A stretch of 64,000 nucleotides of DNA from Meiothermus ruber DSM 1279 (lineage in GTDB: Bacteria; Deinococcota; Deinococci; Deinococcales; Thermaceae): NCBI RefSeq assembly GCF_000024425.1, contig NC_013946.1, positions 2,728,001-2,792,000 on the forward strand. Direction: 5' to 3'. Positions 1 to 64,000 of this stretch are shown here, piece by piece. The notes below the pieces were generated by a model. That model did not search any database and was not told the DNA's origin. It was given only the letters and a program-made list of their open reading frames with translations. Numbering within the stretch: the stretch's first letter is position 1; the number at the start of each line of letters is the position of its first letter. The translations under genes and the position numbers were made by a program.

Positions 1-374
1 CACCTTTAGACCCCAACTTTGTGGGCGCGGGCCGCACCCTCACCGACGAGAAGGGGTTCTACCGCTTCATCAGCATCAAGCCGGGGGCCTACCCCTGGAA
101 GAACCACTTCAACGCCTGGCGGCCCGCCCATATCCACTTCTCGCTGATCGGGCGCAATTTCAGCGAGCGGCTGGTGACCCAGATGTACTTCCCCGGCGAC
201 CCGCTGCTGGAGTACGACCCGATTTACCAGGGGATTCCCAACATCAAGGCCCGCTCGCGCCTGATCTCCCGTTTCGACCTGGAGACCACTCAGCCCGAGT
301 GGGCCCTGGGCTACCGCTTCGACATCGTGCTGGCCGGCTACGACCAGACCTACTTTGAACCGGGAGGCCACTGA
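1..374 (+). CDS. pcaH: Protocatechuate 3,4-dioxygenase beta subunit, C-terminal part (cut by window start)
   Basis: The frame is open from the window edge, so the start codon lies outside and only about 123 residues are visible. The protein opens the protocatechuate ring between carbons 3 and 4 to give 3-carboxy-cis,cis-muconate, as a heterodimer with the alpha subunit. The intradiol signature is clear: a Tyr in the AYPW motif is followed 13 and 15 residues later by the two His of AHIHFS, the spacing of Tyr447/His460/His462 in the Pseudomonas beta subunit. These are non-haem Fe(III) ligands; the fourth ligand (another Tyr) should lie upstream. The TGA stop overlaps the next ATG by one base, so pcaH and pcaG are probably translationally coupled. 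Confidence 0.93.
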   Translation, partial: PLDPNFVGAGRTLTDEKGFYRFISIKPGAYPWKNHFNAWRPAHIHFSLIGRNFSERLVTQMYFPGDPLLEYDPIYQGIPNIKARSRLISRFDLETTQPEWALGYRFDIVLAGYDQTYFEPGGH

Positions 375-925
375 TGCGCGCACAGTATCCCAGCCAGACC
401 GTGGGCCCTTTCTTTGCTTTTGCCCTGGTGCGCGAGGGCGGCAACGTTCTGGTCAACGAGCAGACCCTGGGGGAGCGCATTACCCTGAAGGGCCGGGTGC
501 TCGACGGGGACAACCAGCCGGTGGACGACGCCCTGGTGGAAATCTGGCAGGCCGACGCCCAGGGGCGCTTCCGCCACCCGGCCGACCCCCAGCACGCCCA
601 GGCCGACCCCCACTTCAAGGGCTTTGGCCGTTCGGGCACCACTGGCGAGGGTTTTTGCTTCCAGACCATCAAGCCGGGGCCGGTTCCGCCCAGCCCGGTG
701 CCCTGTATAGCCGTCCGGGTGTTCGCCCGCGGCATGCTGATTCACGCGGTCACCCGGGTGTACTTCTCCGACCACGACAACACCCAGGATCCGGTCTTTG
801 CCGGGCTCGACCCCGTGCGGCGCCAGACCCTGGTGGCCCAGCGCTGCGAGCTGCCCGGCGGGGTGGTGTACCGCTGGGATATACGCCTGCAGGGCGAGGG
901 CGAGACGATCTTTTTCGATTTGTAA
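374..925 (+). CDS. pcaG: Protocatechuate 3,4-dioxygenase alpha subunit
   Basis: A 183-residue protein of the intradiol dioxygenase fold, similar in size to known alpha subunits (about 200 residues). It begins with the family's typical SQTVGPFFAFAL segment and contains the beta-sandwich signature GRVLDGDNQPVDDALVEIWQ. As expected for an alpha chain it lacks the beta subunit's Tyr/His iron-ligand pattern. It acts in the cytoplasm as PcaG-PcaH protomers. The ATG overlaps the pcaH stop (TGATG). It is followed 3 bases later by pcaB, giving a compact aromatic degradation operon. Confidence 0.93.
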   Translation: MRAQYPSQTVGPFFAFALVREGGNVLVNEQTLGERITLKGRVLDGDNQPVDDALVEIWQADAQGRFRHPADPQHAQADPHFKGFGRSGTTGEGFCFQTIKPGPVPPSPVPCIAVRVFARGMLIHAVTRVYFSDHDNTQDPVFAGLDPVRRQTLVAQRCELPGGVVYRWDIRLQGEGETIFFDL

Positions 926-928
926 ACC

Positions 929-2290
929 ATGCCGTTTTTGCCGCACGAATCGAGGGTCTGGTCGGGGGTTTTTGGCGACCCGGCCCTGGCCGAGATTTTT
1001 TCCGAAGAAAACTGGTTAAAGCGGGTGCTCGAGGTCGAAATAGCCCTGGCCGGGGTGGAGGCCCGGCTGGGGCTCATCCCCCCGGAGGCCGCCCAGGCCA
1101 TCGGCCAACTGGCCGGCTTTACCCCCGACTGGGAGCGCCTGGCCCGGCAAACCGAGCGGGACGGGGTGCCCATAGCCGGGCTGGTGGCTCAGCTCCAGGC
1201 CCACCTGGGGCCCGGGTATGCCCGCTACCTGCACCTGGGGGCCACCACCCAGGACATTCTGGACACCGCGCTGGTGCTGCAACTGCGCTCGGCGCTGGAA
1301 CTGCTGGAAGAGCGGCTGCGCAAAAGCCTGCAAGGCCTGGCCCGGCTGGCCCGGCAGCACCTCGAGACCCCCATGCCGGGGCGCACCCACGGCCAGCAGG
1401 CCCTGCCCATCACCTTTGGGTACAAGGTGGCCGGATGGATGGCCCCCCTGCTGCGGCACCTGGAGCGCCTGCAAACGCTCAAAGAACGGGTGCTGGTGGT
1501 GCAGATGGGGGGGGCGGTGGGCACCCTGGCCGCGCTGGGGCCGCACGGGGTGGCGGTGATGGAGGGGCTGGCCCAGGCCCTCAAGCTGAAAGCCCCCCTG
1601 CTGCCCTGGCACACCGCCCGCGACCACCTGGCCGAGCTGGCTAGCTGGCTCTCCCTGTTGAGCGGGAGCCTGGCTAAGATGGCCCAGGACGTTATTCTGA
1701 TGGCCCAGAACGAGGTGGGCGAGGTACACGAGAGCCTCGAGCCCGACCGGGGCGGTTCTTCGACCCTGCCCCAGAAGTCCAACCCCATCAAAAGCGAGGT
1801 GATCATCGCCGCGGCCCGGGCCAACGCGGCCCTGCTCGCGGCCATGCACCAGGCCCTGATCGCCGAGCACGAACGGGCCACCCACGCCTGGCAGCTCGAG
1901 TGGCTGACGCTGCCGCCGATGCTGGCCCATACCGGGGTGGCCCTCAACCAGGCCGTGTTTCTAAGCCAGCACCTGGCCGTCCACCCCGAGCGGATGCGGG
2001 CCAACCTGGCTGCCTCGCAGGGACTGATGCTGGCCGAGGCCCTGAACCTGGCCCTGCGTGAGTATATGGAGCCCGCCCAGGCCAAGGCCCTGGTGCGCGA
2101 GGCGGTGCAGGTGGCGCTGGCGGAGGGACGGCACCTGCTGGAAGTGGTGCAGGAGCGAGTACAGGCACCGCTGGACTGGGCGGCCTTGCGCGAGGAAGCT
2201 TACCTGGGCTCGAGCCGGGTATTCACCGAGCGGGTGCTGGAAGAAGCCGATCGGCGGCTGGGCCAGCCAGCAGAGGAGGGAGGAAGGTGA
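929..2290 (+). CDS. pcaB: 3-carboxy-cis,cis-muconate cycloisomerase
   Basis: A 453-residue member of the aspartase/fumarase superfamily. It converts 3-carboxy-cis,cis-muconate to 4-carboxymuconolactone, the step after PcaGH. The superfamily signature [12 protein letters not shown] lies at residues 276-287, and the [10 protein letters not shown] substrate-binding stretch at about 151-160. The length matches bacterial PcaB (about 450). The same fold includes adenylosuccinate lyase, but position directly after pcaHG supports PcaB. The start ATG is 3 bases after pcaG. The end overlaps the next gene's GTG by 4 bases (GTGA). Confidence 0.92.
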
Positions 2291-3633
2291 AGCGAGTACC
2301 GCGAATTACGCCGCAGGAAGCGGCTTCGATGGTCAAAGATGGCGATATTTTGTTGGTGGGTGGTTTTGGCATGACCGGCAATCCGGTGCACCTCCTGCAC
2401 GCCCTGGCCGAGACCCCGGTCAAAAACCTGGTCTATGTAGCCAACAACGTGGGCGAGCCGGGACTGGGAGGGGGCCGGCTGCTGCGCAACGGCCAGATTC
2501 GCAAGGCCATTGGCTCCTACTTCACCTCCAACCCCGAGGCCGTGCAGGCTGCGCAGAGCGGGGCCATCGAGGTGGAGCTGCTGCCCCAGGGCTCGCTGGC
2601 CGAGGCCATCCGGGCCGGGGGGGCGGGCCTGGGCGGCTTCTACACCCCCACCGCGGCTGGAACGCTGCTGGCCCAGGGCAGGGAGACCCGCCTGATCGGC
2701 GGAAAGCCCTACGTGCTGGTCGAGCCCATCCGGGGCAATGTGGCCTTTATCCGGGCCTGGAAAGCCGACGAGGCCGGTAACCTGGTCTACCGCATGACCG
2801 AGCAGAACTTCAACAAGGCCATGGCCACCGCCGCCGACCTGGTCATCGCCGAGGTGGAGCAGATCGTACCGGTTGGGGCCCTGGACCCCGACCAGATCCA
2901 CACCCCGGGCTGCTATGTGGATTACCTGGTGGAAGCCAAGATGACCCCCGAGGATCTGGGCTCCTCCGCTTCCATCGAAAACTCCAGTAAAAAGGTGGAT
3001 CCCCTGCGCCTGCGCATGGCCCAGCGGGCTTTGCAGGAGCTGAAGCCCGGGCAGGTGGTTAACCTGGGCATCGGCATCCCCACCCTGATCGCCGACCTGA
3101 TCACCCCGGAGATGGGCATCATCCTGCATACCGAGAACGGGATGCTGGGTGTGGGGCCGGCCCCGGAAGAAGGAGGGGCCATGGACTACCCGGTCAACGC
3201 CGGGAAAATCCCGGTTACGGCCCTGCCGGGGGCCTCATACTTCGACAGCGCCGACTCCTTCGCCATGATTCGTGGGGGGCACGTGGACGTGGCGGTAATG
3301 GGCGGTTTGCAGGTGGACGAGCGGGCCAACCTGGCCAACTGGGCCGTTCCAGGCAAGCCCCTGCTGGGGGTGGGGGGGGCCATGGACCTGGCCTCGGGCG
3401 CGCAAAAGCTGATCATCACCATGACCCATACCAACCCCGACGGCTCGCCCAAAATCGTACCGGAGTGCACCCTGCCGCTCACCGCGGTGGGCGCGGTAGA
3501 CCTGGTCATTACCGAGCTGGCGGTGTTTGGCTACCCCGATGGGCGCCTGACCCTGCTGGAGCTGATGCCGGGGGTGACCCTTGAGGAGGTCAGGGCTAAG
3601 ACCTCGGCCCACTTTGTGGAGGCCTTGCAGTAG
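2287..3633 (+). CDS. Fused 3-oxoadipate (3-oxoacid) CoA-transferase, A and B subunits in one chain
   Basis: A 448-residue class I CoA-transferase carrying both halves that are separate subunits (PcaI/PcaJ or ScoA/ScoB) in many bacteria. The A half (about 1-225) has the GGFGMTGNP segment near residues 25-33. The B half (about 238-448) has GIGIPT and the HTENG motif, in which Glu283 is the expected nucleophile that forms the glutamyl-CoA thioester. Context after pcaHGB suggests succinyl-CoA:3-oxoadipate CoA transfer; acetoacetate is an alternative substrate that sequence alone cannot exclude. The start is GTG, overlapping the pcaB stop and preceded by a GGAGGAAGG ribosome site. The 3' end overlaps plsY, on the other strand, by 38 bases. 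No pcaC, pcaD or thiolase is seen in the window. Confidence 0.85.
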
Positions 3634-4183
3634 GCTGGCGGTTCCAGTCGCCCAGATACCTGAGCACCACCGGCGCCGCCAGGCCAAAGCCAAACCACAG
3701 GTAAGGGAGGCTGCCCCCGATAAGAAGCGCCGCCAGGGGAAAGGCCAGCACGGCCAGCACCACGCCCCGGTAGCGGCTGCGGGTAAGCAAAAAGGCCAGC
3801 CCAAACAGCCCCAAAGCGGCCGCGAGCAGCGCTGGCTGAACCGCGAACAAGACCCCCACCGAAGGGGCGATGCCCTTGCCCCCACGCCCCAGCAGCCACA
3901 CTGAGTAGCAGTGCCCCAGCACCGCCAGGGCCCCGGCCAGCAGCCCGCCGCCGGGGTCGCGCGCCAGGAACTCGCCCAGCGCCACCGCCATAATGCCCTT
4001 GGAAACGTCCAGCACCAGCACCATTAGCCCTGGCACGGCCCCCAGCACCCGCCAGGCGTTGGTGGCCCCGATGTTGCCCGAGCCCTCGAGCAGCAGGTTT
4101 TTGTTTTGCAGCACCCCAAACCAGTAAGCAAAAGGCAGTGAACCCAGCAGATAACCGGCCAGGGCCGCATAAAGCCATTCCAT
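3596..4183 (-). CDS. plsY: Acyl-phosphate:glycerol-3-phosphate acyltransferase PlsY
   Basis: A 195-residue integral membrane enzyme that makes lysophosphatidic acid from acyl-phosphate and glycerol-3-phosphate, the first step of phospholipid synthesis. The family's three cytoplasmic motifs are present: GSGNIGATN (residues 34-42), DVSKG (about 59-63) and [12 protein letters not shown]. Hydrophobic segments between them are consistent with the usual multi-pass topology. The gene converges on the CoA-transferase gene, with the coding ends overlapping by 38 bases and no terminator between them. Confidence 0.93.
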
Positions 4184-4352
4184 AGCCTTCAGGCTATCAG
4201 ATGGCGGTGGGTTGGGCGCGCCGGGGCTTTGAACATTTATGCAGCAATGCCCCGCGCTTATGCGTGTGGGCCTGGGCGATCGGCGGTATCTTGATGCAGT
4301 GTCACCCAGCCAACCCCGGCGACCCGGGCCGCTATTTTTGCGTAGAGTCGGC

Positions 4353-4381
4353 TTGACTGCGCCTGCTGCGGTATGTATCCT
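4353..4381 (+). promoter_or_regulatory. Probable sigma-70 type promoter of the arginine operon
   Basis: TTGACT (4353-4358), a 17-base spacer and TATCCT (4376-4381) give a near-consensus housekeeping promoter. The roughly 80-base leader to the argG start can form two hairpins: CCTGG/CCAGG around 4391-4408 and GGGCC-TGT-GGCCC just before the ribosome site GAGGTG (4459-4464). No Lys- or Arg-rich leader peptide was seen, so regulation through the leader is only a possibility. Confidence 0.6.
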
Positions 4382-4469
4382 TATACTTCACGCCTGGGTT
4401 GTATCCAGGGCGGTTTGGCGGTACTGTATGGCTTTGTGTGGGGCCTGTGGCCCGCTCCGAGGTGAATGA

Positions 4470-5663
<1,194 letters not shown>

Positions 5664-5674
5664 CGGAGCCCAGC

Positions 5675-6172
5675 ATGGCCGCCCAGGTATCCATTCGCCT
5701 CGCCACCCCCGCCGATGCAGCGGCCATTGCTCTGGTGGTGCGACAGGCCTGGGCCGACCGGGTGGCAAGGGACTCCTCGGGGCATAAAGAAAGCCCCGAG
5801 CAGGTGCGGGCCGACCTCGAGCGCGGCTACGGCTGGGTGGCCCTGGATGGAGAAGCGGTGGTGGGCACGGTGCGCCTGGTACGGCACCCTGACCCGCTGG
5901 AGCGGGGGGTGTGGGAGGTGCGCAGGCTGGGGGTGCTGCCCGAGTACCGCCGGCAGGGGGTGGCCCACCGGCTGATGGAGGCCCTGCTCTGCCAGGCCTT
6001 CGAGCTGCGGGCCAGGGAACTGCGCTTAGCTGTGCGCCACGACCAGCCCAAACTCCTGAAGTGGTACACCCAGTTTGGCTTTACCTACGACCCCAGCCTG
6101 CGCTACAGCACACCCAACCCCCAGACCCCACCCCCTTTTGTGATGTCGAAGAAGCTCGAGGTGCAGTCGTGA
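5675..6172 (+). CDS. GNAT-family N-acetyltransferase of unknown substrate
   Basis: A 165-residue single-domain acetyltransferase. The acetyl-CoA binding motif A is seen as [16 protein letters not shown] near residues 89-104, and a WYTQFGF segment near 130 is typical of the GNAT C-terminal half. It sits 11 bases after argG and 13 before argH, so it is probably co-transcribed with arginine genes. It is not the enzyme resembling N-acetylglutamate synthase, which is the gene after argH. Substrate is unknown. Confidence 0.8.
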
Positions 6173-6185
6173 CGAGGAGGAAGGT

Positions 6186-7608
<1,423 letters not shown>

Positions 7609-7622
<14 letters not shown>

Positions 7623-8154
7623 AATTGGAACCACCGTGCTGCCCAAGGTGCGCTGGAACGCCCAGGTGGAGCTGCGCAAGGCCCGGATGAAGGACGTGGA
7701 GCCGATCTACACCCTCATCAAATACTGGGCCGAACGCGGCCTGATGCTGGTGCGCAGCCACAATCACCTGTACGAAAACCTGCGCGACTTTTTCGTGCTG
7801 GAAGACGAAGACGGGCAGATTGTGGGCAGTGGGGCCCTGCACATCCTCTGGCACGACATCGCCGAGGTGCGCGGCCTGGCCATCCACCCTGAGCGGCAGG
7901 GGCAGGGCCTGGGCCGCTGGATTGCCCTGGCCGCCGAGCGCGAGGCCAAAGACCTGGGCATCCCGCAGATTTTCGCCTGGACGCTACAGGTTCGCTTTTT
8001 TACCTCGCTGGGCTACCAGGTCACCACCCGTGAGCAGCTCCCGCCCAAGGTCTTCGCCGAGTGCAGCGCCTGCCCCTTCTACGACAACTGCCGCGAGATC
8101 GGGGTGACCAAGGTGCTGGACGCCGAAAACGCCTACCGCAAGCCCGGGGCGTGA
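7609..8154 (+). CDS. Short N-acetylglutamate synthase-like GNAT protein
   Basis: A 181-residue GNAT protein resembling the stand-alone short N-acetylglutamate synthases, and the C-terminal ArgA domain of ArgH(A) fusions in some marine bacteria. Motif A reads [14 protein letters not shown] (about 86-99). The C-terminal cysteine segment [15 protein letters not shown] is characteristic of this group. The predicted reaction is acetyl-CoA plus glutamate to N-acetylglutamate, opening arginine synthesis. Its start lies inside argH (14-base overlap), suggesting translational coupling that parallels the ArgH-ArgA fusions. Activity on glutamate is inferred from family and context. Confidence 0.82.
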
Positions 8155-8212
8155 ACCGAACACCCCGGTATGGGGCGCGGCGCGCCCGGGCTAACCTTTA
8201 GAATCGGAAGGT

Positions 8213-9307
8213 ATGGGATTGATCAGCGAATACCTCTCGGCGGCGCTGCGGCAGGCCCGCTACAAACCAAGCGAGGGTGGGTTTATCGAGGCCAGCGTGC
8301 CGGGCCTGGCCGGCGTGATGGTGCGGGGGCGCACCTTTGAGGAGTGCCGCGAACGCTTACAGGACGAACTCGAGCTCTACCTGGCCCGCACCCTGCTGGC
8401 CCACGAGGCCCTGCCGGAGATACCGGGGGCCTCCAACGCCCTGCAGACCCTGGCCCTGGAGATTCACCCCGGCGCCAGCCTGGTCGAGCAGACCATTCTC
8501 CAGACCGCGCGCACCATCCTGGAAGAAGTGCGGCTGCTGCGGCGCGGCGGCGGAAGCCCGGAAAAACCACGAACCCCGGAGGCCCGGCGGCCCTCTTTCC
8601 GCATCTCCGAGTACGTGCAGGAAGCCGGGCTGGGGCTTCAGCCGAGCCAGAATGGCCTGACCGAGGCCGAGGAAAAAATCTTCGAGCGCGTGAGCGGTTT
8701 CCTGGGCGAGCGCTACGGCTCGCTCGAGGGCCTCTACCAGAAGCTCAAGGCCGCCACCCAGAAGGACAACGGCGAGTTCCAGTACTCGCTGGCCTCGCTC
8801 AGCCAGCAGGACATCGGCATCAACACCCAGTTGTGCACCCTGCTCAAGGAGGGGGGGCTGCTCAAGAGCTACACCTACAGCCCCAAGCAGCGCCGCATTT
8901 ATGGCCGCCTGGCCGACGATGGCAAGACCCGCGGCCTGATCACGGGGGGCTGGCTCGAGCGCTACGCCCGCCAGGTGGTGCAGCTCACCCTGCGGCGGCG
9001 CAACATCCCCCACGACCTGCTCCTGAACCCGGTGCTGCTCTATCCCAACGGCGACCGCTTCGAGGTAGACCTGCTGCTGCGCACCCCGCAGCTCTTCCTG
9101 CTCCTGGAGTGCAAGACCGGGGGCTACGAGGAGAACCTCGAGCGCCACCAGCGCATCGCCGCCGACCTGCGCATTCCCGCCAAGCAGGTGCTGTACCTGC
9201 TCCTGGGCGTGCCCGAGGCCGTGCTGGATGAGCTAAGCCGCCAGTGGGGCTTTACCTTCGTCAACGAAAAAACCCTATCCGAGCGGCTCGAGCGCCTGCT
9301 GGGCTAA
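8213..9307 (+). CDS. HicB-like N-terminal domain fused to a Card1/Can2-like PD-(D/E)XK nuclease domain
   Basis: A 364-residue multidomain protein I could not match to a named family as a whole. Residues about 14-70 resemble the HicB antitoxin partial RNase-H fold (ASVPGLAGVMVRGRTFEEC, then ELELYL). Residues about 150-235 look like a winged-helix region. Residues 243-335 resemble the nuclease of CRISPR-linked Card1/Can2 (DUF1887) proteins: GGWLERYARQ (245-254), Asp286 in FEVDLLL, and Glu299/Lys301 in LLLECKTGG, the D...ExK active site. No CARF sensor is visible; the HicB-like region occupies its place. The start is uncertain. ATG 8213 is one base from GGAAGG (8206-8211), while TTG 8219 has a better 7-base spacing. 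No HicA toxin lies next to it. Confidence 0.72.
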   Translation: MGLISEYLSAALRQARYKPSEGGFIEASVPGLAGVMVRGRTFEECRERLQDELELYLARTLLAHEALPEIPGASNALQTLALEIHPGASLVEQTILQTARTILEEVRLLRRGGGSPEKPRTPEARRPSFRISEYVQEAGLGLQPSQNGLTEAEEKIFERVSGFLGERYGSLEGLYQKLKAATQKDNGEFQYSLASLSQQDIGINTQLCTLLKEGGLLKSYTYSPKQRRIYGRLADDGKTRGLITGGWLERYARQVVQLTLRRRNIPHDLLLNPVLLYPNGDRFEVDLLLRTPQLFLLLECKTGGYEENLERHQRIAADLRIPAKQVLYLLLGVPEAVLDELSRQWGFTFVNEKTLSERLERLLG

Positions 9308-9352
9308 CTGCCAGGATGAGGAAAAGTCTGGGGGGGCACTAAAGGACTGAGA

Positions 9353-9382
9353 TTGCATAGATTTGCAAAAAGCGTGTATATT
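9353..9382 (+). promoter_or_regulatory. Promoter of carA with an inverted repeat over the -35 box
   Basis: TTGCAT (9353-9358), an 18-base spacer and TATATT (9377-9382) form a plausible promoter. The -35 box is part of a perfect inverted repeat, TTGCA-N6-TGCAA (9353-9368), on one DNA face, which is the size expected for a dimeric repressor site. An arginine or pyrimidine regulator is a natural guess for a carbamoyl-phosphate gene, but no named operator consensus was recognised. Confidence 0.5.
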
Positions 9383-9408
9383 GTTCGCTTGGGAAGCGAG
9401 GCGCTGGC

Positions 9409-10575
9409 ATGAGAGAACGCGCAGTTTTGGTTCTGGAAGATGGCACCGCCTACCACGGCTACGCCTTCGGCCACCGCGGTAAGAGCGTGGGTGAGGTGGT
9501 GTTTAACACCGCCCAGACTGGCTATCAGGAGATTCTGACCGACCCCAGCTACAACGGGCAGATTGTGGTCATGACCTACCCCCACCAGGGCAACTACGGG
9601 GTGAACGTCTTCGACATGGAGTCGAACCGTCCCTGGGTGCGCGGTTTTGTGGCGCGGGAATTCAGCAAGTACACCGCCGGCCCCCGCGCCCAGCAGAGCC
9701 TGGAAGAGTTTATGCGCGATACCGGGGTGATCGGCCTCGAGGGCATTGACACCCGCGCCCTGGTGCGCAAAATCCGCGAAGGTGGGGTGATGAAAGGCGT
9801 GATTGCCCACGCCACCCACTTCGGCTCGCCCAGCTACCGCTTCACCCCCGAAGACATCGCGGCCCTGCGCGAGGAGGCCCGCAAGTGGACCGACATTGAC
9901 GGGCGCGACATGACCCCCGAGGTCTCCACCCCCCTGCCCTACCAGTTCCCCACCTTCAAAGGACAGCGCCGGGTGGTGGTGATGGACTTTGGCATCAAGC
10001 ACGCCCAGATGCGCTACATGGCCGAGCTGGGCTTCGAGCTGATCGTGGTGCCGGGCAAAACCAGCCCCGCGCAGATCATGGCCCTGGAGCCCCACGGCCT
10101 GTTCGTCTCCAACGGCCCCGGCGACCCCAGCATGCCCCGCTACGCCCACGAGACCCTCTGGAAGCTAATGGGCCTTTTGCCCACCTTTGGCATCTGCCTG
10201 GGCCACCAGCTCCTGGGCCTGGCCGCGGGCGGGCGCACCTTCAAGCTCAAGTTTGGGCACCGGGGGGCCAACCACCCGGTCAAGAACCTGCTCACCGGCA
10301 AGATCGAGATCACCAGCCAGAACCACGGCTACGCGGTAGACCCCGACACCCTCAAAGACTTCAAGCCCACCCACATCAACCTGAACGACGGCACCCTGGA
10401 GGGCATGGCCCACCTGCGCTACCCGGTGTTCAGCGTGCAGTACCACCCCGAGGCCTGCCCCGGCCCCCACGACTCCATCTACCTGTTCCACCGCTTCTTA
10501 GAGGAGGTGGACGCCTTCAACGGCCTGACCGGAACGCCGGTGGAAAAGCAGCGTGTGGGGGGTTTGGGGATTTAG
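9409..10575 (+). CDS. carA: Carbamoyl-phosphate synthase small (glutaminase) subunit
   Basis: A 388-residue class I glutamine amidotransferase subunit. It hydrolyses glutamine and channels ammonia to CarB for carbamoyl phosphate, used in arginine and pyrimidine synthesis. The N-terminal CarA domain (about 1-170) is followed by a GATase domain with the catalytic Cys in FGICLGHQ, and the His-Glu pair in SVQYHPEA near the C terminus. The ATG is preceded by GAAGCGAGG. carB does not follow; a toxin-antitoxin pair does, so the two subunits are encoded apart or carB lies elsewhere. Confidence 0.95.
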
Positions 10576-10752
10576 GAAAGGTACAAAGAGTTTTTGAAGT
10601 TGTTGAACGAACATGAGGTGGAGTTGGCGGATACGCGGTCGGGCACTGTTGCCGCATACCGCGTTTTCCCGCTCGAACAGCTATTTCGCTTCTCGCGGGG
10701 GCTCCATGACAAGCAAAAATCAGAGGTGGAGAGCTTGCCAGCGCAGCCTTGC

Positions 10753-10758
10753 TACAAT
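10753..10758 (+). promoter_or_regulatory. -10 box for leaderless transcription of mntA
   Basis: TACAAT lies exactly 6 bases before GTG 10765, so a transcript starting about 7 bases downstream would begin at the start codon. This supports GTG 10765 as the true start. The 189 bases between carA and this start have an open reading frame in phase but no recognisable domain. Confidence 0.55.
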
Positions 10759-10764
10759 GATGTT

Positions 10765-11052
10765 GTGAAGCTCTCGGAGCTGGAAAATATCCTAAAAAAC
10801 CACCGGGCTGAGCTCGATACCTTTGGCGTCAGGCGGCTTTATGTGGTGGGCTCTGTGGCTAGAGGGGAAGCACGGCCCGGCAGCGATGTTGATTTTGTGG
10901 TTGAACTCGAGCGCTACACGTTGCGTGATTTTGTAGGGCTCAAGCTGGCCCTCGAGGACTGGCTTGGTATGGCTGTTGATCTAGCTACCCTAAGAAGCCT
11001 CAAACCCCAGCTTCGTAAGGAGCTCGAGGGAGACATGAAGCGTGTCGCGTAG
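10765..11052 (+). CDS. mntA: Minimal nucleotidyltransferase, MntA-type antitoxin
   Basis: A 95-residue minimal nucleotidyltransferase with the motif [16 protein letters not shown] (residues 29-44); Gly29-Ser30 and Asp41/Asp43 form the expected GSX10DXD metal site. In characterised HepT-MntA systems this protein silences the HEPN toxin by transferring AMP to a tyrosine near its active site. An upstream in-frame TTG (10594) would add 57 residues without domain similarity; the GTG with a leaderless -10 box is preferred. It overlaps the toxin gene by 11 bases, normal for these pairs. Confidence 0.88.
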
Positions 11053-11389
11053 GCTAGATCTGTACTTTCAGGACATTCTCGAGGCTACTGCCCGCATTCG
11101 TCGCTATACCCAGGGTCTGGTCTTCGAGGATTTTGATCAAAATGAGCTGGTTCTAGATGCATGTATTCGCAATTTTTTGGTCATAGGTGAAGCGGTTAAG
11201 CAAATCCCAGACGAGTTGCGTCTCCAGCAGCCCGAAATCCCGTGGCGCCTGATTGCGGGAATGCGAGATGTGCTGGTTCATGCCTATTTCTCCACGGATA
11301 GCCGGGTGCTTTGGGACGTGATTGAGAATGAACTCGAGCCTCTAGAACAGGCTATTGGAAAGATGCTCGCCAATGAGGCTTCCGAGTAG
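11042..11389 (+). CDS. hepT: HEPN-domain toxin, HepT (DUF86) family
   Basis: A 115-residue all-helical HEPN protein. The RNase motif RX4HXY is seen as Arg75-DVLV-His80-Ala-Tyr82 in [11 protein letters not shown], the hallmark of HepT toxins; Tyr82 is the residue AMPylated by MntA in studied systems. The start is GTG 11042, inside the 3' end of mntA. Together the two genes form a type VII toxin-antitoxin module. It stands alone, with no defence genes nearby other than the nuclease fusion at 8.2 kb. Confidence 0.9.
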
Positions 11390-11437
11390 CTCCCAGGTGT
11401 CCTGTGCAGGTTTTGACTGAAAGCGCAGATTGATTGG

Positions 11438-12064
11438 TTATCCGCTGCGCCTGAACTCCAGCAGCTCACTGCTCTGCCCACCCAAATTGCTCTCGCTGAC
11501 CTGCTTGACCACCCCCACCTCCTCGGCAAACCAGTAGGTGGCCTTGCCACTGAGGCCGATGCCAAACTCCCCTCGAAACACCGCCTCGACCCGCAGGGCT
11601 TCGAACTGGCCGGCTGCTACGGTGATGGTTTCCCTGGCAACGATGCGGTTTTCCACCTCGAGAAACCCGCTGAGCTCGAAAAACGCAATTCTTCCTTTCA
11701 ACTCGTAGCGGTAGGCCCAGCGCCCCCCTACCAGCCAGGTTTCACCACTGGGGATGATCACCCCCGTCAACCTGGTGAACCGCAGGCTACCCCCCGGAAT
11801 GGCCCGCTCGCCCTCTGGCAAGGTGCGCAAACCCTGGGGGGTGCACACCCACTGGGTGGTCTCGGTGCGGTCGGGGTAGCGGCGTTGTTCGAGCAGGGTG
11901 CTGGGGCCGGTGGGTGTAAAGGTTTGGAGATAGGTTTGGTTGCTGCTCAAGTCACGGTAGCGCCAGCGCAGGCTGGGGTCGGTGGGATAGAAGGGGCTCG
12001 AGCAAAGATTGCCCAGCGCCAGACCCCCCAACCATAGCACCATGCCAAAAACCCAGGCTTTCAT
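11438..12064 (-). CDS. Secreted protein of unknown function (DUF3108/TapB-like)
   Basis: A 208-residue protein with a clear signal peptide (MKAWVFGMVLWLGGLALG) and a mature part rich in beta-strands. The pattern of a YxY sheet followed by TITVAAGQFEALRVE and YWFAEEVGVVKQV resembles the DUF3108/TapB-like family of exported proteins. The start is placed at ATG 12064, where the signal peptide begins, with GGTGGT just upstream; longer readings add a non-coding-looking extension. It is divergent from the esterase gene. Function is unknown. Confidence 0.7.
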   Translation of the reverse strand: MKAWVFGMVLWLGGLALGNLCSSPFYPTDPSLRWRYRDLSSNQTYLQTFTPTGPSTLLEQRRYPDRTETTQWVCTPQGLRTLPEGERAIPGGSLRFTRLTGVIIPSGETWLVGGRWAYRYELKGRIAFFELSGFLEVENRIVARETITVAAGQFEALRVEAVFRGEFGIGLSGKATYWFAEEVGVVKQVSESNLGGQSSELLEFRRSG

Positions 12065-12182
12065 ACCACCAATGTGGGCTTTTAGCTTCAGGGAAATGTG
12101 GTAGCACCTGACATTGCTCAAAAAAATCGTTGACCGCCAGGTGCGCCAGTTCGCTTGGGCTCGACTTTTGGTGGTAAGCCCG

Positions 12183-12188
12183 TACAAT
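12183..12188 (+). promoter_or_regulatory. -10 box for leaderless transcription of the esterase gene
   Basis: TACAAT is followed by exactly 6 bases and then ATG 12195. No Shine-Dalgarno sequence precedes this ATG. The spacing fixes the start at 12195 rather than at upstream in-frame codons. Confidence 0.55.
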
Positions 12189-12194
12189 ACGCCA

Positions 12195-13052
12195 ATGGGC
12201 TATCTCGCTCAGGCACAAACCTGGAAACCCCACCCCACCGGCCCCGGCCACACCGTGGTGGGGGAGGTGCTGGTTTATGAGGACTTGCGCAGCCCACAAC
12301 TGGGCAACAAGCGCGACATTCTGGTCTACCTGCCGCCTTCCTACCGCAAAAGCAGCCGCCGCTACCCGGTGCTCTATATGCACGATGGGCAGAACCTCTT
12401 CGACGAGGCCACCAGCTATGTGGGCGAGTGGCGGGTGGACGAAAGCATGGAGGTGCTGGCTCGAGAAGGGCTAGAAGCCATTGTGGTGGGCATTCCCAAC
12501 ATGGGGGTGGAGCGCCTCAACGAATACAGCCCCTTCCACGACCCCCAGCACGGCGGCGGCAAGGGCGAGAAGTACCTCAAGTTCCTAATCGAGACCGTTA
12601 AGCCCTTCATCGACGATGAGTTCCGCACCCTGCCAGGCCGCGAGCACACCGGCGTGATGGGTTCTTCGATGGGGGGCTTTATCAGCTTGTGTGCCTATTA
12701 CCTGCACCCCGAGGTTTTTGGCATTGCCGGGGTGGTGAGCCCCGCATTCTGGTTTGCCGATGGGGCCATCTACAGCTTTGTGGAAAAAGCCCCCCAGGTG
12801 CCCGGCAGGCTCTACATGGATGTGGGCTTCCGCGAGCTCACCCTCTCGCACGTGAGCAGCCGCCGCTATCTGGAAGGGGTGCGGCGCATGCACCGCCTGC
12901 TATTGCAAAAAGGCTGGCAGCCTGGCCAGGATTATCTTTATCTGGAAGACCCGGAGGGCGTGCACAACGAAAGCCATTGGGCGCGGCGTTTTCCCGAGAT
13001 GATGCGTTTTTTGTTTGGCGATAAGCGGGTCGAAGCACAGGCCAGGCGGTGA
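12195..13052 (+). CDS. Alpha/beta-hydrolase, putative esterase (esterase D / Fes family)
   Basis: A 285-residue esterase-family protein. The nucleophile elbow is GSSMGG (near residue 157) and the likely catalytic His is in GVHNESHW near the C terminus. The core PPSYRKSSRRYPVLYMHDGQ and the VVGIPNMGVERLNEY stretch are typical of this carbohydrate- and siderophore-esterase superfamily. There is no signal peptide, so it is probably cytoplasmic. The physiological ester is unknown. Confidence 0.82.
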   Translation: MGYLAQAQTWKPHPTGPGHTVVGEVLVYEDLRSPQLGNKRDILVYLPPSYRKSSRRYPVLYMHDGQNLFDEATSYVGEWRVDESMEVLAREGLEAIVVGIPNMGVERLNEYSPFHDPQHGGGKGEKYLKFLIETVKPFIDDEFRTLPGREHTGVMGSSMGGFISLCAYYLHPEVFGIAGVVSPAFWFADGAIYSFVEKAPQVPGRLYMDVGFRELTLSHVSSRRYLEGVRRMHRLLLQKGWQPGQDYLYLEDPEGVHNESHWARRFPEMMRFLFGDKRVEAQARR

Positions 13053-13076
13053 TACCTCGCCACACCCCCTGAAGCT

Positions 13077-14252
13077 CTAAGCCTGAGCCCATGGCGGCCT
13101 GTGGCCCAGGCGGAAGGGGGCTATGTCCAGGGCGCTTTGCCCCTCCAGGGCCAGTTCGGCCATGATCTCCCCCACCGCTGCTGAATGCTTAAAACCGTGG
13201 CCCGAACAGGGCGAGGCCACCAGGATGCGCTCGGCGTCGGGGTGGTGGTCGAGGATGAAGTCGCCATCGGCAGTGGAGGTATACAAGCAGGTGGCGCTTT
13301 TGAGGCAGGCGGGGCCCAGCCCTTTCAACCGGCCCTGCACGTAGCCCTCGAGGAAAGCCTGCACCTCGGCCTCGAGCACCGCGCGCTCGACCCGATCGGG
13401 GTGGGTGGATACCCGCGACTGCTCGGTGGCCACCTTCACCCCTTGCACAACCTGGGGAAAGCCGTAAAAGTGCTCGCCCTCGCCGCTGCCAAACATCCAG
13501 ATGAAAATGGGAAACCGCCCCGGTGCGTAGGCCTGGGGATCCTGGGCCTCGAGCCAGAACAACACCTGCCGGTAGACCCGGAGCACCCGCTTAAAGGGCT
13601 CGCCCAGCAGGTCGGCTGCCCAGGCCCCTGCGCTTACCACTGCTTTGGCTGCGGTGTAGCGGTTCTTATCGGTCTCGACCTGTACCCCATCGGCCTGGGG
13701 GATGAGCCGCTGCACCCTTTCGCCCGTGTGCACCCCGGCGCCCAGGCGCTGGGCCAGCTCGAGCTGAACCTGTATGCAGCGCTCGGGGTAGAGCAGCCCG
13801 GCCCCCGGCTCGTAGTAGCCGGTCTCGTCGCCCTTCAGGCCAAACTGGGGAAAGCGCGCCTCGATCTGGGCCGCGTCCAGCACCTCGTGGGGAATCCCAA
13901 ACTGCCGGGCGGCCTGGATGGTGCGCTGCAAAAACTGTGGCTTGCCGTGGTGCAGGGCCTCGCCCACCGGGCTGCTTAGAATCAGGCCCCCGCAGGCCAG
14001 AAAAAGCGAGGCCCCGCTCTGGGTCTCGAGTTCCCGCCAGATCTGGTGCGAGCGCAGCACCAGCGGCACGTACGCTGCCCCCTCCCCAATGGCCTGCCGG
14101 GTGATGCGGGTCTCGCCATGGCTGGAACCGTAGGTATGTGGGGGCCTGTGCTGATCCAGGCCGATCACCCGGGCCCCGCGCCGGGCAAGCTGGTACAGCG
14201 CAGCACTGCCCATCGCACCCAGGCCCACCACCACCACATCGGCGCTGTTCAT
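13077..14252 (-). CDS. Monomeric sarcosine oxidase-like FAD-dependent amine oxidase
   Basis: A 391-residue member of the D-amino-acid/sarcosine oxidase family. The N-terminal dinucleotide motif VGLGAMGSA begins near residue 9 and the ERITR-like GETRITRQAIGE stretch follows. The CLYTSTADGDF segment contains the Cys that carries covalent FAD in bacterial monomeric sarcosine oxidase, and CSGHGFKHS is the conserved C-terminal motif. Predicted activity: oxidative demethylation of sarcosine or another N-methyl amino acid to formaldehyde, H2O2 and the amine. Its ATG overlaps the stop of the upstream quinone oxidoreductase by 4 bases (ATGA), so they form an operon. Confidence 0.85.
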   Translation of the reverse strand: MNSADVVVVGLGAMGSAALYQLARRGARVIGLDQHRPPHTYGSSHGETRITRQAIGEGAAYVPLVLRSHQIWRELETQSGASLFLACGGLILSSPVGEALHHGKPQFLQRTIQAARQFGIPHEVLDAAQIEARFPQFGLKGDETGYYEPGAGLLYPERCIQVQLELAQRLGAGVHTGERVQRLIPQADGVQVETDKNRYTAAKAVVSAGAWAADLLGEPFKRVLRVYRQVLFWLEAQDPQAYAPGRFPIFIWMFGSGEGEHFYGFPQVVQGVKVATEQSRVSTHPDRVERAVLEAEVQAFLEGYVQGRLKGLGPACLKSATCLYTSTADGDFILDHHPDAERILVASPCSGHGFKHSAAVGEIMAELALEGQSALDIAPFRLGHRPPWAQA

Positions 14253-15220
14253 GGCTGCAGAATCACCTTCCCGGTGTTCTTGCGGCTCAACACAAACCGG
14301 AAGGCCTCGGCCGCCTCTTCCAGCTTAAAGCGCTCCCCCACCACCGGCCGAACCTGGCCCGAGGCCACCAGGGGCATCAGAAAATCCACAGCGGCCTGCA
14401 TCTCGGCGGGGTCGCTCAGGAACGGGGTGAGCCAGACCCCAATCACGCTCTGGTTGCCCTTCATCAGGCCCACCGGGTGCATCTGGGCCATCTCGCGCGA
14501 GGCCGAACCGATTACCAGCAAGCGGCCCCTGTAGGCCAGCATCTTGAGGCTCTGGGCGAAGCCCGCGCCCCCCACCACCTCCATCAGGATGTCCACCCCT
14601 TTGCCCTCGGTGGCGTTCCTGACAGCCTCGAGCAGGTTGTCCTGGGTGTTGAGCAGGGTCACATCGGCCCCCAGGCGGCGGCACAGGGCCAGCTTTTCCT
14701 CGCTGCTAGCCAGGGCAATTACCCGCAAGCCCATCTGCTTGGCAATCTGAATGGAGGCCGTACCCAGCGCACCGGCGGCCGCCTGGATAAGCACCCATTC
14801 GCCGGGCTGGGCCCGGGCCTGGGTTCTCAGGGCAAAGTAGGCGGTGAAGTAGGAGACCGGAAAGGCCGCGGCCTCGGCTGCGCTCATCTGGGGCGGCAGC
14901 GGCAGCACCGAACGGACTGGCACCACCGCATACTCGGCAAAAGCGCCGCTGCCCCCCAGGGCCGCCACCCGCACCCCTGGCTGTAAGCCCTCCACCCCCT
15001 CGCCCAGGGCCTCGATAACCCCTGCGAACTCCATGCCCGGCACCGTGGGGTAGCGGGTGCGCACCAGGTACTCACCAGCCACGTAGAGGATATCGGCGAA
15101 GTTGAGCCCCGCGGCCTCGACCCGGATGAGCACCTGCCCAGGGCCAGGGCTGGGTTTGGGAAGGTCGGTAAGTTCCAGAACCTCGGGGCCGCCTGCGCGC
15201 TGCACCTGAATGGCTTTCAT
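14249..15220 (-). CDS. NADPH:quinone oxidoreductase family (zinc-free MDR) protein
   Basis: A 323-residue medium-chain dehydrogenase/reductase. The GroES-like N-terminal domain lacks the zinc-binding cysteines and His of alcohol dehydrogenases. The nucleotide fold is marked by AAAGALGTASIQIAKQMG (about 148-165), as in quinone reductases. The start is put at MKAIQV (ATG 15220) because TATGCT (15228-15233, minus strand) lies 7 bases upstream, giving a leaderless start. Two longer in-frame starts have no support. It is the first gene of a two-gene operon with the sarcosine-oxidase-like gene. Confidence 0.85.
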   Translation of the reverse strand: MKAIQVQRAGGPEVLELTDLPKPSPGPGQVLIRVEAAGLNFADILYVAGEYLVRTRYPTVPGMEFAGVIEALGEGVEGLQPGVRVAALGGSGAFAEYAVVPVRSVLPLPPQMSAAEAAAFPVSYFTAYFALRTQARAQPGEWVLIQAAAGALGTASIQIAKQMGLRVIALASSEEKLALCRRLGADVTLLNTQDNLLEAVRNATEGKGVDILMEVVGGAGFAQSLKMLAYRGRLLVIGSASREMAQMHPVGLMKGNQSVIGVWLTPFLSDPAEMQAAVDFLMPLVASGQVRPVVGERFKLEEAAEAFRFVLSRKNTGKVILQP

Positions 15221-15347
15221 GCTGCCTAGCATAAATCCCAAGGCCTGTTGCCGTCACCAGAAATAATCTGGGAGGTTCGATTATCTCCGCAAAATGTAGT
15301 TCCACCGAAAAATGCCCCTGACCCCTGGGGGTATCCTTGGCCTTGAT

Positions 15348-16988
<1,641 letters not shown>

Positions 16989-16997
16989 TATTGGTGG

Positions 16998-17644
16998 ATG
17001 AATTTTGAAGGCTTGTTGGAGGCTGCTCACAACGTCGTCCGATCCCTTAGCAGGCCCTGGGATGACCGTCTCAATGTCATTCTGCGCTACTGCGTAGATC
17101 ACGGGGCTTTCCCCAAGATCGGCAGGCTAAGCCCGGAAGGCGAGGATTTGCCCACTTATTTGAAGCTTTACATTACGCGCTATTATGGGGCTCGAGAGCA
17201 ACGCCTGGAATTTCGCGCTGTTGGAACCACCCCTGATCCCGCTGTGGACGTGATTCTCCAGGCATTTATCGGTCTAAGCGATCTATCGGTTGTGTCAGAG
17301 CATCACCGCCAGTCGATGGCGGCGGAAAACCTGCTAGGCCTGCTGCTCGAACGCTACATCGCCGAGCAGCTTGAGCCGCAGGGCTGGGTATGGTGCGCTG
17401 GCAATACCGTGCGTTCGGTTGACTTCCTGTCTGGCGACCTCAGTACTGCGCTGCAGGTCAAGAATCGAGACAACAGCGAAAATAGCTCTTCTTCTGCTAT
17501 CCGCCAGGGTACTTCCATCAAGAAGTGGCATCGCATCAATTCGAAAACGGGCAAAACCAATTGGCCCAGTTTCCCCGTTAAGTAATCTTAAGCGAAGAAG
17601 GCTTTCATCGCTATATTGAAGCTTACGCAAATAGCCTACAATAG
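16998..17644 (+). pseudogene. SinI-family type II restriction endonuclease, frameshifted near its 3' end
   Basis: The reading frame from ATG 16998 gives 195 residues ending at TAA 17583-17585. It resembles R.SinI (a GGWCC-cutting enzyme family): AAENLLGLLLERYIA, GWVWCAGNTVRSVDF and a QVKNRDNSENSSSSAIRQG stretch rich in conserved Lys/Asn/Ser. The natural C terminus appears in another frame right after the stop: VILSEEGFHRYIEAYANSLQ, ending at TAG 17642-17644. One added base at the AA of 17580-17581 would join them into a 215-residue protein. The truncation removes about 20 residues, so activity may be lost. The restored stop lies 4 bases before the methyltransferase start, as expected for an intact pair. 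A sequencing error is the main alternative. Confidence 0.78.
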
Positions 17645-17648
17645 AGTC

Positions 17649-18805
17649 GTGCGTAACCTATCGCATATTTCTCTGTTCTCCGGGGCGATGGGTCTGGATC
17701 TGGGCTTGGAGCAGACAGGTTTCATTACGCAGGTTTTGGTTGAGCTAGACCCGATAGCTCGCCAAACCATTCAGCACAATCTCAGGCGCCTTGGTCGCAC
17801 AGCAGCCATTTTTGAGGACGTAACGCAGGTAACCGCAGAGATGCTGCTCGAGGCCGCTGGCCTGCGCATAGGCGAGGTTACCCTCATTTCCGGTGGCCCC
17901 CCTGTCAACCCTTCAGCACAGCAGGGCGCCGGGCGGCTATACAGGATCCTCGAGGGAGCCTATTTCGAGACTTCGTTCGTCTTATCGAGGGGGTGCGGCC
18001 CCGCTTCTTTGTGATGGAGAATGTGCGGGGTTTACTGTCCGCGGCCATTCGCCACCGCCCCATCAAGGAGCGGGGAAAAGGAGCTCCTCCTTACGAGCCC
18101 GATGAGCTTCCCGGCTCAGCCTTTCAGGTCATCCTCGCGGAGTTTGATCGCCTTGGTTATTCCTATGTGTACGGCCTGCTCAATGCGGCCGACTATGGTG
18201 TGCCTCAGGTGCGCGAGCGAGTGATTATTATTGGTAGTCGAGACCACGAGCCTATTGCCCTGCCCCAACCTACCCACCACAAAGATGGTCTGCACTTACC
18301 CCGCTGGCGCACAGTACGCGAGGCCTGGGATGGTTTAGACGACCCATCTCCAGAGTATCCACCTTACCCCGAGTCGCGGTTACGTTTTTTGCGCCCGGTT
18401 CCTGAGGGGGGCAACTGGCGCGATCTGCCTCCGGAGCTTTGGCCCGAAGCCATGGGTGGGGCGTTTACCTCTGGGGGTGGAAAAGTGGGCTTCTATCGCC
18501 GGCTGGCCTGGGACAAGCCGGCCCCTACCGTCACTACAAGCCCTGCACAAAAAGCTACCGACATGTGCCACCCCTCCGAGCTACGGCCCATCAGCGTCCG
18601 CGAAGCAGCCCGGCTGCAAGGTTTTCCCGACAATTGGCTGTTTTGTGGCTCAATGGCAGATCGCTATCGACAAATTGGCAACGCCGTTCCAGTGGGCCTG
18701 GGTAAAGCCATCGGCGAGAGCATTGTGGCAACCATGCGGGGGGAATCACGAACCACCATCCGGCAGGGCCGTCTGTTCGAATTGGCGGGCAAACCCAGCT
18801 CTTAA
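17649..18805 (+). pseudogene. C5-cytosine DNA methyltransferase of the SinI-like system, frameshifted in motif IV
   Basis: The gene starts at GTG 17649, with TACAAT (17637-17642) 6 bases upstream. Motif I is ISLFSGAMGLDLGLE. The first frame then reads ISGGPPVNPS, where every C5 methyltransferase has GGPPCQ. After the run of six C (17897-17902) the next frame reads CQPFSTAGRR and continues to VRPRFFVMENVRG (motif VI), VRERVIIIG (motif VIII) and the RQIGNAVPVGLGKAI motif X, ending at 18805. A missing C (seven to six) therefore splits an otherwise complete 385-residue enzyme exactly before its catalytic Cys. As written, no functional methyltransferase can be made without frameshifting. It converges on ilvA with a 4-base overlap. 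Confidence 0.88.
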
Positions 18806-20034
18806 TCCGGCCACTCCCCCACCCGTTCCCGCTCGGGGTGGTAGCCGGCCTGCTCGAGCCTCGCCATCACCTCTTTACCGTGCTCGGCGTCGCGCACCTC
18901 CAGCACCAGCTCTACCCCCACCTTGCCCAGCGGGGCCAGCCAGAGGGCTCGGCGGTGGAAGATATCAATGATGTTGGCCCCGGCGGCTGCTACGTGATCC
19001 ACCACCCGCGCCAGCGCCCCCGGACGATCCACCACCGCCAGCTTGAGCAACAGGTAGCGGCCCTGCCGCACCATCACCTGCTCGATTACCCGGGAAAGCA
19101 GGTTGCCGTCGATGTTGCCTCCGCACAGCACCGTGGCGACGGTCTGACCGGGCCGCACCGGCACCTTGCCGGCCAGGATGGCCCCCATCCCGGCAGCCCC
19201 GGCCCCTTCCACCACCAGCTTGAGATGCTGGGCGCAGTGCACGATGCCGCGGGCGATCTCGTCGTCGGTGACCTCGAGCACCTGGTCTACGTACTGCTGG
19301 ATGAGGGGGAGGGTTAGCTCGCCTGGACGTTTGACCGCAATGCCGTCGGCGATGGTCTGGGCCACCGGCACGCTCACCGGATGCCCGGCTCTGAGCGAGG
19401 GGTTGACCGGCGCACAGCCCGCCGCCTGCACCCCCACGATCTGGACTTGCGGGCGCAGGTGCTTGACTGCCAGGGCGATCCCCCCAATCAGCCCACCCCC
19501 ACCGATGGGCACCACCAGCACGTCCAGGTCGGGCAGGGCCTCGAGCAGCTCGAGGCCGATGGTGCCCTGTCCAGCGATAATTTTTTCATCGTTGAAGGCG
19601 TGCACATAGGTGTAGCCGTGCTGCTCTTGAAGCTCGTGGGCATGGGCCACCGCGTCGTCGAAGCTGGCCCCGTGGAGCACCACCTCAGCCCCCAGGCGGC
19701 GGGTCGCCACCACCTTGGTGAGGGGGGCGTGCTGGGGCATCACAATGGTGGAGCGGATGCCCTGGAGCGAGGCCGCCAACGCCACCCCCTGGGCGTGGTT
19801 GCCCGCTGAAGGGGCGATCACCCCACGGGCCTTTTCCTCGGGGGTGAGGGCGGCAATTTTGTGATAGGCTCCGCGAATCTTGAAGGAGCCGCCGCGCTGC
19901 AAACACTCCGCCTTGACAAAGACCCGCGCCCCCAGCTCGTCGGAGGTAAGCGGGTCGGGTAGGGTGGGCGTGGAGGCGATAACCTTGCGAATGACCGCAC
20001 GGGCGGCCTGGATGTCTTCAAAGCGAACTGCCAT
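18802..20034 (-). CDS. ilvA: Threonine dehydratase (threonine ammonia-lyase)
   Basis: A 410-residue PLP enzyme that deaminates threonine to 2-oxobutyrate, the first step of isoleucine synthesis. The PLP lysine is in GGSFKIRGAYHK (near residue 58) and the phosphate-binding glycine loop is VVPIGGGGLIGG. A C-terminal ACT-like regulatory segment (about 325-405) starts LLLKLAVVDRPGALARVVDH, as in the shorter allosteric forms. ATG 20034 is preceded at 6 bases by TACAAT on the minus strand (20041-20046), so the message is probably leaderless. Confidence 0.93.
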   Translation of the reverse strand: MAVRFEDIQAARAVIRKVIASTPTLPDPLTSDELGARVFVKAECLQRGGSFKIRGAYHKIAALTPEEKARGVIAPSAGNHAQGVALAASLQGIRSTIVMPQHAPLTKVVATRRLGAEVVLHGASFDDAVAHAHELQEQHGYTYVHAFNDEKIIAGQGTIGLELLEALPDLDVLVVPIGGGGLIGGIALAVKHLRPQVQIVGVQAAGCAPVNPSLRAGHPVSVPVAQTIADGIAVKRPGELTLPLIQQYVDQVLEVTDDEIARGIVHCAQHLKLVVEGAGAAGMGAILAGKVPVRPGQTVATVLCGGNIDGNLLSRVIEQVMVRQGRYLLLKLAVVDRPGALARVVDHVAAAGANIIDIFHRRALWLAPLGKVGVELVLEVRDAEHGKEVMARLEQAGYHPERERVGEWPD

Positions 20035-20089
20035 GCGGTGATTGTATCGCTAAGCGCCCACACCCCCGAGGCCTCCAGCCCACCTGGAC

Positions 20090-20578
20090 TCACAAGCCCG
20101 GTAAAGGCCGCTGCCCCCACCTCGAGAACGGATGCTCCACCAGGCTGGCGTTGAGGTAGCGGGGGTCGTGGGTTACCTCCTCCCCCACCCAGTCGGGCAG
20201 CTCGAGGGGCTGGTCGGGCGACTCGAGCTCTACCTCGGCCACCACCAACCCCTGGTTCTCCCCGGCGAACTCGTCCACCTCCCAGACCCGCCCCCGAAAT
20301 TCGATGCAGTAACGGGTTTTCTCGATCAGGGGCTTCAGGCAAAGGTGCTCCAACAGCTCCTGGGCCTCGGCCAGCGGGATGGGGTACTCGTACTCAAGGC
20401 GGGTCACCCCCTGGGCCTGGCCCTTGATGGTCAGGTAGGCCTGCCCGCCGGCTATACGCACCCGCACAGTGCGGGCCTCCTGGCGGCACAGGTAGCCCTG
20501 GCGGTACAGCACGCCCGCCGCGCCGGTTTTCCACTCCGGCGAACGCACCAGGAATTTACGCTCAATCTCCCGGCCCAT
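20090..20578 (-). CDS. CYTH-domain protein (triphosphate tunnel metalloenzyme)
   Basis: A 162-residue protein with the N-terminal EIERKFLV motif (ExExK) that defines the CYTH family, followed by alternating charged strands with YRQGYL, VRVRIAGGQAYLTIKGQ and LEYEYPIPL. Such proteins fold into a tunnel that binds triphosphates. Bacterial members include class IV adenylate cyclases, thiamine triphosphatases and tripolyphosphatases; small stand-alone members like this are most often polyphosphatases, but the substrate is unresolved. Five bases separate it from bshA upstream, so it is probably co-transcribed. Confidence 0.85.
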   Translation of the reverse strand: MGREIERKFLVRSPEWKTGAAGVLYRQGYLCRQEARTVRVRIAGGQAYLTIKGQAQGVTRLEYEYPIPLAEAQELLEHLCLKPLIEKTRYCIEFRGRVWEVDEFAGENQGLVVAEVELESPDQPLELPDWVGEEVTHDPRYLNASLVEHPFSRWGQRPLPGL

Positions 20579-20583
20579 GAAGA

Positions 20584-21849
20584 TCAGGCATCGGCCAGGT
20601 TCCGCTCGAGGGTTCGCTCGTAGACCTCGAGGTACCGGGGCAGCACCACCTCGGGTCGGAAGTGCTCGATGGCCCGTGCACGGGCCGCCTCGCCCATAGC
20701 GCGGCGGCGGGCTCGGTTGGTAAGGATTTCCAGGCTGGCCTCGAGCATCGCCGGTATATCCCCCATAGGCCGCAGGAAACCGGTTTTACCCTCTTCAATC
20801 AGCTCGGGCAGCCCGCCCACCCGGCTGGCCACCACCGGCACCCCACTAGCCATGGCTTCCAGGGCCACCAGACCGAAGGATTCCTGCTCAGAAGGCACCA
20901 GCAAAAGATCGGCCACACTCATGAACTTCTCGATGCTGGGCGTGGATTCCAAAAACTGCACCCGTCCGGCGATCTCCAGCTCGTCGGCCAGCTCCATGCA
21001 CTCCTGGCGCAGCGGTCCATCCCCGATCATCAACATACGGGCCGGCATCTGCTCGAGGATGCCAGCAAACACCCGCAGCGCATCCAAAGGCCGCTTAACT
21101 GCGCGAAAGTTGGAAACATGCAGCACGATGGCCTCCTCGGGCTGGGCAAAGCGGGCCCGGTAGGCCGGGTCTTTGTTGGGCTGGAAGCGCTCCGGATCCA
21201 CCCAGTTGTAGATCACCTCAATCTCGCGCTCCACCCCCAACTGGGCGCGGGCCTCCTCAGCCAGCGCGCGGGAGACCGCCGTTACTGCGTCCGAGCTGCG
21301 CACCGCGTGCTGGGTGGTCTTGGCAAAAGCCGGCTCACGCCCCACCAGGGTGACATCGGTACCGTGCAGGGTGGTAACCACCTTGATCTCCAGCCCCATC
21401 TCACGGGCCAGAATAGCGCTCGTCGCATGTGGAATAGCGTAGTGGGCGTGCACCAGATCGATTTTGAAGCGTTCGATGAGCTCGGCAATAGAGTTAGCCG
21501 CCGTCAGGGGGGTGAGCGGCTCCTGGAACAAGGGGTAGTCGGCGCTCAGCACCTGATGGAAGTTAAGGGAGCCAGCCCGCAACGGCTTTTTGAGAAGACC
21601 CAGCCAGCGGGCAACGCTCTGTTTGGAGGCCTGAAAAATGCGGCCCAGCCCACCCACCGGGTTCTGGCCCATCGAGCGCAGGTTGCTGCTCAGGCCGAGC
21701 TGGTTGAGGCGTTCTTCAGTCAGGCGGAAGGGCCGTTCGGTAGCCACCAGATGCACGTTATGCCCCAGCCCGGCCAAGGCCAGGGCCAGCTCGGTCGCCA
21801 CCACACCCGAACCCCCTGCGCTGGCGTGACAAAGAATTGCAATGTTCAT
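20584..21849 (-). CDS. bshA: Bacillithiol biosynthesis glycosyltransferase BshA-like
   Basis: A 421-residue GT4 (GT-B fold) glycosyltransferase. The N terminus MNIAILCHASAGGSGVVATE matches the glycine-rich start of BshA. VHAHYAIPHA, TTLHGTDVTLVG, VIYNWVDPERF, VLHVSNFRAVKR and SEQESFGLVALEAMASG follow the BshA order. The reaction joins UDP-N-acetylglucosamine to L-malate, starting bacillithiol, the low-molecular thiol of many Deinococcota and Firmicutes. It is about 45 residues longer than the Bacillus enzyme, through an insert around residues 50-110. ATG 21849 has an AGGAGG site. Confidence 0.88.
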   Translation of the reverse strand: MNIAILCHASAGGSGVVATELALALAGLGHNVHLVATERPFRLTEERLNQLGLSSNLRSMGQNPVGGLGRIFQASKQSVARWLGLLKKPLRAGSLNFHQVLSADYPLFQEPLTPLTAANSIAELIERFKIDLVHAHYAIPHATSAILAREMGLEIKVVTTLHGTDVTLVGREPAFAKTTQHAVRSSDAVTAVSRALAEEARAQLGVEREIEVIYNWVDPERFQPNKDPAYRARFAQPEEAIVLHVSNFRAVKRPLDALRVFAGILEQMPARMLMIGDGPLRQECMELADELEIAGRVQFLESTPSIEKFMSVADLLLVPSEQESFGLVALEAMASGVPVVASRVGGLPELIEEGKTGFLRPMGDIPAMLEASLEILTNRARRRAMGEAARARAIEHFRPEVVLPRYLEVYERTLERNLADA

Positions 21850-21908
21850 AAAACCTCCTGTTCGGGTCAGCTCAAGATTCGGAACGGGACACCCCCTAAA
21901 AGCTGTGC

Positions 21909-21937
21909 TCTATACTGCATGAACCGGGTCAGCGCAA
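21909..21937 (-). promoter_or_regulatory. Promoter of bshA
   Basis: Read on the minus strand: TTGCGC (21937-21932), a 17-base spacer and TATAGA (21914-21909), about 60 bases upstream of the bshA start. Spacing is ideal and both boxes are close to consensus. Confidence 0.6.
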
Positions 21938-22023
21938 CTTCAGATAGGGGGCTTACTGAGCTTAAAGTGCTGATGTGAGAAAATGCCGAGAACCCAACTG
22001 CAGGCCCCACCCCCAGCTTATAA

Positions 22024-22200
22024 GAGACTGTCTTAATACCCTCCCTCATGCTATAGTCACGCATGGAACTCAGAGAAAGCCGCTACCCCAGCGATCTGAC
22101 CGACCAGGAATGGGCTATCCTGGCACCCCTGATGCCTCAGCCCTCCGCCTCCTCCCCCGAGGAGGCCCAGTTCACCCCCAAGGCGCCCGTCAAGGGCTAG
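22024..22200 (+). mobile_element. Remnant of an IS5-like insertion sequence (left end and transposase N terminus)
   Basis: A sequence starting GAGACTGTCTTAATACC (22024) has the form of an IS5-group terminal inverted repeat. It is followed by ATG 22063 with TATAGT five bases upstream. The encoded start MELRESRYPSDLTDQEWAIL matches the N terminus of IS5/IS427-type transposases. After about 26 residues (near 22140) the similarity stops and the frame ends at 22200, inside the 3' end of treS. Only the left end survives; no DDE catalytic part and no right repeat were found. It marks the junction with the trehalose block. Confidence 0.72.
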
Positions 22201-25084
22201 CGGCCCGTTCCTTCCACCGGCGGAGGATGCGCAGGCGGATGGATCGTTCCTCCCGCTGGAGCTGAACCTCGGCCCAGGAGGCCATGACACCCGGCCAAGC
22301 CTCTAGGTCTAGGGGCTCCGGGACGGTGTCCTGGTAGGCGCCGAGCAGGGCCTCCACCACGAACGCCCCCACGGCCTGGCTCATGCCCTCCTCCTCTTCT
22401 CCCAAGCTCTCCCAGGCTAATTCCACGGCCCGCTCCAAGTCGTAGGCCATCCGCGCCAGGTCCTCCAGGGGGCTTCCCCAGCCCCGGGGCCCCAGGGCCA
22501 GGAGGTAAAGCTCCCCCGAGACCTCCAGAAAAGCCCCCAGGCCCCGCCCCAGCAGGGGCACCCCTTCCCCCTCCCCCTCCACCTGCTTAAGGCGCTGGTG
22601 CAGGAGGGCCAGGCGGACTCCAAGGAGCCGGGCCAGGCTTTCCAGCTCCCTTAGGGCTTCCACCAGAAGCCCAGCCCCTCCCTCCTCGAGGCGCTGCCCC
22701 CGCAGGCGGGCCAGACCCTCGGCGGCTAGGGTCTGGACCAGGGCGAAAGCCTCCTGCGGCTTTCCTTCCGGGAGGGGTCCCGTGAGGGCCAGGACCCGGC
22801 GTTCCCTCCCGCGTTCCCAAACCAGCTGCCCCTCTGGGGGCAGGATCCAAGGCAGATCCAGCCGGGGCAGGGTCTCGAGGGTGCGGTTCAGCCCCCCGTC
22901 CTGAACCAGCCCCAGCTGGAGCCAGACCCCATCGCCCGCGGCCAGGCCGGGCCGCAGCAGGGTGAGCTCCTCGGGGACGGGCCCCCGGTGCTCCCCTCGG
23001 TAGTAGGCCTTAAGGCTCCTGCCCTGGAAGCCCTCCTTGAGCCGGCGGAGCAGGAGGGCGTAAAACCCCGCGTCTTGGGAGAGCTCGTAGAGGTAGCCCT
23101 CTCGAGGCCGGGTGCGGGCGAAGGCCCCCGAGCTCTCGCGTTCCTCGGCGTCCCAGGCCAGGGGGAGGAAGACCAGGGTGCGGCCGTGGTGTTCCAGCTG
23201 GAGGAGGGTGAGGTAGAGGGGGGACGTTTTCTGGAACCGCAAAGCATCGTAAAGCTCCCCCCGCTGGGGTTTCAGGGCCAACCAGCTTCGCTCCCCCAGC
23301 CACTGAACCAGGGCCTTTAGGAAGGCAGCCCTGGCCCTTTCGTCCGCCATGGTCTCCACGAAGAGGGACTCGAGGCCTTCCTCCATGGGAACCTGGGGGA
23401 GCATTTCGGGGGTGACCTCTTCGGCCCAATCCGGGGCAGAGACGCGGATGGTTTCCGGAAGGGCGAGGGCGAAAAGGGTGAAGCCGTGAGGGCCCAGGGT
23501 CATGGGGTAAAGGGGCTGGGTTACCGGGGGGAAGGGGTTTTGGGAAAAGAGCTCTATGGGCACTAAGCCCTGGAACGCCTCCAAGGGGAGGTGGAAGGCT
23601 TGGGTGTAGCGGCTGAGGTTGGCCACAACTAAAAGGCGTTCTTCTCCGTAGGTGCGGAGGTAGGCCAGGATCCGCCGGTTTTCCACGGGTAAGAGGGTGA
23701 GCGTCCCCTGGCCGAAGACCTGGGCGTACCGCTTCCTCAGGGCCAAAAGCCGCCGGTTAAAGTTGAGCAGGGAGTGGGGGTTATCCTGCTGGGCTTCCAC
23801 GTTGACGAAGTGGTAGCTGTAAGGCCCTTCGCTGACCGGGGGCAGGAAGAGCCGGTGGTAGGGTGCCCGGGAGAACCCGGCGTTGCGGTCGGCGTACCAC
23901 TGCATGGGGGTGCGCACCCCGTTGCGGTCCCCTAGGAAGGGGTTGTCCCCCATGCCGATTTCGTCCCCGTAGTAGAGGATGGGGGAGCCCTTAAGGGTGA
24001 GGAGCAGGGCCTGCAGCAGCTCGTAGCGTCGGCGATCTCCCCCAAGAAGGGGCATTAGGCGGCGGCGGATGCCCAGGTTGATGCGGAAGCGGGGATCGGG
24101 GGCGTAGATCTCCCAGAGGAACTCCCGCTCCTCTTCCGTTACCTTTTCCAGGGTGAGCTCGTCGTGGTTGCGGAGGAAAAGCGCCCACTGGGCGCTTTCG
24201 GGGATGCCCTCCGTTTCCTGGAGCATGGCCTCAATGGGCCGCCGATCCTCCCGGCGCAGGGCCATGAAGATGCGGGGCATAAGGGGGAAGTTGTAGGCCA
24301 TGTGAACCCCGTCTCCTTCCCCGAAGTAGGGGAGGGTTTCTTCCGGCCACATGTTGGCCTCCGCCAGGAGGATTTTTCCCGGGCCGTAGCGCTTCTCCAG
24401 GGCGGCCCGCAGGCGCTTTACCGCGGCGATGGTCTCCGGGAGGTTCTCGCAGGAGGTGCCCTCCCGCTCGTACAGGTAAGGGATGGCGTCCAGCCGGAAG
24501 CCGTCCACCCCCAGGTCAGCCCAGAAGAACATCACCTCCTGCATGGCCTTTTCCACCTCGGGGTTGTCCCAGTTGAGATCCGGCTGGTGGTGGTAGAAGC
24601 GGTGCCAGTAGTAGGCCCCGGCCACGGGGTCAAAGGTCCAGTTGGAGGTTTCAAAGTCCTGGAAGATGACCCGCACCCCCTTATACTTCTCCGGGGTGTC
24701 GCTCCAGACGTACCAGTCCCGCATGGGGCTTCCGGGTTTGCGGGCTTCCTGGAACCAGGGGTGGTCTATGGAGGTGTGGTTCAGCACCAGCTCCACGATG
24801 ACCCTGAGCCCCATCTCGTGGGCCTCGTCCAAAAAGCGCTTGAAGTCCTCCAGGCTTCCGTGTACCGGGAGGATCTGGTAGTAGTCGGAGATGTCGTACC
24901 CGTCGTCCCGTAAGGGAGATTGGAAGAAGGGCATGAGCCACAGGGTGTTCACCCCGAGGGCCTCGAGGTAGGGGAGCTTCTGCCTTAGGCCCTCAAAGTC
25001 CCCGTAGCCGTCGTCGTTGGCATCGTAGAAGGAGCGGACGTGGAGCTGGTAGATGACTGCGTCCTTGTACCAAAGAGGATCCAC
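22190..25084 (-). CDS. treS: Trehalose synthase (maltose alpha-D-glucosyltransferase), long Thermus type
   Basis: A 964-residue protein, almost the length of T. thermophilus TreS (963), whose N-terminal half it closely follows. It converts maltose to trehalose by intramolecular transglucosylation. The GH13 catalytic regions are present: VELVLNHTS, GFRLDAIPYLYE (nucleophile Asp), LLAEANMWPEET (acid/base Glu) and FLRNHDE (transition-state Asp). The C-terminal about 400 residues form the extra domain found in Thermus enzymes and linked there to thermostability. The start is GTG 25084 after AGGG. The gene ends against the IS remnant. Confidence 0.94.
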   Translation of the reverse strand: MDPLWYKDAVIYQLHVRSFYDANDDGYGDFEGLRQKLPYLEALGVNTLWLMPFFQSPLRDDGYDISDYYQILPVHGSLEDFKRFLDEAHEMGLRVIVELVLNHTSIDHPWFQEARKPGSPMRDWYVWSDTPEKYKGVRVIFQDFETSNWTFDPVAGAYYWHRFYHHQPDLNWDNPEVEKAMQEVMFFWADLGVDGFRLDAIPYLYEREGTSCENLPETIAAVKRLRAALEKRYGPGKILLAEANMWPEETLPYFGEGDGVHMAYNFPLMPRIFMALRREDRRPIEAMLQETEGIPESAQWALFLRNHDELTLEKVTEEEREFLWEIYAPDPRFRINLGIRRRLMPLLGGDRRRYELLQALLLTLKGSPILYYGDEIGMGDNPFLGDRNGVRTPMQWYADRNAGFSRAPYHRLFLPPVSEGPYSYHFVNVEAQQDNPHSLLNFNRRLLALRKRYAQVFGQGTLTLLPVENRRILAYLRTYGEERLLVVANLSRYTQAFHLPLEAFQGLVPIELFSQNPFPPVTQPLYPMTLGPHGFTLFALALPETIRVSAPDWAEEVTPEMLPQVPMEEGLESLFVETMADERARAAFLKALVQWLGERSWLALKPQRGELYDALRFQKTSPLYLTLLQLEHHGRTLVFLPLAWDAEERESSGAFARTRPREGYLYELSQDAGFYALLLRRLKEGFQGRSLKAYYRGEHRGPVPEELTLLRPGLAAGDGVWLQLGLVQDGGLNRTLETLPRLDLPWILPPEGQLVWERGRERRVLALTGPLPEGKPQEAFALVQTLAAEGLARLRGQRLEEGGAGLLVEALRELESLARLLGVRLALLHQRLKQVEGEGEGVPLLGRGLGAFLEVSGELYLLALGPRGWGSPLEDLARMAYDLERAVELAWESLGEEEEGMSQAVGAFVVEALLGAYQDTVPEPLDLEAWPGVMASWAEVQLQREERSIRLRILRRWKERAASP

Positions 25085-25101
25085 ACCCTAAAGCTAGGGG
25101 G

Positions 25102-25791
25102 TCAGAGGTAAGTTTTCAAGTAGGCCAGAACCTCGTCCACATCCGCCAGGCGCCCTGCCGCGGCGGTGGGCCCGGGCCCCACTTTAAGGGTCAGGCCCCG
25201 GCCCTGAAGGGCGCGAAAGGCCGTCTCGTCCGTGGCGTCGTCCCCGATGCAGACGGGGGTGTGGCCGGGGTGGCGCTCCAGCAGGCGGAGAACCGCCCGG
25301 CCCTTCTCCGCCCCCTTAGGCTTGATCTCCAGAACCTTCTTGCCCCAAAGGGCCTCGAGGTCTAAGGCCTGGAGAAGCCCCTTCACCTCTTCAAGCCACC
25401 GCCGGAGGCAGGCTTTCACTCCCTCTTGGTCTCGGGCTCCCCGGTAGTGGAACGCGAGGGCAAAGCCCTTGTCCTCTAGCTGCACCCCTTCGCAGGGGAG
25501 GAGGCGTTGCCGTAGGGGGGAGAGATCCACAGAGAGCAGGGAGCGGACTTCTCCTCCTAGGATGCCCTCCTCTGCCCCGTGCCCTCCTACCACTGGGAGG
25601 CCGGAAAGGGGGAGGAGGGCCTCCAGATCCCGCACCCGGCGCCCGGTGATCACGTAGACCGGGAAGCGGGCCCGCAAGGCCTCCAGCACCCTGGGGGCCT
25701 CAGGGTAAGGGAAGGCCTCCTCGGGCCTGGGGGCGATGGGGGCCAGCGTCCCATCGTAGTCCAGGAAGAACACCGGGTTTTCCGCCCTCAT
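25102..25791 (-). CDS. otsB: Trehalose-6-phosphate phosphatase
   Basis: A 229-residue HAD-superfamily phosphatase that removes phosphate from trehalose-6-phosphate. The nucleophile motif is FFLDYDGTLAP (first Asp near residue 11), motif II is YVITGRR and motif IV is CIGDDATDETAF. The start at ATG 25791 is chosen because it overlaps the otsA stop (ATGA), has a GGAGGGGAG site and places the DxD motif close to the N terminus, as in the family; a 24-residue upstream extension is unlikely. It lies 17 bases before treS. Confidence 0.92.
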   Translation of the reverse strand: MRAENPVFFLDYDGTLAPIAPRPEEAFPYPEAPRVLEALRARFPVYVITGRRVRDLEALLPLSGLPVVGGHGAEEGILGGEVRSLLSVDLSPLRQRLLPCEGVQLEDKGFALAFHYRGARDQEGVKACLRRWLEEVKGLLQALDLEALWGKKVLEIKPKGAEKGRAVLRLLERHPGHTPVCIGDDATDETAFRALQGRGLTLKVGPGPTAAAGRLADVDEVLAYLKTYL

Positions 25792-27137
25792 CTCCCCTCC
25801 GCCAACGAATGGAGAAAGCCCTCCGCCCACCGCTTTACGTCCAGGCCGTCTATGCGATCCCAAAGGGCCTGAAGCCTTTCCTGGCGCGCCCCCTTAGGGG
25901 TGCGCAGGGCCTGATCCAGGGCGGCCCCGATGCCCTCGAGGTCATAGGGGTTGACCAAGAGGGCTTCTCTGAGGTATTCGGCCGCCCCCGCCAGGTTGGA
26001 TAGGATGAGTATCCCTTCTTCCGAGGTGTAGGCGTACTCCAGGGCCACCAGGTTCATGCCGTCCCGCAAAGGGGTGATGAGCGCGACGTCCGCCGCTAGG
26101 TAGAAGGCCACCAGCTCCTCTGGGGGAAAGGCCTGGTAGAAGTACCGCAAGGGGATCCAGTCCTCCCGCAGGAAGCTTCCCATGATCCGCCCCACCACCT
26201 CGTCCACCTGGCGTTTGAGCTCCCGGTATTCCGCCACGCTGGTGCGGGTAGGGGTGGCGATCTGGAATAGGGTCACCTTGCCCCGCCAGTGGGGGTGGGT
26301 ACGCAGGAACCGTTCGTAGGCCAAAAGCCTTTCCAGAATGCCCTTGGTGTAGTCCAAGCGGTCTACTCCAAGGATGAGCCGCTTGCCTGCGAGGTGCTTC
26401 AACGCTTGGGCGTGCTCTTGGACCCTTTTGTCCCGAACCAGCTCCCGGAAGCGGGCGGTGTCTATGCCTAGGGGGTGAACCTCTACCCGAATCCAGCGGT
26501 CCCCCCACCGAACCCGGTTGCCCTCTATGGGGAAGCCGTAGTGGGCGGCGGTTCTGAGGAAGTTTTCCGCGTACTCCGAAGTATGGAACCCGATGAGGTC
26601 AGCACCTAAGAGGCCTTCCACCAGAGCTTTCCCCCAGGGCAGGACGCGGAACACCCCGCTGGAGGGCCAGGGGATGTGGAAGAAGAACCCTATGGGGTTT
26701 GGAACACGCTCCCGCAGGAGCTTGGGCAGGAGCATGAGGTGGTAGTCCTGTATAAACACCACGTCTTCGGGTTGGAGCAGTTCGGTCACCTTGCTGGCAA
26801 AGCGTTGGTTGGCCCGAACGTAGTCTTGGAAGTAGTCCCGCTTAAGCTCAACTTTCTCCAGGAAGTAGTGGCATAGGGGCCAGAGGATTCGGTTGGCAAA
26901 CCCCCCGTAAAACCCCTGCCACTCCTTTTGGGGTAAGGTGACCTGTACCAAGCGGATGGCGCTTTCCCGGGGCCTTAGGGTGAGGGCCTTTTCCCCTTCT
27001 TCCCGGGCGGCTACCCAGACGCCTCCCCGGGCCTCGAGAACCGGTAAGAGGGCGGAAGCCAGGCCGCCCACCGCGGGGGCTAGGCCTTCTGGGGTAAGGC
27101 GGAAAGGGGCTCGGTTGGCCACGATGACCAGTCCCAT
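25788..27137 (-). CDS. otsA: Trehalose-6-phosphate synthase
   Basis: A 449-residue GT20 enzyme that joins a nucleotide-activated glucose to glucose-6-phosphate. It begins with the family motif MGLVIVANRAPF and contains VGGLASALLP, VFIQDYHLMLLPKLLR, IGFFFHIPWPS and LGVDRLDYTKGI. It is first in an otsA-otsB-treS operon of the order reported for T. thermophilus RQ-1. Trehalose in these bacteria serves as a compatible solute under salt and heat stress. TAGGAT lies 8 bases before the ATG and could be a leaderless -10 box. Confidence 0.95.
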   Translation of the reverse strand: MGLVIVANRAPFRLTPEGLAPAVGGLASALLPVLEARGGVWVAAREEGEKALTLRPRESAIRLVQVTLPQKEWQGFYGGFANRILWPLCHYFLEKVELKRDYFQDYVRANQRFASKVTELLQPEDVVFIQDYHLMLLPKLLRERVPNPIGFFFHIPWPSSGVFRVLPWGKALVEGLLGADLIGFHTSEYAENFLRTAAHYGFPIEGNRVRWGDRWIRVEVHPLGIDTARFRELVRDKRVQEHAQALKHLAGKRLILGVDRLDYTKGILERLLAYERFLRTHPHWRGKVTLFQIATPTRTSVAEYRELKRQVDEVVGRIMGSFLREDWIPLRYFYQAFPPEELVAFYLAADVALITPLRDGMNLVALEYAYTSEEGILILSNLAGAAEYLREALLVNPYDLEGIGAALDQALRTPKGARQERLQALWDRIDGLDVKRWAEGFLHSLAEGR

Positions 27138-27184
27138 TTGCTTCTATCCTACAGGTTTTGGGGGCAAGGGGGTGATTCAGGGCC

Positions 27185-27204
27185 GGTGCGTGAGGTTACG
27201 CACC
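27185..27204. repeat. Inverted repeat between otsA and the NAGPA-type gene
   Basis: GGTGCGT and ACGCACC, each 7 bases, are separated by GAGGTT. It lies between two minus-strand genes and could end the upstream transcript, but there is no T-run on either strand, so it is not a typical intrinsic terminator. A protein-binding role upstream of otsA is equally possible. The rest of 27138-27313 shows no gene. Confidence 0.45.
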
Positions 27205-27313
27205 CCGACCGATGGCAAAACTTGATGCGACCGGGGTGGAGGCGACGCTTCAGGTGGCACAAGAAGGGATTACCAAACCCAGACCAGGCCACCGGTGGGA
27301 GCCGAAAGCTGCT

Positions 27314-28828
27314 CTATGGCTTGGGGTACAGCGCCAGCCCGTTCACCACCGGGCGCACCCCCAGCAGGCCATTGCCCGGATTGCGCAAACGCCCCTGCAC
27401 CCAGAGCTGGGCCGAGCCGCCTCCATCCATGCGGATGGCTCCCCAGAAGCCCTGCTCCTGCAGCACCCGGGCCAGCGCCTCGGGGCGCATGGGCTCGGTC
27501 ACGATAAAGTAGAGCGCCCCCTCCTGTGACCAGGCCACCACCGACTGGGCCGCCACCGCCTCTACCGGGGCGCGGTCGCGGAAGGGCTCGGCGTTGGGGT
27601 CGAAGACGTTGGCCCCGCTTTGGATGAGCAAAGGGCCGGCCTCGAGCGCGTAGTTGGTTGGGGGCTCGAGGCTGATCATCAGCCGCAGGGTCTCGCCGGT
27701 GCGGGCGATGGGGGCTTCGGCAGGAAAGGTGAGCGCCCAGTAGCCCTCAGGCAGTTCGTGCGGGGCAGGGTAGGTAGCAACAATCCGGTCGCCCTGCACG
27801 ATGTGCACGTTCTCTCCCGGGCGCCCCACCGGCCCGGCCAGGGTGTGCGCGGTGTATTTCGCTCGGTTGAGGTTGACCCCCACCCGAACGCTGCGCCCAT
27901 CCATGAGCTGCACCGAGGCCGCAAACTGCGGCCGTCCGGCGAATATACTCCCATCCTGCCAGAACAGCGCGCTGCGCCCGTAGGGAAAGCTCAGAGGCAC
28001 CCCCCCGCGCACCCAGAGGCCAATGGGCGTTCCGGTTCGGCCATCGAAGTAGCCCCCGTTCAGGATGGCCAGGGCCCCAGGGGCCATCTCCGGCAACACC
28101 TTGCGCTCACCGGGGCGGCCCACCGGCTCCATGCGCCAGCTACCGGGCGCGGCCTCGAGCCAGTACATGCGCACCGGCTCGGGCGTCCAGGCCCACACTT
28201 CGCGGTAGCGGAAGCCCGGCATAAGGGTCTCCTGGCGCTCGGGCTCGAGGTAGTAGACATCCAGCACATAGCGGCTGGGGTTGGAAAGCAAAAAAGTGCG
28301 GTAGCGGTAGAAGCGGCCCGGCGGGGCTTGCAGCCTGAGCAGGGTGCTTTGCAGCTCGTAGCGGGCCTCTACCCCCACCCCGGCAGGCCGCACCGCCTCG
28401 AGGCCCGGGGCGAAGTAGGGCAGGCTCAGCTCGAGGGAGCCCGGGTACGGGGCCAGGCTGGAGGGCGTGGGCTGCACCGCGTCGCCCTCGGGCAGATCGA
28501 AGACCAGGCGCAGGCGGTTGGCGCTGGCCGAGTAGCGCACCCCGGCTTCCGGCGCCGCCACCAGGCCCACCGCCCGGACTACCTCTACCGGCAGCATGGC
28601 CCCCTGGGGCGGGGGCAGGCCGGCTTCCAATGGGGGGATCCAGCCCAGGCCCTCCACATAGGTAAAACTCAGCCCATCCTTGTGAAAGGTGGTGGCCCCG
28701 TTCTCCTGGGTCACGCTCAGCCCCAGCTTAGAGGCCGGAAGCATCGCAGGGGGTGTTTGTGCATAGGCCGCGCACCAGAGTACCACCAACACCATCCACC
28801 AGCGCACCATACCGCTATTCCAACGCAT
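27314..28828 (-). CDS. Exported phosphodiester glycosidase (NAGPA domain) protein
   Basis: A 504-residue secreted protein. The signal peptide MRWNSGMVRWWMVLVVLWCAAYAQ starts at ATG 28828, which follows GGGTGA at 5 bases; a GTG three codons earlier is less likely. Residues about 25-215 are a beta-rich region with a copper-amine-oxidase/SpoIID-like pattern that I cannot assign. The C-terminal half is a NAGPA domain: ALAILNGGYFDGRTGTPIG, then AIRMDGGGSAQLW near the end. NAGPA enzymes release sugars from phosphodiesters or exopolysaccharides; the substrate here is unknown. Confidence 0.82.
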   Translation of the reverse strand: MRWNSGMVRWWMVLVVLWCAAYAQTPPAMLPASKLGLSVTQENGATTFHKDGLSFTYVEGLGWIPPLEAGLPPPQGAMLPVEVVRAVGLVAAPEAGVRYSASANRLRLVFDLPEGDAVQPTPSSLAPYPGSLELSLPYFAPGLEAVRPAGVGVEARYELQSTLLRLQAPPGRFYRYRTFLLSNPSRYVLDVYYLEPERQETLMPGFRYREVWAWTPEPVRMYWLEAAPGSWRMEPVGRPGERKVLPEMAPGALAILNGGYFDGRTGTPIGLWVRGGVPLSFPYGRSALFWQDGSIFAGRPQFAASVQLMDGRSVRVGVNLNRAKYTAHTLAGPVGRPGENVHIVQGDRIVATYPAPHELPEGYWALTFPAEAPIARTGETLRLMISLEPPTNYALEAGPLLIQSGANVFDPNAEPFRDRAPVEAVAAQSVVAWSQEGALYFIVTEPMRPEALARVLQEQGFWGAIRMDGGGSAQLWVQGRLRNPGNGLLGVRPVVNGLALYPKP

Positions 28829-28945
28829 ATTCGTCACCCAAAGATGGGGAAATTCTCAATCGGCCTTGGCATAAACAGCCAATTGAGCCCAAAGCCAGTC
28901 TCCAGGATTCAAAAGATGGCCTCTGCAGGCCTTGTATTCGCGCCA

Positions 28946-29030
28946 CCTGTGGGCACGGAACTGCTTTGGGCCGCCGGGAAAGTCGCGCGCTGGCCGCAGC
29001 AAGGCCAGCCCCCGGCAAGCCACCCACAGG
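28946..29030 (-). other. Nested inverted repeats between two genes; candidate structured RNA
   Basis: Three helices can form in register: outer CCTGTGGG (28946-28953) with CCCACAGG (29023-29030), middle GCCGGG (28973-28978) with CCCGGC (29011-29016), and inner GCTGGCC (28989-28995) with GGCCAGC (29003-29009) around a 7-base loop. On the minus strand this lies between the acyl-CoA dehydrogenase stop and the NAGPA-type gene start, in about 220 gene-free bases. It could be a 5' leader structure or a 3' end element. It matched no riboswitch class or SRP-type RNA consensus I could recall, and it has no T-run. Confidence 0.4.
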
Positions 29031-29048
29031 ATACCTGTTTATCCCGAA

Positions 29049-30827
29049 TCAATCTGCCACCAGCCAGTCCTGCTCGGGGTACAAAAACACATCGTCCAGG
29101 CGCATCAGCCTCGCGGCCAGCAGCGGCACCTTGTCGAGCTCGTAGAGGAAAAAGTAGCGGGCGGCCTCGAGCTTACCCCGGTAGAAAGCCCCTTCCTTTC
29201 CCAACGCTTTGCGCGCCTGCTCCAGCCACAGCCAGGCCAGCGTCACCGTGCCGAAGAGTTCCAGATAGGCAAACGAGTTGGCAAAAGCCCGCTCCACCGC
29301 CCCCTGGGCCGCCTTGTTCAGCAGGTGCTGGGTGACCTCGGTGGTGGTCTGCAGGGCCTGCTCGAGGGCTTCGGCGTAAGGCCGCAGGGCCTCGGTGTCC
29401 CGGCTGGCCTGGATGGTTCGTTCGACCTCCTGCGCCCACAGCCGGAAGCCCTGCCCTCTCTGCATCCCCACCTTGCGCGCCAGCAGGTCGAGGGCCTGGA
29501 TGCCGTTGGTGCCCTCGTGAATGGCGTTGAGGCGGTTGTCGCGGTAGAACTGCTCGACGTTGTAGTCGCGGGTGTAGCCGTAGCCCCCGTGCACCTGAAT
29601 AGCCAGCTCGTTGGCCCGCATACCCAGCTCGCTCGACCAGGCCTTGACCACCGGGGTGAGCACCTCGAGCAGCAAACGGGCCTGCTCGGCGGCCTCGGGG
29701 GTGGGAGCGGTACGCTCCTCGTCTACCAGCCGGGCCGCATACAGGCACAGGTGCAAGCAGCCCTCGGCGTAGGCTTTTTGCATGATCAGCATGCGGCGCA
29801 CATCGGGGTGCTGGATGATGGGAACCGCGGGGCTGGCCGGGTTCTTGTCGTGCAGGCGGCGGCCCTGGGTGCGGGTCTGGGCGTATTCCAGCGCGTGCAG
29901 GTAGCCGGTGTAGGCCAGCGCCATCGCGCCCATGCCCACCCCGATGCGGGCCTCGTTCATCATGGTGAACATGTAGGACAGGCCCTGGTGCGGCGCGCCC
30001 ACCAGCTCACCCACCGCGTCCTCGAGGCTCAGCAAGCAGTTGGGAATCCCCCGGTAGCCCATCTTGTGGTTGAGGCCGGCCACCCGCACCCCGTTGCGGG
30101 GCCCCAGGCGGCCATCCTCGTGCACCAGGTACTTGGGCACGATGAAGAGCGAAATCCCCTTGACGCCGGGGGGGCCTCCGGGAATCTTGGCCAGCACCAG
30201 GTGCACGATGTTCTCGGCAATCTCGTGGTCGCCCCCGGAAATCCACATCTTGGAGCCGTTGAGCCGGTAGGTGCCATCCGCCTGGGGTTCGGCGCGGGTC
30301 AGGAGGTCGGTGAGCGAGGAGCCGGCGTGGGGCTCGGAGAGGCACATGGTGCCAAAAAAGCGGCCCTCGAGCTGGGGCAGCAGGTACTTTTTCTGCTGGG
30401 CCGGCGAGCCATATTTGCGCAGAAGGTTGGCGTTGCCCGCGGTGAGCAGGGCAAAGCTGGCGGTGGCGATGTTGGCCGCCTTGAACAAAGCGCCGTAGGC
30501 CGTGGCAATCACGTAGGGCAGTTGAATGCCGCCCAGCGCGTAGTCGTGCGTGGCCGCAAACAGGCCCGCCTGGCGGTAGGCCTCGAGGGCCGCCTTGATC
30601 TCGGGGTTGGTGTGCACCCGCTCGCCGTCGAACCAGGGCTCTTCCTGGTCGTTTTTCTTGTTGTGGGTGGCGAAGTGCTCGAGCGCGATGCGGTAGGCCA
30701 CGTCCAGGATATCTTTGAAGGTCTCGCGGCTGTGGTCGCGGTAGCGCTCGCGCTGGGTGAGGGCCTCCACCTCCAGCACTTCATACAGCAGGAACTCGAG
30801 GTCGCGCCGGGAGATGAGCTTTTCCAT
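29049..30827 (-). CDS. Acyl-CoA dehydrogenase, large (DmdC-like) family
   Basis: A 592-residue flavoprotein of the acyl-CoA dehydrogenase family with the extra C-terminal domain found in the 3-methylmercaptopropionyl-CoA dehydrogenase (DmdC-like) branch. Visible family blocks are [46 protein letters not shown] and the C-terminal [20 protein letters not shown]. It oxidises an acyl-CoA to the 2-enoyl-CoA and passes electrons to ETF. The start is ATG 30827; TACAAT lies 9 bases upstream (30837-30842, minus strand). A longer open frame running back through lysZ is the lysZ shadow. It follows lysZ by 26 bases but may be separately transcribed. Confidence 0.88.
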
Positions 30828-30853
30828 ATTGAGGCGATTGTACCGCCTGGAGC

Positions 30854-31663
<810 letters not shown>

Positions 31664-31699
31664 CGCCCAACCTCTAGCCCGCCATCATACCGATTTTCC

Positions 31700-32251
31700 C
31701 TAGGTGTCGGGGAACAGGTACGCCACACCCTCCAGTGGATAAAGCTCCGGGCGCAGAAAAGGGGGCAGGGCCAGCTCGAGGGTGTGCCGCCAGAACTCCA
31801 TCCGTTCGATGCGCGAAAGGGTAAGGATGCCCACCGCACCGCTGCCCTTCTTGGTGTCTTTTTTTCCCACCAGATCGTCCATGATGGGGCCCAGCTCCTC
31901 GCCCCTTCGCAGGCGCTCCCCCACCCGCGGCGGCAGCAAAACCGAGCCCCCGCGGGCCAGGCCCCACCGCCCATCGGCCCGCAGAATCACCGCAATGTTG
32001 AAGAGCCAGCTCCCCTGCCCATTGAACTCCACCCCAGCCTCCAGCCCCAGGCCCCAGGCTGCGCCGGGCTGGGCCAGGGCTGCCCGGGCCCGGTTTAGGG
32101 CGCCCTGCAGGGTTTCATGGTAGCCAATCGGCTGGGCCCGCACCCCGCTGGGCACCTCCACCCCGCGCACCTCCAGGCCCGGAAACACCTCTGCAAACAC
32201 CCGGCGCACCGGCTCGAGCTTGGCCGGGTTGGTGCTGCCGACGACGACCAT
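31700..32251 (-). CDS. yjjX: Inosine/xanthosine triphosphatase (YjjX family)
   Basis: A 183-residue nucleotide-sanitising enzyme of the NTPase YjjX/DUF84 family. It starts MVVVGSTNPAKLEPVRRVF, where the STNPxK motif is the phosphate-binding hallmark, and continues with GALNRARAAL and WGLGLEAGVE. It is expected to hydrolyse ITP and XTP that arise by purine deamination, which is quicker at high temperature. It sits between lysY (4-base gap) and lysZ in the lysine operon, although it has no known part in lysine synthesis. Confidence 0.9.
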   Translation of the reverse strand: MVVVGSTNPAKLEPVRRVFAEVFPGLEVRGVEVPSGVRAQPIGYHETLQGALNRARAALAQPGAAWGLGLEAGVEFNGQGSWLFNIAVILRADGRWGLARGGSVLLPPRVGERLRRGEELGPIMDDLVGKKDTKKGSGAVGILTLSRIERMEFWRHTLELALPPFLRPELYPLEGVAYLFPDT

Positions 32252-32254
32252 AGC

Positions 32255-33298
<1,044 letters not shown>

Positions 33299-34144
33299 CT
33301 AACGCAGTCGCAAGCTCCAGGCGTACTCCAGAATCCTGGCCGGGATGTCCACCCCGGTGGTGCTCACCGAGTTCTTGAACTCCATGGTGTGGTTGACCTC
33401 GTTGACCAGCAGGCCTCGAGGCGACTCGAACAGGTCGATGGCCACCACCCCACCCCCCACCGCCCGGGCCGCCCTGACCGCCAGCTCGGCCAGCTCGGGC
33501 GTTACCGGGCAGTTGGAGGCCTTGCCCCCGCGGGCGGTGTTGGTAATCCAGTGGGTCGAGGAGCGGTAGATGGCCCCAATGCAGGTATCCCCCACCACAA
33601 AGGCCCGGATGTCCCGGCCGCCTTTGTCCACCAGCTCCTGTATGTAGAAAAGCTGGTGCTGGTAACCGCCCAGCACCTCCTTGTGCTCGAGCACCGTCTC
33701 GGCGGCATCGCGGTCACGGATCAGCGAGAGCAGGCGACCCCAGCTCCCCACCACCGGCTTCATCACCACCGGGTAGCCCATCTGCTCGATCAGCTTGAGG
33801 GCTTCCTCGGCCTCGGTAGCCAGGGCGGTTCGGGGCTGGGGCACCCCATGGGCCTCCAGGGCACAGCTTGTGGCCCATTTGTCACCGCACACCTCGATCA
33901 CTTCCGGGGCGTTCACCACCGGAATCCCCAGGCTTTTTAAGTAGCGCGAAACAGCCAGGCCCTTGCTCTGGGAGACCAGGCGCTCCACCGCACAGGTAAC
34001 GCCCTCGAGCTCCGGCGGGCGTTCCCCCAGGCGCATGGGCATCTGCTTGGCGTAGATTTTCTTGAAAGGAATGCCCAGCCCCTCGGCAGCCTTGAAGAGC
34101 ATCTCCTCGTCGGGGCGGATGCGGTCGTACAGAATCGCCAGCAT
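33299..34144 (-). CDS. lysX: [LysW]-aminoadipate ligase (ATP-grasp)
   Basis: A 281-residue ATP-grasp ligase of the RimK family. It joins the alpha-amino group of aminoadipate to the C-terminal Glu of LysW, protecting it for the following steps. Typical segments are [47 protein letters not shown] and [12 protein letters not shown]. The length equals that of the Thermus enzyme (about 280). It lies 50 bases downstream of lysW. Confidence 0.95.
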
Positions 34145-34194
34145 AAAAAATCAGGGGTCGGGAGCAGGCCGGCGGGCCCGCTCCCGGGTGCTAT

Positions 34195-34359
34195 TTACTC
34201 GCCCCAGTCCTCCGCTTCCTCGGGGGCCGTCTGTAGCTTGAGGGGCTCCAGCCCCACCACCTCGAGCTCCGCACCACAGGTCTCACAGACCACCAGCTCC
34301 CCCAGCTCAGGGCTCTCCAGTTCGATCGGGCTTCCACATTCCACACACTCGGCAGTCAT
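34195..34359 (-). CDS. lysW: Lysine biosynthesis amino-group carrier protein LysW
   Basis: A 54-residue acidic protein, the same length as T. thermophilus LysW. Two zinc-ribbon cysteine pairs, Cys5/Cys8 and Cys25/Cys28, form a small globular head. The C terminus is EDWGE; Glu54 is the residue that LysX joins to alpha-aminoadipate. The body includes LGELVVCETCGAELEVVGLEP. LysW then presents the substrate to LysZ and LysY. It has an AAGGAGCG ribosome site and lies between the tandem zinc-ribbon gene and lysX. Confidence 0.96.
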   Translation of the reverse strand: MTAECVECGSPIELESPELGELVVCETCGAELEVVGLEPLKLQTAPEEAEDWGE

Positions 34360-34381
34360 AATCGCTCCTTCCACCTCGTCG

Positions 34382-34693
34382 CTAGTCCAGATCGTCTTCC
34401 TCGTCTATTTCCGACCAGTCCGGCGTAAAACGATGCCCACACTCCGGGCATACCACCTCTTCTTCGCTGCCATCCACCTCGAAGGTCAGGCCGCACTCCG
34501 GGCAGTCCACGAAAAAGCCTTCCTCGCCATCCTCAATCACCACCACCTCGAGCGGATCGGTCGAGAGAATTTGCAGGTAGGCCCCGCAGGACTCGCACTC
34601 GATGTAATCATCGGACGTGAGTTCCTCGAGGTCTTCAGCGAGCAGGTAGTTGGGCTCGTTGCACACCGGACAGATCACTTCTATATCTCCCAT
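34382..34693 (-). CDS. Tandem zinc-ribbon acidic protein in the lysine operon
   Basis: A 103-residue protein with four CxxC pairs: CPVC (9-12), CESC, CPEC and CPEC, i.e. two zinc ribbons in a row. The composition is strongly acidic and the C terminus is DWSEIDEEDDLD. It resembles two LysW-like heads but lacks the terminal EDWGE used for ligation. A small gene of unknown role, described as orfE, occupies a similar place in the Thermus lysine cluster, which I recall only generally. It lies 21 bases after lysU and 22 before lysW, so it is surely co-expressed with the pathway. Confidence 0.85.
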   Translation of the reverse strand: MGDIEVICPVCNEPNYLLAEDLEELTSDDYIECESCGAYLQILSTDPLEVVVIEDGEEGFFVDCPECGLTFEVDGSEEEVVCPECGHRFTPDWSEIDEEDDLD

Positions 34694-34714
34694 AAAGGCC
34701 TCAACCGCCCCAGT

Positions 34715-35218
34715 TTACCCTTCAAGCCCTTCGCCGGGAAACCGCCCATACTTGCGGTAGTACTCCAGGATGCTGCCCTCTTTGAGGGCTTCCAGCAGAA
34801 AGGCCGGGGGTGGGCGGAGCCGGAAGGTCTCGGCCCCGCGCCGCAGTATGCCCTGCTCAAAGTCCAGCTCCACCTCATCGCCGTCTTGCAAAGCTTCCAC
34901 CACCTCCGGGGCCTCAAAGGGCATGATGCCCAGGTTAACCAGGTTGCGGTAGAAGATACGGGCATAGCTTTTGGCAATAATGGCCTTCAGGCCCAGCTTA
35001 CGCAGGGCTTCTGGCGCATACTCACGCGAAGAGCCAAGGCCGGTGTTCTTGCCGCAAACCAGAATATCGCCCGGTCGGTAGTTGGAGGCAAAATCGGGGC
35101 GTATGTGGGCGAAAGCATAGGTGTGAAATTTATCCTCGCCCACCATAAAAGGGGCGTACTTGCCGGGCAAGATGTCGTCGGTGTTGATGGCATCGCCAAA
35201 CTTCCAGACCCTAGGCAC
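34715..35218 (-). CDS. lysU: Homoaconitase small subunit
   Basis: A 167-residue swivel-domain subunit of the aconitase/IPM isomerase family, also called HacB. It contains KFGDAINTDDILPGKY near the N terminus and GLGSSREYAPEAL, the substrate-recognition loop. With LysT it converts homocitrate to homoisocitrate. The start is put at GTG 35218, which overlaps the lysT stop by 8 bases and follows GGAGG; the open frame extends 14 residues further without support. Confidence 0.94.
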   Translation of the reverse strand: MPRVWKFGDAINTDDILPGKYAPFMVGEDKFHTYAFAHIRPDFASNYRPGDILVCGKNTGLGSSREYAPEALRKLGLKAIIAKSYARIFYRNLVNLGIMPFEAPEVVEALQDGDEVELDFEQGILRRGAETFRLRPPPAFLLEALKEGSILEYYRKYGRFPGEGLEG

Positions 35219-36461
35219 GGGACACCTCCAGCTCTTCCGGGGTGGTGATGTAACCAGCAACCGCCGAAGCAGCAGCTACCCGGGGCGAGGCCAGGTAAAT
35301 TTCGGCATCGGCCGCCCCCATCCGGCCTCTAAAGTTGCGGTTGGAGGTGCTCACGCACACCTCGCCGGGGGCCAGCACGCCCTGGTGCCGCCCCATGCAG
35401 GGCCCGCAACCCGGGGTGCCCAGCGTGGCCCCGGCTTGCAACAGGGTGAGCAGGGTGCCATCGGCGGTGGCCTCCTCCAGCACCTGCGACGAGGCCGGTA
35501 TCACCAGCAACCGCACCCCCGGTGCCACTTTGCGACCTTTGAGAATTTCGGCCACCTGGTGCAGGTCATCCAGCCGTCCGTTGGTACAGGTGCCCACAAA
35601 CACCTGATCCACCTTCTTACCCCTCACCTTTGCCACTTCTTCCACGTTATCCACATAAAACGGCACCGAGACCCTGGGGGTAAGGGCTGCCAGATCGATC
35701 TCGATCTCGCGCGCGTAAACCGCATCGGGGTCGGGGTAAAGCCAGTCGGGCACCTCATACATGTCCAGAATTTCCCCGCTGGGCACCACCAGCCCACACT
35801 TGGCCCCAGCCTCCACGGTGAGGTTGGCCAGGGTCAGGCGCTGGCTACGGGTCAGGGCCTCGGCCCCCTCCACCAGGTGCATCTCGATGCTCATGTAGGT
35901 AGCCCCATCGGCGGTCAGCACTCGAATCATCTCGAGGGCCGCATCCTTTGCGGTCACACCCGGTGCAAGCTGCCCCCGGAAGGTAACCTTGACGGTTTCC
36001 GGCACGCGCAACCAGGTGCGCCCTGAGGCCGCGGCCAGCGCGATATCGGTAGCCCCCATCCCGCTGCCAAAGCACCCAATGCCGCCGTAGGTGGTGGAGT
36101 GGCTGTCCGAGCCCAGCACGATACCCCCCGGCAAGGCCAGGCGCTCCTCCACCAGCACCTGGTGGCAGATACCCCGCCCCACGTCGAACACCCGGCAGCC
36201 ATACCGCTTGCCCCAGGCACGAATTTCCTGCTGGGCCTTGGCCACCTCCACATTGGCGGCGGGGGCCACATGGTCAATCACGATGGCGACCTTTTCCGGG
36301 AAGCGCGGCGTGGCGCCCAATTGCTCCAGTCGCTTGAAAAAGCTCCCGGCAATGGAGTCCACCACCATCACCTGATCCACCTCCACCACCACCAACTCAC
36401 CAGCCTCGACCTGACGGCCGGCTCGCCGAGAAAGGATTTTTTCCGCTAAAGTTAGTCCCAT
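35211..36461 (-). CDS. lysT: Homoaconitase large subunit
   Basis: A 416-residue member of the LeuC-type aconitase group, also called HacA. [4Fe-4S] ligands are expected in VGTCTNGRLDD and in GTPGCGPCMGRHQG. VLGSDSHSTTYGGIGCFGSGMGATD is the conserved substrate and cluster region. It holds the catalytic centre of homoaconitase. ATG 36461 (or GTG 36464 next to it) follows AGGAGGGGG. It is separated from hcs by 50 bases. Confidence 0.95.
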   Translation of the reverse strand: MGLTLAEKILSRRAGRQVEAGELVVVEVDQVMVVDSIAGSFFKRLEQLGATPRFPEKVAIVIDHVAPAANVEVAKAQQEIRAWGKRYGCRVFDVGRGICHQVLVEERLALPGGIVLGSDSHSTTYGGIGCFGSGMGATDIALAAASGRTWLRVPETVKVTFRGQLAPGVTAKDAALEMIRVLTADGATYMSIEMHLVEGAEALTRSQRLTLANLTVEAGAKCGLVVPSGEILDMYEVPDWLYPDPDAVYAREIEIDLAALTPRVSVPFYVDNVEEVAKVRGKKVDQVFVGTCTNGRLDDLHQVAEILKGRKVAPGVRLLVIPASSQVLEEATADGTLLTLLQAGATLGTPGCGPCMGRHQGVLAPGEVCVSTSNRNFRGRMGAADAEIYLASPRVAAASAVAGYITTPEELEVSRA

Positions 36462-36511
36462 CACCCCCTCCTATCACCAGTGGCTATACATCCAGACTCT
36501 GCAGGAAGCTC

Positions 36512-37750
36512 TCAATCCAGGTTCTCCAGCCGCGCGGTGGGCACCTCCTCGGGTAGGGTATGGCGCAGCAGGCCGTGGGCCTCAGCAATTTCCAGCAAAA
36601 GCTCCTCGGGTTTCTTCCGGCGCCCAATCTCGCTGGTACGGCCCTTGAACTCCTGGGCGATCTGCTTGGCCTGCTCTTTGCTGATCACAAAGCCTTCCAC
36701 TTCTTTCAGATAGTAGTAAATCAGGTTCCAGCCCGACAGGGGCCCCAGCAGTAACTGGTTTTTGTCCACCCCAAAGTCGTGCAGGTTGTGGGCCTCGTAG
36801 ACTTTCTTTTCATTCAGAACGGCCTTCTGGTGCACACCAGCGGTATGGGTGCGGTTGGTCAGCGAGACCGGCTCGGTGTAAGGCACCAGCGTACCCAGAA
36901 TAGAGGCCATCAGCACGTTGAGGGGATAGCACTGGCTCAGGTTGTACTGCTGGGCTATCTCGGGGTAGCGCTTCGAGAGGTTGAAAAGCACCCCCGTTAC
37001 CGAGGGGATGCCCGAGCGCTCGGCCAGGCCCCAGATGGAGGCATCCACATAGCGCACCCCGGCCCGCACCGCGGCAATTACGTTGGCCAGGGCCAGTCCC
37101 CGATCGTTGTGAAAGTGGCACTCAAGCGCCACATTAGGATAGCGCTGGCGTAGCTGGGCCACCACAGCACTCACATCCTCGGGCTCAGCTATACCCACGG
37201 TATCGGGCATGCCCAGGGTATTTACATAGGGGTAAATGGCGTCGTAGAGGCGAAAGATATCCTCGAGCGGGGTGCGGAAAGCGTCTTCGGCGCTAAATCG
37301 GATATACAGATCCGGATGGGCCGCGCGGGTAGTGGCAATCACCTCCTGAACCAGTTGCACCGATTCCTCCAGGGATTTTTGGGCATTGTGCTGCTGGGCC
37401 AGGGGCGAAACCCCCAGGTAAAGATTCAGACCATTGCAGCCGGTCTCGAGCGCCTGCTCAATGTCCTGCAGGTTGCAGCGGCAGTGGGCCAGGAAGCGAA
37501 GGGGCTTCTGGGTGAGCGCGCTGGCATGGGCTATTAGCTCCCGCACATCCTGCGCCTCGGCCACTCCCACCACCGGTGAAAAAAACTCGAAGTGGGTGAC
37601 GCCCAGCTCGAGCAAGCCGGTCATCAAAACCTTCTTCTCTTCCAGTGTGAACCGGTACTTCTCGGTATCGAACAAAAGCGGCGACTGCTGGCCGTCGCGG
37701 AAGGTGGTGTCGACGATTTCAATGCGGTGGGCTGGGGTGGACGCTGGCAT
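36512..37750 (-). CDS. hcs: Homocitrate synthase
   Basis: A 412-residue DRE-TIM metallolyase that condenses 2-oxoglutarate with acetyl-CoA to homocitrate, the committed step of the aminoadipate route. The N-terminal IEIVDTTFRDGQQSP carries the metal-binding DTTFRDG motif, and LECHFHNDRGLA supplies the HxH metal ligands. This step is feedback inhibited by lysine in Thermus. ATG 37750 (MPASTP) is selected because AGGAG lies just upstream, after the attenuator T-run; 10 upstream codons read through that T-run and are not credible. Confidence 0.96.
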   Translation of the reverse strand: MPASTPAHRIEIVDTTFRDGQQSPLLFDTEKYRFTLEEKKVLMTGLLELGVTHFEFFSPVVGVAEAQDVRELIAHASALTQKPLRFLAHCRCNLQDIEQALETGCNGLNLYLGVSPLAQQHNAQKSLEESVQLVQEVIATTRAAHPDLYIRFSAEDAFRTPLEDIFRLYDAIYPYVNTLGMPDTVGIAEPEDVSAVVAQLRQRYPNVALECHFHNDRGLALANVIAAVRAGVRYVDASIWGLAERSGIPSVTGVLFNLSKRYPEIAQQYNLSQCYPLNVLMASILGTLVPYTEPVSLTNRTHTAGVHQKAVLNEKKVYEAHNLHDFGVDKNQLLLGPLSGWNLIYYYLKEVEGFVISKEQAKQIAQEFKGRTSEIGRRKKPEELLLEIAEAHGLLRHTLPEEVPTARLENLD

Positions 37751-37762
37751 AAACTCCTTTAT

Positions 37763-37793
37763 AAAAAAAACCGCCCGCAAGCTGTGTGCGGGC
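37763..37793 (-). terminator. Attenuator terminator before hcs
   Basis: On the minus strand GCCCGC (37793-37788), a 9-base loop and GCGGGC (37778-37773) are followed by GG and eight T (37770-37763). This is an intrinsic terminator lying between the promoter and hcs. A second GCCCGC occurs just upstream (about 37814-37809) and could pair with the same 3' arm, giving alternative folds. Confidence 0.85.
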
Positions 37794-37818
37794 CGGGATA
37801 CGCAGTGCGCGGGCTAGC

Positions 37819-37863
37819 TCAGACTAGCCTCCCGGCACTGGATTTTTTTGCACTTAAGATCAT
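37819..37863 (-). CDS. Leader peptide of the lysine operon attenuator
   Basis: A 14-codon reading frame, MILSAKKSSAGRLV, with two adjacent AAA lysine codons. Its ATG lies 11 bases after the -10 box TACACT, so the transcript starts only a few bases before it. Its stop codon (37821-37819) falls in the loop of a GGCTAG-tctgag-CTAGCC hairpin (37829-37812), just ahead of the terminator. Ribosome stalling at the Lys codons when lysyl-tRNA is scarce would favour read-through into hcs. A short Lys-containing leader with attenuation has, as I recall, been described for Thermus hcs. Confidence 0.8.
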   Translation of the reverse strand: MILSAKKSSAGRLV

Positions 37864-37873
37864 CCCAGGGGGC

Positions 37874-37903
37874 AGTGTACCTATGCACCGTTATTGCTGT
37901 CAA
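37874..37903 (-). promoter_or_regulatory. Promoter of the lysine operon
   Basis: On the minus strand TTGACA (37903-37898), an 18-base spacer and TACACT (37879-37874). The -35 box is a perfect consensus. Transcription would begin near 37867, just before the leader peptide. Between here and 38010 a hairpin CTGGAT/ATCCAG (37957-37976) is seen without a T-run. Confidence 0.8.
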
Positions 37904-38010
37904 GACGGTGTAATCGGTCAACCACGAACAGTTCACCATCCACGGCAGGATTCATACTGGATCCCCAAAAATCCAGCCATAGCAAAACCTATCCCAGACC
38001 AGCGGCTCCA

Positions 38011-39210
38011 TCAGCGGCGCTCAACGCTGCTGGCGCGGCGCTGGGCCTCTTCCAGCACCTGTCTGGCGTTGGCGTTGCCTTTCAGGGCGCGCTCGAGGGC
38101 GTCCTCCAGGAAGCTGTACCAGATGGTAAACTCGGGGTCTTGCAGCCACACATCGGCGTGCTCTACCTGGCTGAAGGCCACCCGACGGCGGGGATCTTCT
38201 TTGTAAAAGTCTTCCAGCAAAGGCTGAGCGGCCCGGCGCATGGGCATGTAGTAGGTGGCCTTGACCCATTTGGCGATGTTGGCCGGCTCCATAGCAAAGC
38301 GCCAGAAGGCCACAGCCCCACGGGCCTGCTGCTCACTGGCCCCGCGGAGCACCACCAGGGTGCCACCCGCCAGCGGCACTTTTCCACCTTCCGTGCGGGG
38401 TACCGCTGCAACTCCCAGCCTGAAAGGGATGGGGGCGCGGTTTTCGATCAGCGGCCACAGGGTAATGGGCGCGACGCCCATAAAGGTCTTGGTGCGCAAA
38501 AAGTCGGCGACGGAGAACTGGGCCTCGGCGATGTTCCGGCTCTGGGCTATGTTCTTCCGCACCATGTCCTGCAGGAACTCGAGGGTCTCCACCACCTTGG
38601 GGTTGGTAAAATCCGGGCGGCCCTGGCTGTCCACAATAGATCCTCCCCGGCTCATCACCATTACCACAAAGCTGTAGATGTCGCTCGAGACCGTGTACCC
38701 CTTGGCGGCCCGGGTGGTCAAGCGCTGCGCCGCCGTGACCACATCATTCCAGGAGCGCGGGACGCCCAACCCTTTGGCAGCAAACTGGTCGGCGTTGTAG
38801 AAAAACACCGGAATCGAGAGGCCTATCGGCAGCCCATAGGTGCGGCCCCGCAGCTTGCCGGTCTCCAGGAATCCGGGGTAAAAATCCCCGGGCAGGTTTC
38901 CTAAGTACTCATCCAGCGGCTGGGCTACGTTGTCCTGCACCATCCGCCCCAAAAAGGAAATCTCAGCATGAAACAGCGCCGGGGCTCCCCCAGAACGCAG
39001 CGCCGCCAGGAGTTTTAGACCCCCTTCGCGGTAATCCCCCACAAAGCTGGGCACAATTCGGTAGTCCCGCTGACGGCTATTAAAATCGCGGATTATCTCT
39101 TCTAGGGGCTCCTGGCCCGGAGGGCCTGCGGTGTGCCAAAAAGGTATCTCAACCGGGCGCTGGGCCAAAGCCCATCCCACTCCAACCAACAGTACCATCA
39201 ACCAGCGCAT
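38011..39210 (-). CDS. ABC transporter substrate-binding protein, sugar/glycerol-phosphate (UgpB) type
   Basis: A 399-residue exported binding protein of the cluster 1 family. The signal peptide is MRWLMVLLVGVGWALA, and the mature part begins QRPVEIPFWHTAGPPGQEPLEE, like UgpB proteins that bind glycerol-3-phosphate or oligosaccharides. SQVEHADVWLQDPEFT near the C terminus also fits. ATG 39210 is preferred over ATG 39219, because GGAGG touches the latter and lies 9 bases from the former. It comes last in the transporter operon, after two permease genes. Confidence 0.88.
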   Translation of the reverse strand: MRWLMVLLVGVGWALAQRPVEIPFWHTAGPPGQEPLEEIIRDFNSRQRDYRIVPSFVGDYREGGLKLLAALRSGGAPALFHAEISFLGRMVQDNVAQPLDEYLGNLPGDFYPGFLETGKLRGRTYGLPIGLSIPVFFYNADQFAAKGLGVPRSWNDVVTAAQRLTTRAAKGYTVSSDIYSFVVMVMSRGGSIVDSQGRPDFTNPKVVETLEFLQDMVRKNIAQSRNIAEAQFSVADFLRTKTFMGVAPITLWPLIENRAPIPFRLGVAAVPRTEGGKVPLAGGTLVVLRGASEQQARGAVAFWRFAMEPANIAKWVKATYYMPMRRAAQPLLEDFYKEDPRRRVAFSQVEHADVWLQDPEFTIWYSFLEDALERALKGNANARQVLEEAQRRASSVERR

Positions 39211-39290
39211 CTGCTTCATCCTCCGTGGTTTACCCAGTTTCAGTTTGCCATAGCCTGTGTGAGAAAAAAGTTCGAATCATCAAAAGGGGC

Positions 39291-40085
39291 TTACCCTTTG
39301 AGGCCTTCTTCAAAGGTTTCCACAATCCGGCGCTCATAGAGCAAGTAAATGATCACCAGGGGCAGGGTAGCGGCCAGTGCCGCTGCCGACAAAGGCCCCC
39401 AATCGGCCGGATTCTGGCGCTGCAGGTCGGTAATCCAGGTCTGAACGGTTTTAAGTTCTTTGCTGCCAGCCACAATCCGCGGGTACAGCACCAGGTTCCA
39501 GTGCGCCGCAAAGGCCAGCACCCCGGCTGCAATTAGCTGAGGGCGCAAAAGCGGCAACAGGATGCGGGTGAGCAAAACGCGGTGACCAGCCCCATCAATC
39601 CGGGCGGCCTCGAGCAGTTCTTCCGGGACGGTGCGCATCCCCTGGAACAGCAAATACACAATGAACGGACTGGCCGCAAAGGGCAGCACCAAAGCCCAGA
39701 TGGTATCCAAGATCTTCAGCCCTACCAACAGACCATACAAAGGAACCAGCAGCAACTCGACTGGAATAGCCAGCAGCACCAGAAAAAACGGCAGGAGCCT
39801 GGCCCCCTCCTTAATGGCATAGGCCGCCAGAAAGCCGGTGGCGAGCTGAAGCAGGGTTACGCTCCCGGTTAAGAGCACCGAGAACAGCAGGCGTCCCCAA
39901 AAACCCTCCCAAAAACCCTCCCGGCCCAGCACCTCGAAATTAGCCAGGCTGAAGCCAAGCTGTCCAAAGATGTTGCCGCTAAAAACCGCCTCGGGCGGAA
40001 TAAAAGCCGCATAGGCCATCCAGATGAAAGGCAGGGCCACCAGGAAGGCCACCGTCCACACCAGCAGATGGCCTAGCCAGCGCAC
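39291..40085 (-). CDS. ABC transporter permease (MalG/UgpE type)
   Basis: A 264-residue inner-membrane permease with about six hydrophobic segments. The EAA loop, the contact for the ATPase, is EELLEAARIDGAGHRVLLTRILLPLLRP near the middle of the C-terminal half. GTG 40085 is chosen because GGAGGT lies 6 bases upstream; longer frames run into the region before the gene. It forms the channel with the following-size permease encoded upstream. Confidence 0.87.
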   Translation of the reverse strand: MRWLGHLLVWTVAFLVALPFIWMAYAAFIPPEAVFSGNIFGQLGFSLANFEVLGREGFWEGFWGRLLFSVLLTGSVTLLQLATGFLAAYAIKEGARLLPFFLVLLAIPVELLLVPLYGLLVGLKILDTIWALVLPFAASPFIVYLLFQGMRTVPEELLEAARIDGAGHRVLLTRILLPLLRPQLIAAGVLAFAAHWNLVLYPRIVAGSKELKTVQTWITDLQRQNPADWGPLSAAALAATLPLVIIYLLYERRIVETFEEGLKG

Positions 40086-40146
40086 GGGCACACCTCCAAG
40101 CAGAAAGCACCAAGCCTGGGTTGTGCTAGAAAAACCAGCCCAACTT

Positions 40147-40980
40147 TCATCTCTCCTCCCGCAGCAGCCGGGCCTGCGCCAGGGCAAAGGCCAGCGTCAA
40201 CAGCAAAATGATCACCGTGAGGGCCGCGGCATAGCCGAGACGGCCCGCTTCGAAACCCGTCTTGTAAAGATAGTAGCCAAGCACCTCGGTGCCTCCGAAG
40301 GGGCCCCCGCGGGTCAACAAAAACACCGCTGTGTAGCCCTGGAGGGTCAAAACGGTGCCAATCACCACCAGAAATGTAATCGCTGGGCGCAGCAGGGGCA
40401 GGGTAATAAAACGAAAAGACTGGGCGGGGGTGGCACCATCCACAGCGGCAGCCTCGAGTAGGGCCTTGGGGATGGCCTTAAGCCGGGCCGAGACCACCAG
40501 CACCCCATAGCCGATGTGCCGCCAGATGGTAAAAAGCATTATCAGGACTAAAGCCCAGAAGGGGCTTTGATCCCAGCGGGGCACCGGAATCAGCGAAGCC
40601 AGGGCACCGTACTCGGGCGAAAAAAGGGTGTACCAGGCCACCGCAGCCCCCCCCAGGGTGACCAAACCTGGCAAAAAAAGCAGGGCTTTGATAGGACGTT
40701 CGTAGGGCTGACCATCCAGGGCCAGGGCCAGCAGCACCGAGAGCAACACGAAAGGCACCAGGGTCATCACCCCAAAAACCAGGGTGATGCGCAGGCTGTT
40801 GTAAAAATCCGGATCGCGCAGTATGTCGCGGTAGTTCTCGAGGCCAACCCCCCGGGGCTCCGATAGCCCCGACCAGTCCCAGGTTGAGAAGCGCAACACA
40901 TCCAAAAATGGGTACAGCAAAAACAGTCCCAGCGAAGCGACTGCTGGGAGAGCAAACCAGAAAGCATTCCTGCGGCCCAT
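40147..40980 (-). CDS. ABC transporter permease (MalF/UgpA type)
   Basis: A 277-residue permease, first gene of the transporter operon. The start MGRRNAFWFALPAVASLGLF at ATG 40980 leads into the first membrane helix. The EAA loop is KALLEAAAVDGATPAQSFRFITLPLLRP. A GGTGGGGT site precedes it. No ATP-binding gene is in or beside the operon, so it probably shares a housekeeping MsmK/UgpC-type ATPase encoded elsewhere. Confidence 0.87.
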   Translation of the reverse strand: MGRRNAFWFALPAVASLGLFLLYPFLDVLRFSTWDWSGLSEPRGVGLENYRDILRDPDFYNSLRITLVFGVMTLVPFVLLSVLLALALDGQPYERPIKALLFLPGLVTLGGAAVAWYTLFSPEYGALASLIPVPRWDQSPFWALVLIMLFTIWRHIGYGVLVVSARLKAIPKALLEAAAVDGATPAQSFRFITLPLLRPAITFLVVIGTVLTLQGYTAVFLLTRGGPFGGTEVLGYYLYKTGFEAGRLGYAAALTVIILLLTLAFALAQARLLREER

Positions 40981-40990
40981 ACCCCACCCG

Positions 40991-41010
40991 TGTTTGGCCA
41001 CGGCCAAACA
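40991..41010. promoter_or_regulatory. Perfect 20-bp palindrome, probable repressor operator of the ABC transporter operon
   Basis: TGTTTGGCCACGGCCAAACA has two perfectly complementary 9-base arms around AC. It lies immediately downstream of a -10 box TATAGT (minus strand, 41026-41021), where a bound repressor would block transcription. Size and symmetry fit a LacI- or GntR-type sugar regulator. No regulator gene is adjacent. Confidence 0.65.
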
Positions 41011-41020
41011 GCACCAGGGT

Positions 41021-41026
41021 ACTATA
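41021..41026 (-). promoter_or_regulatory. -10 box of the ABC transporter operon
   Basis: TATAGT on the minus strand, 40 bases upstream of the first permease ATG. No good -35 hexamer is found at 16-18 bases, which may mean activator dependence. The palindrome follows within 11 bases. Confidence 0.45.
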
Positions 41027-41119
41027 CCAAAACCTTGCCACATGGTTTTACAGCGCATTTTCAGCCCTGGCGCGCGCCACCGATCCGGTGACCGGCGATC
41101 CCGCTGTGCGATAGAAGCC

Positions 41120-42175
41120 TTACAAGCTTTTGGCAGGATCGGGCAGCAGCAGATCTCCTGCACGGACGCATCGCAAGAATGCCCCCACCGCTTCGGGGTC
41201 AAAATGAAGACCTGCCTGGCGCCTAATTTCCGCCACGGCCTCCGGTACAGGCCAGGCCTGTTTGAAGGGCCGTTGGCTCACCAGGGCATCAAACACATCC
41301 ACCACCGCCACAACGCGGGCCTCTAGCGGGATGGCTTCGCCCTTAAGGCCGTCCGGGTAGCCGCTTCCATCAAAATGTTCATGGTGGGAGCGGGCAATGC
41401 GCTGGGCCATTTGCAGGTAAACCGACTTACCCCCCTCGAGCATCGCTGCACCCACCACGGTGTGGCTTTTCATAAGTTCGTACTCCTCGGGGGTGAGCCG
41501 GGAGGTTTTGCGGAGAATGGCATCTGGTATGGCGATTTTGCCTATGTCATGCAAGGGCGCAGCCCGCCGGATCACCTCGACCCAGCCGGCCTCCAAGCCC
41601 AAACGCTGGGCCAATCGGCTGGCATTTTCCGCAACCCTGTGCACGTGTGAGCCCGTATCGTCATCGCGAAACTCCGCCGCATAGGCTAAACGCCTTAGCG
41701 CATCCAGGTGCGCTTCATGCAGCTCCTGGGTGCGGGCCTGCACCGCCGCCTCCAATCGCAGGTTCTCATCCTTTAGCCGCAGGTGCAAGTAGCGGATCTC
41801 CAGCAGATGGCGCACCCGGAGCACCACCTCGAGCAGATCAAAGGGCTTTTGCAAGAAATCGGCAGCCCCGAGGTTGAGGGCCCGGTGCTTAGCCTCAGCG
41901 GTGGTGTCGGATGTGAGCACCAAAACCGGCAAATATCCGTCGTTCTCCCGACGCCCTTGCAAAAACCTGAGTATCTCCAGGCCGCTCCGCTGCGGCATGT
42001 GCATATCCAGCAGGATTACATCGGGATTGAGCCGGTGCAAAAACTCCTCGAAACGGGTTGGGTCGGTGGTTGCGTATATGCGGGAAAATCCTACGCGCTC
42101 GAGGGTTCTCTGCAATAATGCCACGCTGGATGGCTCGTCGTCCACGATAAAAACGGTCATGTCTTCCAGTTGCAC
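41120..42175 (-). CDS. Response regulator with HD-GYP cyclic-di-GMP phosphodiesterase output
   Basis: A 351-residue two-domain signalling protein. The receiver domain (about 6-120) has the phospho-acceptor in DVILLDMHMP and the Lys of FLQKPFD. A coiled linker joins it to the HD-GYP domain, which has HDIGKIAIPDAIL (HD dyad), SHHEHFDGSGYPDGL and VVAVVDVFDAL. All metal-binding motifs are intact, so it should hydrolyse cyclic-di-GMP. The start is placed at GTG 42175 (after GGTGGA); GTG 42193 and ATG 42160 are alternatives. It is divergent from the cluster ending in a diguanylate cyclase. Confidence 0.9.
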   Translation of the reverse strand: MQLEDMTVFIVDDEPSSVALLQRTLERVGFSRIYATTDPTRFEEFLHRLNPDVILLDMHMPQRSGLEILRFLQGRRENDGYLPVLVLTSDTTAEAKHRALNLGAADFLQKPFDLLEVVLRVRHLLEIRYLHLRLKDENLRLEAAVQARTQELHEAHLDALRRLAYAAEFRDDDTGSHVHRVAENASRLAQRLGLEAGWVEVIRRAAPLHDIGKIAIPDAILRKTSRLTPEEYELMKSHTVVGAAMLEGGKSVYLQMAQRIARSHHEHFDGSGYPDGLKGEAIPLEARVVAVVDVFDALVSQRPFKQAWPVPEAVAEIRRQAGLHFDPEAVGAFLRCVRAGDLLLPDPAKSL

Positions 42176-42193
42176 GGAAAGTCCACCCTTCAC

Positions 42194-42526
42194 AACAACA
42201 CAACCTTAGCGCCTATCAGCGGTTGAGTTGGCGCATTCAACCCAAACACGTCGCTGCAAATCTAAACCTAGCATTTTATTGCATTCTAGAAAGCCTGGTG
42301 GTTTATTTGCACATGCAGATCGCAATCACAAAGCTAAAGGCCTCCCACACCGGATTTTTGGCTTATCACCCACCCCAGGGCCCAGGCCTCGCGGGCGGGG
42401 GGATCTATAGGATTTGTGCCGTTTGCATAGGGATTTTAAGACCTTCAGTCGGCTCTGCTTTTGGGGTGTGCTTTCTGAACTTAACCCGCACCCCCACCCC
42501 TCTATGCTGCTGTTGGGTGGTCAGCC
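42194..42526. other. Gene-free region between HD-GYP and subtilase clusters with a candidate promoter
   Basis: No convincing gene. The left part (about 42240-42350) is richer in A+T than the surroundings. Near the right end TTAACC (42481-42486), a 16-base spacer and TATGCT (42503-42508) form a plausible plus-strand promoter for the subtilase operon. Confidence 0.4.
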
Positions 42527-42823
42527 ATGCAGACGCTTGTGGGAAATATCACAACCGAACCCGGAGCGGCGGCTTGTTCAGAGCTGACCTTGGCGGCGTT
42601 GAAGGCTGTTTTGCGGGATATTGAGAACAGTCGGAGCCTGGCGTGCGTCCTGGCAGTAGCTGCCAGTATCGGTATCCCAACCCAAAAACCAAGTTCGGAG
42701 GTGATGATCCGTGATTCCCAATCTGGGCACCAAGGGAAACGGGGAGCCAGTGGTGCAACCGGCCGAACCCAAAAGTACTGCCGTTGCTTGCTGGAGAGTC
42801 CCCACAGTAAAGAGCTTTATTAG
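42527..42823 (+). CDS. Possible small upstream ORF overlapping the subtilase start
   Basis: A 98-codon frame starting ATG 42527, six bases after GGGTGG and 18 bases after TATGCT. The first 55 residues (MQTLVGNITTEPGAAACSEL and on) are plausible protein; the rest overlaps the subtilase gene in another frame and reads as low quality. Third-position G+C bias is weak. It may be a leader ORF coupled to subtilase translation, or chance. No domain recognised. Confidence 0.25.
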   Translation: MQTLVGNITTEPGAAACSELTLAALKAVLRDIENSRSLACVLAVAASIGIPTQKPSSEVMIRDSQSGHQGKRGASGATGRTQKYCRCLLESPHSKELY

Positions 42824-44495
42824 CCTGGCTATTGCGGGCTGGATCGGTCTGGCCCTAACCTCCTGCACAACCACCCAGGGCTGGGCGGGCCTCGAGGTTA
42901 CCCCCCAAACCGTTCCCCATCTGGGAGGGGAAGTTAATCTGCGCTGGCGCGTAGAAGGAGCCCGGGCCTATACCCTTCGCAGCGAACCCCCGCTACCGGG
43001 CCTGCCCCTGAGCACCACCGGCTCCTCAGTCAGCATCTGGGTGGCGGCCAACAGCAGCCCGGAACCCAAGCGCTACCGGTTAATCGTGGAATCCGACGGC
43101 CCTGAGGGCCTCAAGCAGGTGGTGGCAGAGCTTCGCCTCGAGGGCAGGCCGCCTTGCAGCAGTATCGGTGCGCAAAGCCAGCGGATAGCGGTCAGGGCCT
43201 TCAACGAGGTGGGGCTGGGCCGCTTCGATGTACCCCACGTGGCAGGGCGGCTGCTGGTGTATCACAAAAAAGGGCTCAGCCTGCAAAGCCACACCGCCAG
43301 CGCGCAAAGCCTGGGGGCCCAGCGGGTGCAGGATCTGGGCGGGGGCTGGGGCCTGTACCGCACCCAGCCGGGGCAGGAAGCCCAAGTGGCCCAAAAACTG
43401 TATCAGCAGGGTCTGGGACAGTACGTGCAGCCCGAGTATCTCTACCAGCCCGCCAGCCTGGTGGTGCCCCCCAATAACCCCAGCTACCCGACGGAGCAGG
43501 CGCCCGTGTTCCAGCAGATGAACATCGAGCAGGCCTGGCAAAAGCTAAGAGGAGAGGTCGGATGCCAAACGCCGATCATCGCCGTGGTTGATACCGGGGT
43601 GTACACCCAGCGGAACGATCTGGCCCCCAACCTAACCCCCCCGGATAGCTGGTTGGATGTGGTGGGCGAGGATCTCAGCAATCCTCAGCCCGCCCGGGGC
43701 ACAGTAGAGCCCGAGCCCGGCACCGGTGCCAGCCACGGGACGCAGGTGACCAGCATCATCGCTGCCACCACCAACAATGGAACGGCCCTGGCTGGTGTGG
43801 CCTACAACCTGCTGCGCGTACTGCCCATCAAGGTATTTGATGCCAACCAGCAGGCTGGTACGCTGCAAATAGCCCAGGCCCTGGAATACGCAGCCGGAGC
43901 AACCCAAATTGCCGGTCAGCTCTTTGTCAACCCCACGCCGGCCCAGGTCGTCAACCTTTCCCTTTCCCTCTCCGCGCCAGGCTTTCGCGACCCTTACCTC
44001 GAGCACGTCCTGGAGCAGGTGACCCAGCAAGGCCTGGTGGTGGTGGCCTCGAGCGGCAATGCCGACTTGCCCGCGGTGGGTTACCCCGCCTCCTCGCCTT
44101 TCGTCATCGCGGTAGGGGCCACCGATGCCGGCCAGGCCCGGGCCCGCTGGCTGAGCGGCTACGCCTCCAACTATGGTGAGGGGCTCGAGTTTGTAGCCCC
44201 GGGCACCGGTGTGCCGGTAGCCCACGGGCCCAACCAGGGGGCATACGCCCTGGCCTATGGCACCTCGGCCTCGGCACCTTTTATCAGCGGGGCCATCGGC
44301 CTGTATCTGTTGCAACAGCAACTGCTGGGCCAGACCCCTCCCAGCAACCCCGGCGCCCGGCTGGATCAGGTGCGCACCTGTCTCAAAAGCGCCGCGCAAA
44401 ACGCCCCCGCCTGGGACAGCCAGACCGGCTACGGCCTGGTCGATGTGGCCAAGGTGGTAGAGCCCAGCAACCCAGCCTGCTTCCCCAGGGGGTAG
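42711..44495 (+). CDS. Lipoprotein subtilisin-like serine protease (S8 family)
   Basis: A 594-residue protein. A hydrophobic segment near 36-51 ends in a lipobox ALTSC (Cys52), so it is probably a lipoprotein anchored outside the membrane. Residues 60-145 look like an Ig-like beta domain, 155-260 a propeptide-like region and 285-585 the protease. The triad is complete: Asp294 (AVVDTGV), His342 (SHGTQVTSI) and Ser519 (GTSASAPFISG), with the oxyanion Asn450 in ASSGN. The GTG start follows GGAGG by 9 bases and gives about 30 residues before the signal. It is followed 2 bases after its stop by the Cas7c-like gene. Confidence 0.88.
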   Translation: MIPNLGTKGNGEPVVQPAEPKSTAVACWRVPTVKSFISLAIAGWIGLALTSCTTTQGWAGLEVTPQTVPHLGGEVNLRWRVEGARAYTLRSEPPLPGLPLSTTGSSVSIWVAANSSPEPKRYRLIVESDGPEGLKQVVAELRLEGRPPCSSIGAQSQRIAVRAFNEVGLGRFDVPHVAGRLLVYHKKGLSLQSHTASAQSLGAQRVQDLGGGWGLYRTQPGQEAQVAQKLYQQGLGQYVQPEYLYQPASLVVPPNNPSYPTEQAPVFQQMNIEQAWQKLRGEVGCQTPIIAVVDTGVYTQRNDLAPNLTPPDSWLDVVGEDLSNPQPARGTVEPEPGTGASHGTQVTSIIAATTNNGTALAGVAYNLLRVLPIKVFDANQQAGTLQIAQALEYAAGATQIAGQLFVNPTPAQVVNLSLSLSAPGFRDPYLEHVLEQVTQQGLVVVASSGNADLPAVGYPASSPFVIAVGATDAGQARARWLSGYASNYGEGLEFVAPGTGVPVAHGPNQGAYALAYGTSASAPFISGAIGLYLLQQQLLGQTPPSNPGARLDQVRTCLKSAAQNAPAWDSQTGYGLVDVAKVVEPSNPACFPRG

Positions 44496-44497
44496 CC

Positions 44498-45208
44498 ATG
44501 ATTCATCGCCCCGATCTGCACCACAAGTTTGTTGTTTTGTTCGATATAAAGAACGCCAGTCCCCAGGATCTATCTTTTCTGAACGGCCCCCAACAGCTCT
44601 TACAAGAGGTGCGTTACGGACTGGTGCTGGATGAGGCGATCAAGAAAGCGCTCAACCTCTACTTCGAACGCGACGCGCTGCTGCCAATACTCGATAAATG
44701 GCCCAACATCGAACAGGTGGGGGTCAAAGCCCTGTGCGAACGCTATTACAACCTGCGGATGTTTGGCCTCACGCACCCAGCCGGGCATGTTCTGATACCA
44801 AGCCCGGTTCGCTTCTCGCCAGCGCGTTCGATCGACCCCGTCCTTCCCCTTACTTCGGGTCGCAACACCGCTTATGGGCTCTACCGCATGCACGGGTACT
44901 ACCACCCCGGCGCTGGGCTGCACAACGGCGTAAGCGCGTCCGATCTGCAGTGGCTCTGGCAAGGGCTCTCCCAGGTGTTTGTTTCGGAGGCCTCGAGCCG
45001 GCCCATACAGGCCTCCACGCGGGGTTTGTGGATCTTTACCCACGAAGCCCAGCAGGCCGCGCCCATTCCAGCCAAAGCGCTGTTTGGCCTGGTGCAAACC
45101 CCAGCCCTGCAATCCCAGGCCACCCGGTTCGACGACTACACCATAACCACCCCGCCGCCAGGCCACCTCGAGGCCATACCCAGCGTGTACCTGACCCACC
45201 TGGTGTGA
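44498..45208 (+). CDS. Stand-alone Cas7c (Csd2)-like protein
   Basis: A 236-residue protein that follows type I-C Cas7 (Csd2) from end to end. Matches in order are HHKFVVLFDIKN (9-19) with the RYDFVLLFDVKDG start, GLVLDEAIKKALN (41-53) with GLITDVCLKRKIRN, LCERYYNLRMFG (79-90), ARSIDPVLP (109-117), AYGLYRMHGY (125-134), the helix DLQWLWQGLSQVF, and STRGLWIFTHEA (173-184). It is about 50 residues shorter, and the conserved NGNPNGDPD loop after the first strand is replaced by an unrelated stretch. No cas5, cas8 or other cas gene is adjacent. It lies in an apparent operon with the subtilase and the GGDEF gene. RNA binding is uncertain. Confidence 0.82.
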   Translation: MIHRPDLHHKFVVLFDIKNASPQDLSFLNGPQQLLQEVRYGLVLDEAIKKALNLYFERDALLPILDKWPNIEQVGVKALCERYYNLRMFGLTHPAGHVLIPSPVRFSPARSIDPVLPLTSGRNTAYGLYRMHGYYHPGAGLHNGVSASDLQWLWQGLSQVFVSEASSRPIQASTRGLWIFTHEAQQAAPIPAKALFGLVQTPALQSQATRFDDYTITTPPPGHLEAIPSVYLTHLV

Positions 45209-45215
45209 GGTTGCT

Positions 45216-47462
45216 ATGAAGCCTAAAAATTTTTTACACACCAACGCCCCCAAAACCCCTGCGGTCAGACGGCCCCCCCTGGGCCTGCTGGTCGTATGTT
45301 TGTTGATATCAGCAGGAATACTTCTGCTCAGCCTCGGGAAGGCCTTTCAGCTCCCCGGGTTCATGCTCCTGGTGGCCGCTCTAAGCGCCGGCTATGGCCT
45401 GATGCCCGGCCTTTACACAGCGCTGGCCCTCGCCGCGCTCAGCGCATGGCTCAGCAACCCCCCGGCCTCGAGCCTGTGGGTTTTATCGGCGCTGGGGGCC
45501 ACAGCCCTGATATCTGGGGGGGTTAGAAAAGCGCTGCAACAACAGCAGGAAACCTCCAATCAGCTTGCCTGGCTATCCTACGCCCTGCAGGCCCTGCTGG
45601 CCGCCAACCGCCGCGAGCAACTGCTCACGGCCATACCCAGCCTGCTCGAGCCACTGGGCGCACAGGTCGGGGTATGGTGGCTTCAGCACGGGGAACTGCG
45701 GCTGCACCACACCAGCCACCCGCGGGAAGCCGAGGCCCTCGAGCAGGTAGCCATGCAGGCCCGCACCCAGGGTGCAGCGGTGTACACGCAGTGTGGGCAG
45801 CCCCTTCACCATTGCGTGGCAATTCCCCTGTACGAGCGCAACAAGATAACGGCCGTGGTCAGTCTAAAACGCCGCCGGGCTTTTGGGCCTCAAACACAAG
45901 GCTACCTCGAGCAGCTAGCTCAAGCCGCAAGCAGCCGCCTGACCTCCATCGCAGAGCAGGCCGAAGCCCATCTGATGCACCAGCTCTCCACGGCTCTGGT
46001 CGCGGCTGATTCGGTGACGGTGCTGGCTGAACGGGCCCTGGCCCTGCTGACCTCGGCGCTGGGCGTACAGCACGGCATTATCCTGCAACAACAGGGCAGC
46101 CGGATGCGCATCCTGGCCCGGCTTGATGTAAAGCAGCCCCCAGACGACTGCTGGCAGGCCCACATCTCCGATAGCCAGGGGCTTTTTTGGACAGTTTACC
46201 GCACTGGACAGCCCATCTTTATCGACCAGCTAGAGCAAAAAACCTCGATACAGAGCATCGCTGTTCACCCCATTGGCCTTTCTAATCGGCCTCGAGCCCG
46301 CGTGCTGCTGGGTCTGGCCCACCCACAGCCATATCCCTGGCTGCCCTGCACACAGGATTTGCTGGCTATGGCGTGCCGATCAATAGGTCTGGCGCTGGAA
46401 GGGGCCATCGCCCGGCAGCGCCTGGAGCGCGTGCTCGAGCTCTCACACAAAGCCACACTGGAAGACTCCGAGAGCCTCTATCAGCAGGTGCTAACCTCGG
46501 CCGTCGAGCTGATACCGGGCGCCGAGGCCGGCAGTCTGTTGGTGCGCAAGGGCGAACGCTTCCACTTCCAGGCTGCGGTTGGATACGACCTGGAAAGCCT
46601 GCAAGGCCTTAGTTTTAGCGAGCAAGACCACCTCAAGTGGTACGGTCATCACCCCGCGGGGTGGTATGCCGGTGAGCCGCGCATCCTCTCCAGCGAGCAA
46701 GCCTCCATCCAGGAGCGCAGCGCCAGCAGCTCTGCAGGGCAGACGGTCGCCCATACCAGGCGCATTCAGTCCAACCTGGCCGTCCCGGTGCTTTATCAGG
46801 GCAGCGTGCTGGCTTTGCTCAACCTGGACAACTTTCACGACCCCCAGGCGTTCGGTTCGGATTCCCTGGAGGTCGCCCGCTTCTTCGCAACCCCGGTTGC
46901 AGCCCTGCTTCATCAGGCACACACCCGCCAGAGCCTTGCGGAGGCCGCCTTGAGCGATCCGCTCACCGGCCTGGCCAACCGGCGGGCTTTCAACAAGTTT
47001 TTCGATGAGGAACTGGCCCGCTCGAGGCGGTACCAGCAATCCTTTGCGCTGCTTGTGCTGGATTTGCAGGGCTTCAAAGCCATCAACGACCGGCTGGGGC
47101 ATGCCTTTGGAGACGAAGCCCTGGTTCGGGTGGCCCAGGCCCTGCAGAAAACCAGCCGTAAGAGCGATGGCCTGTTCCGCCTGGGCGGGGATGAGTTTGC
47201 GGCCATTCTGCCCCGCACCACCGCCGATCGCGCCATGCATGTGGCCCAGCGCTATGCTAAAGCCGTTCAGGCCATCCGCATCGAGGGTGTGCCTTTGGGG
47301 GTGAACATCGGCCTGGCGGTCTATCCACAGGATGGTTCTAGCAAAGAAGACCTCCTGCGGTTGGCCGATCAGCGGATGTACGCCGCCAAAGCCCAGCGCG
47401 TCAGCATTCTGAGCCAGAACAGCTCAATTTCATACAAAACTCTGAGTTTGGCGATACCCTGA
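45216..47462 (+). CDS. Membrane-bound GAF-domain diguanylate cyclase (GGDEF)
   Basis: A 748-residue signalling protein. The N terminus (about 25-105) has several membrane segments in a DUF4118-like sensor arrangement. Two or three GAF-like domains follow (about 120-250, 260-400, 420-575). The GGDEF domain (about 580-730) has DPLTGLANRRAF, LDLQGFKAINDRLGH and the intact GGDEF at 657-661. An RxxD product-inhibition site (RKSD) lies exactly five residues before it. It should make cyclic-di-GMP under feedback control. The ATG is 7 bases after the Cas7c-like stop, suggesting a common transcript. Confidence 0.9.
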   Translation: MKPKNFLHTNAPKTPAVRRPPLGLLVVCLLISAGILLLSLGKAFQLPGFMLLVAALSAGYGLMPGLYTALALAALSAWLSNPPASSLWVLSALGATALISGGVRKALQQQQETSNQLAWLSYALQALLAANRREQLLTAIPSLLEPLGAQVGVWWLQHGELRLHHTSHPREAEALEQVAMQARTQGAAVYTQCGQPLHHCVAIPLYERNKITAVVSLKRRRAFGPQTQGYLEQLAQAASSRLTSIAEQAEAHLMHQLSTALVAADSVTVLAERALALLTSALGVQHGIILQQQGSRMRILARLDVKQPPDDCWQAHISDSQGLFWTVYRTGQPIFIDQLEQKTSIQSIAVHPIGLSNRPRARVLLGLAHPQPYPWLPCTQDLLAMACRSIGLALEGAIARQRLERVLELSHKATLEDSESLYQQVLTSAVELIPGAEAGSLLVRKGERFHFQAAVGYDLESLQGLSFSEQDHLKWYGHHPAGWYAGEPRILSSEQASIQERSASSSAGQTVAHTRRIQSNLAVPVLYQGSVLALLNLDNFHDPQAFGSDSLEVARFFATPVAALLHQAHTRQSLAEAALSDPLTGLANRRAFNKFFDEELARSRRYQQSFALLVLDLQGFKAINDRLGHAFGDEALVRVAQALQKTSRKSDGLFRLGGDEFAAILPRTTADRAMHVAQRYAKAVQAIRIEGVPLGVNIGLAVYPQDGSSKEDLLRLADQRMYAAKAQRVSILSQNSSISYKTLSLAIP

Positions 47463-47517
47463 GTTTAACACCCCCTAAAGCCGGGCCGGGGTGTAGGCTT
47501 GAAACAGGGTGAACAGC

Positions 47518-48981
47518 ATGCGTTGGCATAACCTGTACCGCCGCTGGGTATTACAAAGACATTTTCGCTTCGCCAAAGAGCACCTGGGCGATCACTTTTT
47601 CGATGCCCTCACGGCCTATGCCCTGGGCTTAGGCAAGCTTGGTATTGTGGAGGCCAAGGAGGCGGCCTGGGCCCTCAGCCAGCTCCGCAAGGATCCCATT
47701 CCGGGCTTTAGCGGGCAGCTCGAGGATGTGTTTTTTACCATAGATTTCTACCTGCGCGAGCGCTTTGGTTCCGAGGTGGCCAGCGCGCTGCGCCGGGGCC
47801 TCTCCCGCAACGACCTCGACCTGACGGTGTTCCGCGCCTATGCCTGCGAGCGGCTGCTGCGGGTTTTGACCTCGCTATCGGACTTAAGGCGGGAACTGCT
47901 GGGCCTGGGCCAGAACCACCGCCAGACCCTCCTCACCGCCTATACCCACCACCGCCCAGCCCAGCCCACCACCCTGGGGCACTACCTGACCGGGGTGGAA
48001 AACCTGCTCTCGCGCGACTACCAGCGGCTACGCTCGGCCTTCCAGACCACCGACAAGTGCCCGCTGGGGGCCTCGACCCTGGCGGGCAGCCCCTACCCGG
48101 TGGATCGCAAGGCCCTGGCCCAGTGGCTGGGGTTTGGGGGCACCCTCGAGCACACCTACGACGCCATCGCGGCCGGCGACTGGGCCCTGGAGATCGCCTA
48201 TGCCCTGGCAGGTATGGCTACCAGCCTCTCGCGCCTGGTGGCCGACCTGCTGTTCTGGGCCGAGCAGGGGGGGTTCCTGGTCGCCGAAAAAATCAGCCAG
48301 GGCTCCTCGATTATGCCGCAGAAGGTCAACCCGGTGGTGCTGGAGCACGTGCGGGGCTTCCTGGCCGAGCTGATGGGCGGCCCCACCACCCTGGGCCACC
48401 TCAACTACAGCACCCCCTTTGGCGACGTCAACGACCACGGGCCGGGGGTGCTCGAGCCCCTCTACAACCTGTTCTACGCCGCCGAGGGGGCCGTGGCCCT
48501 TCTGCGGGTGGCCCTGCAGGAAAGCCGCTTTGTGCCTGAGGTGCTGGCCCAGGGCCTGCGCGACCGCAGCGTGCTGGCCTCCGAGCTGGTGGATGTGCTG
48601 GTCGCCGGAAAGCGCCTTTCGCTGGCCGAGGCCTACCCCAAGGTACAGGGCATGCTGCGCGAATTGAGCAGCAAGGGCCGCACCGTGGCCGAGCTGGGCC
48701 TGGACGACCTGCAAAGCCACCTGGGGTTTGGCGACCCCGAGCTGTTACAGGCCCTGGAGCCCGAGCGCTTTATAGCCCGGCGCAAGGTGCTGGGTGGGGC
48801 CGCCCCCGAGGCCCAGGCGGTCTATCTGGACTACGCCCTCAACCGCCTCAAGCTCGAGCGCCTGGAGCTAAAGGAGCTCAAAAGCCGCCGCCGCAAGGCC
48901 CTGCGCACCCTGGCCCAGGATCCTCTCAGTTTGTTGGGGGAGGCGCGTTCGCAGAGCCCAATTCAATCCTACAGAGCCTAA
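47518..48981 (+). CDS. Argininosuccinate lyase-like protein of unknown substrate
   Basis: A 487-residue member of the aspartase/fumarase superfamily, distinct from the argH at 6.2 kb. It has LSRNDLDLTVFRAY in the position of the [13 protein letters not shown] motif of ArgH, AYTHHRPAQPTTLGHYL, and the signature [11 protein letters not shown] (262-272). It lacks the N-terminal WGGRF motif. The signature Ser-containing loop is intact, so a lyase activity is likely, but its substrate is not clear. ATG 47518 lies 6 bases after AGGGTG. It is followed 160 bases later by homoisocitrate dehydrogenase. Confidence 0.75.
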   Translation: MRWHNLYRRWVLQRHFRFAKEHLGDHFFDALTAYALGLGKLGIVEAKEAAWALSQLRKDPIPGFSGQLEDVFFTIDFYLRERFGSEVASALRRGLSRNDLDLTVFRAYACERLLRVLTSLSDLRRELLGLGQNHRQTLLTAYTHHRPAQPTTLGHYLTGVENLLSRDYQRLRSAFQTTDKCPLGASTLAGSPYPVDRKALAQWLGFGGTLEHTYDAIAAGDWALEIAYALAGMATSLSRLVADLLFWAEQGGFLVAEKISQGSSIMPQKVNPVVLEHVRGFLAELMGGPTTLGHLNYSTPFGDVNDHGPGVLEPLYNLFYAAEGAVALLRVALQESRFVPEVLAQGLRDRSVLASELVDVLVAGKRLSLAEAYPKVQGMLRELSSKGRTVAELGLDDLQSHLGFGDPELLQALEPERFIARRKVLGGAAPEAQAVYLDYALNRLKLERLELKELKSRRRKALRTLAQDPLSLLGEARSQSPIQSYRA

Positions 48982-49115
48982 TTTAGGCATATCCTCCAAA
49001 AACAGCAGCCCAGCGCTCCGATGCAAAATTACCGATAAATCCTACAGCCCGGTTTCGACAACCCGTCTGCTGGAGCCGGCGTCGAAGGTGCTTCAACTCA
49101 AAACAGGCCGTGCCA

Positions 49116-49130
49116 GGTTATAAAATAACC
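49116..49130. promoter_or_regulatory. Palindrome over the probable -10 region of the homoisocitrate dehydrogenase gene
   Basis: GGTTAT-AAA-ATAACC, a perfect inverted repeat with 6-base arms. It contains TATAAA/TAAAAT, which would serve as the -10 box 15-17 bases before the GTG start, so a bound protein would block RNA polymerase. No clear -35 box is seen. The same region holds the AGGGTGA ribosome site at 49131. Confidence 0.5.
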
Positions 49131-49141
49131 AGGGTGATACT

Positions 49142-50149
49142 GTGAGCAAAACCTACAAGATTTGTTTGATTGAAGGCGACGGCATCGGCCACGAAGTAAT
49201 TCCCGCCGCCAGGCTGGTACTGGAAGCTACCGGACTCAAGTTTGAGTTTGTTGAGGCCCAGGCCGGCTGGGAGACCTTTGAGCGAATAGGCACCTCGGTG
49301 CCCGAGGCCACCCTCGAGGCCGTTACTCATACCGATGCCACCCTCTTCGGTGCAGCCACCAGCCCCACCAAAAAAGTACCGGGCTTCTTCGGAGCCATCC
49401 GCTACATGCGGCGCAAACTAGATCTGTTCGCCAACGTGCGCCCGGCCAAACACCACCCTGTGCCGGGCTCGAGGCCAGGGGTCGACCTGATCGTGGTGCG
49501 CGAGAATACCGAGGGGCTTTATGTAGAGCAGGAACGTAGCTACCTCGAGGGCGAGATCGCCATTGCCGATACGGTCATTACCCGCAAAGCCAGCGCGCGC
49601 ATCGGCGAGTACGCCGCCCGGCTGGCGGCCAGCCGCCCCCGCAAGCAGCTCCATGTGGCGCACAAAGCCAACGTGCTACCCATGACCCAGGGCCTGTTCA
49701 TGAACACCGTGCTGGCCGAAGCGGCCCGCTTCCCGGAGGTCAAAACCCAAGACATCATCATCGATAACTGCGCCATGCAGCTCGTGCGCAACCCCGAGCG
49801 CTTCGACGTGATCGTGACCACCAACCTGTTCGGCGATATCATCTCCGATCTCACCGCCGGGCTGGTGGGCGGCCTGGGCATCGCGGCCAGCGGCAATATT
49901 GGCATCAAGCACGCTGTGTTTGAGCCGGTGCACGGCAGCGCACCGGATATCGCCGGGAAGGGCATTGCCAACCCAGCAGCCACCATCCTCTCAGGCGTGA
50001 TGATGTTGGATCATTTAGGCGAACACGAAGCCGCCCGCCGGGTAGAAGCCGCCGTGGATAAGGTGCTCCAAGAGGGCCCCCGCACCCCCGACCTTGGCGG
50101 CAACGCCACCACCCTCCAGTTTGCCGAGGCCGTGGCCCGGTCTCTATGA
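49142..50149 (+). CDS. Homoisocitrate dehydrogenase
   Basis: A 335-residue beta-decarboxylating dehydrogenase that closely follows T. thermophilus homoisocitrate dehydrogenase (334 residues): [19 protein letters not shown] at the start, [39 protein letters not shown], then [14 protein letters not shown] and the metal site DNCAMQLV. It oxidises homoisocitrate to 2-oxoadipate with NAD. That fills the step between LysTU and the aminotransferase, although it is encoded 11 kb from the main lysine operon. The start is GTG after AGGGTGA. Confidence 0.94.
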
Positions 50150-50300
50150 GCGATAAGCGGTGCGCGGCCCTGTGCAAATGACGCTCCCACAGCCGTCTAG
50201 GCGATGGAGCATTAAGATTGGATGTGCAAATGAACTGTCTAAAGGTTAAAACCTAGGCTAGAGTGGTCAATATGACCGCTGCAGCGCAGATTTATCGTGC

Positions 50301-50306
50301 TATACT
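50301..50306 (+). promoter_or_regulatory. -10 box of the pil operon
   Basis: TATACT, 38 bases before the pilM GTG. Upstream lie two short inverted repeats, AGGTT-AA-AACCT (50243-50254) and GGTCA-ATA-TGACC (50265-50277), which could be regulator sites. The -35 region is poor, so positive control is possible. Confidence 0.5.
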
Positions 50307-50344
50307 GACACCTAGTTTGAGATTCATGTGGGAAAGGGGGCAGC

Positions 50345-51481
50345 GTGCGTGATTTCTTTGGCGGGTTGCTGAGACCCAGAATCGAGGCGCTCGGCCTCGA
50401 GATTGGATCGGCCAATATCAAAATGGTCGAGCTGTCCGGAACTCCCCCCAGCCTGAAAAACCTGAGCATCAGGCCCACCCCGCCAGGGGTGGTTCAGGAG
50501 GGTTCGATCATCGAGCCGGGCGCCCTGACCGAGGTCATCAAAGAGATGCTGGCTGAGATGCGCACCCGCAAGCGCTACGTGGTAACGGCGGCCAGCAACC
50601 TGGCGGTCATTACCCGCACCTTGCAGGTGCCCAAGATGCCCATCAAACAGATGGAGGAAGCTGTACGCTGGGAAGCTGAACGCTACATCCCTTTCCCAAT
50701 TGACGAGGTGGTGCTGGATTACGCCCCCCTCGACTCCCTTGAGGCCATTCCAGATGGGGAGCAGATGGACGTGGTGGTAGGGGCGGCCCGGCAGGAGACC
50801 GTGGCCAGCCTGGTCGAGGCCCTCAAAGCCGCCGGTCTGGAGCCATTGGTGATCGACGTTAAGCCATTTGCCGGTCTGCGCACCCTGGGCGCCCGCCTGG
50901 CGGCCACCGACCGTGAGCCCATCACCCTCTTCCTCGAGATCGGGGCTGAATCCTCGGCCCTGGTTCTGACCCGTGGTGAGCGGTTGCTCCTGAACCGCGT
51001 CATCAACCTATCCGGTAAGGACTTCACCGCTGCGATTTCGAAAGCGTTCAACCTCGATGTGGTGGCCGCCGAAGACGCCAAGAAAAACTACGGCCTGGCT
51101 ACCATCCCCACCGAAGATGAAGACCTGCTGCTCGACTTCGACGCCGAGCGCGAGCGCTTCAATCCGGCCCGTATGTACGACGCCATCCGCCCGGTGCTGG
51201 TCGAGCTGACCACCGAGCTGCGCCGAAGCCTGGAGTTCTTCCGGGTTCAGGTGGGCGACCTGGGGGTCGATCAGGGCTTTGTGGCCGGAGGGGGCAGCAA
51301 GCTAAGAAGCTTGGTGCCGCTTTTGTCTGATACACTGGGCATCCCACTGGAAACCGCCGACCCCTGGCAGGGTCTTCAAATCGATAAAAGCCGCTTCGAT
51401 CTGGAGTACCTGCGCAGTCTGGCGCCCGAGTTTACGGTACCGGTGGGCCTGGCCCTACGGGGGGTGAATCCGCTTGATTAA
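50345..51481 (+). CDS. pilM: Type IV pilus actin-like assembly protein PilM
   Basis: A 378-residue actin-fold ATPase that forms the cytoplasmic ring of the pilus alignment complex with PilN. It has the phosphate-binding LGLEIGSANIKMVEL near residues 17-31, VVVGAARQETV, TLFLEIGAESSALVLTRG and DQGFVAGGGSKLRSLVPLL. The GTG start follows a GGGAAAGGGGG stretch. In Thermus the same cluster is needed for pili and for natural transformation. Confidence 0.94.
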   Translation: MRDFFGGLLRPRIEALGLEIGSANIKMVELSGTPPSLKNLSIRPTPPGVVQEGSIIEPGALTEVIKEMLAEMRTRKRYVVTAASNLAVITRTLQVPKMPIKQMEEAVRWEAERYIPFPIDEVVLDYAPLDSLEAIPDGEQMDVVVGAARQETVASLVEALKAAGLEPLVIDVKPFAGLRTLGARLAATDREPITLFLEIGAESSALVLTRGERLLLNRVINLSGKDFTAAISKAFNLDVVAAEDAKKNYGLATIPTEDEDLLLDFDAERERFNPARMYDAIRPVLVELTTELRRSLEFFRVQVGDLGVDQGFVAGGGSKLRSLVPLLSDTLGIPLETADPWQGLQIDKSRFDLEYLRSLAPEFTVPVGLALRGVNPLD

Positions 51482-52139
51482 ACTCAACCTCCTGCCCAAG
51501 AACCTGCGCCGTCGGGTTGAGCCCGGCTGGTGGCGCCTGGCCGCTGTGGCGGTGGTGCTCGCGGTGCTGGGGACGGTGGCCTTCCTCCATCTCTCTACGC
51601 TCTCAAGGGTTCAGGCACTGGAGAACCAGCGCGACCAGCTCCAGGTAGAGGTGGATGTGCTACGCCCCTTCATCGCCGAGCAAAACCGCCTCAACCAACA
51701 ACAGCGCGAACTCGAGCAGCTCCTAGCCGTGCGCAACCAGCTACGCGAACGTTTCGTGCCCTGGTCGGACAACCTGGCCCTGGTCATCAATCAGATTCCA
51801 CGGGAAGGCCGCCGGTTTGGGGTGGCCCTGCGCAGCATCGGCACCAAAGTCCTCACGCCCCAAGAAGTCCAAAGCAACGTACAGAACGGTCTATACGACG
51901 GTAAGCCGGTCAACGTGGAATTCAACCTCCAAGGCGAAGCCATCGGCCAGAACGCCCTGATTCGCTTCGTTGAGGCCTTCGAAACCTCGCCGCGCTTCGG
52001 CATTAACTTCCAAAGTGCCAGCCTGGATCAGCAGCGGCAGCTTTACACCTTTGGGGCCACCATCGGCCTGGTTCGGCCGACCTCGCAAACCACCAGCAAC
52101 ACATCGGGAGGTGAAAATAGTGGTAGCCCTTCTCGCTAG
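51474..52139 (+). CDS. pilN: Type IV pilus assembly protein PilN
   Basis: A 221-residue bitopic inner-membrane protein. The N-terminal IKLNLLPKNLRRR (INLLP-type motif) binds PilM, and a single membrane helix follows (about 20-40). A coiled-coil stretch and a ferredoxin-like periplasmic domain make up the rest. The start is TTG 51474, overlapping pilM by 8 bases; this places the PilM-binding motif at the extreme N terminus, as in known PilN. Confidence 0.93.
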   Translation: MIKLNLLPKNLRRRVEPGWWRLAAVAVVLAVLGTVAFLHLSTLSRVQALENQRDQLQVEVDVLRPFIAEQNRLNQQQRELEQLLAVRNQLRERFVPWSDNLALVINQIPREGRRFGVALRSIGTKVLTPQEVQSNVQNGLYDGKPVNVEFNLQGEAIGQNALIRFVEAFETSPRFGINFQSASLDQQRQLYTFGATIGLVRPTSQTTSNTSGGENSGSPSR

Positions 52140-52737
52140 AATGGGCCAGCGTGAGTGGGCCATCGTCGCTATAGTGGCCGCCTTGTTGCTGGGCATGATG
52201 TGGTACTTCTTTGTAACCCAGCCCCTCCAAGGGCGCATCCCCGAATTACAGGCCGAGGTGGATCGCCTTACCGTCGAGCGCGATCGGGGCCGTGCGGCCC
52301 AGCGCGCCTTGCCCCAGCTTCGTGAGACCATTGCGCGCCTAGACGCCGAGCGGCAGCAGTTCTTGCGCGAACTGCCCCCCACCGAGCAGCTTGGTCGGGT
52401 GTTGAGCTCCCTGGCGCAAACCGCCCGGGAAAGTGGGGTGGTGCTGCGCGCCCTGAGCCGCAGCCCTGGGGACAACCAGGGGGTTGCCAATGTGCGGGCC
52501 ACCAACCTGGCCTTGCAGGTTGAGTCGCCCTTCCCCGAACTGTACGTGTTCTTGCGCAACCTCGAGGGTCTGCAGCGCTTCGCCACCGTCTCGGGCCTCA
52601 ACCTCACCCTTGGCGGCAGCGGGCCCGCCGCTACGGAGGCCCAGGCCACCAACCCCATCATCAACACCAGCCTGACCATGACGGTCTACACCTATACCGG
52701 TCAGGCCCAGCCCAACCAACCTGGAGGTCAGCCATGA
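52120..52737 (+). CDS. pilO: Type IV pilus assembly protein PilO
   Basis: A 205-residue inner-membrane protein with a short cytoplasmic part, one membrane helix (WAIVAIVAALLLGMMWYFF), a coiled coil and a ferredoxin-like periplasmic domain. It dimerises with PilN to link PilM to the secretin complex. GTG 52120 is preferred, because GGGAG lies 8 bases upstream; ATG 52141 and GTG 52111 are alternatives. It overlaps pilN by 20 bases. Confidence 0.9.
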   Translation: MVALLARMGQREWAIVAIVAALLLGMMWYFFVTQPLQGRIPELQAEVDRLTVERDRGRAAQRALPQLRETIARLDAERQQFLRELPPTEQLGRVLSSLAQTARESGVVLRALSRSPGDNQGVANVRATNLALQVESPFPELYVFLRNLEGLQRFATVSGLNLTLGGSGPAATEAQATNPIINTSLTMTVYTYTGQAQPNQPGGQP

Positions 52738-53759
52738 ATTTCCTCCAGCGCATGCCCCAGGGAGCCAAAGTAGCGCTGGTTGCAGTCCTCCTGGTAGCGG
52801 CCGTGGCCGCTTGGTACATCGGCTTCTTCCGTCCAAACCAGGCAGCCCAGCAGCCTGCGGCCCCCACCCCAACACCCGCACCTGAGCCCAGCGCCCCGCT
52901 GACCACTGCCCGGCCCCTCGAGGTGCTGCCGGTGCCTTTTCTGGTCACCGAGGCGCCCCGCTCAGAGCAAGCACAGGAGCAGGGTCAAAGCCCCGTCGCT
53001 GTTGCAACCACCCAGCCACGGGTAACGGTGCCGCCTAACCCCTTTGTACCCCTGATCATCGAAACGGCGCCAACCGCTGTGGCCCAGCCCAACCCGCCAG
53101 CCCCGGCCCTCACCAGCCGCCCAGCCACCGCGCCGGTAACCCCGCAGCCCATCCCAAGCCAGACCACCCAGGTACAGGTGCGGCAACCCACCACCCCGCT
53201 ACCACAACCCAGCCTACCTGGCACCCGACCCACGCCCAGCGTAGCTGCACCTTCTACCCCTTCCGCCCCACCCCGCCTGGCCCAGGGCACCACTCGCACC
53301 AGCCTACCCCCTGCAGTCAGCCTGGGTTCGGGTGCGCTTCCCATCCGCCTCACCCCTCTAGAACGCGAACTGAGCAGCGTGGGTGCTTCCACCACGGCCG
53401 CAGCGGCCCTGGATGTCCAGCCCACCGCCGCCAGTGGCAGCAGCCTCGACTTCGCACGAGCCGAGATCGATGCCCGGCTCGCCCAGGTGCTCGAGCCCAA
53501 AAGCAGCCTTAGCCGCACGCAGGAAACCACCCAGGAAAGCAGCCTGGCCCGCTTCGTGCGCGAGCAAAACCTCAAGCTCTCGGGGGTGGTGCTGGGCCCA
53601 ACCAGCGTAGCCATCTTCCAGAGCAAGGACGGCTTTACGGTACTGCCGGTCGGCCGCACCCTCCCTGGTAGCGATGTGCTGCTTAAAAGCTTGAGTGCAA
53701 AAGAAGCCCTCTTGGTACAAGGTTCGGAAAGCCTGAACCTGACGATGGACAATCCCTAG
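52734..53759 (+). CDS. Type IV pilus assembly protein, PilP/PilW-like
   Basis: A 341-residue protein with an N-terminal membrane helix (VALVAVLLVAAVAAWYIGFF) and a long linker rich in Pro, Thr, Gln and Ala (about 40-240). A small C-terminal domain (about 265-340) has the beta-strand pattern LKLSGVVLGPTSVAIFQSKDGFTVLPVG of PilP-like secretin-contacting domains. In Thermus this position in the pilM-Q cluster is taken by pilW. It should bridge PilNO with the outer-membrane secretin. It overlaps pilO by 4 bases (ATGA). Confidence 0.82.
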   Translation: MNFLQRMPQGAKVALVAVLLVAAVAAWYIGFFRPNQAAQQPAAPTPTPAPEPSAPLTTARPLEVLPVPFLVTEAPRSEQAQEQGQSPVAVATTQPRVTVPPNPFVPLIIETAPTAVAQPNPPAPALTSRPATAPVTPQPIPSQTTQVQVRQPTTPLPQPSLPGTRPTPSVAAPSTPSAPPRLAQGTTRTSLPPAVSLGSGALPIRLTPLERELSSVGASTTAAAALDVQPTAASGSSLDFARAEIDARLAQVLEPKSSLSRTQETTQESSLARFVREQNLKLSGVVLGPTSVAIFQSKDGFTVLPVGRTLPGSDVLLKSLSAKEALLVQGSESLNLTMDNP

Positions 53760-53768
53760 GCGGTGAAT

Positions 53769-55298
53769 ATGAAGCGTTTGATTGCTCTTTTGGTGGTGTT
53801 GAGTCTGGCGCTGGCCCAGGGTACTTTGCCCAGGGATGCCCGCTTCGACCAACCGGTAAGCAACATCGGCACCAACCTACCCCTACCAGCCCTGCTGGAC
53901 GCGCTGGCCCGTAGCGTGGGGCTCTCCCCCATCCTGCGTGACATCCCCAACGTCAACGTTACAGCCGACATCGACCAGAAACCCTTCCGGCAGGTCTGGG
54001 ACTTGCTCATCAACACCTACGGCGATGGCCGCATCACCTACGCCTTGCTCGATAACAACGTAATTGTGGTAGGGCCCAAGGAAGTGGTGGATCGGGCCCG
54101 CGGGCAGACCGCCCAGCCCGCCCAAACCAGCGAGCCGGTAGCACGTGAGTTCTACCAGGTGCGCTCGGGCGACCCAGCCGCCCTGGCCACCTTTGTTCAG
54201 CAGGAGGTGCCGGGGGTTACTGTGCGGGCTGTACCCGGACAAAATGTGCTCTCCATCAGCGGCCCCTCCCGGGCTGTAAACGACGCTCTCAACTTCTTGC
54301 AGCGCATCGATGTACCCAGGGCCACCACAGCGACCATACCGGTGGTGCAAAAGTCGTTTGCCCTCTCGCATGCCCGCGCCACCGAACTGGCCGATGTGCT
54401 GGGCAAGGCCATCACAGCCCAAGCCCAGGGCCAGACCACCCCGGCTCAAGGGCAAGGGCAAGGGCAGGCCCAGCCTGCCCCGCAGGTAACGGTGGTGGCC
54501 GAACCCCGCACCAATACCCTGATCGTTACCGGCACAGCCGAGCAGATTGCCCTGGCCGAGCGCCTGATTCCCAACCTGGATCGGCCTGTGCAGCAGGTGC
54601 AACTGCAAATCCGGGTGCAGGCGGTTTCAGGTGAGGTCATTCGCAACCTGGGTATCAAGTGGGAGACCGTCTCAGGGGGCAACCTGATCGCCAGCTTCCT
54701 GTCCACCGGGCTCAACCTGATCTTCGATGCCACCCGCAGCCTGGCCTCCCTTAACATCCGGGCGGTGCTGGACGCCCTGGAAAAACAGCAGCTTTCGCGC
54801 CGCCTGAGCGACGCCAATGTGCTGGTGGAGGACAACTACGGCGCCGACACCTCCGACCTGCGGGCCACCGGGGCCAAGGGCGCGGAGATCAAGGTGGGGG
54901 GTCGGCTGCTCATCCCCATTACCATCGGCGATCAGATCACAGTGCGTGAGTTCGATTATGGCCTGCTGGTGCGGGTACGCCCGCAAATCTCAACCGACGG
55001 CAACATCCTGCTCGAGGTCTTCACCCAGACCGGCGGCGACCCGGCTGATGGCCCAGCCGGCAGCATCCGCATTCCGCAACAATCCACCCTATCCAAACTG
55101 CGCATCCGCGACGGCCAGACCGTGGTGCTGGGGGGCCTGATTCAGAAGGTGACCGACACCTCCGAGACCAAAATTCCCCTCCTCGGCGATATTCCCTTGC
55201 TGGGCGAGCTTTTCAAACAACGCACCTCCTCGATCAAGGACGATGAGCTGATTGTGATCATCACCGGTAACATCGTTAAGGACTCCGCCCAGCGCTAA
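53769..55298 (+). CDS. pilQ: Type IV pilus secretin PilQ (compact form)
   Basis: A 509-residue outer-membrane secretin. The signal peptide is MKRLIALLVVLSLALAQ. Residues about 30-100 form an N0-like domain (SVGLSPILRDIPNVNVTADI), then one N1-type domain (120-260) and the secretin pore domain (about 275-505). The secretin signature is TVVLGGLIQKVTDTSETKIPLLGDIPLLG, and the end is ELIVIITGNIV. T. thermophilus PilQ is about 757 residues with several extra ring domains, so this is much shorter. ATG 53769 is chosen after GGTGA. Confidence 0.92.
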   Translation: MKRLIALLVVLSLALAQGTLPRDARFDQPVSNIGTNLPLPALLDALARSVGLSPILRDIPNVNVTADIDQKPFRQVWDLLINTYGDGRITYALLDNNVIVVGPKEVVDRARGQTAQPAQTSEPVAREFYQVRSGDPAALATFVQQEVPGVTVRAVPGQNVLSISGPSRAVNDALNFLQRIDVPRATTATIPVVQKSFALSHARATELADVLGKAITAQAQGQTTPAQGQGQGQAQPAPQVTVVAEPRTNTLIVTGTAEQIALAERLIPNLDRPVQQVQLQIRVQAVSGEVIRNLGIKWETVSGGNLIASFLSTGLNLIFDATRSLASLNIRAVLDALEKQQLSRRLSDANVLVEDNYGADTSDLRATGAKGAEIKVGGRLLIPITIGDQITVREFDYGLLVRVRPQISTDGNILLEVFTQTGGDPADGPAGSIRIPQQSTLSKLRIRDGQTVVLGGLIQKVTDTSETKIPLLGDIPLLGELFKQRTSSIKDDELIVIITGNIVKDSAQR

Positions 55299-55314
55299 GC
55301 CCCGTATCCCCAAC

Positions 55315-55339
55315 AGCCGGGCCCTGTCCCGGCTTTTTT
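55315..55339 (+). terminator. Intrinsic terminator of the pil operon
   Basis: AGCCGGG (55315-55321), a 6-base loop and CCCGGCT (55328-55334) followed by T residues to 55339. It lies 17 bases after the pilQ stop. Confidence 0.9.
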
Positions 55340-55360
55340 CATATGGGCCCCTACGCGGTT

Positions 55361-55388
55361 TTGGACTTGGCCGCGGTTATGCTAGATT
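55361..55388 (+). promoter_or_regulatory. Promoter of the aro operon, leaderless
   Basis: TTGGAC (55361-55366), a 16-base spacer and TAGATT (55383-55388), with the -10 box ending 6 bases before the aroC ATG. No ribosome site precedes the ATG. Confidence 0.6.
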
Positions 55389-55394
55389 CTGTTC

Positions 55395-56546
55395 ATGCGT
55401 TTTCTGACTGCTGGAGAATCCCACGGGCCACAGCTCACAGGCATTGTGGAAGGCCTGCCCAGCCAGCTCCCCCTTACGGTGGAGGACATCAACCCCTGGC
55501 TCAAGAAGCGCCAGGGCGGGTACGGGCGCGGGCGGCGGATGGTCATCGAGACCGACACAGTGGAGTTTATGAGCGGTGTGCGGGCCGGGCGTACCACCGG
55601 CGCACCGGTGACCCTGGTCATCAAAAACACCGACTACCGCAACTGGGTCGAGATCATGGATCCAGCCCCCGGCAACGAGCCGCGCAAAAAGGCCCTTACA
55701 GCAGCCCGGCCCGGCCACGCCGACCTTGCGGGGGGTGTCAAATACGGGCATAAAGACTTACGCGATGTGCTCGAGCGGGCCTCGGCCCGCGAAACCGCCA
55801 TGCGGGTAGCGATAGGGGCCATCGCCCATAAGCTGCTCTCGTTTTTTGGGGTGGAAAGCGCCTCGTTCGTGGATGGGATGGCCGGGGTCTGGAGCGAGGT
55901 TCCCTTCGACTGGGGCCTCAAGGAGCGCATCGAGGCCAGTCCGGTACGGATGACCGACCCCCAGGCCGAAGCCGAGGTGATCCGCCGCATAGACGAGGCC
56001 AAGGCCGCCGGCGACACCCTGGGCGGCATCATCGAGGCCCGTTTCAAAGGACTGGTCATGGGGCTCGGCTCCCAGATGCACTGGGATCGCAAGCTCGACG
56101 GGCGCATCGCCCAGATGGTGATGAGCATTCCGGCCATTAAGGGCGTGGAGATTGGCCCCGGTTTTAGCAACGCCATGAAGCCGGGCTCGCAGGTTCACGA
56201 CCCCATCTACTGGGAGGCCAGCCGGGGCTACTACCGCCGGAGCAACCGTTCGGGGGGCACCGAGGCCGGTATGACCACCGGAGAAGAGCTGGTGGTGCGG
56301 GCTGCTCTTAAGCCCATCGCCACCCTGATGAAGCCCCTACCCACGGTTGATGTGGTGACGCACCAGCCCGCCGATGCCGCCCGGGAGCGCTCCGACGTGA
56401 CCGCGGTGCCAGCGGCCAGCGTAATTCTGGAGGCCCTGGTGGGCATCGTGCTGGCCCAGGCCTACCTGGAGAAATTTGGCGGCGACACCCTGGACGAGCT
56501 GATTGAACGGGTCGAGCGGTACAAGCAACGGGTACTGGCCTATTAG
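55395..56546 (+). CDS. aroC: Chorismate synthase
   Basis: A 383-residue FMN-dependent enzyme that converts 5-enolpyruvylshikimate-3-phosphate to chorismate. The N-terminal signature is GESHGPQLTGIVEGLP (residues 7-22). GHADLAGGVKYGHKDLRDVLERASARETAMRVAIG is intact, and the C-terminal pattern of RSDVTAVPAASVILEALVG fits the family. It is first in aroC-aroK-aroB. Confidence 0.96.
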   Translation: MRFLTAGESHGPQLTGIVEGLPSQLPLTVEDINPWLKKRQGGYGRGRRMVIETDTVEFMSGVRAGRTTGAPVTLVIKNTDYRNWVEIMDPAPGNEPRKKALTAARPGHADLAGGVKYGHKDLRDVLERASARETAMRVAIGAIAHKLLSFFGVESASFVDGMAGVWSEVPFDWGLKERIEASPVRMTDPQAEAEVIRRIDEAKAAGDTLGGIIEARFKGLVMGLGSQMHWDRKLDGRIAQMVMSIPAIKGVEIGPGFSNAMKPGSQVHDPIYWEASRGYYRRSNRSGGTEAGMTTGEELVVRAALKPIATLMKPLPTVDVVTHQPADAARERSDVTAVPAASVILEALVGIVLAQAYLEKFGGDTLDELIERVERYKQRVLAY

Positions 56547-56631
56547 CCCCTTCGACCCCGAAAGCCGACAGCCCCCAGCAGATGAGGGATATCTATACCA
56601 CACCCCAAGGCCCATTTCCCAACCCTCTTTT

Positions 56632-57177
56632 ATGATTGAGATTGAACGCCCCGTTACCTGGGTAGCCCTGACCGGCTTTATGGGTGTGGGCAAGAGCCGC
56701 ATCGGGCGGGAGCTGGCCCGCGAGCTGATGCTGCACTTCATTGACCTCGACCGCTACATCGAGCGGCAGATGGGGCTCTCGGTGGCTGATATTTTCCGTC
56801 ACCTGGGGGAAGCCACCTTCCGGCAGCTCGAGGCCGAGGCCGTTAGCGAGCTCACCCAGAAAGATTACTTGGTGCTTTCGCTGGGGGGTGGCACCTTTGT
56901 CAACCCTGAAAACCGGTGGAAGCTGTTGCAGCGTGGGCCGGTGGTGGCGCTCTGGGCCAGCCCCAGCACCATTTTCGAGCGCATCAGCCGCCGCCCCGGC
57001 CAGCGTCCCATGTTGGATAACCCCGACCCCTTTAAACGCATCCAGCAGCTCCTGGCCGAGCGAGAGACGGTTTATCGCCAGGCCACCCTCCACGTCTCTA
57101 CGGACAACCGCCGCATCCCTGAGGTGGTAGACGAAATTATCCAGCGGCTGTGGAACTATGCAAAAACTAGAGATTAA
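56632..57177 (+). CDS. aroK: Shikimate kinase
   Basis: A 181-residue kinase that phosphorylates shikimate at O3. The P-loop is GFMGVGKSRIG (about 15-25), DLDRYIERQMG binds shikimate, and LGGGTFVNPENR supplies the Walker-B-like GGG motif. The lid has RPGQRPMLDN. The start is set at ATG 56632; the open frame extends 43 residues upstream into the aroC end without family similarity. No strong ribosome site is visible. It overlaps aroB by 20 bases. Confidence 0.92.
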   Translation: MIEIERPVTWVALTGFMGVGKSRIGRELARELMLHFIDLDRYIERQMGLSVADIFRHLGEATFRQLEAEAVSELTQKDYLVLSLGGGTFVNPENRWKLLQRGPVVALWASPSTIFERISRRPGQRPMLDNPDPFKRIQQLLAERETVYRQATLHVSTDNRRIPEVVDEIIQRLWNYAKTRD

Positions 57178-58210
57178 GCACCCCGTTCCCTACCCGATTC
57201 ACCTGGGATTCGCGCTCGAGCTCCCCCAGGCCCCGGGCCCCCGGGCCCTCCTTTACGATTTAGCTGTACAGGACTACGCCCAGCAGGTGGCCGCCCGCCT
57301 GGAGATTCCATTCAGTCTAGGGCTGCCCGGCGGTGAAGAGGCCAAAAGCCTCCATAGCTACAGCCGGGTGCTATCCTGGCTGGCCCAGCAGGCCCTTCCC
57401 CGCAACACCACGCTGTATGTGGTGGGCGGAGGCTGTCTTACCGACCTGGGTGGGTTTGTGGCCGCCACCTACCTGCGCGGGATACGGTACATCAGCCTAC
57501 CCACCACCACCCTGGCTATGGTGGATGCCTCGGTGGGCAACAAAACCGGCCTCAACCTCCCCGAGGGCAAAAACCTGGTTGGGGCCTTCCACGCCCCAGC
57601 GGGGGTGTACGCCGAGCTCAGCACCCTCCGCACCCTTCCGCCCCAAACCTTCAAGGAGGGGCTGGTAGAAGCCTTCAAACACGGCCTCATTGCCGGTGAT
57701 GAGCTGCTGGTTGATGTAGCGCCGATCTCGCCCGACTGGGAAGGCCTCGAGCCCTACCTGGCCCGCGCCGTAATGGTCAAGGTAAGGGTGGTGGAGGCCG
57801 ACCCAACCGAGCAGAACGAGCGCCGCAAGCTCAACCTGGGGCACACCCTGGGCCATGCCCTCGAGGGCGCCACCCACGGGGCCATATCCCACGGGGTGGC
57901 GGTGGCCTACGGGCTGCTCTATGCAGCCCTGCTGGGTCGGGCCCACGGGGGGGCAGACCTGGTACCCACGGTGCTAAAGCTCTTGCAGTGGCTCTCCCCT
58001 GCCCCACCCCCAGGCCTGAGCTGGGAAGACCTGACCCCGTTCCTCAGCCGCGACAAGAAGAAGGTGAGCCAGGCCCTTCACTGGGTCATCCCCATGGGGA
58101 TGGGCCGGCTGGAGATCCGGCCCGTACCAGAAGAGGTGCTGGTAGGCTGCTACCAGGAATTCCTCGAGTTGCTGGCTTCCCTCGAGCGCAGCGCTACAAA
58201 ACCGCTTTAG
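57158..58210 (+). CDS. aroB: 3-dehydroquinate synthase
   Basis: A 350-residue enzyme of the shikimate pathway. It uses NAD and a metal ion to turn DAHP into 3-dehydroquinate. The NAD-binding stretch is [22 protein letters not shown] (glycine-rich), and [19 protein letters not shown] with [13 protein letters not shown] holds the metal-binding His residues. The length fits the family. It meets ald tail to tail with a 17-base overlap. Confidence 0.95.
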
Positions 58211-59297
58211 GCTCGACATAGGGCAGGCCAAAGGCCTCGGCCACCCCCCGGCAGGTTAGTTGACCCTGGTGGGTGTTGAGGCCCTGTAGCAAGGCTGCAT
58301 CCTCTTGCAGCGCGTCCAGGCCCTTCTCGGCCAGCTTGAGCAGGTAGGGCAGGGTCTGGTTGGTGAGGGCGAAGGTGGAGGTGCGCGGAACCGCCCCCGG
58401 CATATTAGCCACCCCGTAGTGCACCACTCCGTCTACTACATAGGTGGGCTCGGCGTGGGTGGTGGGGTGGATGGTTTCCACACAACCCCCCTGATCCACC
58501 GCCACGTCTACAATCACCGCCCCTTCTTTCATGGTGGAGAGCATCTCGCGGGTAACCAGCTTGGGCGCTTTAGCCCCCGGAATCAGCACCGCCCCAATCA
58601 ACAGGTCGGCGTGGCGGATGGAGGCCGCCACATTGGCCTCGGTGGAGGCCAGGGTGATTACCCGCCCGCCAAACACATCGTCGAGGTACTGCATGCGGGC
58701 CTTGCTAACCTCCAGGATGGTCACCTGCGCGCCCATACCCAGGGCGATTTTGGCCGCGTTGGTGCCCACAATGCCGCCGCCGATGATCACCACACTGGCC
58801 GGGGCCACCCCTGGCACGCCCCCCAGCAGCACCCCGCGTCCGCCGTGGGGCTTCTCCAGGGCCGCTGCCCCCACCTGCGGGGCCATCCGCCCGGCCACCT
58901 CGCTCATGGGGGTGAGCAGGGGCAGGGAGCCGTCCTCGAGCTGCACCGTTTCGTAGGCGATGGCGGTCGTACCCCCAGCCAGCAAAGCTTTGGTGAGCGG
59001 CTCATCGGCGGCCAGGTGCAGGTAGGTGAACAGGATCAGGCCCCGGCGCAGGTACTTGTACTCCTCGGCAATGGGCTCCTTGACCTTGACCACCAGATCG
59101 GCGGCCCAGGCCTCCTGGGCGCTCACGATCTCGGCCCCGGCTTTCTGGTATTCGGCGTCGGAAAGGCCCGAACCCACCCCGGCCCCCTGCTGCACCAGCA
59201 CCCGATGCCCCCGCCGCACCAGGCTGGTCACCCCGCCCGGCGTGAGGGCCACGCGGTTCTCGAGCGTCTTGATCTCCTTGGGAACACCAATCACCAT
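58194..59297 (-). CDS. ald: Alanine dehydrogenase
   Basis: A 367-residue NAD-dependent enzyme that interconverts alanine and pyruvate plus ammonia. It starts [20 protein letters not shown], the AlaDH/PNT signature 1, and has the nucleotide motif [20 protein letters not shown]. The likely active-site Lys is in VVKVKEP and the His in YLHLAAD. The ATG follows AGGAGG at 6 bases. It is divergent from an Lrp-type regulator. Confidence 0.95.
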
Positions 59298-59406
59298 AAC
59301 AACCTCCTGTTTTCCCCAAGCCTAGAACGCCCGCCGCGCAAAAGAAAGCCATAAGTTAAGGATAAATATCAGATTTGCTTGAAGTTCTTAAGGCATAATA
59401 GGCTTT
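59298..59406. promoter_or_regulatory. Divergent promoter region between ald and an Lrp-type regulator
   Basis: This 109-base gap is unusually A+T-rich from about 59350 to 59406, as expected for an Lrp operator region. For the regulator, CATAAT (59394-59399) lies 7 bases before its ATG (leaderless). For ald, on the minus strand, TTAAGA and TATTTA with a 17-base spacer are plausible boxes. Confidence 0.5.
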
Positions 59407-59856
59407 ATGCTTTCCAAACTTTTAGACAAATTCAACATCGCCATTCTGAACGAGCTACAGCGCGATGGGCGGCTCTCCTACAGCGAGCTGGGCCGCCGGG
59501 TGGGGCTCTCGACCCCGGCGGTCACCGAGCGGGTGCGCCGCCTCGAGGATGCCGGCGTTATCGCGGGCTACGGGGCCCGGATTAACCCAGGGGCCCTCGG
59601 CTACACCATCACCGCCCTGATTGAGGTAGCCACCCCGCCGCACCGCTACCAGCAGATGCTCGAGTTTGCCCAGGCCACCCCGGCAGTACGGGAGTGCTAC
59701 TTTGTCACCGGCGAGTCGTCGTTTGTAGCCAAGGTGATGACCGCCTCGGTGGAGCAGCTACAGGAGCTCATCCAGCAGCTCGGTTTTTATGGCAGCACCC
59801 GCACCTCGGTGGTGCTTTCACAGCCCATCATCAAGGAAATCTTTGAGATGGGCTGA
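59407..59856 (+). CDS. Lrp/AsnC-family transcriptional regulator
   Basis: A 149-residue regulator. The N-terminal helix-turn-helix is in LNELQRDGRLSYSELGRRVGLSTPAVTERVRRLEDAGVI (about 13-51); an effector-binding RAM domain (about 65-140) follows. Divergent placement from ald suggests it senses alanine and controls ald, like AldR of mycobacteria. That link is by context only. Its ATG has a leaderless -10 box. Confidence 0.92.
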   Translation: MLSKLLDKFNIAILNELQRDGRLSYSELGRRVGLSTPAVTERVRRLEDAGVIAGYGARINPGALGYTITALIEVATPPHRYQQMLEFAQATPAVRECYFVTGESSFVAKVMTASVEQLQELIQQLGFYGSTRTSVVLSQPIIKEIFEMG

Positions 59857-59859
59857 CCG

Positions 59860-60789
59860 CTAGACCTTGAAAACCCGCTTGATGCGTAGCTTGAAGCCGT
59901 CGCCTTCGGCGATGGCCACCAGGCGGCGCTTGGGGCCCACCAGGGCCACCAGGCCTTTGGCCGGAATGGCCAGCGGAACGCCCTCCATTACCCGCTTGGC
60001 CTCGGCGTGCGTAAGCTCAACGCTGGGGCAGGAAAGGGCCTCGAGCTCGTCCAGGGTTCTGTGCACATCCAGGCGTTCGATCTCCTGGGCCTGCTCGAGG
60101 CCAATCCTCCCCACCCGGGTGCGCACCAGCCCCGATAGAAAAGCCTGGGTGCCGAGACGCTGTCCCAGGTCGCGAGCGAAGGAGCGCACATAAGTACCCG
60201 GCCCCACCACCAGGCGAATCACCGCGGTGGGGTAGTCGCCCAGCGGCCTGGGCAGCTCGACCGGGCGACCCCGTGGGGCCAGTTGCCAGCCGGTGGCCGA
60301 GGGGGCAATGCGATGGGGTATGGGCGCGGGCTCGTAGGCCAGCAGGCTCACCTCGTGGTAGGCCACCGGGCGGGGGGCCAGCTCGAGGGCCTGCCCCCTG
60401 CGGGCGGCCTCATAGGCCTTGACCCCCCCCACCTTCACCGCCGAGTAGGCCGGTGGGGTCTGCTCGGTCAACTGCAAAAACCAGGGCAGGGCCGCTTCAA
60501 TCTCGCGCTGGCTTGGATAGCCCGTATTGGGGCCCATCACCGGCCCTTCGGCATCGAGGGTTGCGGTGGTGACGCCAAAAGAAACCCAGGCGATGTACTC
60601 TTTTTCTTCTGCGGACAAAAAAGGCACCAGCTTGGTGGAGGCCTCCGTGGCGAGGATCAGGACGCCCGTAGCCAGGGGGTCGAGGGTTCCGGTGTGACCC
60701 ACCCGGCGCGTGCCAAGCAGCTTACGGGCCATATCCACCACGTCGTGCGAGGTGCGCCCCAGCGGTTTGTTCACGGCAAATAGGGCCAT
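59860..60789 (-). CDS. truB: tRNA pseudouridine-55 synthase TruB
   Basis: A 309-residue enzyme that isomerises U55 in the T-arm of tRNAs. The N-terminal block FAVNKPLGRTSHDVVDMARKLLG is followed by GTLDPLATGVLILATEASTK, whose Asp is the catalytic nucleophile. The C terminus has a PUA-like segment. ATG 60789 is chosen because TACAAT lies 8 bases upstream (minus strand, 60803-60798) and the family begins at this point; 22 upstream codons are non-coding. It converges on the regulator gene with a 3-base gap. Confidence 0.94.
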   Translation of the reverse strand: MALFAVNKPLGRTSHDVVDMARKLLGTRRVGHTGTLDPLATGVLILATEASTKLVPFLSAEEKEYIAWVSFGVTTATLDAEGPVMGPNTGYPSQREIEAALPWFLQLTEQTPPAYSAVKVGGVKAYEAARRGQALELAPRPVAYHEVSLLAYEPAPIPHRIAPSATGWQLAPRGRPVELPRPLGDYPTAVIRLVVGPGTYVRSFARDLGQRLGTQAFLSGLVRTRVGRIGLEQAQEIERLDVHRTLDELEALSCPSVELTHAEAKRVMEGVPLAIPAKGLVALVGPKRRLVAIAEGDGFKLRIKRVFKV

Positions 60790-60853
60790 GCCAGCGGATT
60801 GTACCCATAAATAAGCCGGTGCGGCTAGTCGGGGCTTTGCGTAAACTTTTAGC

Positions 60854-61660
60854 ATGAACTGGCAAGCCCGCTACCAGCGTCTGAAGTTTGCTGAGCCCAG
60901 CGAAGGCGTGCTCGAGGTCGTTCTTTCAAACCCAGGCCGCCTCAACGCGGCCGATAGTCAGATGCACCGTGAGCTGGCCTATGTCTGGCGGGATATCGAC
61001 GCCGACCCCGAAATTGCAGCGGTGCTGGTGCGCGGCGAGGGCGGGGCCTTCAGCAGCGGCGGCGACTTCGAGATGATCGAAGAGATGATCCGGGATTACG
61101 AAACCTTGCTGCGGGTCTGGAAGGAAGCCCGCGATCTGGTGTACGGGGTGGTGAACTGCGCCAAGCCCATCGTGTCGGCCATCGAGGGGCCGGCGGTGGG
61201 GGCCGGGCTGGCCGTGGCGCTGCTGGCCGATATCAGCGTGGCCGGGAAAACCGCCCGCATCGTGGACGGGCATGTGCGGCTGGGGGTGGCAGCCGGCGAT
61301 CACTCGGTGATGGTCTGGCCTTTGCTGTGCGGTATGAGCAAGGCCAAGTACCACCTGCTGTTGAACGAACCGCTCACCGGGGAGGAGGCCGAGCGCATTG
61401 GGCTGGTCTCGCGCTGCGTGGAGGATAGCCAGGTCTATAGCGAGGCGCTCAGAATTGCAACCCGGCTTACCCAGGGGGCCCCTTCAGCCATCCGCTTCAC
61501 CAAGTACGCCCTCAACAACTGGCTACGCATGATGGGCCCCAACTTCGACACCTCGCTGGCCCTCGAGTTTATGGGTTTTCTGGGCCCCGATGCCCAGGAA
61601 GGGCTGCGCTCGCTGCGCGAAAAACGCCCTCCACGCTTCCAGAAGAAGTCTCCCATATAA
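60854..61660 (+). CDS. Enoyl-CoA hydratase/isomerase family protein
   Basis: A 268-residue crotonase-fold protein. The oxyanion hole loops are in [15 protein letters not shown] (near 60-75) and [21 protein letters not shown] (110-130). The [20 protein letters not shown] stretch has Asp in place of one of the two Glu of classic enoyl-CoA hydratases, so the reaction may differ. TAAACT lies 6 bases before the ATG (leaderless). It is divergent from truB. Confidence 0.87.
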
Positions 61661-61702
61661 AAACCAGCACACTCTAGCCCGGCCAGTAATACTATGGTGG
61701 GT

Positions 61703-62581
61703 ATGCGCCTACAGCAATTTTTAGCCCGCGCCGGCATTGCCAGCCGCCGCAAAGCCGAAGACCTGATCCGTGCAGGAAGGGTCACCATCAACGAGCAGGT
61801 CGCCAGCATTGGAGCGGTCGTTCAACCCGGCGACATCGTACGGCTGGATGGTGAGCGGGTGCGAATGCCGCAAAAAAAGGTGGTGATTGCCCTGCACAAA
61901 CCCAAGGGCTACACCACCACCCACGAGGACGAACACGCCGAAAAAATCGTCTACGAGCTGGTTCCCAAGCACCCTGGCCTGCATGCGGTGGGACGGCTGG
62001 ACAAGGACACCGAGGGCCTGTTGCTGCTAACCAACGACGGCCATCTGACCCAGCATCTTACCCATCCCCGCAACCAGGTGCCCAAGCTCTACCGGGCCTG
62101 GTGCAAAAACGGCCGGGTCAGTGAGAAAGCCTGTCAGCAATTGGTGCAGGGGGTCGTGCTGGGGGATGGGCTGGCCCAGGCCCTCGAGGCTCATCCGACC
62201 AGGAATGGGGTCAAGCTGGTACTAACTGAAGGGCGCAAGCGCGAGGTGCGCCGGATGCTGAACAAGGTGGGGTATCCAGTGGAAAGGTTGGTGCGGCTGG
62301 CCGTGGGCCCCATAGAGCTGGGTGAGCTCGAGGCGGGCGAGTGGCGCTACCTCACCCCAGATGAAATCAAGCTGCTGTACACCAGCGCCCAGCTACCCAG
62401 GCCCAAAACCCAGGCCCAGAAGCCCACCCCCACACCCAAGGCCAAAACCGGTACACGGCCTCAAAAGAGTACCGTAGAATCTAGCAGTGAACGTCTTTCG
62501 ACCCGGCAACGGCAAGGTACAAATCGGGGAAGCACAGATCGCCAAGCGCATACGCGAGCTGGGCGAACAAATAAGACTTGA
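61703..62581 (+). CDS. rRNA pseudouridine synthase, RluB/RsuA family
   Basis: A 292-residue enzyme. An N-terminal S4 RNA-binding domain (MRLQQFLARAGIASRRKAEDLI) precedes the catalytic domain with GRLDKDTEGLLLLTNDG, where Asp is the catalytic residue, and EGRKREVRRMLNKVGYPVERL. Predicted target: a uridine of 23S rRNA helix 80 or 16S rRNA. The C-terminal about 60 residues are a low-complexity tail rich in Pro, Thr, Lys, Ser and Arg, whose last 31 codons overlap hpt in another frame. ATG 61703 has TACTAT 7 bases upstream. Confidence 0.9.
   Translation: MRLQQFLARAGIASRRKAEDLIRAGRVTINEQVASIGAVVQPGDIVRLDGERVRMPQKKVVIALHKPKGYTTTHEDEHAEKIVYELVPKHPGLHAVGRLDKDTEGLLLLTNDGHLTQHLTHPRNQVPKLYRAWCKNGRVSEKACQQLVQGVVLGDGLAQALEAHPTRNGVKLVLTEGRKREVRRMLNKVGYPVERLVRLAVGPIELGELEAGEWRYLTPDEIKLLYTSAQLPRPKTQAQKPTPTPKAKTGTRPQKSTVESSSERLSTRQRQGTNRGSTDRQAHTRAGRTNKT
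62475..62480 (+). promoter_or_regulatory. -10 box of hpt inside the preceding gene
   Basis: TAGAAT lies 6 bases before GTG 62487, giving a leaderless start within the coding tail of the pseudouridine synthase gene. Confidence 0.5.
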
Positions 62582-63017
62582 CTACCAGGGCCAAGAACCC
62601 CACCTAATTTGCGTTCTAAACGGCGCTTTTATCTTTATGGCCGATCTGGTGCGGGCTATTGATATGCCCCTAACCATGGACTTCCTGGCGGTTTCTTCGT
62701 ATGGCAACAGCCAGAAAACCAGCGGCGAGGTGGAGCTCATAAAAGACCTGCGCCTTCCGATTGCGGGGCGGCACGTAATTGTGGTTGAGGACATTGTGGA
62801 TACCGGCATCACCATTAACTACCTGCTGCGGATGCTGGAAGCCCGCCAGCCCGCCTCGCTCAAAATTGCCGCCCTGCTCTCCAAACCCTCCCGACGCCAG
62901 ATTGAGGTACCCATCCACTACCTGGGCTTTGAGATCGAAGATGCTTTCGTATACGGCTACGGCCTCGACCGAAGCCAGTTCGACCGCAACCTACCCTTCA
63001 TCACCTCTCAGGCCTAA
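62487..63017 (+). CDS. hpt: Hypoxanthine phosphoribosyltransferase
   Basis: A 176-residue purine salvage enzyme that converts hypoxanthine (and guanine) with PRPP to nucleotide. The PRPP-binding motif is VIVVEDIVDTGITINYLL (about 94-111), and CVLNGAFIFMADLVRAI is the conserved beta-strand and loop near residues 43-59. The length matches the family. GTG 62487 is the only start upstream of IGEAQIAKRIRELG. That gives a 95-base overlap with the previous gene. Confidence 0.94.
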   Translation: MNVFRPGNGKVQIGEAQIAKRIRELGEQIRLDYQGQEPHLICVLNGAFIFMADLVRAIDMPLTMDFLAVSSYGNSQKTSGEVELIKDLRLPIAGRHVIVVEDIVDTGITINYLLRMLEARQPASLKIAALLSKPSRRQIEVPIHYLGFEIEDAFVYGYGLDRSQFDRNLPFITSQA

Positions 63018-63088
63018 AATAGGTCGTTGCGGGGCCAGCTCTGCATTGGCCCAATCTGACGCGCTGCTGTAGCGCACACCATCCTGCT

Positions 63089-63766
63089 ATGAAAACTTAC
63101 CGCTACCTCGACTTAATTACCGCGCTGTTTGTGGTGGTGTTGGTGGTCTCCAACATCGCCTCGACCAAAGTGGTGCTTTTTGGCCCTTTTACCTTTGACG
63201 GCGGTACCCTGTTGTTCCCCCTGGCCTACATCTTTGGCGATGTGCTCACCGAAGTTTACGGCTACAAAAGAAGCCGCCGGGTGATCTGGACTGGTTTCTT
63301 CCTATTACTACTCTCCGCCCTCACCTTTGGCCTGGTTAGCGCATTACCCGCACCCACCGACGAGTTCAGTCAAAAATCGGCGGAAGCCTTCTCTACCATC
63401 CTGGGCCTGGTACCCCGCATCGTGCTGGCTAGTCTGGTGGCCTACTGGGTGGGTGAGTTTGCCAACAGCTACATTCTGGCCCGGCTCAAGGTGGCTACCC
63501 AGGGACGCTTTTTAGCCCTGCGCACCATCGGGTCTACCCTGGTAGGGCAGGGCCTGGATACCGCTATTTTCCTGCTGATAGCCTTCTATGGCATCTGGGA
63601 CAACAACCTGCTTTGGACAGTGTTCGTTTCGAACTACATCTTTAAAGTTGGTATAGAGGTACTGTTCACGCCCATTACCTATGCCGTGGTGGGCTTCTTG
63701 AAGCGCGCTGAAAACGAGGATTATTACGACCGCAATACCCGCTTCAATCCGTTTGCGCTGCGCTAA
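63089..63766 (+). CDS. Queuosine precursor transporter, YhhQ family
   Basis: A 225-residue integral membrane protein with about six hydrophobic helices. The N-terminal FVVVLVVSNIASTKVVLFGPFTFDGG and FPLAYIFGDVLTEVYGYKRSRRV match YhhQ/COG1738, vitamin-precursor ECF-like carriers that import preQ0/preQ1 for queuosine. AYWVGEFANSYILARLKV and the GSTLVGQGLDTAIF blocks are also conserved. No preQ1 riboswitch was recognised in the 71 bases upstream. Confidence 0.88.
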   Translation: MKTYRYLDLITALFVVVLVVSNIASTKVVLFGPFTFDGGTLLFPLAYIFGDVLTEVYGYKRSRRVIWTGFFLLLLSALTFGLVSALPAPTDEFSQKSAEAFSTILGLVPRIVLASLVAYWVGEFANSYILARLKVATQGRFLALRTIGSTLVGQGLDTAIFLLIAFYGIWDNNLLWTVFVSNYIFKVGIEVLFTPITYAVVGFLKRAENEDYYDRNTRFNPFALR

Positions 63767-63975
63767 CAAATTAGTCTCGCATATCTGGTAAAATGCGCGA
63801 ACCCCAAGCAGGTGCCAAAACCCAGGGGGGTTCGCGCAAGCCGAGAAACTGGCTAGGGGACATTGAAAACCCGCTTTCCCTCCACCTTCCCCCACCCTGC
63901 GTCGGAAGCTTTTTTTGGGGGGTTCGCGCAAACGGCCTCTTGAGCCCCGTCCTGCACGCACGCTAGAATGAGGGC
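63767..63975 (+). promoter_or_regulatory. Probable CRISPR leader
   Basis: These 209 bases lack a gene and precede what looks like the first CRISPR repeat. They contain three copies of the 12-mer GGGGTTCGCGCA: inverted at 63794-63805, direct at 63827-63838 and direct at 63919-63930. The first two form a perfect 12-bp hairpin. The direct copies, with their flanking GG, are spaced by 92 bases. A T-run follows the Gly-poor stretch at 63910-63916. Repeated elements ahead of the array are typical of leaders that guide spacer integration. Confidence 0.55.
63940..63969 (+). promoter_or_regulatory. Promoter within the CRISPR leader
   Basis: TTGAGC (63940-63945), an 18-base spacer and TAGAAT (63964-63969). 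Transcription would start about 7 bases downstream, at the first base of the repeat (63976), which suits precursor crRNA synthesis. Confidence 0.55.
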
Positions 63976-64000
63976 GTTGCACTCGGGCAAAAGCTCGAGT
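63976..64000 (+). CRISPR. First repeat of a CRISPR array, cut by the window end
   Basis: The last 25 bases begin GTTGCAC and contain the near-palindrome ACTCGGGC-AAAA-GCTCGAGT, one mismatch in eight pairs (a G-T). Type I-C-like repeats of about 37 bases begin GTTGCAC or GTTGCACC, have such a central hairpin and end GAGGATTGAAAC; the next bases would need to be GAGGATTGAAAC. Only one incomplete copy is visible, so the call rests on form, leader and promoter. Confidence 0.6.

Follow-up and report, generated by a model that had tools for sequence, protein, structure and literature searches.

The window, which is the whole 64-kb stretch of DNA analysed here, belongs to the 3.10-Mb, single-contig genome of Meiothermus ruber, of which Meiothermus sp. 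KatS3mg071 is an identical relative. One open reading frame in it is a genuine fusion of a HicB-like domain with a Card1/Can2-type nuclease. It stands where the earlier note had placed it, with argG-GNAT-argH-GNAT upstream and carA downstream. Its parts are as follows:

8213..9307, + strand: whole gene, 364 aa, HicB-like domain, linker and Card1/Can2-type nuclease (open reading frame with ATG start; AlphaFold2 mean pLDDT 86.7)
8213..8428, + strand: HicB-like (UPF0150) domain, residues 1-72, predicted alpha-beta-beta-beta-alpha (Pfam PF21748, E 7.5e-13; Foldseek 2dsy, TM 0.81; pLDDT about 80-93)
8429..8593, + strand: linker, helical then disordered, residues 73-127 (pLDDT <50 at 85-88 and 107-125; in most pairs the least conserved part)
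8594..9304, + strand: complete nuclease domain of Card1/Can2 type, residues 128-364 (Card1, Can2, Cdn1 and VC1899 matched by profile and by fold; pLDDT mostly >90)
8945..8959, + strand: GGWLE motif, residues 245-249 (G245, W247 and E249 invariant in sets of 11, 32 and 21 sequences)
9062..9070, + strand: E284-x-D286, invariant, equivalent to E276/D278 of SthCan2 according to the alignment with chain 7bdv
9107..9115, + strand: E299-x-K301 (ExK motif), invariant, equivalent to E291/K293 of SthCan2 when aligned with 7bdv and 6wxw

About 40 genomes share this architecture, which excludes a chance origin of the fusion. Promoter and terminator scans were uninformative. Elsewhere in the window, an MntA-HepT-like pair (nucleotidyltransferase and HepT-like RNase, 10594-11389) lies directly downstream of carA and occurs only in some relatives. 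A type II restriction enzyme adjoins a cytosine methyltransferase at 16998-18802, with no counterpart seen in the relative locus L063; the methyltransferase reads as two overlapping frames (17616-18011 and 17993-18802) and is possibly frameshifted.

The HicB-like N terminus, which the earlier note had proposed from the letters alone, was confirmed by both profile and structure. Residues 6-68 match UPF0150/HicB of Pfam (48.6 bits; cut-off 27.3), and the modelled N terminus was matched by Foldseek to TTHA0281 (rmsd 2.0 A) and, weakly, to HicB of B. pseudomallei (6g1c). The single match in a PHROGs search was weak and fell in the HicB region; no NCBIfam family matched the 364-aa protein. A genome search for HicA found none near the fusion in M. 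ruber, as the note had also held. The sole match lies 2 Mb away beside its own 72-aa hicB, and the conserved neighbours of the fusion at the Thermus loci include no gene recognised as hicA. An obligate HicA partner was rejected on the evidence of this distant, already paired hicA. The same evidence makes an odd HicAB system highly improbable, in which the HicB domain would bind a HicA toxin in trans and the nuclease would help to destroy HicA targets, although the genome does hold one hicA.

For the C-terminal part, Pfam Card1_endonuc stayed below its cut-off with the single fusion sequence (E 0.028), and the PADLOC profile CARF4-PDDEXK matched residues 128-308 with an E value of 7.7e-7. A core profile built from nine sequences over residues 128-364 was compared with all PDB sequences, and values below 1e-4 were returned for the Card1/Can2 group only: Cdn1 (8z4i), Card1 (6wxw, 6xl1), Can2 (7bdv) and VC1899 (1xmx), at 6.7e-6 to 8.1e-5. 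The AlphaFold2 model, a single chain predicted from 32 sequences with a largely disordered linker at 85-125, gave Foldseek matches to 1xmx (2e-11), Cdn1 (6.8e-10), Can2 (1.3e-7) and Card1 (6e-6). Thus both ends of the protein have the structural likeness that had been predicted for them, to HicB folds and to Card1-group PD-(D/E)XK nucleases. Within the nuclease domain, residues 150-235 show a winged-helix-like order of elements.

The residues read in the earlier note as a catalytic pattern (G245-G-W-L-E249, D286 and E299-C-K301) were correct, and E284 can be added. No substitution of G245, W247, E249, E284, D286, E299 or K301 occurs among 32 family members with identity down to 22%; in the wider set of relatives described below, D286 is invariant and E284 nearly so. 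In SthCan2, the E276A/D278A double mutant served as the nuclease-dead control, and TsuCan2 E302A/K304A, likewise a nuclease-dead control, was reported inactive (PMC7969007). The match of invariant E284, D286, E299 and K301 to these mutated positions was counted in favor of a catalytically intact nuclease. Selection points the same way: dN/dS (NG86, six species pairs) is 0.10-0.24 for the whole gene, 0.03-0.2 for the HicB part and 0.06-0.22 for the nuclease part, indicating that neither part is decaying. A decayed, enzymatically dead CARF nuclease could account for the sub-cut-off Pfam score of single sequences, but with no variation at any catalytic residue and purifying selection acting on the domain, this explanation is very unlikely.

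The absence of a CARF domain also proved correct. SthCan2 consists of a CARF domain (3-151) and a nuclease domain (166-366) (PMC7969007); by these limits, the fusion protein has the entire nuclease domain and none of CARF. Residues 1-127 gave no Pfam CARF match and consist of UPF0150 and the linker, in contrast to the true CARF member L071, which scores 57 bits against CARF_Card1. Without CARF, the protein has no cyclic oligoadenylate (cOA) site. No CRISPR repeat array was found within the 64-kb window. Elsewhere in the M. ruber genome, a sub-threshold CARF_Card1-like match (E 0.03) lies at G000:C1:200305-200532 inside a 406-aa ORF.

Of 111 Deinococcota genomes, 51 gave a match. The HicB-nuclease fusion itself is present in all 27 Thermus genomes (frame-split or fragmentary in two of them), in 7 of 18 Meiothermus genomes, and in further genera of the same family and a sister family. 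Its position is fixed per genus. The Meiothermus and Calidithermus copies follow the second GNAT gene after argH and precede carA; in each of the nine Thermus loci read, the gene is flanked by tRNA-Leu(TAA) and murJ and shares about 10 bases with murJ. In both groups hisD stands a few kb upstream, which suggests a single ancestral place of the gene. A link to arginine metabolism was considered and rejected, and with it any tie to the carbamoyl-phosphate genes, as the neighbours differ in Thermus and the gene is cleanly absent from other Meiothermus. In ten Meiothermus genomes carA directly follows the GNAT gene and nothing evidently takes the place of the fusion there; genome G033 holds a decayed HicB remnant at this site and an intact copy on another contig. 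This clean presence or absence fits an accessory function, and the gene is accessory, not essential, in Meiothermus. Relatives were found in none of 50,697 phage records, 72,556 plasmids or viral contigs, in agreement with the earlier remark that signs of mobile elements are missing. The fusion is an ordinary chromosomal gene that is vertically inherited in Thermaceae and sometimes lost.

These observations bear directly on the main rival explanation, which is that the protein is a housekeeping nuclease for DNA processing or repair in Thermaceae, comparable to EndoMS/NucS in other organisms. Such an enzyme would be constitutively competent and take its selectivity from DNA structure, and its HicB-like domain (a partial RNase H-like fold) would be a binding platform for nucleic acid or a partner protein instead of an off-switch. 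Its presence in 27/27 Thermus genomes at a single constant site that overlaps murJ, vertical inheritance, strong purifying selection, the lack of plasmid or phage relatives among those searched, and the resemblance of the Can2 nuclease domain to EndoMS (PMC7969007) agree with this explanation. However, the ten Meiothermus genomes do without the gene and show no evident replacement, the gene of T. parvatiensis is split by a frameshift (L043:9686-10698), and relatives occur only sporadically in other phyla, which is not the pattern of a core repair gene. A housekeeping role is thus possible but somewhat unlikely.

We defined a CARF-less Card1-type core family by a match to the core profile, the invariant catalytic set and the lack of CARF; the fusion has all three properties. 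Scans of genome contigs, cyanobacteria and Chloroflexota (the phylum of L054) with the core profile found such proteins in 25 of 291 cyanobacterial and 4 of 301 Chloroflexota genomes. Their partners are a short N-terminal coiled coil, a membrane helix with coiled coil, or C-terminal extensions, and a further form joins an N-terminal region of about 500 residues to a C-terminal FGE-sulfatase domain. Cyanobacterial proteins L095, L096 and L093 are of the last form, exceeding 1000 aa with the core in mid-protein; no Pfam family matched their N-terminal region. FGE domains have been reported in cyanobacterial conflict systems (PMC7159879). A TIR fold at the N terminus of L054/L062 (TIR_2, E 0.039) is not claimed, as pLDDT of the model there is about 35-60. 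No HicB fusion outside Deinococcota appeared in the loci fetched.

A tree was built from 71 cores and rooted with two true CARF-Card1 proteins (a small and distant outgroup). In it, all 21 HicB rows fall into a single clade (SH-aLRT 88) nested among CARF-less rows. This nesting, with moderate tree support, indicates that HicB was probably joined in a single event to a nuclease already without CARF. The earlier note had seen a HicB-like fold standing in the place of CARF; this holds for the domain order, as HicB is at the N terminus and CARF is missing, but not for a straight swap in a Card1 gene, since the fusion belongs to a broader lineage of nucleases that lack CARF and have other partners. 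M. ruber also has a paralogue (L002; G000:C1:855885-856589) with a short N-terminal coiled coil and no HicB, adjoining a dGTPase-like gene. It falls in another clade, next to closely similar genes of Gloeomargaritales (a cyanobacterium) and Spirochaetia, and has probably moved by horizontal transfer, judging from this placement.

Taking the evidence together, we give roughly even chances to the reading that the fusion is a HicB-dimerised, HicB-gated, metal-dependent nuclease that serves as a resident accessory effector of defence or stress and responds to a signal other than cOA. Its dimerisation, gating, substrate, trigger and defence role are all inferred. The nuclease would be a catalytically intact, metal-dependent PD-(D/E)XK enzyme of Card1/Can2 fold working without cyclic oligoadenylate. 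It would most likely act as a homodimer, as in Can2, with the cleft between the two nuclease domains cutting nucleic acid, either by nicking DNA or by cleaving single-stranded RNA or DNA, or both. HicB domains oligomerise and bind proteins in HicAB systems. Here, the HicB-like N terminus may fill the structural role of CARF in Can2 by pairing the subunits, and may keep the nuclease off until a protein or nucleic acid signal of infection or stress binds it. The earlier note had likewise suggested HicB as a gate, or as a binder of DNA or of a toxin; these roles are putative. Two observations on the core relatives were counted for this reading: their exchangeable N-terminal modules, a pattern usual for regulated effectors, and a CARF-less gene on a Chloroflexota contig (L046:41-2674) that has a CRISPR array of 16 repeats some 110 bases away and RT and cas1 downstream. 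Against it, no partner gene is conserved between genera at the fusion loci, the locus is outside a defence island, and near-universality in Thermus is unusual for a phage-defence gene.

A one-protein toxin-antitoxin system was also weighed, in which HicB, as a cis-antitoxin, would directly inhibit the fused nuclease, with release by an infection signal, as in CapRel; the nuclease would be toxic without HicB. HicB is an antitoxin fold, and both fused HicA-HicB and the fused toxin-antitoxin protein CapRel provide precedents (PMC10865869). At L058:9320-11305, moreover, an unfused CARF-less core gene is immediately preceded by a HicB-HTH gene, with no hicA, inside a toxin-antitoxin cluster; a FitA/VapC-like pair lies downstream. 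But L058 stands alone as an example and its UPF0150 match is weak (E 9e-4), HicB normally blocks HicA, which has a different fold, and the long linker, disordered in the model, gives no evidence for a fixed contact. This system therefore appears doubtful.

A search of open-access papers gave no earlier description of HicB-fused or CARF-less Card1-type nucleases. The fusion is thus one case of a wider and apparently undescribed group of CARF-less Card1-type nucleases with exchangeable front ends. The conservation of this branch with several N-terminal modules implies that the nuclease is a general effector cassette. Tentatively, the group may be a widespread family freed from CRISPR cyclic-oligonucleotide signalling and fitted with exchangeable sensors, of which the Thermaceae form would be a single-protein immune or stress switch, an antitoxin fold gating a CRISPR-type nuclease. 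The fusion offers a thermostable, tractable protein (orthologues of T. scotoductus, T. brockianus and M. taiwanensis) for studying switching without cOA, and the orphan HicB/UPF0150 fold gains a possible role other than blocking HicA.

Compared with known systems, the fusion resembles CapRel and fused HicAB proteins (PMC10865869) in joining a regulatory antitoxin-type domain and an effector in one chain; its effector fold is unrelated to theirs and its gating is putative. HicB antitoxins and single-domain UPF0150 proteins such as TTHA0281 share the N-terminal domain by Pfam and fold, whereas the fusion has no adjacent hicA and no HTH or RHH domain, and carries a nuclease. The CARF-less proteins of cyanobacteria, Chloroflexota and others share the core at roughly 22-42% identity together with the catalytic residues, but bear coiled-coil, TM or other N-termini. 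VC1899, the top Foldseek match, is a protein of Card1 fold that is not activated by cA4 (PMC7969007); unlike the fusion, it retains its CARF domain. Can2/Card1 is known as a cA4-activated effector of type III CRISPR. With these CARF-PD-(D/E)XK nucleases (DUF1887, PF09002), the fusion shares the fold and the complete nuclease domain with its ExD...ExK and GxWxE residues, but it is flanked by arginine genes and carA, or by tRNA-Leu and murJ, instead of type III CRISPR genes, and its N terminus is HicB-like instead of CARF.

Follow-up and report, generated by a model that had tools for sequence, protein, structure and literature searches.

The region upstream of hcs, the first gene of the α-aminoadipate lysine operon of Meiothermus ruber, very probably functions as a ribosome-mediated transcription attenuator that senses charged tRNA-Lys. 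The initial annotation of the 64,000-nt stretch of the M. ruber DSM 1279 genome analyzed here (hereafter, the window) had claimed a promoter, a 14-codon leader, a hairpin and a terminator, in this order, before hcs; all of these elements were located in the sequence of the minus strand from position 37903 to 37763, as listed in Table 1 together with the genes of the operon.

Table 1. Elements of the putative attenuator before hcs and genes of the lysine operon (positions within the window)
Feature	Position	Strand	Basis
–35 hexamer TTGACA	37898..37903	minus	Sequence and promoter scan; TTGAC in 45/45 related hcs elements
–10 hexamer TACACT	37874..37879	minus	Sequence and scan; end 10 nt 5΄ of leader ATG
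Predicted transcript start zone, 5΄UTR of 2–4 nt (TGGG)	37864..37867	minus	Predicted from –10 position only
Leader peptide ORF MILSAKKSSAGRLV, 14 codons (ATG at 37863), with stop TGA (37821–37819)	37819..37863	minus	Sequence; Lys-Lys leader kept in 45/54 hcs upstream regions
Putative sensor codons 6–7, AAA AAA (Lys-Lys)	37843..37848	minus	Lys pair position and AAA use across 45 elements
Segment 1 GCCGGGA, 5΄ strand of proposed antiterminator, within leader ORF	37830..37836	minus	Pairing analysis
Inner hairpin GGCTAG/CTAGCC, leader stop codon in loop	37812..37829	minus	Sequence and fold
Segment 3 TCCCGGC, 3΄ strand of proposed antiterminator, overlapping terminator base	37792..37798	minus	Alignments, pairing table
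Intrinsic terminator stem-loop GCCCGCACACAGCTTGCGGGC	37773..37793	minus	Terminator scan and fold
Terminator U-tract T8	37763..37770	minus	Sequence
hcs, homocitrate synthase-like, 412 aa, first gene of operon	36512..37750	minus	Best NCBIfam match TIGR02146
hacA, homoaconitase large subunit family	35211..36464	minus	NCBIfam TIGR02086/TIGR01343 above cut-off
hacB, homoaconitase small subunit	34715..35260	minus	NCBIfam NF010629 above cut-off
Zinc-ribbon protein at lysW position, 103 aa	34382..34693	minus	LysW matches sub-threshold only
lysX	33299..34144	minus	NCBIfam TIGR02144 above cut-off
lysY-like ORF	32255..33295	minus	ORF list; name presumed
NTPase-like ORF	31700..32251	minus	ORF list; name presumed
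lysZ-like ORF	30854..31663	minus	ORF list; name presumed

The two promoter hexamers of M. ruber are separated by 18 nt, and judging from their position, transcription would start within a few bases of the leader ATG. The leader is thus nearly leaderless itself, as had been claimed, with a predicted 5΄UTR of about 2–4 nt, and in all 45 related hcs elements described below the –10 hexamer ended 6–11 nt before the start codon (10 nt in 28 and 9 nt in 9). Its codons are ATG ATC TTA AGT GCA AAA AAA TCC AGT GCC GGG AGG CTA GTC TGA, and the stop codon indeed falls in the loop of the inner hairpin; the dinucleotide GG separates the terminator stem-loop from the T8 tract. Taken alone, the M. ruber elements are near chance level: we observed one promoter-like site in 3 kb where 0.8 were expected and, in the same scan, five terminator-like sites where 3.2 were expected, and the fold had a z-score of –1.52, with 17 of 200 shuffled sequences equally stable. 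We nevertheless regard the element as confirmed, because it is conserved among relatives, and the case for it rests on this comparison.

To describe this conservation, we use the names Thermus-type and Meiothermus-type as inferred genus labels for the genomes compared. An hcs protein search covered 61 genomes, and in 54 of them we examined the sequence 5΄ of the best homologue; in the other seven (G046, G050, G053, G055, G057, G058 and G059), which were excluded, the best match resembled another synthase. A Lys-Lys leader was found in 45 of the 54 regions and was lacking in eight (L023, L024, L040, L048, L049, L050, L052 and L054), and for L046 the contig ends too early for a leader call. A covariance model (R1) built from the 45 elements was searched in 111 genomes of the order and matched 63 of them at E ≤ 5.3e-7, a count that takes no account of the downstream gene in the added genomes; a 64th match, in G042 (E 0.009), was discounted as being without a terminator or promoter of this kind. 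All 45 elements contained TTGAC and a –10 hexamer with a spacer of 15–18 nt, and a terminator-like stem followed by a T-run lay between the leader and hcs in all 45 when aligned. The Lys pair started at codon 6 in 41 leaders, codon 7 in three and codon 5 in one (in L051, codons were counted from the downstream GTG start rather than from the ATG two codons earlier). All 90 codons of these Lys pairs were AAA; by comparison, six Thermus-type hcs genes contained 0 AAA and 99 AAG codons, and eight M. ruber genes of the window contained 36 AAA and 68 AAG. This comparative evidence, which the initial annotation had lacked, strongly supports its proposal of a lysine attenuator whose leader peptide contains Lys-Lys, and we take that to be the best reading of the region. 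Within the single M. ruber contig (3,097,457 bases), a strict terminator pattern retrieved the hcs element and two intragenic-looking places and was unhelpful for finding further members; the weak R1 matches that were inspected were intragenic-looking or without a matching leader.

We then considered which pairings could compete with the terminator. A second GCCCGC, previously suggested as an alternative pairing partner, is present in M. ruber, but it occurs in only 6 of 22 Meiothermus-type sequences, and we rejected it as a conserved partner. Conserved instead is a competitor within the leader, GCCGGG(A/G) (segment 1), which can pair with (T/C)CCCGGC, a stretch straddling the upstream edge of the terminator (segment 3). 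Segment 1 begins approximately 5–10 nt after the Lys pair in 45/45 elements, and the CCCGGC of segment 3 is invariant or nearly so in the alignments. RNAalifold applied to a MAFFT alignment of the 45 sequences gave 11 pairs, with only three in the segment 1/3 helix, because the Thermus-type sequences are shifted there by one base. Pairs were instead counted for each sequence in the register that maximizes pairing, a procedure that favors pairing. Counted in this manner over the 45 sequences, pairs 1–5 were nearly fixed, pair 6 was G-C in 38, A-T in six and unpaired in one, and pair 7 was G-C in 27, G-T in nine, A-T in four, T-G in one and unpaired in four. The helix comprised 6–7 bp in Meiothermus-type sequences and 8–12 bp in most others; the 7-bp helix of M. 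ruber was equaled in 55 of 500 shuffles, and Meiothermus-type helices in general were often matched by shuffled sequences. The GCCGGG run is read as Ala-Gly (Ala-Gly-Gly) in Meiothermus-type leaders and as Arg-Arg-Gly in Thermus-type leaders, and because the frames differ, it is the RNA rather than the peptide that has been conserved.

The analyses above show the anatomy of the element, how it is conserved, where the codons lie and which segments could pair; from these features we infer ribosome stalling, a response to lysine, the transcript start and read-through caused by loss of the basal terminator pairs, as follows. RNA polymerase would start 2–4 nt 5΄ of the leader ATG, with a ribosome loading at the 5΄ end. 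When Lys-tRNA is plentiful, this ribosome would translate as far as the stop codon, which sits in the loop of the hairpin, and would cover segment 1, so that the complete terminator could form and hcs would not be transcribed. When Lys-tRNA is scarce, it would stall with codon 6 in the A site, its leading edge near leader nucleotide 28, where segment 1 begins. Segment 1, being free, could then pair with segment 3 and take up the terminator stem pairs next to the U-tract, allowing the polymerase to read through.

We modeled this competition by folding the RNA at 60°C under ribosome masks based on the general footprint of the ribosome, with leader nucleotides 1–28 held single-stranded in the stalled state (waiting at Lys6). 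The terminator core formed in nearly all modeled states, and competition was confined to the basal pairs. In M. ruber, values for the pairs beside the U-tract fell from 0.75/0.80 to 0.01 upon stalling at Lys6, and in the six Thermus-type sequences modeled they fell from approximately 1.0/0.94 to 0.16–0.18/0.07–0.08; L006, L014, L016, L018 and L019 were among those with little change. In M. ruber, the penalty for the complete terminator amounted to 0.9 kcal/mol when the ribosome stood at the stop codon, 3.7 kcal/mol when it stalled at Lys6 (a value reached in 3 of 60 shuffles) and 0.9 kcal/mol without a ribosome, and the corresponding medians over the 45 hcs sequences were 0.2, 2.1 and 1.6 kcal/mol. 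Stalling raised the penalty by at least 1 kcal/mol in 28/45 sequences and by at most 0.3 kcal/mol in 12/45. One codon further on, at Lys7, the ribosome largely covers segment 1 in M. ruber. In the model without a ribosome, M. ruber favors the terminator, whereas the Thermus type does not (5.0–10.1 kcal/mol). Because the modeled segment 1/3 competition is only partial, with no effect in the 12 sequences above, we hold the exact output step loosely and the sensor part of the mechanism firmly.

The same partial competition is what speaks for a reading in which the sensor is unchanged and the output is mainly transcription–translation coupling, with segment 1/3 pairing secondary: a polymerase paused at the inner hairpin might be released, or the bulky ribosome might block completion of the hairpin. 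A pause-like hairpin containing the stop codon is indeed present. We consider this reading unlikely, given that different families share CCCGGC and its partner GCCGGG, that changes occur in both strands of the helix and that the frame in which the run is read differs. Another reading takes the leader for a T-box, a protein-binding leader or a metabolite riboswitch of the lysine L-box kind and treats the small ORF as incidental. Riboswitches and T-boxes govern lysine and tRNA-synthetase genes in other bacteria; here, conservation concerns codons and how far these lie from the start codon, and the codons fit the gene, Lys for hcs and Thr for thrS (see below), which makes such a leader extremely improbable. 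No Rfam family reached its threshold at the hcs leader. No L-box or T-box was detected in the window at the Rfam gathering threshold or in positions 37700–38020 at E ≤ 10, and a lax Rfam search at the hcs leader returned unrelated families at chance level only.

Two further readings concern the leader ORF. Arginine might be sensed besides lysine: codon 12 of the M. ruber leader is AGG, Thermus-type leaders contain Arg-Arg at codons 10–11, and Arg-Lys leaders precede a lysJ-like gene, as described below. This is very improbable for the hcs leader, as most Meiothermus-type leaders have Gly instead and no Arg codon, and as the Arg codon lies within segment 1, so that a ribosome stalled on it would come too late to free this segment for pairing with segment 3. 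Alternatively, the leader ORF might supply ribosomes to hcs by reinitiation rather than control termination. The two ORFs share one transcript, on which 68 nt separate the leader stop codon from the hcs ATG at 37750, and reinitiation has been proposed for short leader genes in general in a portion of a published account (PMC4833913). The same portion places the effect at short distances and notes that attenuation usually needs a longer one (PMC4833913); with the terminator-like stem and T-run intervening in all 45 aligned elements, reinitiation is very improbable, and attenuation remains our preferred reading.

Sister elements were reached via the second-best matches of the covariance model. 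Upstream of thrS, the same layout was found in 24 of the 30 regions inspected; codon 6 is the first Thr codon in 23 of these leaders and codon 7 in the other. The M. ruber thrS leader, MRSRPTTRPGENF, contains Thr-Thr at codons 6–7 and lies outside the window, at genome positions 1203243–1203335 on the minus strand (L091). Among the other six regions, one was without a leader and five, from other families, contained Thr-containing short ORFs in a different layout; in four MAGs of another family (L103–L106), thrS follows longer ORFs with Thr codons, which end in PRGV or a similar sequence over a GC hairpin. Codon 6 was ACT in 15 of the 24 thrS leaders; in eight M. ruber genes, ACT made up 2 of the 128 Thr codons. 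Median modeled penalties for thrS were 0.3 (ribosome at stop), 1.5 (stalled) and 7.0 (no ribosome) kcal/mol, with a rise of at least 1 kcal/mol in 16/24.

Before the lysJ-like aminotransferase gene, 19 of 30 regions were inspected. Arg-Lys leaders were found in five (L114–L117 and L132), and two more were found elsewhere (L200 and L201); in the f4 family, the Arg-Lys pair occupies codons 7–8. In six Thermus-type regions (L120, L122–L124, L129 and L130), the leader was seven codons long and its codon 6 encoded Lys; no leader was found in the remaining eight of the 19. A mixed model (R2) matched the hcs and thrS elements of the M. ruber genome at approximately 1e-21 and nothing else convincingly; the third and later matches that were inspected were intragenic-looking or without a matching leader. 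Across the 111 genomes (E ≤ 1e-6), all R2 matches that could be placed by coordinates precede hcs, thrS or the lysJ-like gene; matches in about 18 further genomes stand outside this count, apart from the two additional Arg-Lys leaders. Since R2 was built from these kinds of element, its matches do not argue against the existence of others.

On balance, we lean toward the view that the order possesses a reusable class of near-leaderless attenuators to which the M. ruber element belongs, and in which the sensed amino acid is swapped and only the terminator base is removed. According to this joint reading, the class would keep the –10 box, the start codon, the sensor at codons 6–7, a GCCGGG-like segment 1, the stop-containing hairpin and the CCCGGC terminator base at fixed distances; the sensors would be Lys-Lys before hcs, Thr-Thr before thrS and Arg-Lys or Lys before the lysJ-like gene; and the first 15 nt of coding sequence would replace the missing 5΄UTR, the stalled ribosome filling the RNA from the 5΄ end to the sensor. 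An Arg-Lys leader is possibly a sensor of two amino acids. Three genes with different amino acids would thus have a common near-leaderless version with the sensor at or beside codon 6. With such a fixed geometry, the smallest distance from the 5΄ end at which a ribosome can stall and act as a sensor becomes testable, as does the possible integration of two amino acids by a two-residue Arg-Lys leader.

The gene behind the switch differs between the Thermus and Meiothermus types. The hcs product of M. ruber is only 31.8–32.4% identical to those of six Thermus-type genomes, whereas the adjacent hacA is 79–81% identical. Its best NCBIfam match, TIGR02146 homocitrate synthase (E 3.4e-66, 223.8 bits), is under the curated cut-off of 413.55; Thermus-type Hcs scores above the homocitrate synthase cut-off and Meiothermus-type Hcs below it. 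Homologues among named records include that of Meiothermus taiwanensis (97%), and outside the family, relatives were found in Deinococcales MAGs (74–75%) and Candidatus Roizmanbacteria MAGs (54–58%). Because hcs differs to this extent while hacA is well conserved behind an equivalent leader, in-place replacement of hcs with the leader switch retained is likely and is the simplest reading of these comparisons. If true, the regulator has outlived its gene. Two Deinococcales MAGs with Meiothermus-type hcs (L023 and L024) contain, in place of a Lys-Lys leader, promoter-adjacent short ORFs in which Lys is encoded once, by codon 6, or at scattered positions, together with GGAGGCTCGAG as pairing partner.

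A 2005 report in J Biol Chem is said to have described leader-peptide attenuation of the major lysine cluster (hcs) of T. thermophilus, with Lys codons and a terminator; by this account, the idea of an attenuator is not new for hcs. The T. thermophilus element reportedly resembles that of M. ruber in its operon, its position before hcs, its Lys leader peptide and its terminator. The Thermus-type genomes analyzed here have MLAREKKLGRRGVG-type leaders at the hcs position, and one covariance model fits both types, although the leader continues after Lys-Lys as SSAGRLV in M. ruber and as LGRRGVG in the Thermus type, and the M. ruber hcs is a different homologue. The present results would extend the reported finding to Meiothermus and relatives and suggest that the design is old and rigid. 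Depictions of ribosome-mediated attenuation usually include a normal 5΄UTR. Enterobacterial attenuators of the trp/his/thr type share with the M. ruber element the leader peptide with tandem codons, the potential for alternative pairings and the terminator before biosynthetic genes; the M. ruber element differs in being nearly without a 5΄UTR, in its codon-6 sensor and 14-codon leader, and in a pairing overlap limited to the terminator base.

We know of no sequence shared between the M. ruber leader and the leaderless cysteine-rich uORFs of mycobacteria. A likeness exists in that the codons of these uORFs have been proposed to link the supply of an amino acid to the expression of what lies downstream (PMC4633059; Canestrari et al. 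as described in PMC9031893). The uORFs differ in belonging to another phylum, in using cysteine, in having a C-terminal codon cluster and, according to a portion of PMC9031893, in acting on the translation of the downstream gene. Near-leaderless expression is widespread in the phylum of M. ruber: placement of –10 regions adjacent to ORFs is described as a common pattern there in PMC12340547, in which a term search returned nothing on leader peptides, lysine or attenuation. PMC3356886 covers lysine genes of the phylum, and attenuation is not mentioned in the first part of its main text. In the open-access literature, which leaves most subscription journals outside its scope, we found no text on the T. 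thermophilus hcs leader and, as weak evidence given this scope, no report of a thrS leader attenuator in Thermus or of leaderless attenuation in Deinococcus. Nor was a report of the thrS and lysJ versions or of the fixed codon-6 geometry found there.

Regarding the remaining genes of the operon, the true start of hacB is probably later than the listed TTG. The 103-aa protein at the lysW position contains several CxxC pairs; the LysW model has 54 positions. We take the three ORFs beyond lysX to be lysY-like, NTPase-like and lysZ-like. In several relatives (L006, L008, L014, L016 and L019), a short ORF lies just 3΄ of hcs and, by eye, resembles a HicA-type mRNA interferase. Elsewhere in the window, Rfam identified a c-di-GMP-II riboswitch (42688–42773, 63.7 bits) before an ORF at 42711–44495 that by eye resembles a subtilisin-like protease, and the listed start of this ORF falls inside the riboswitch.
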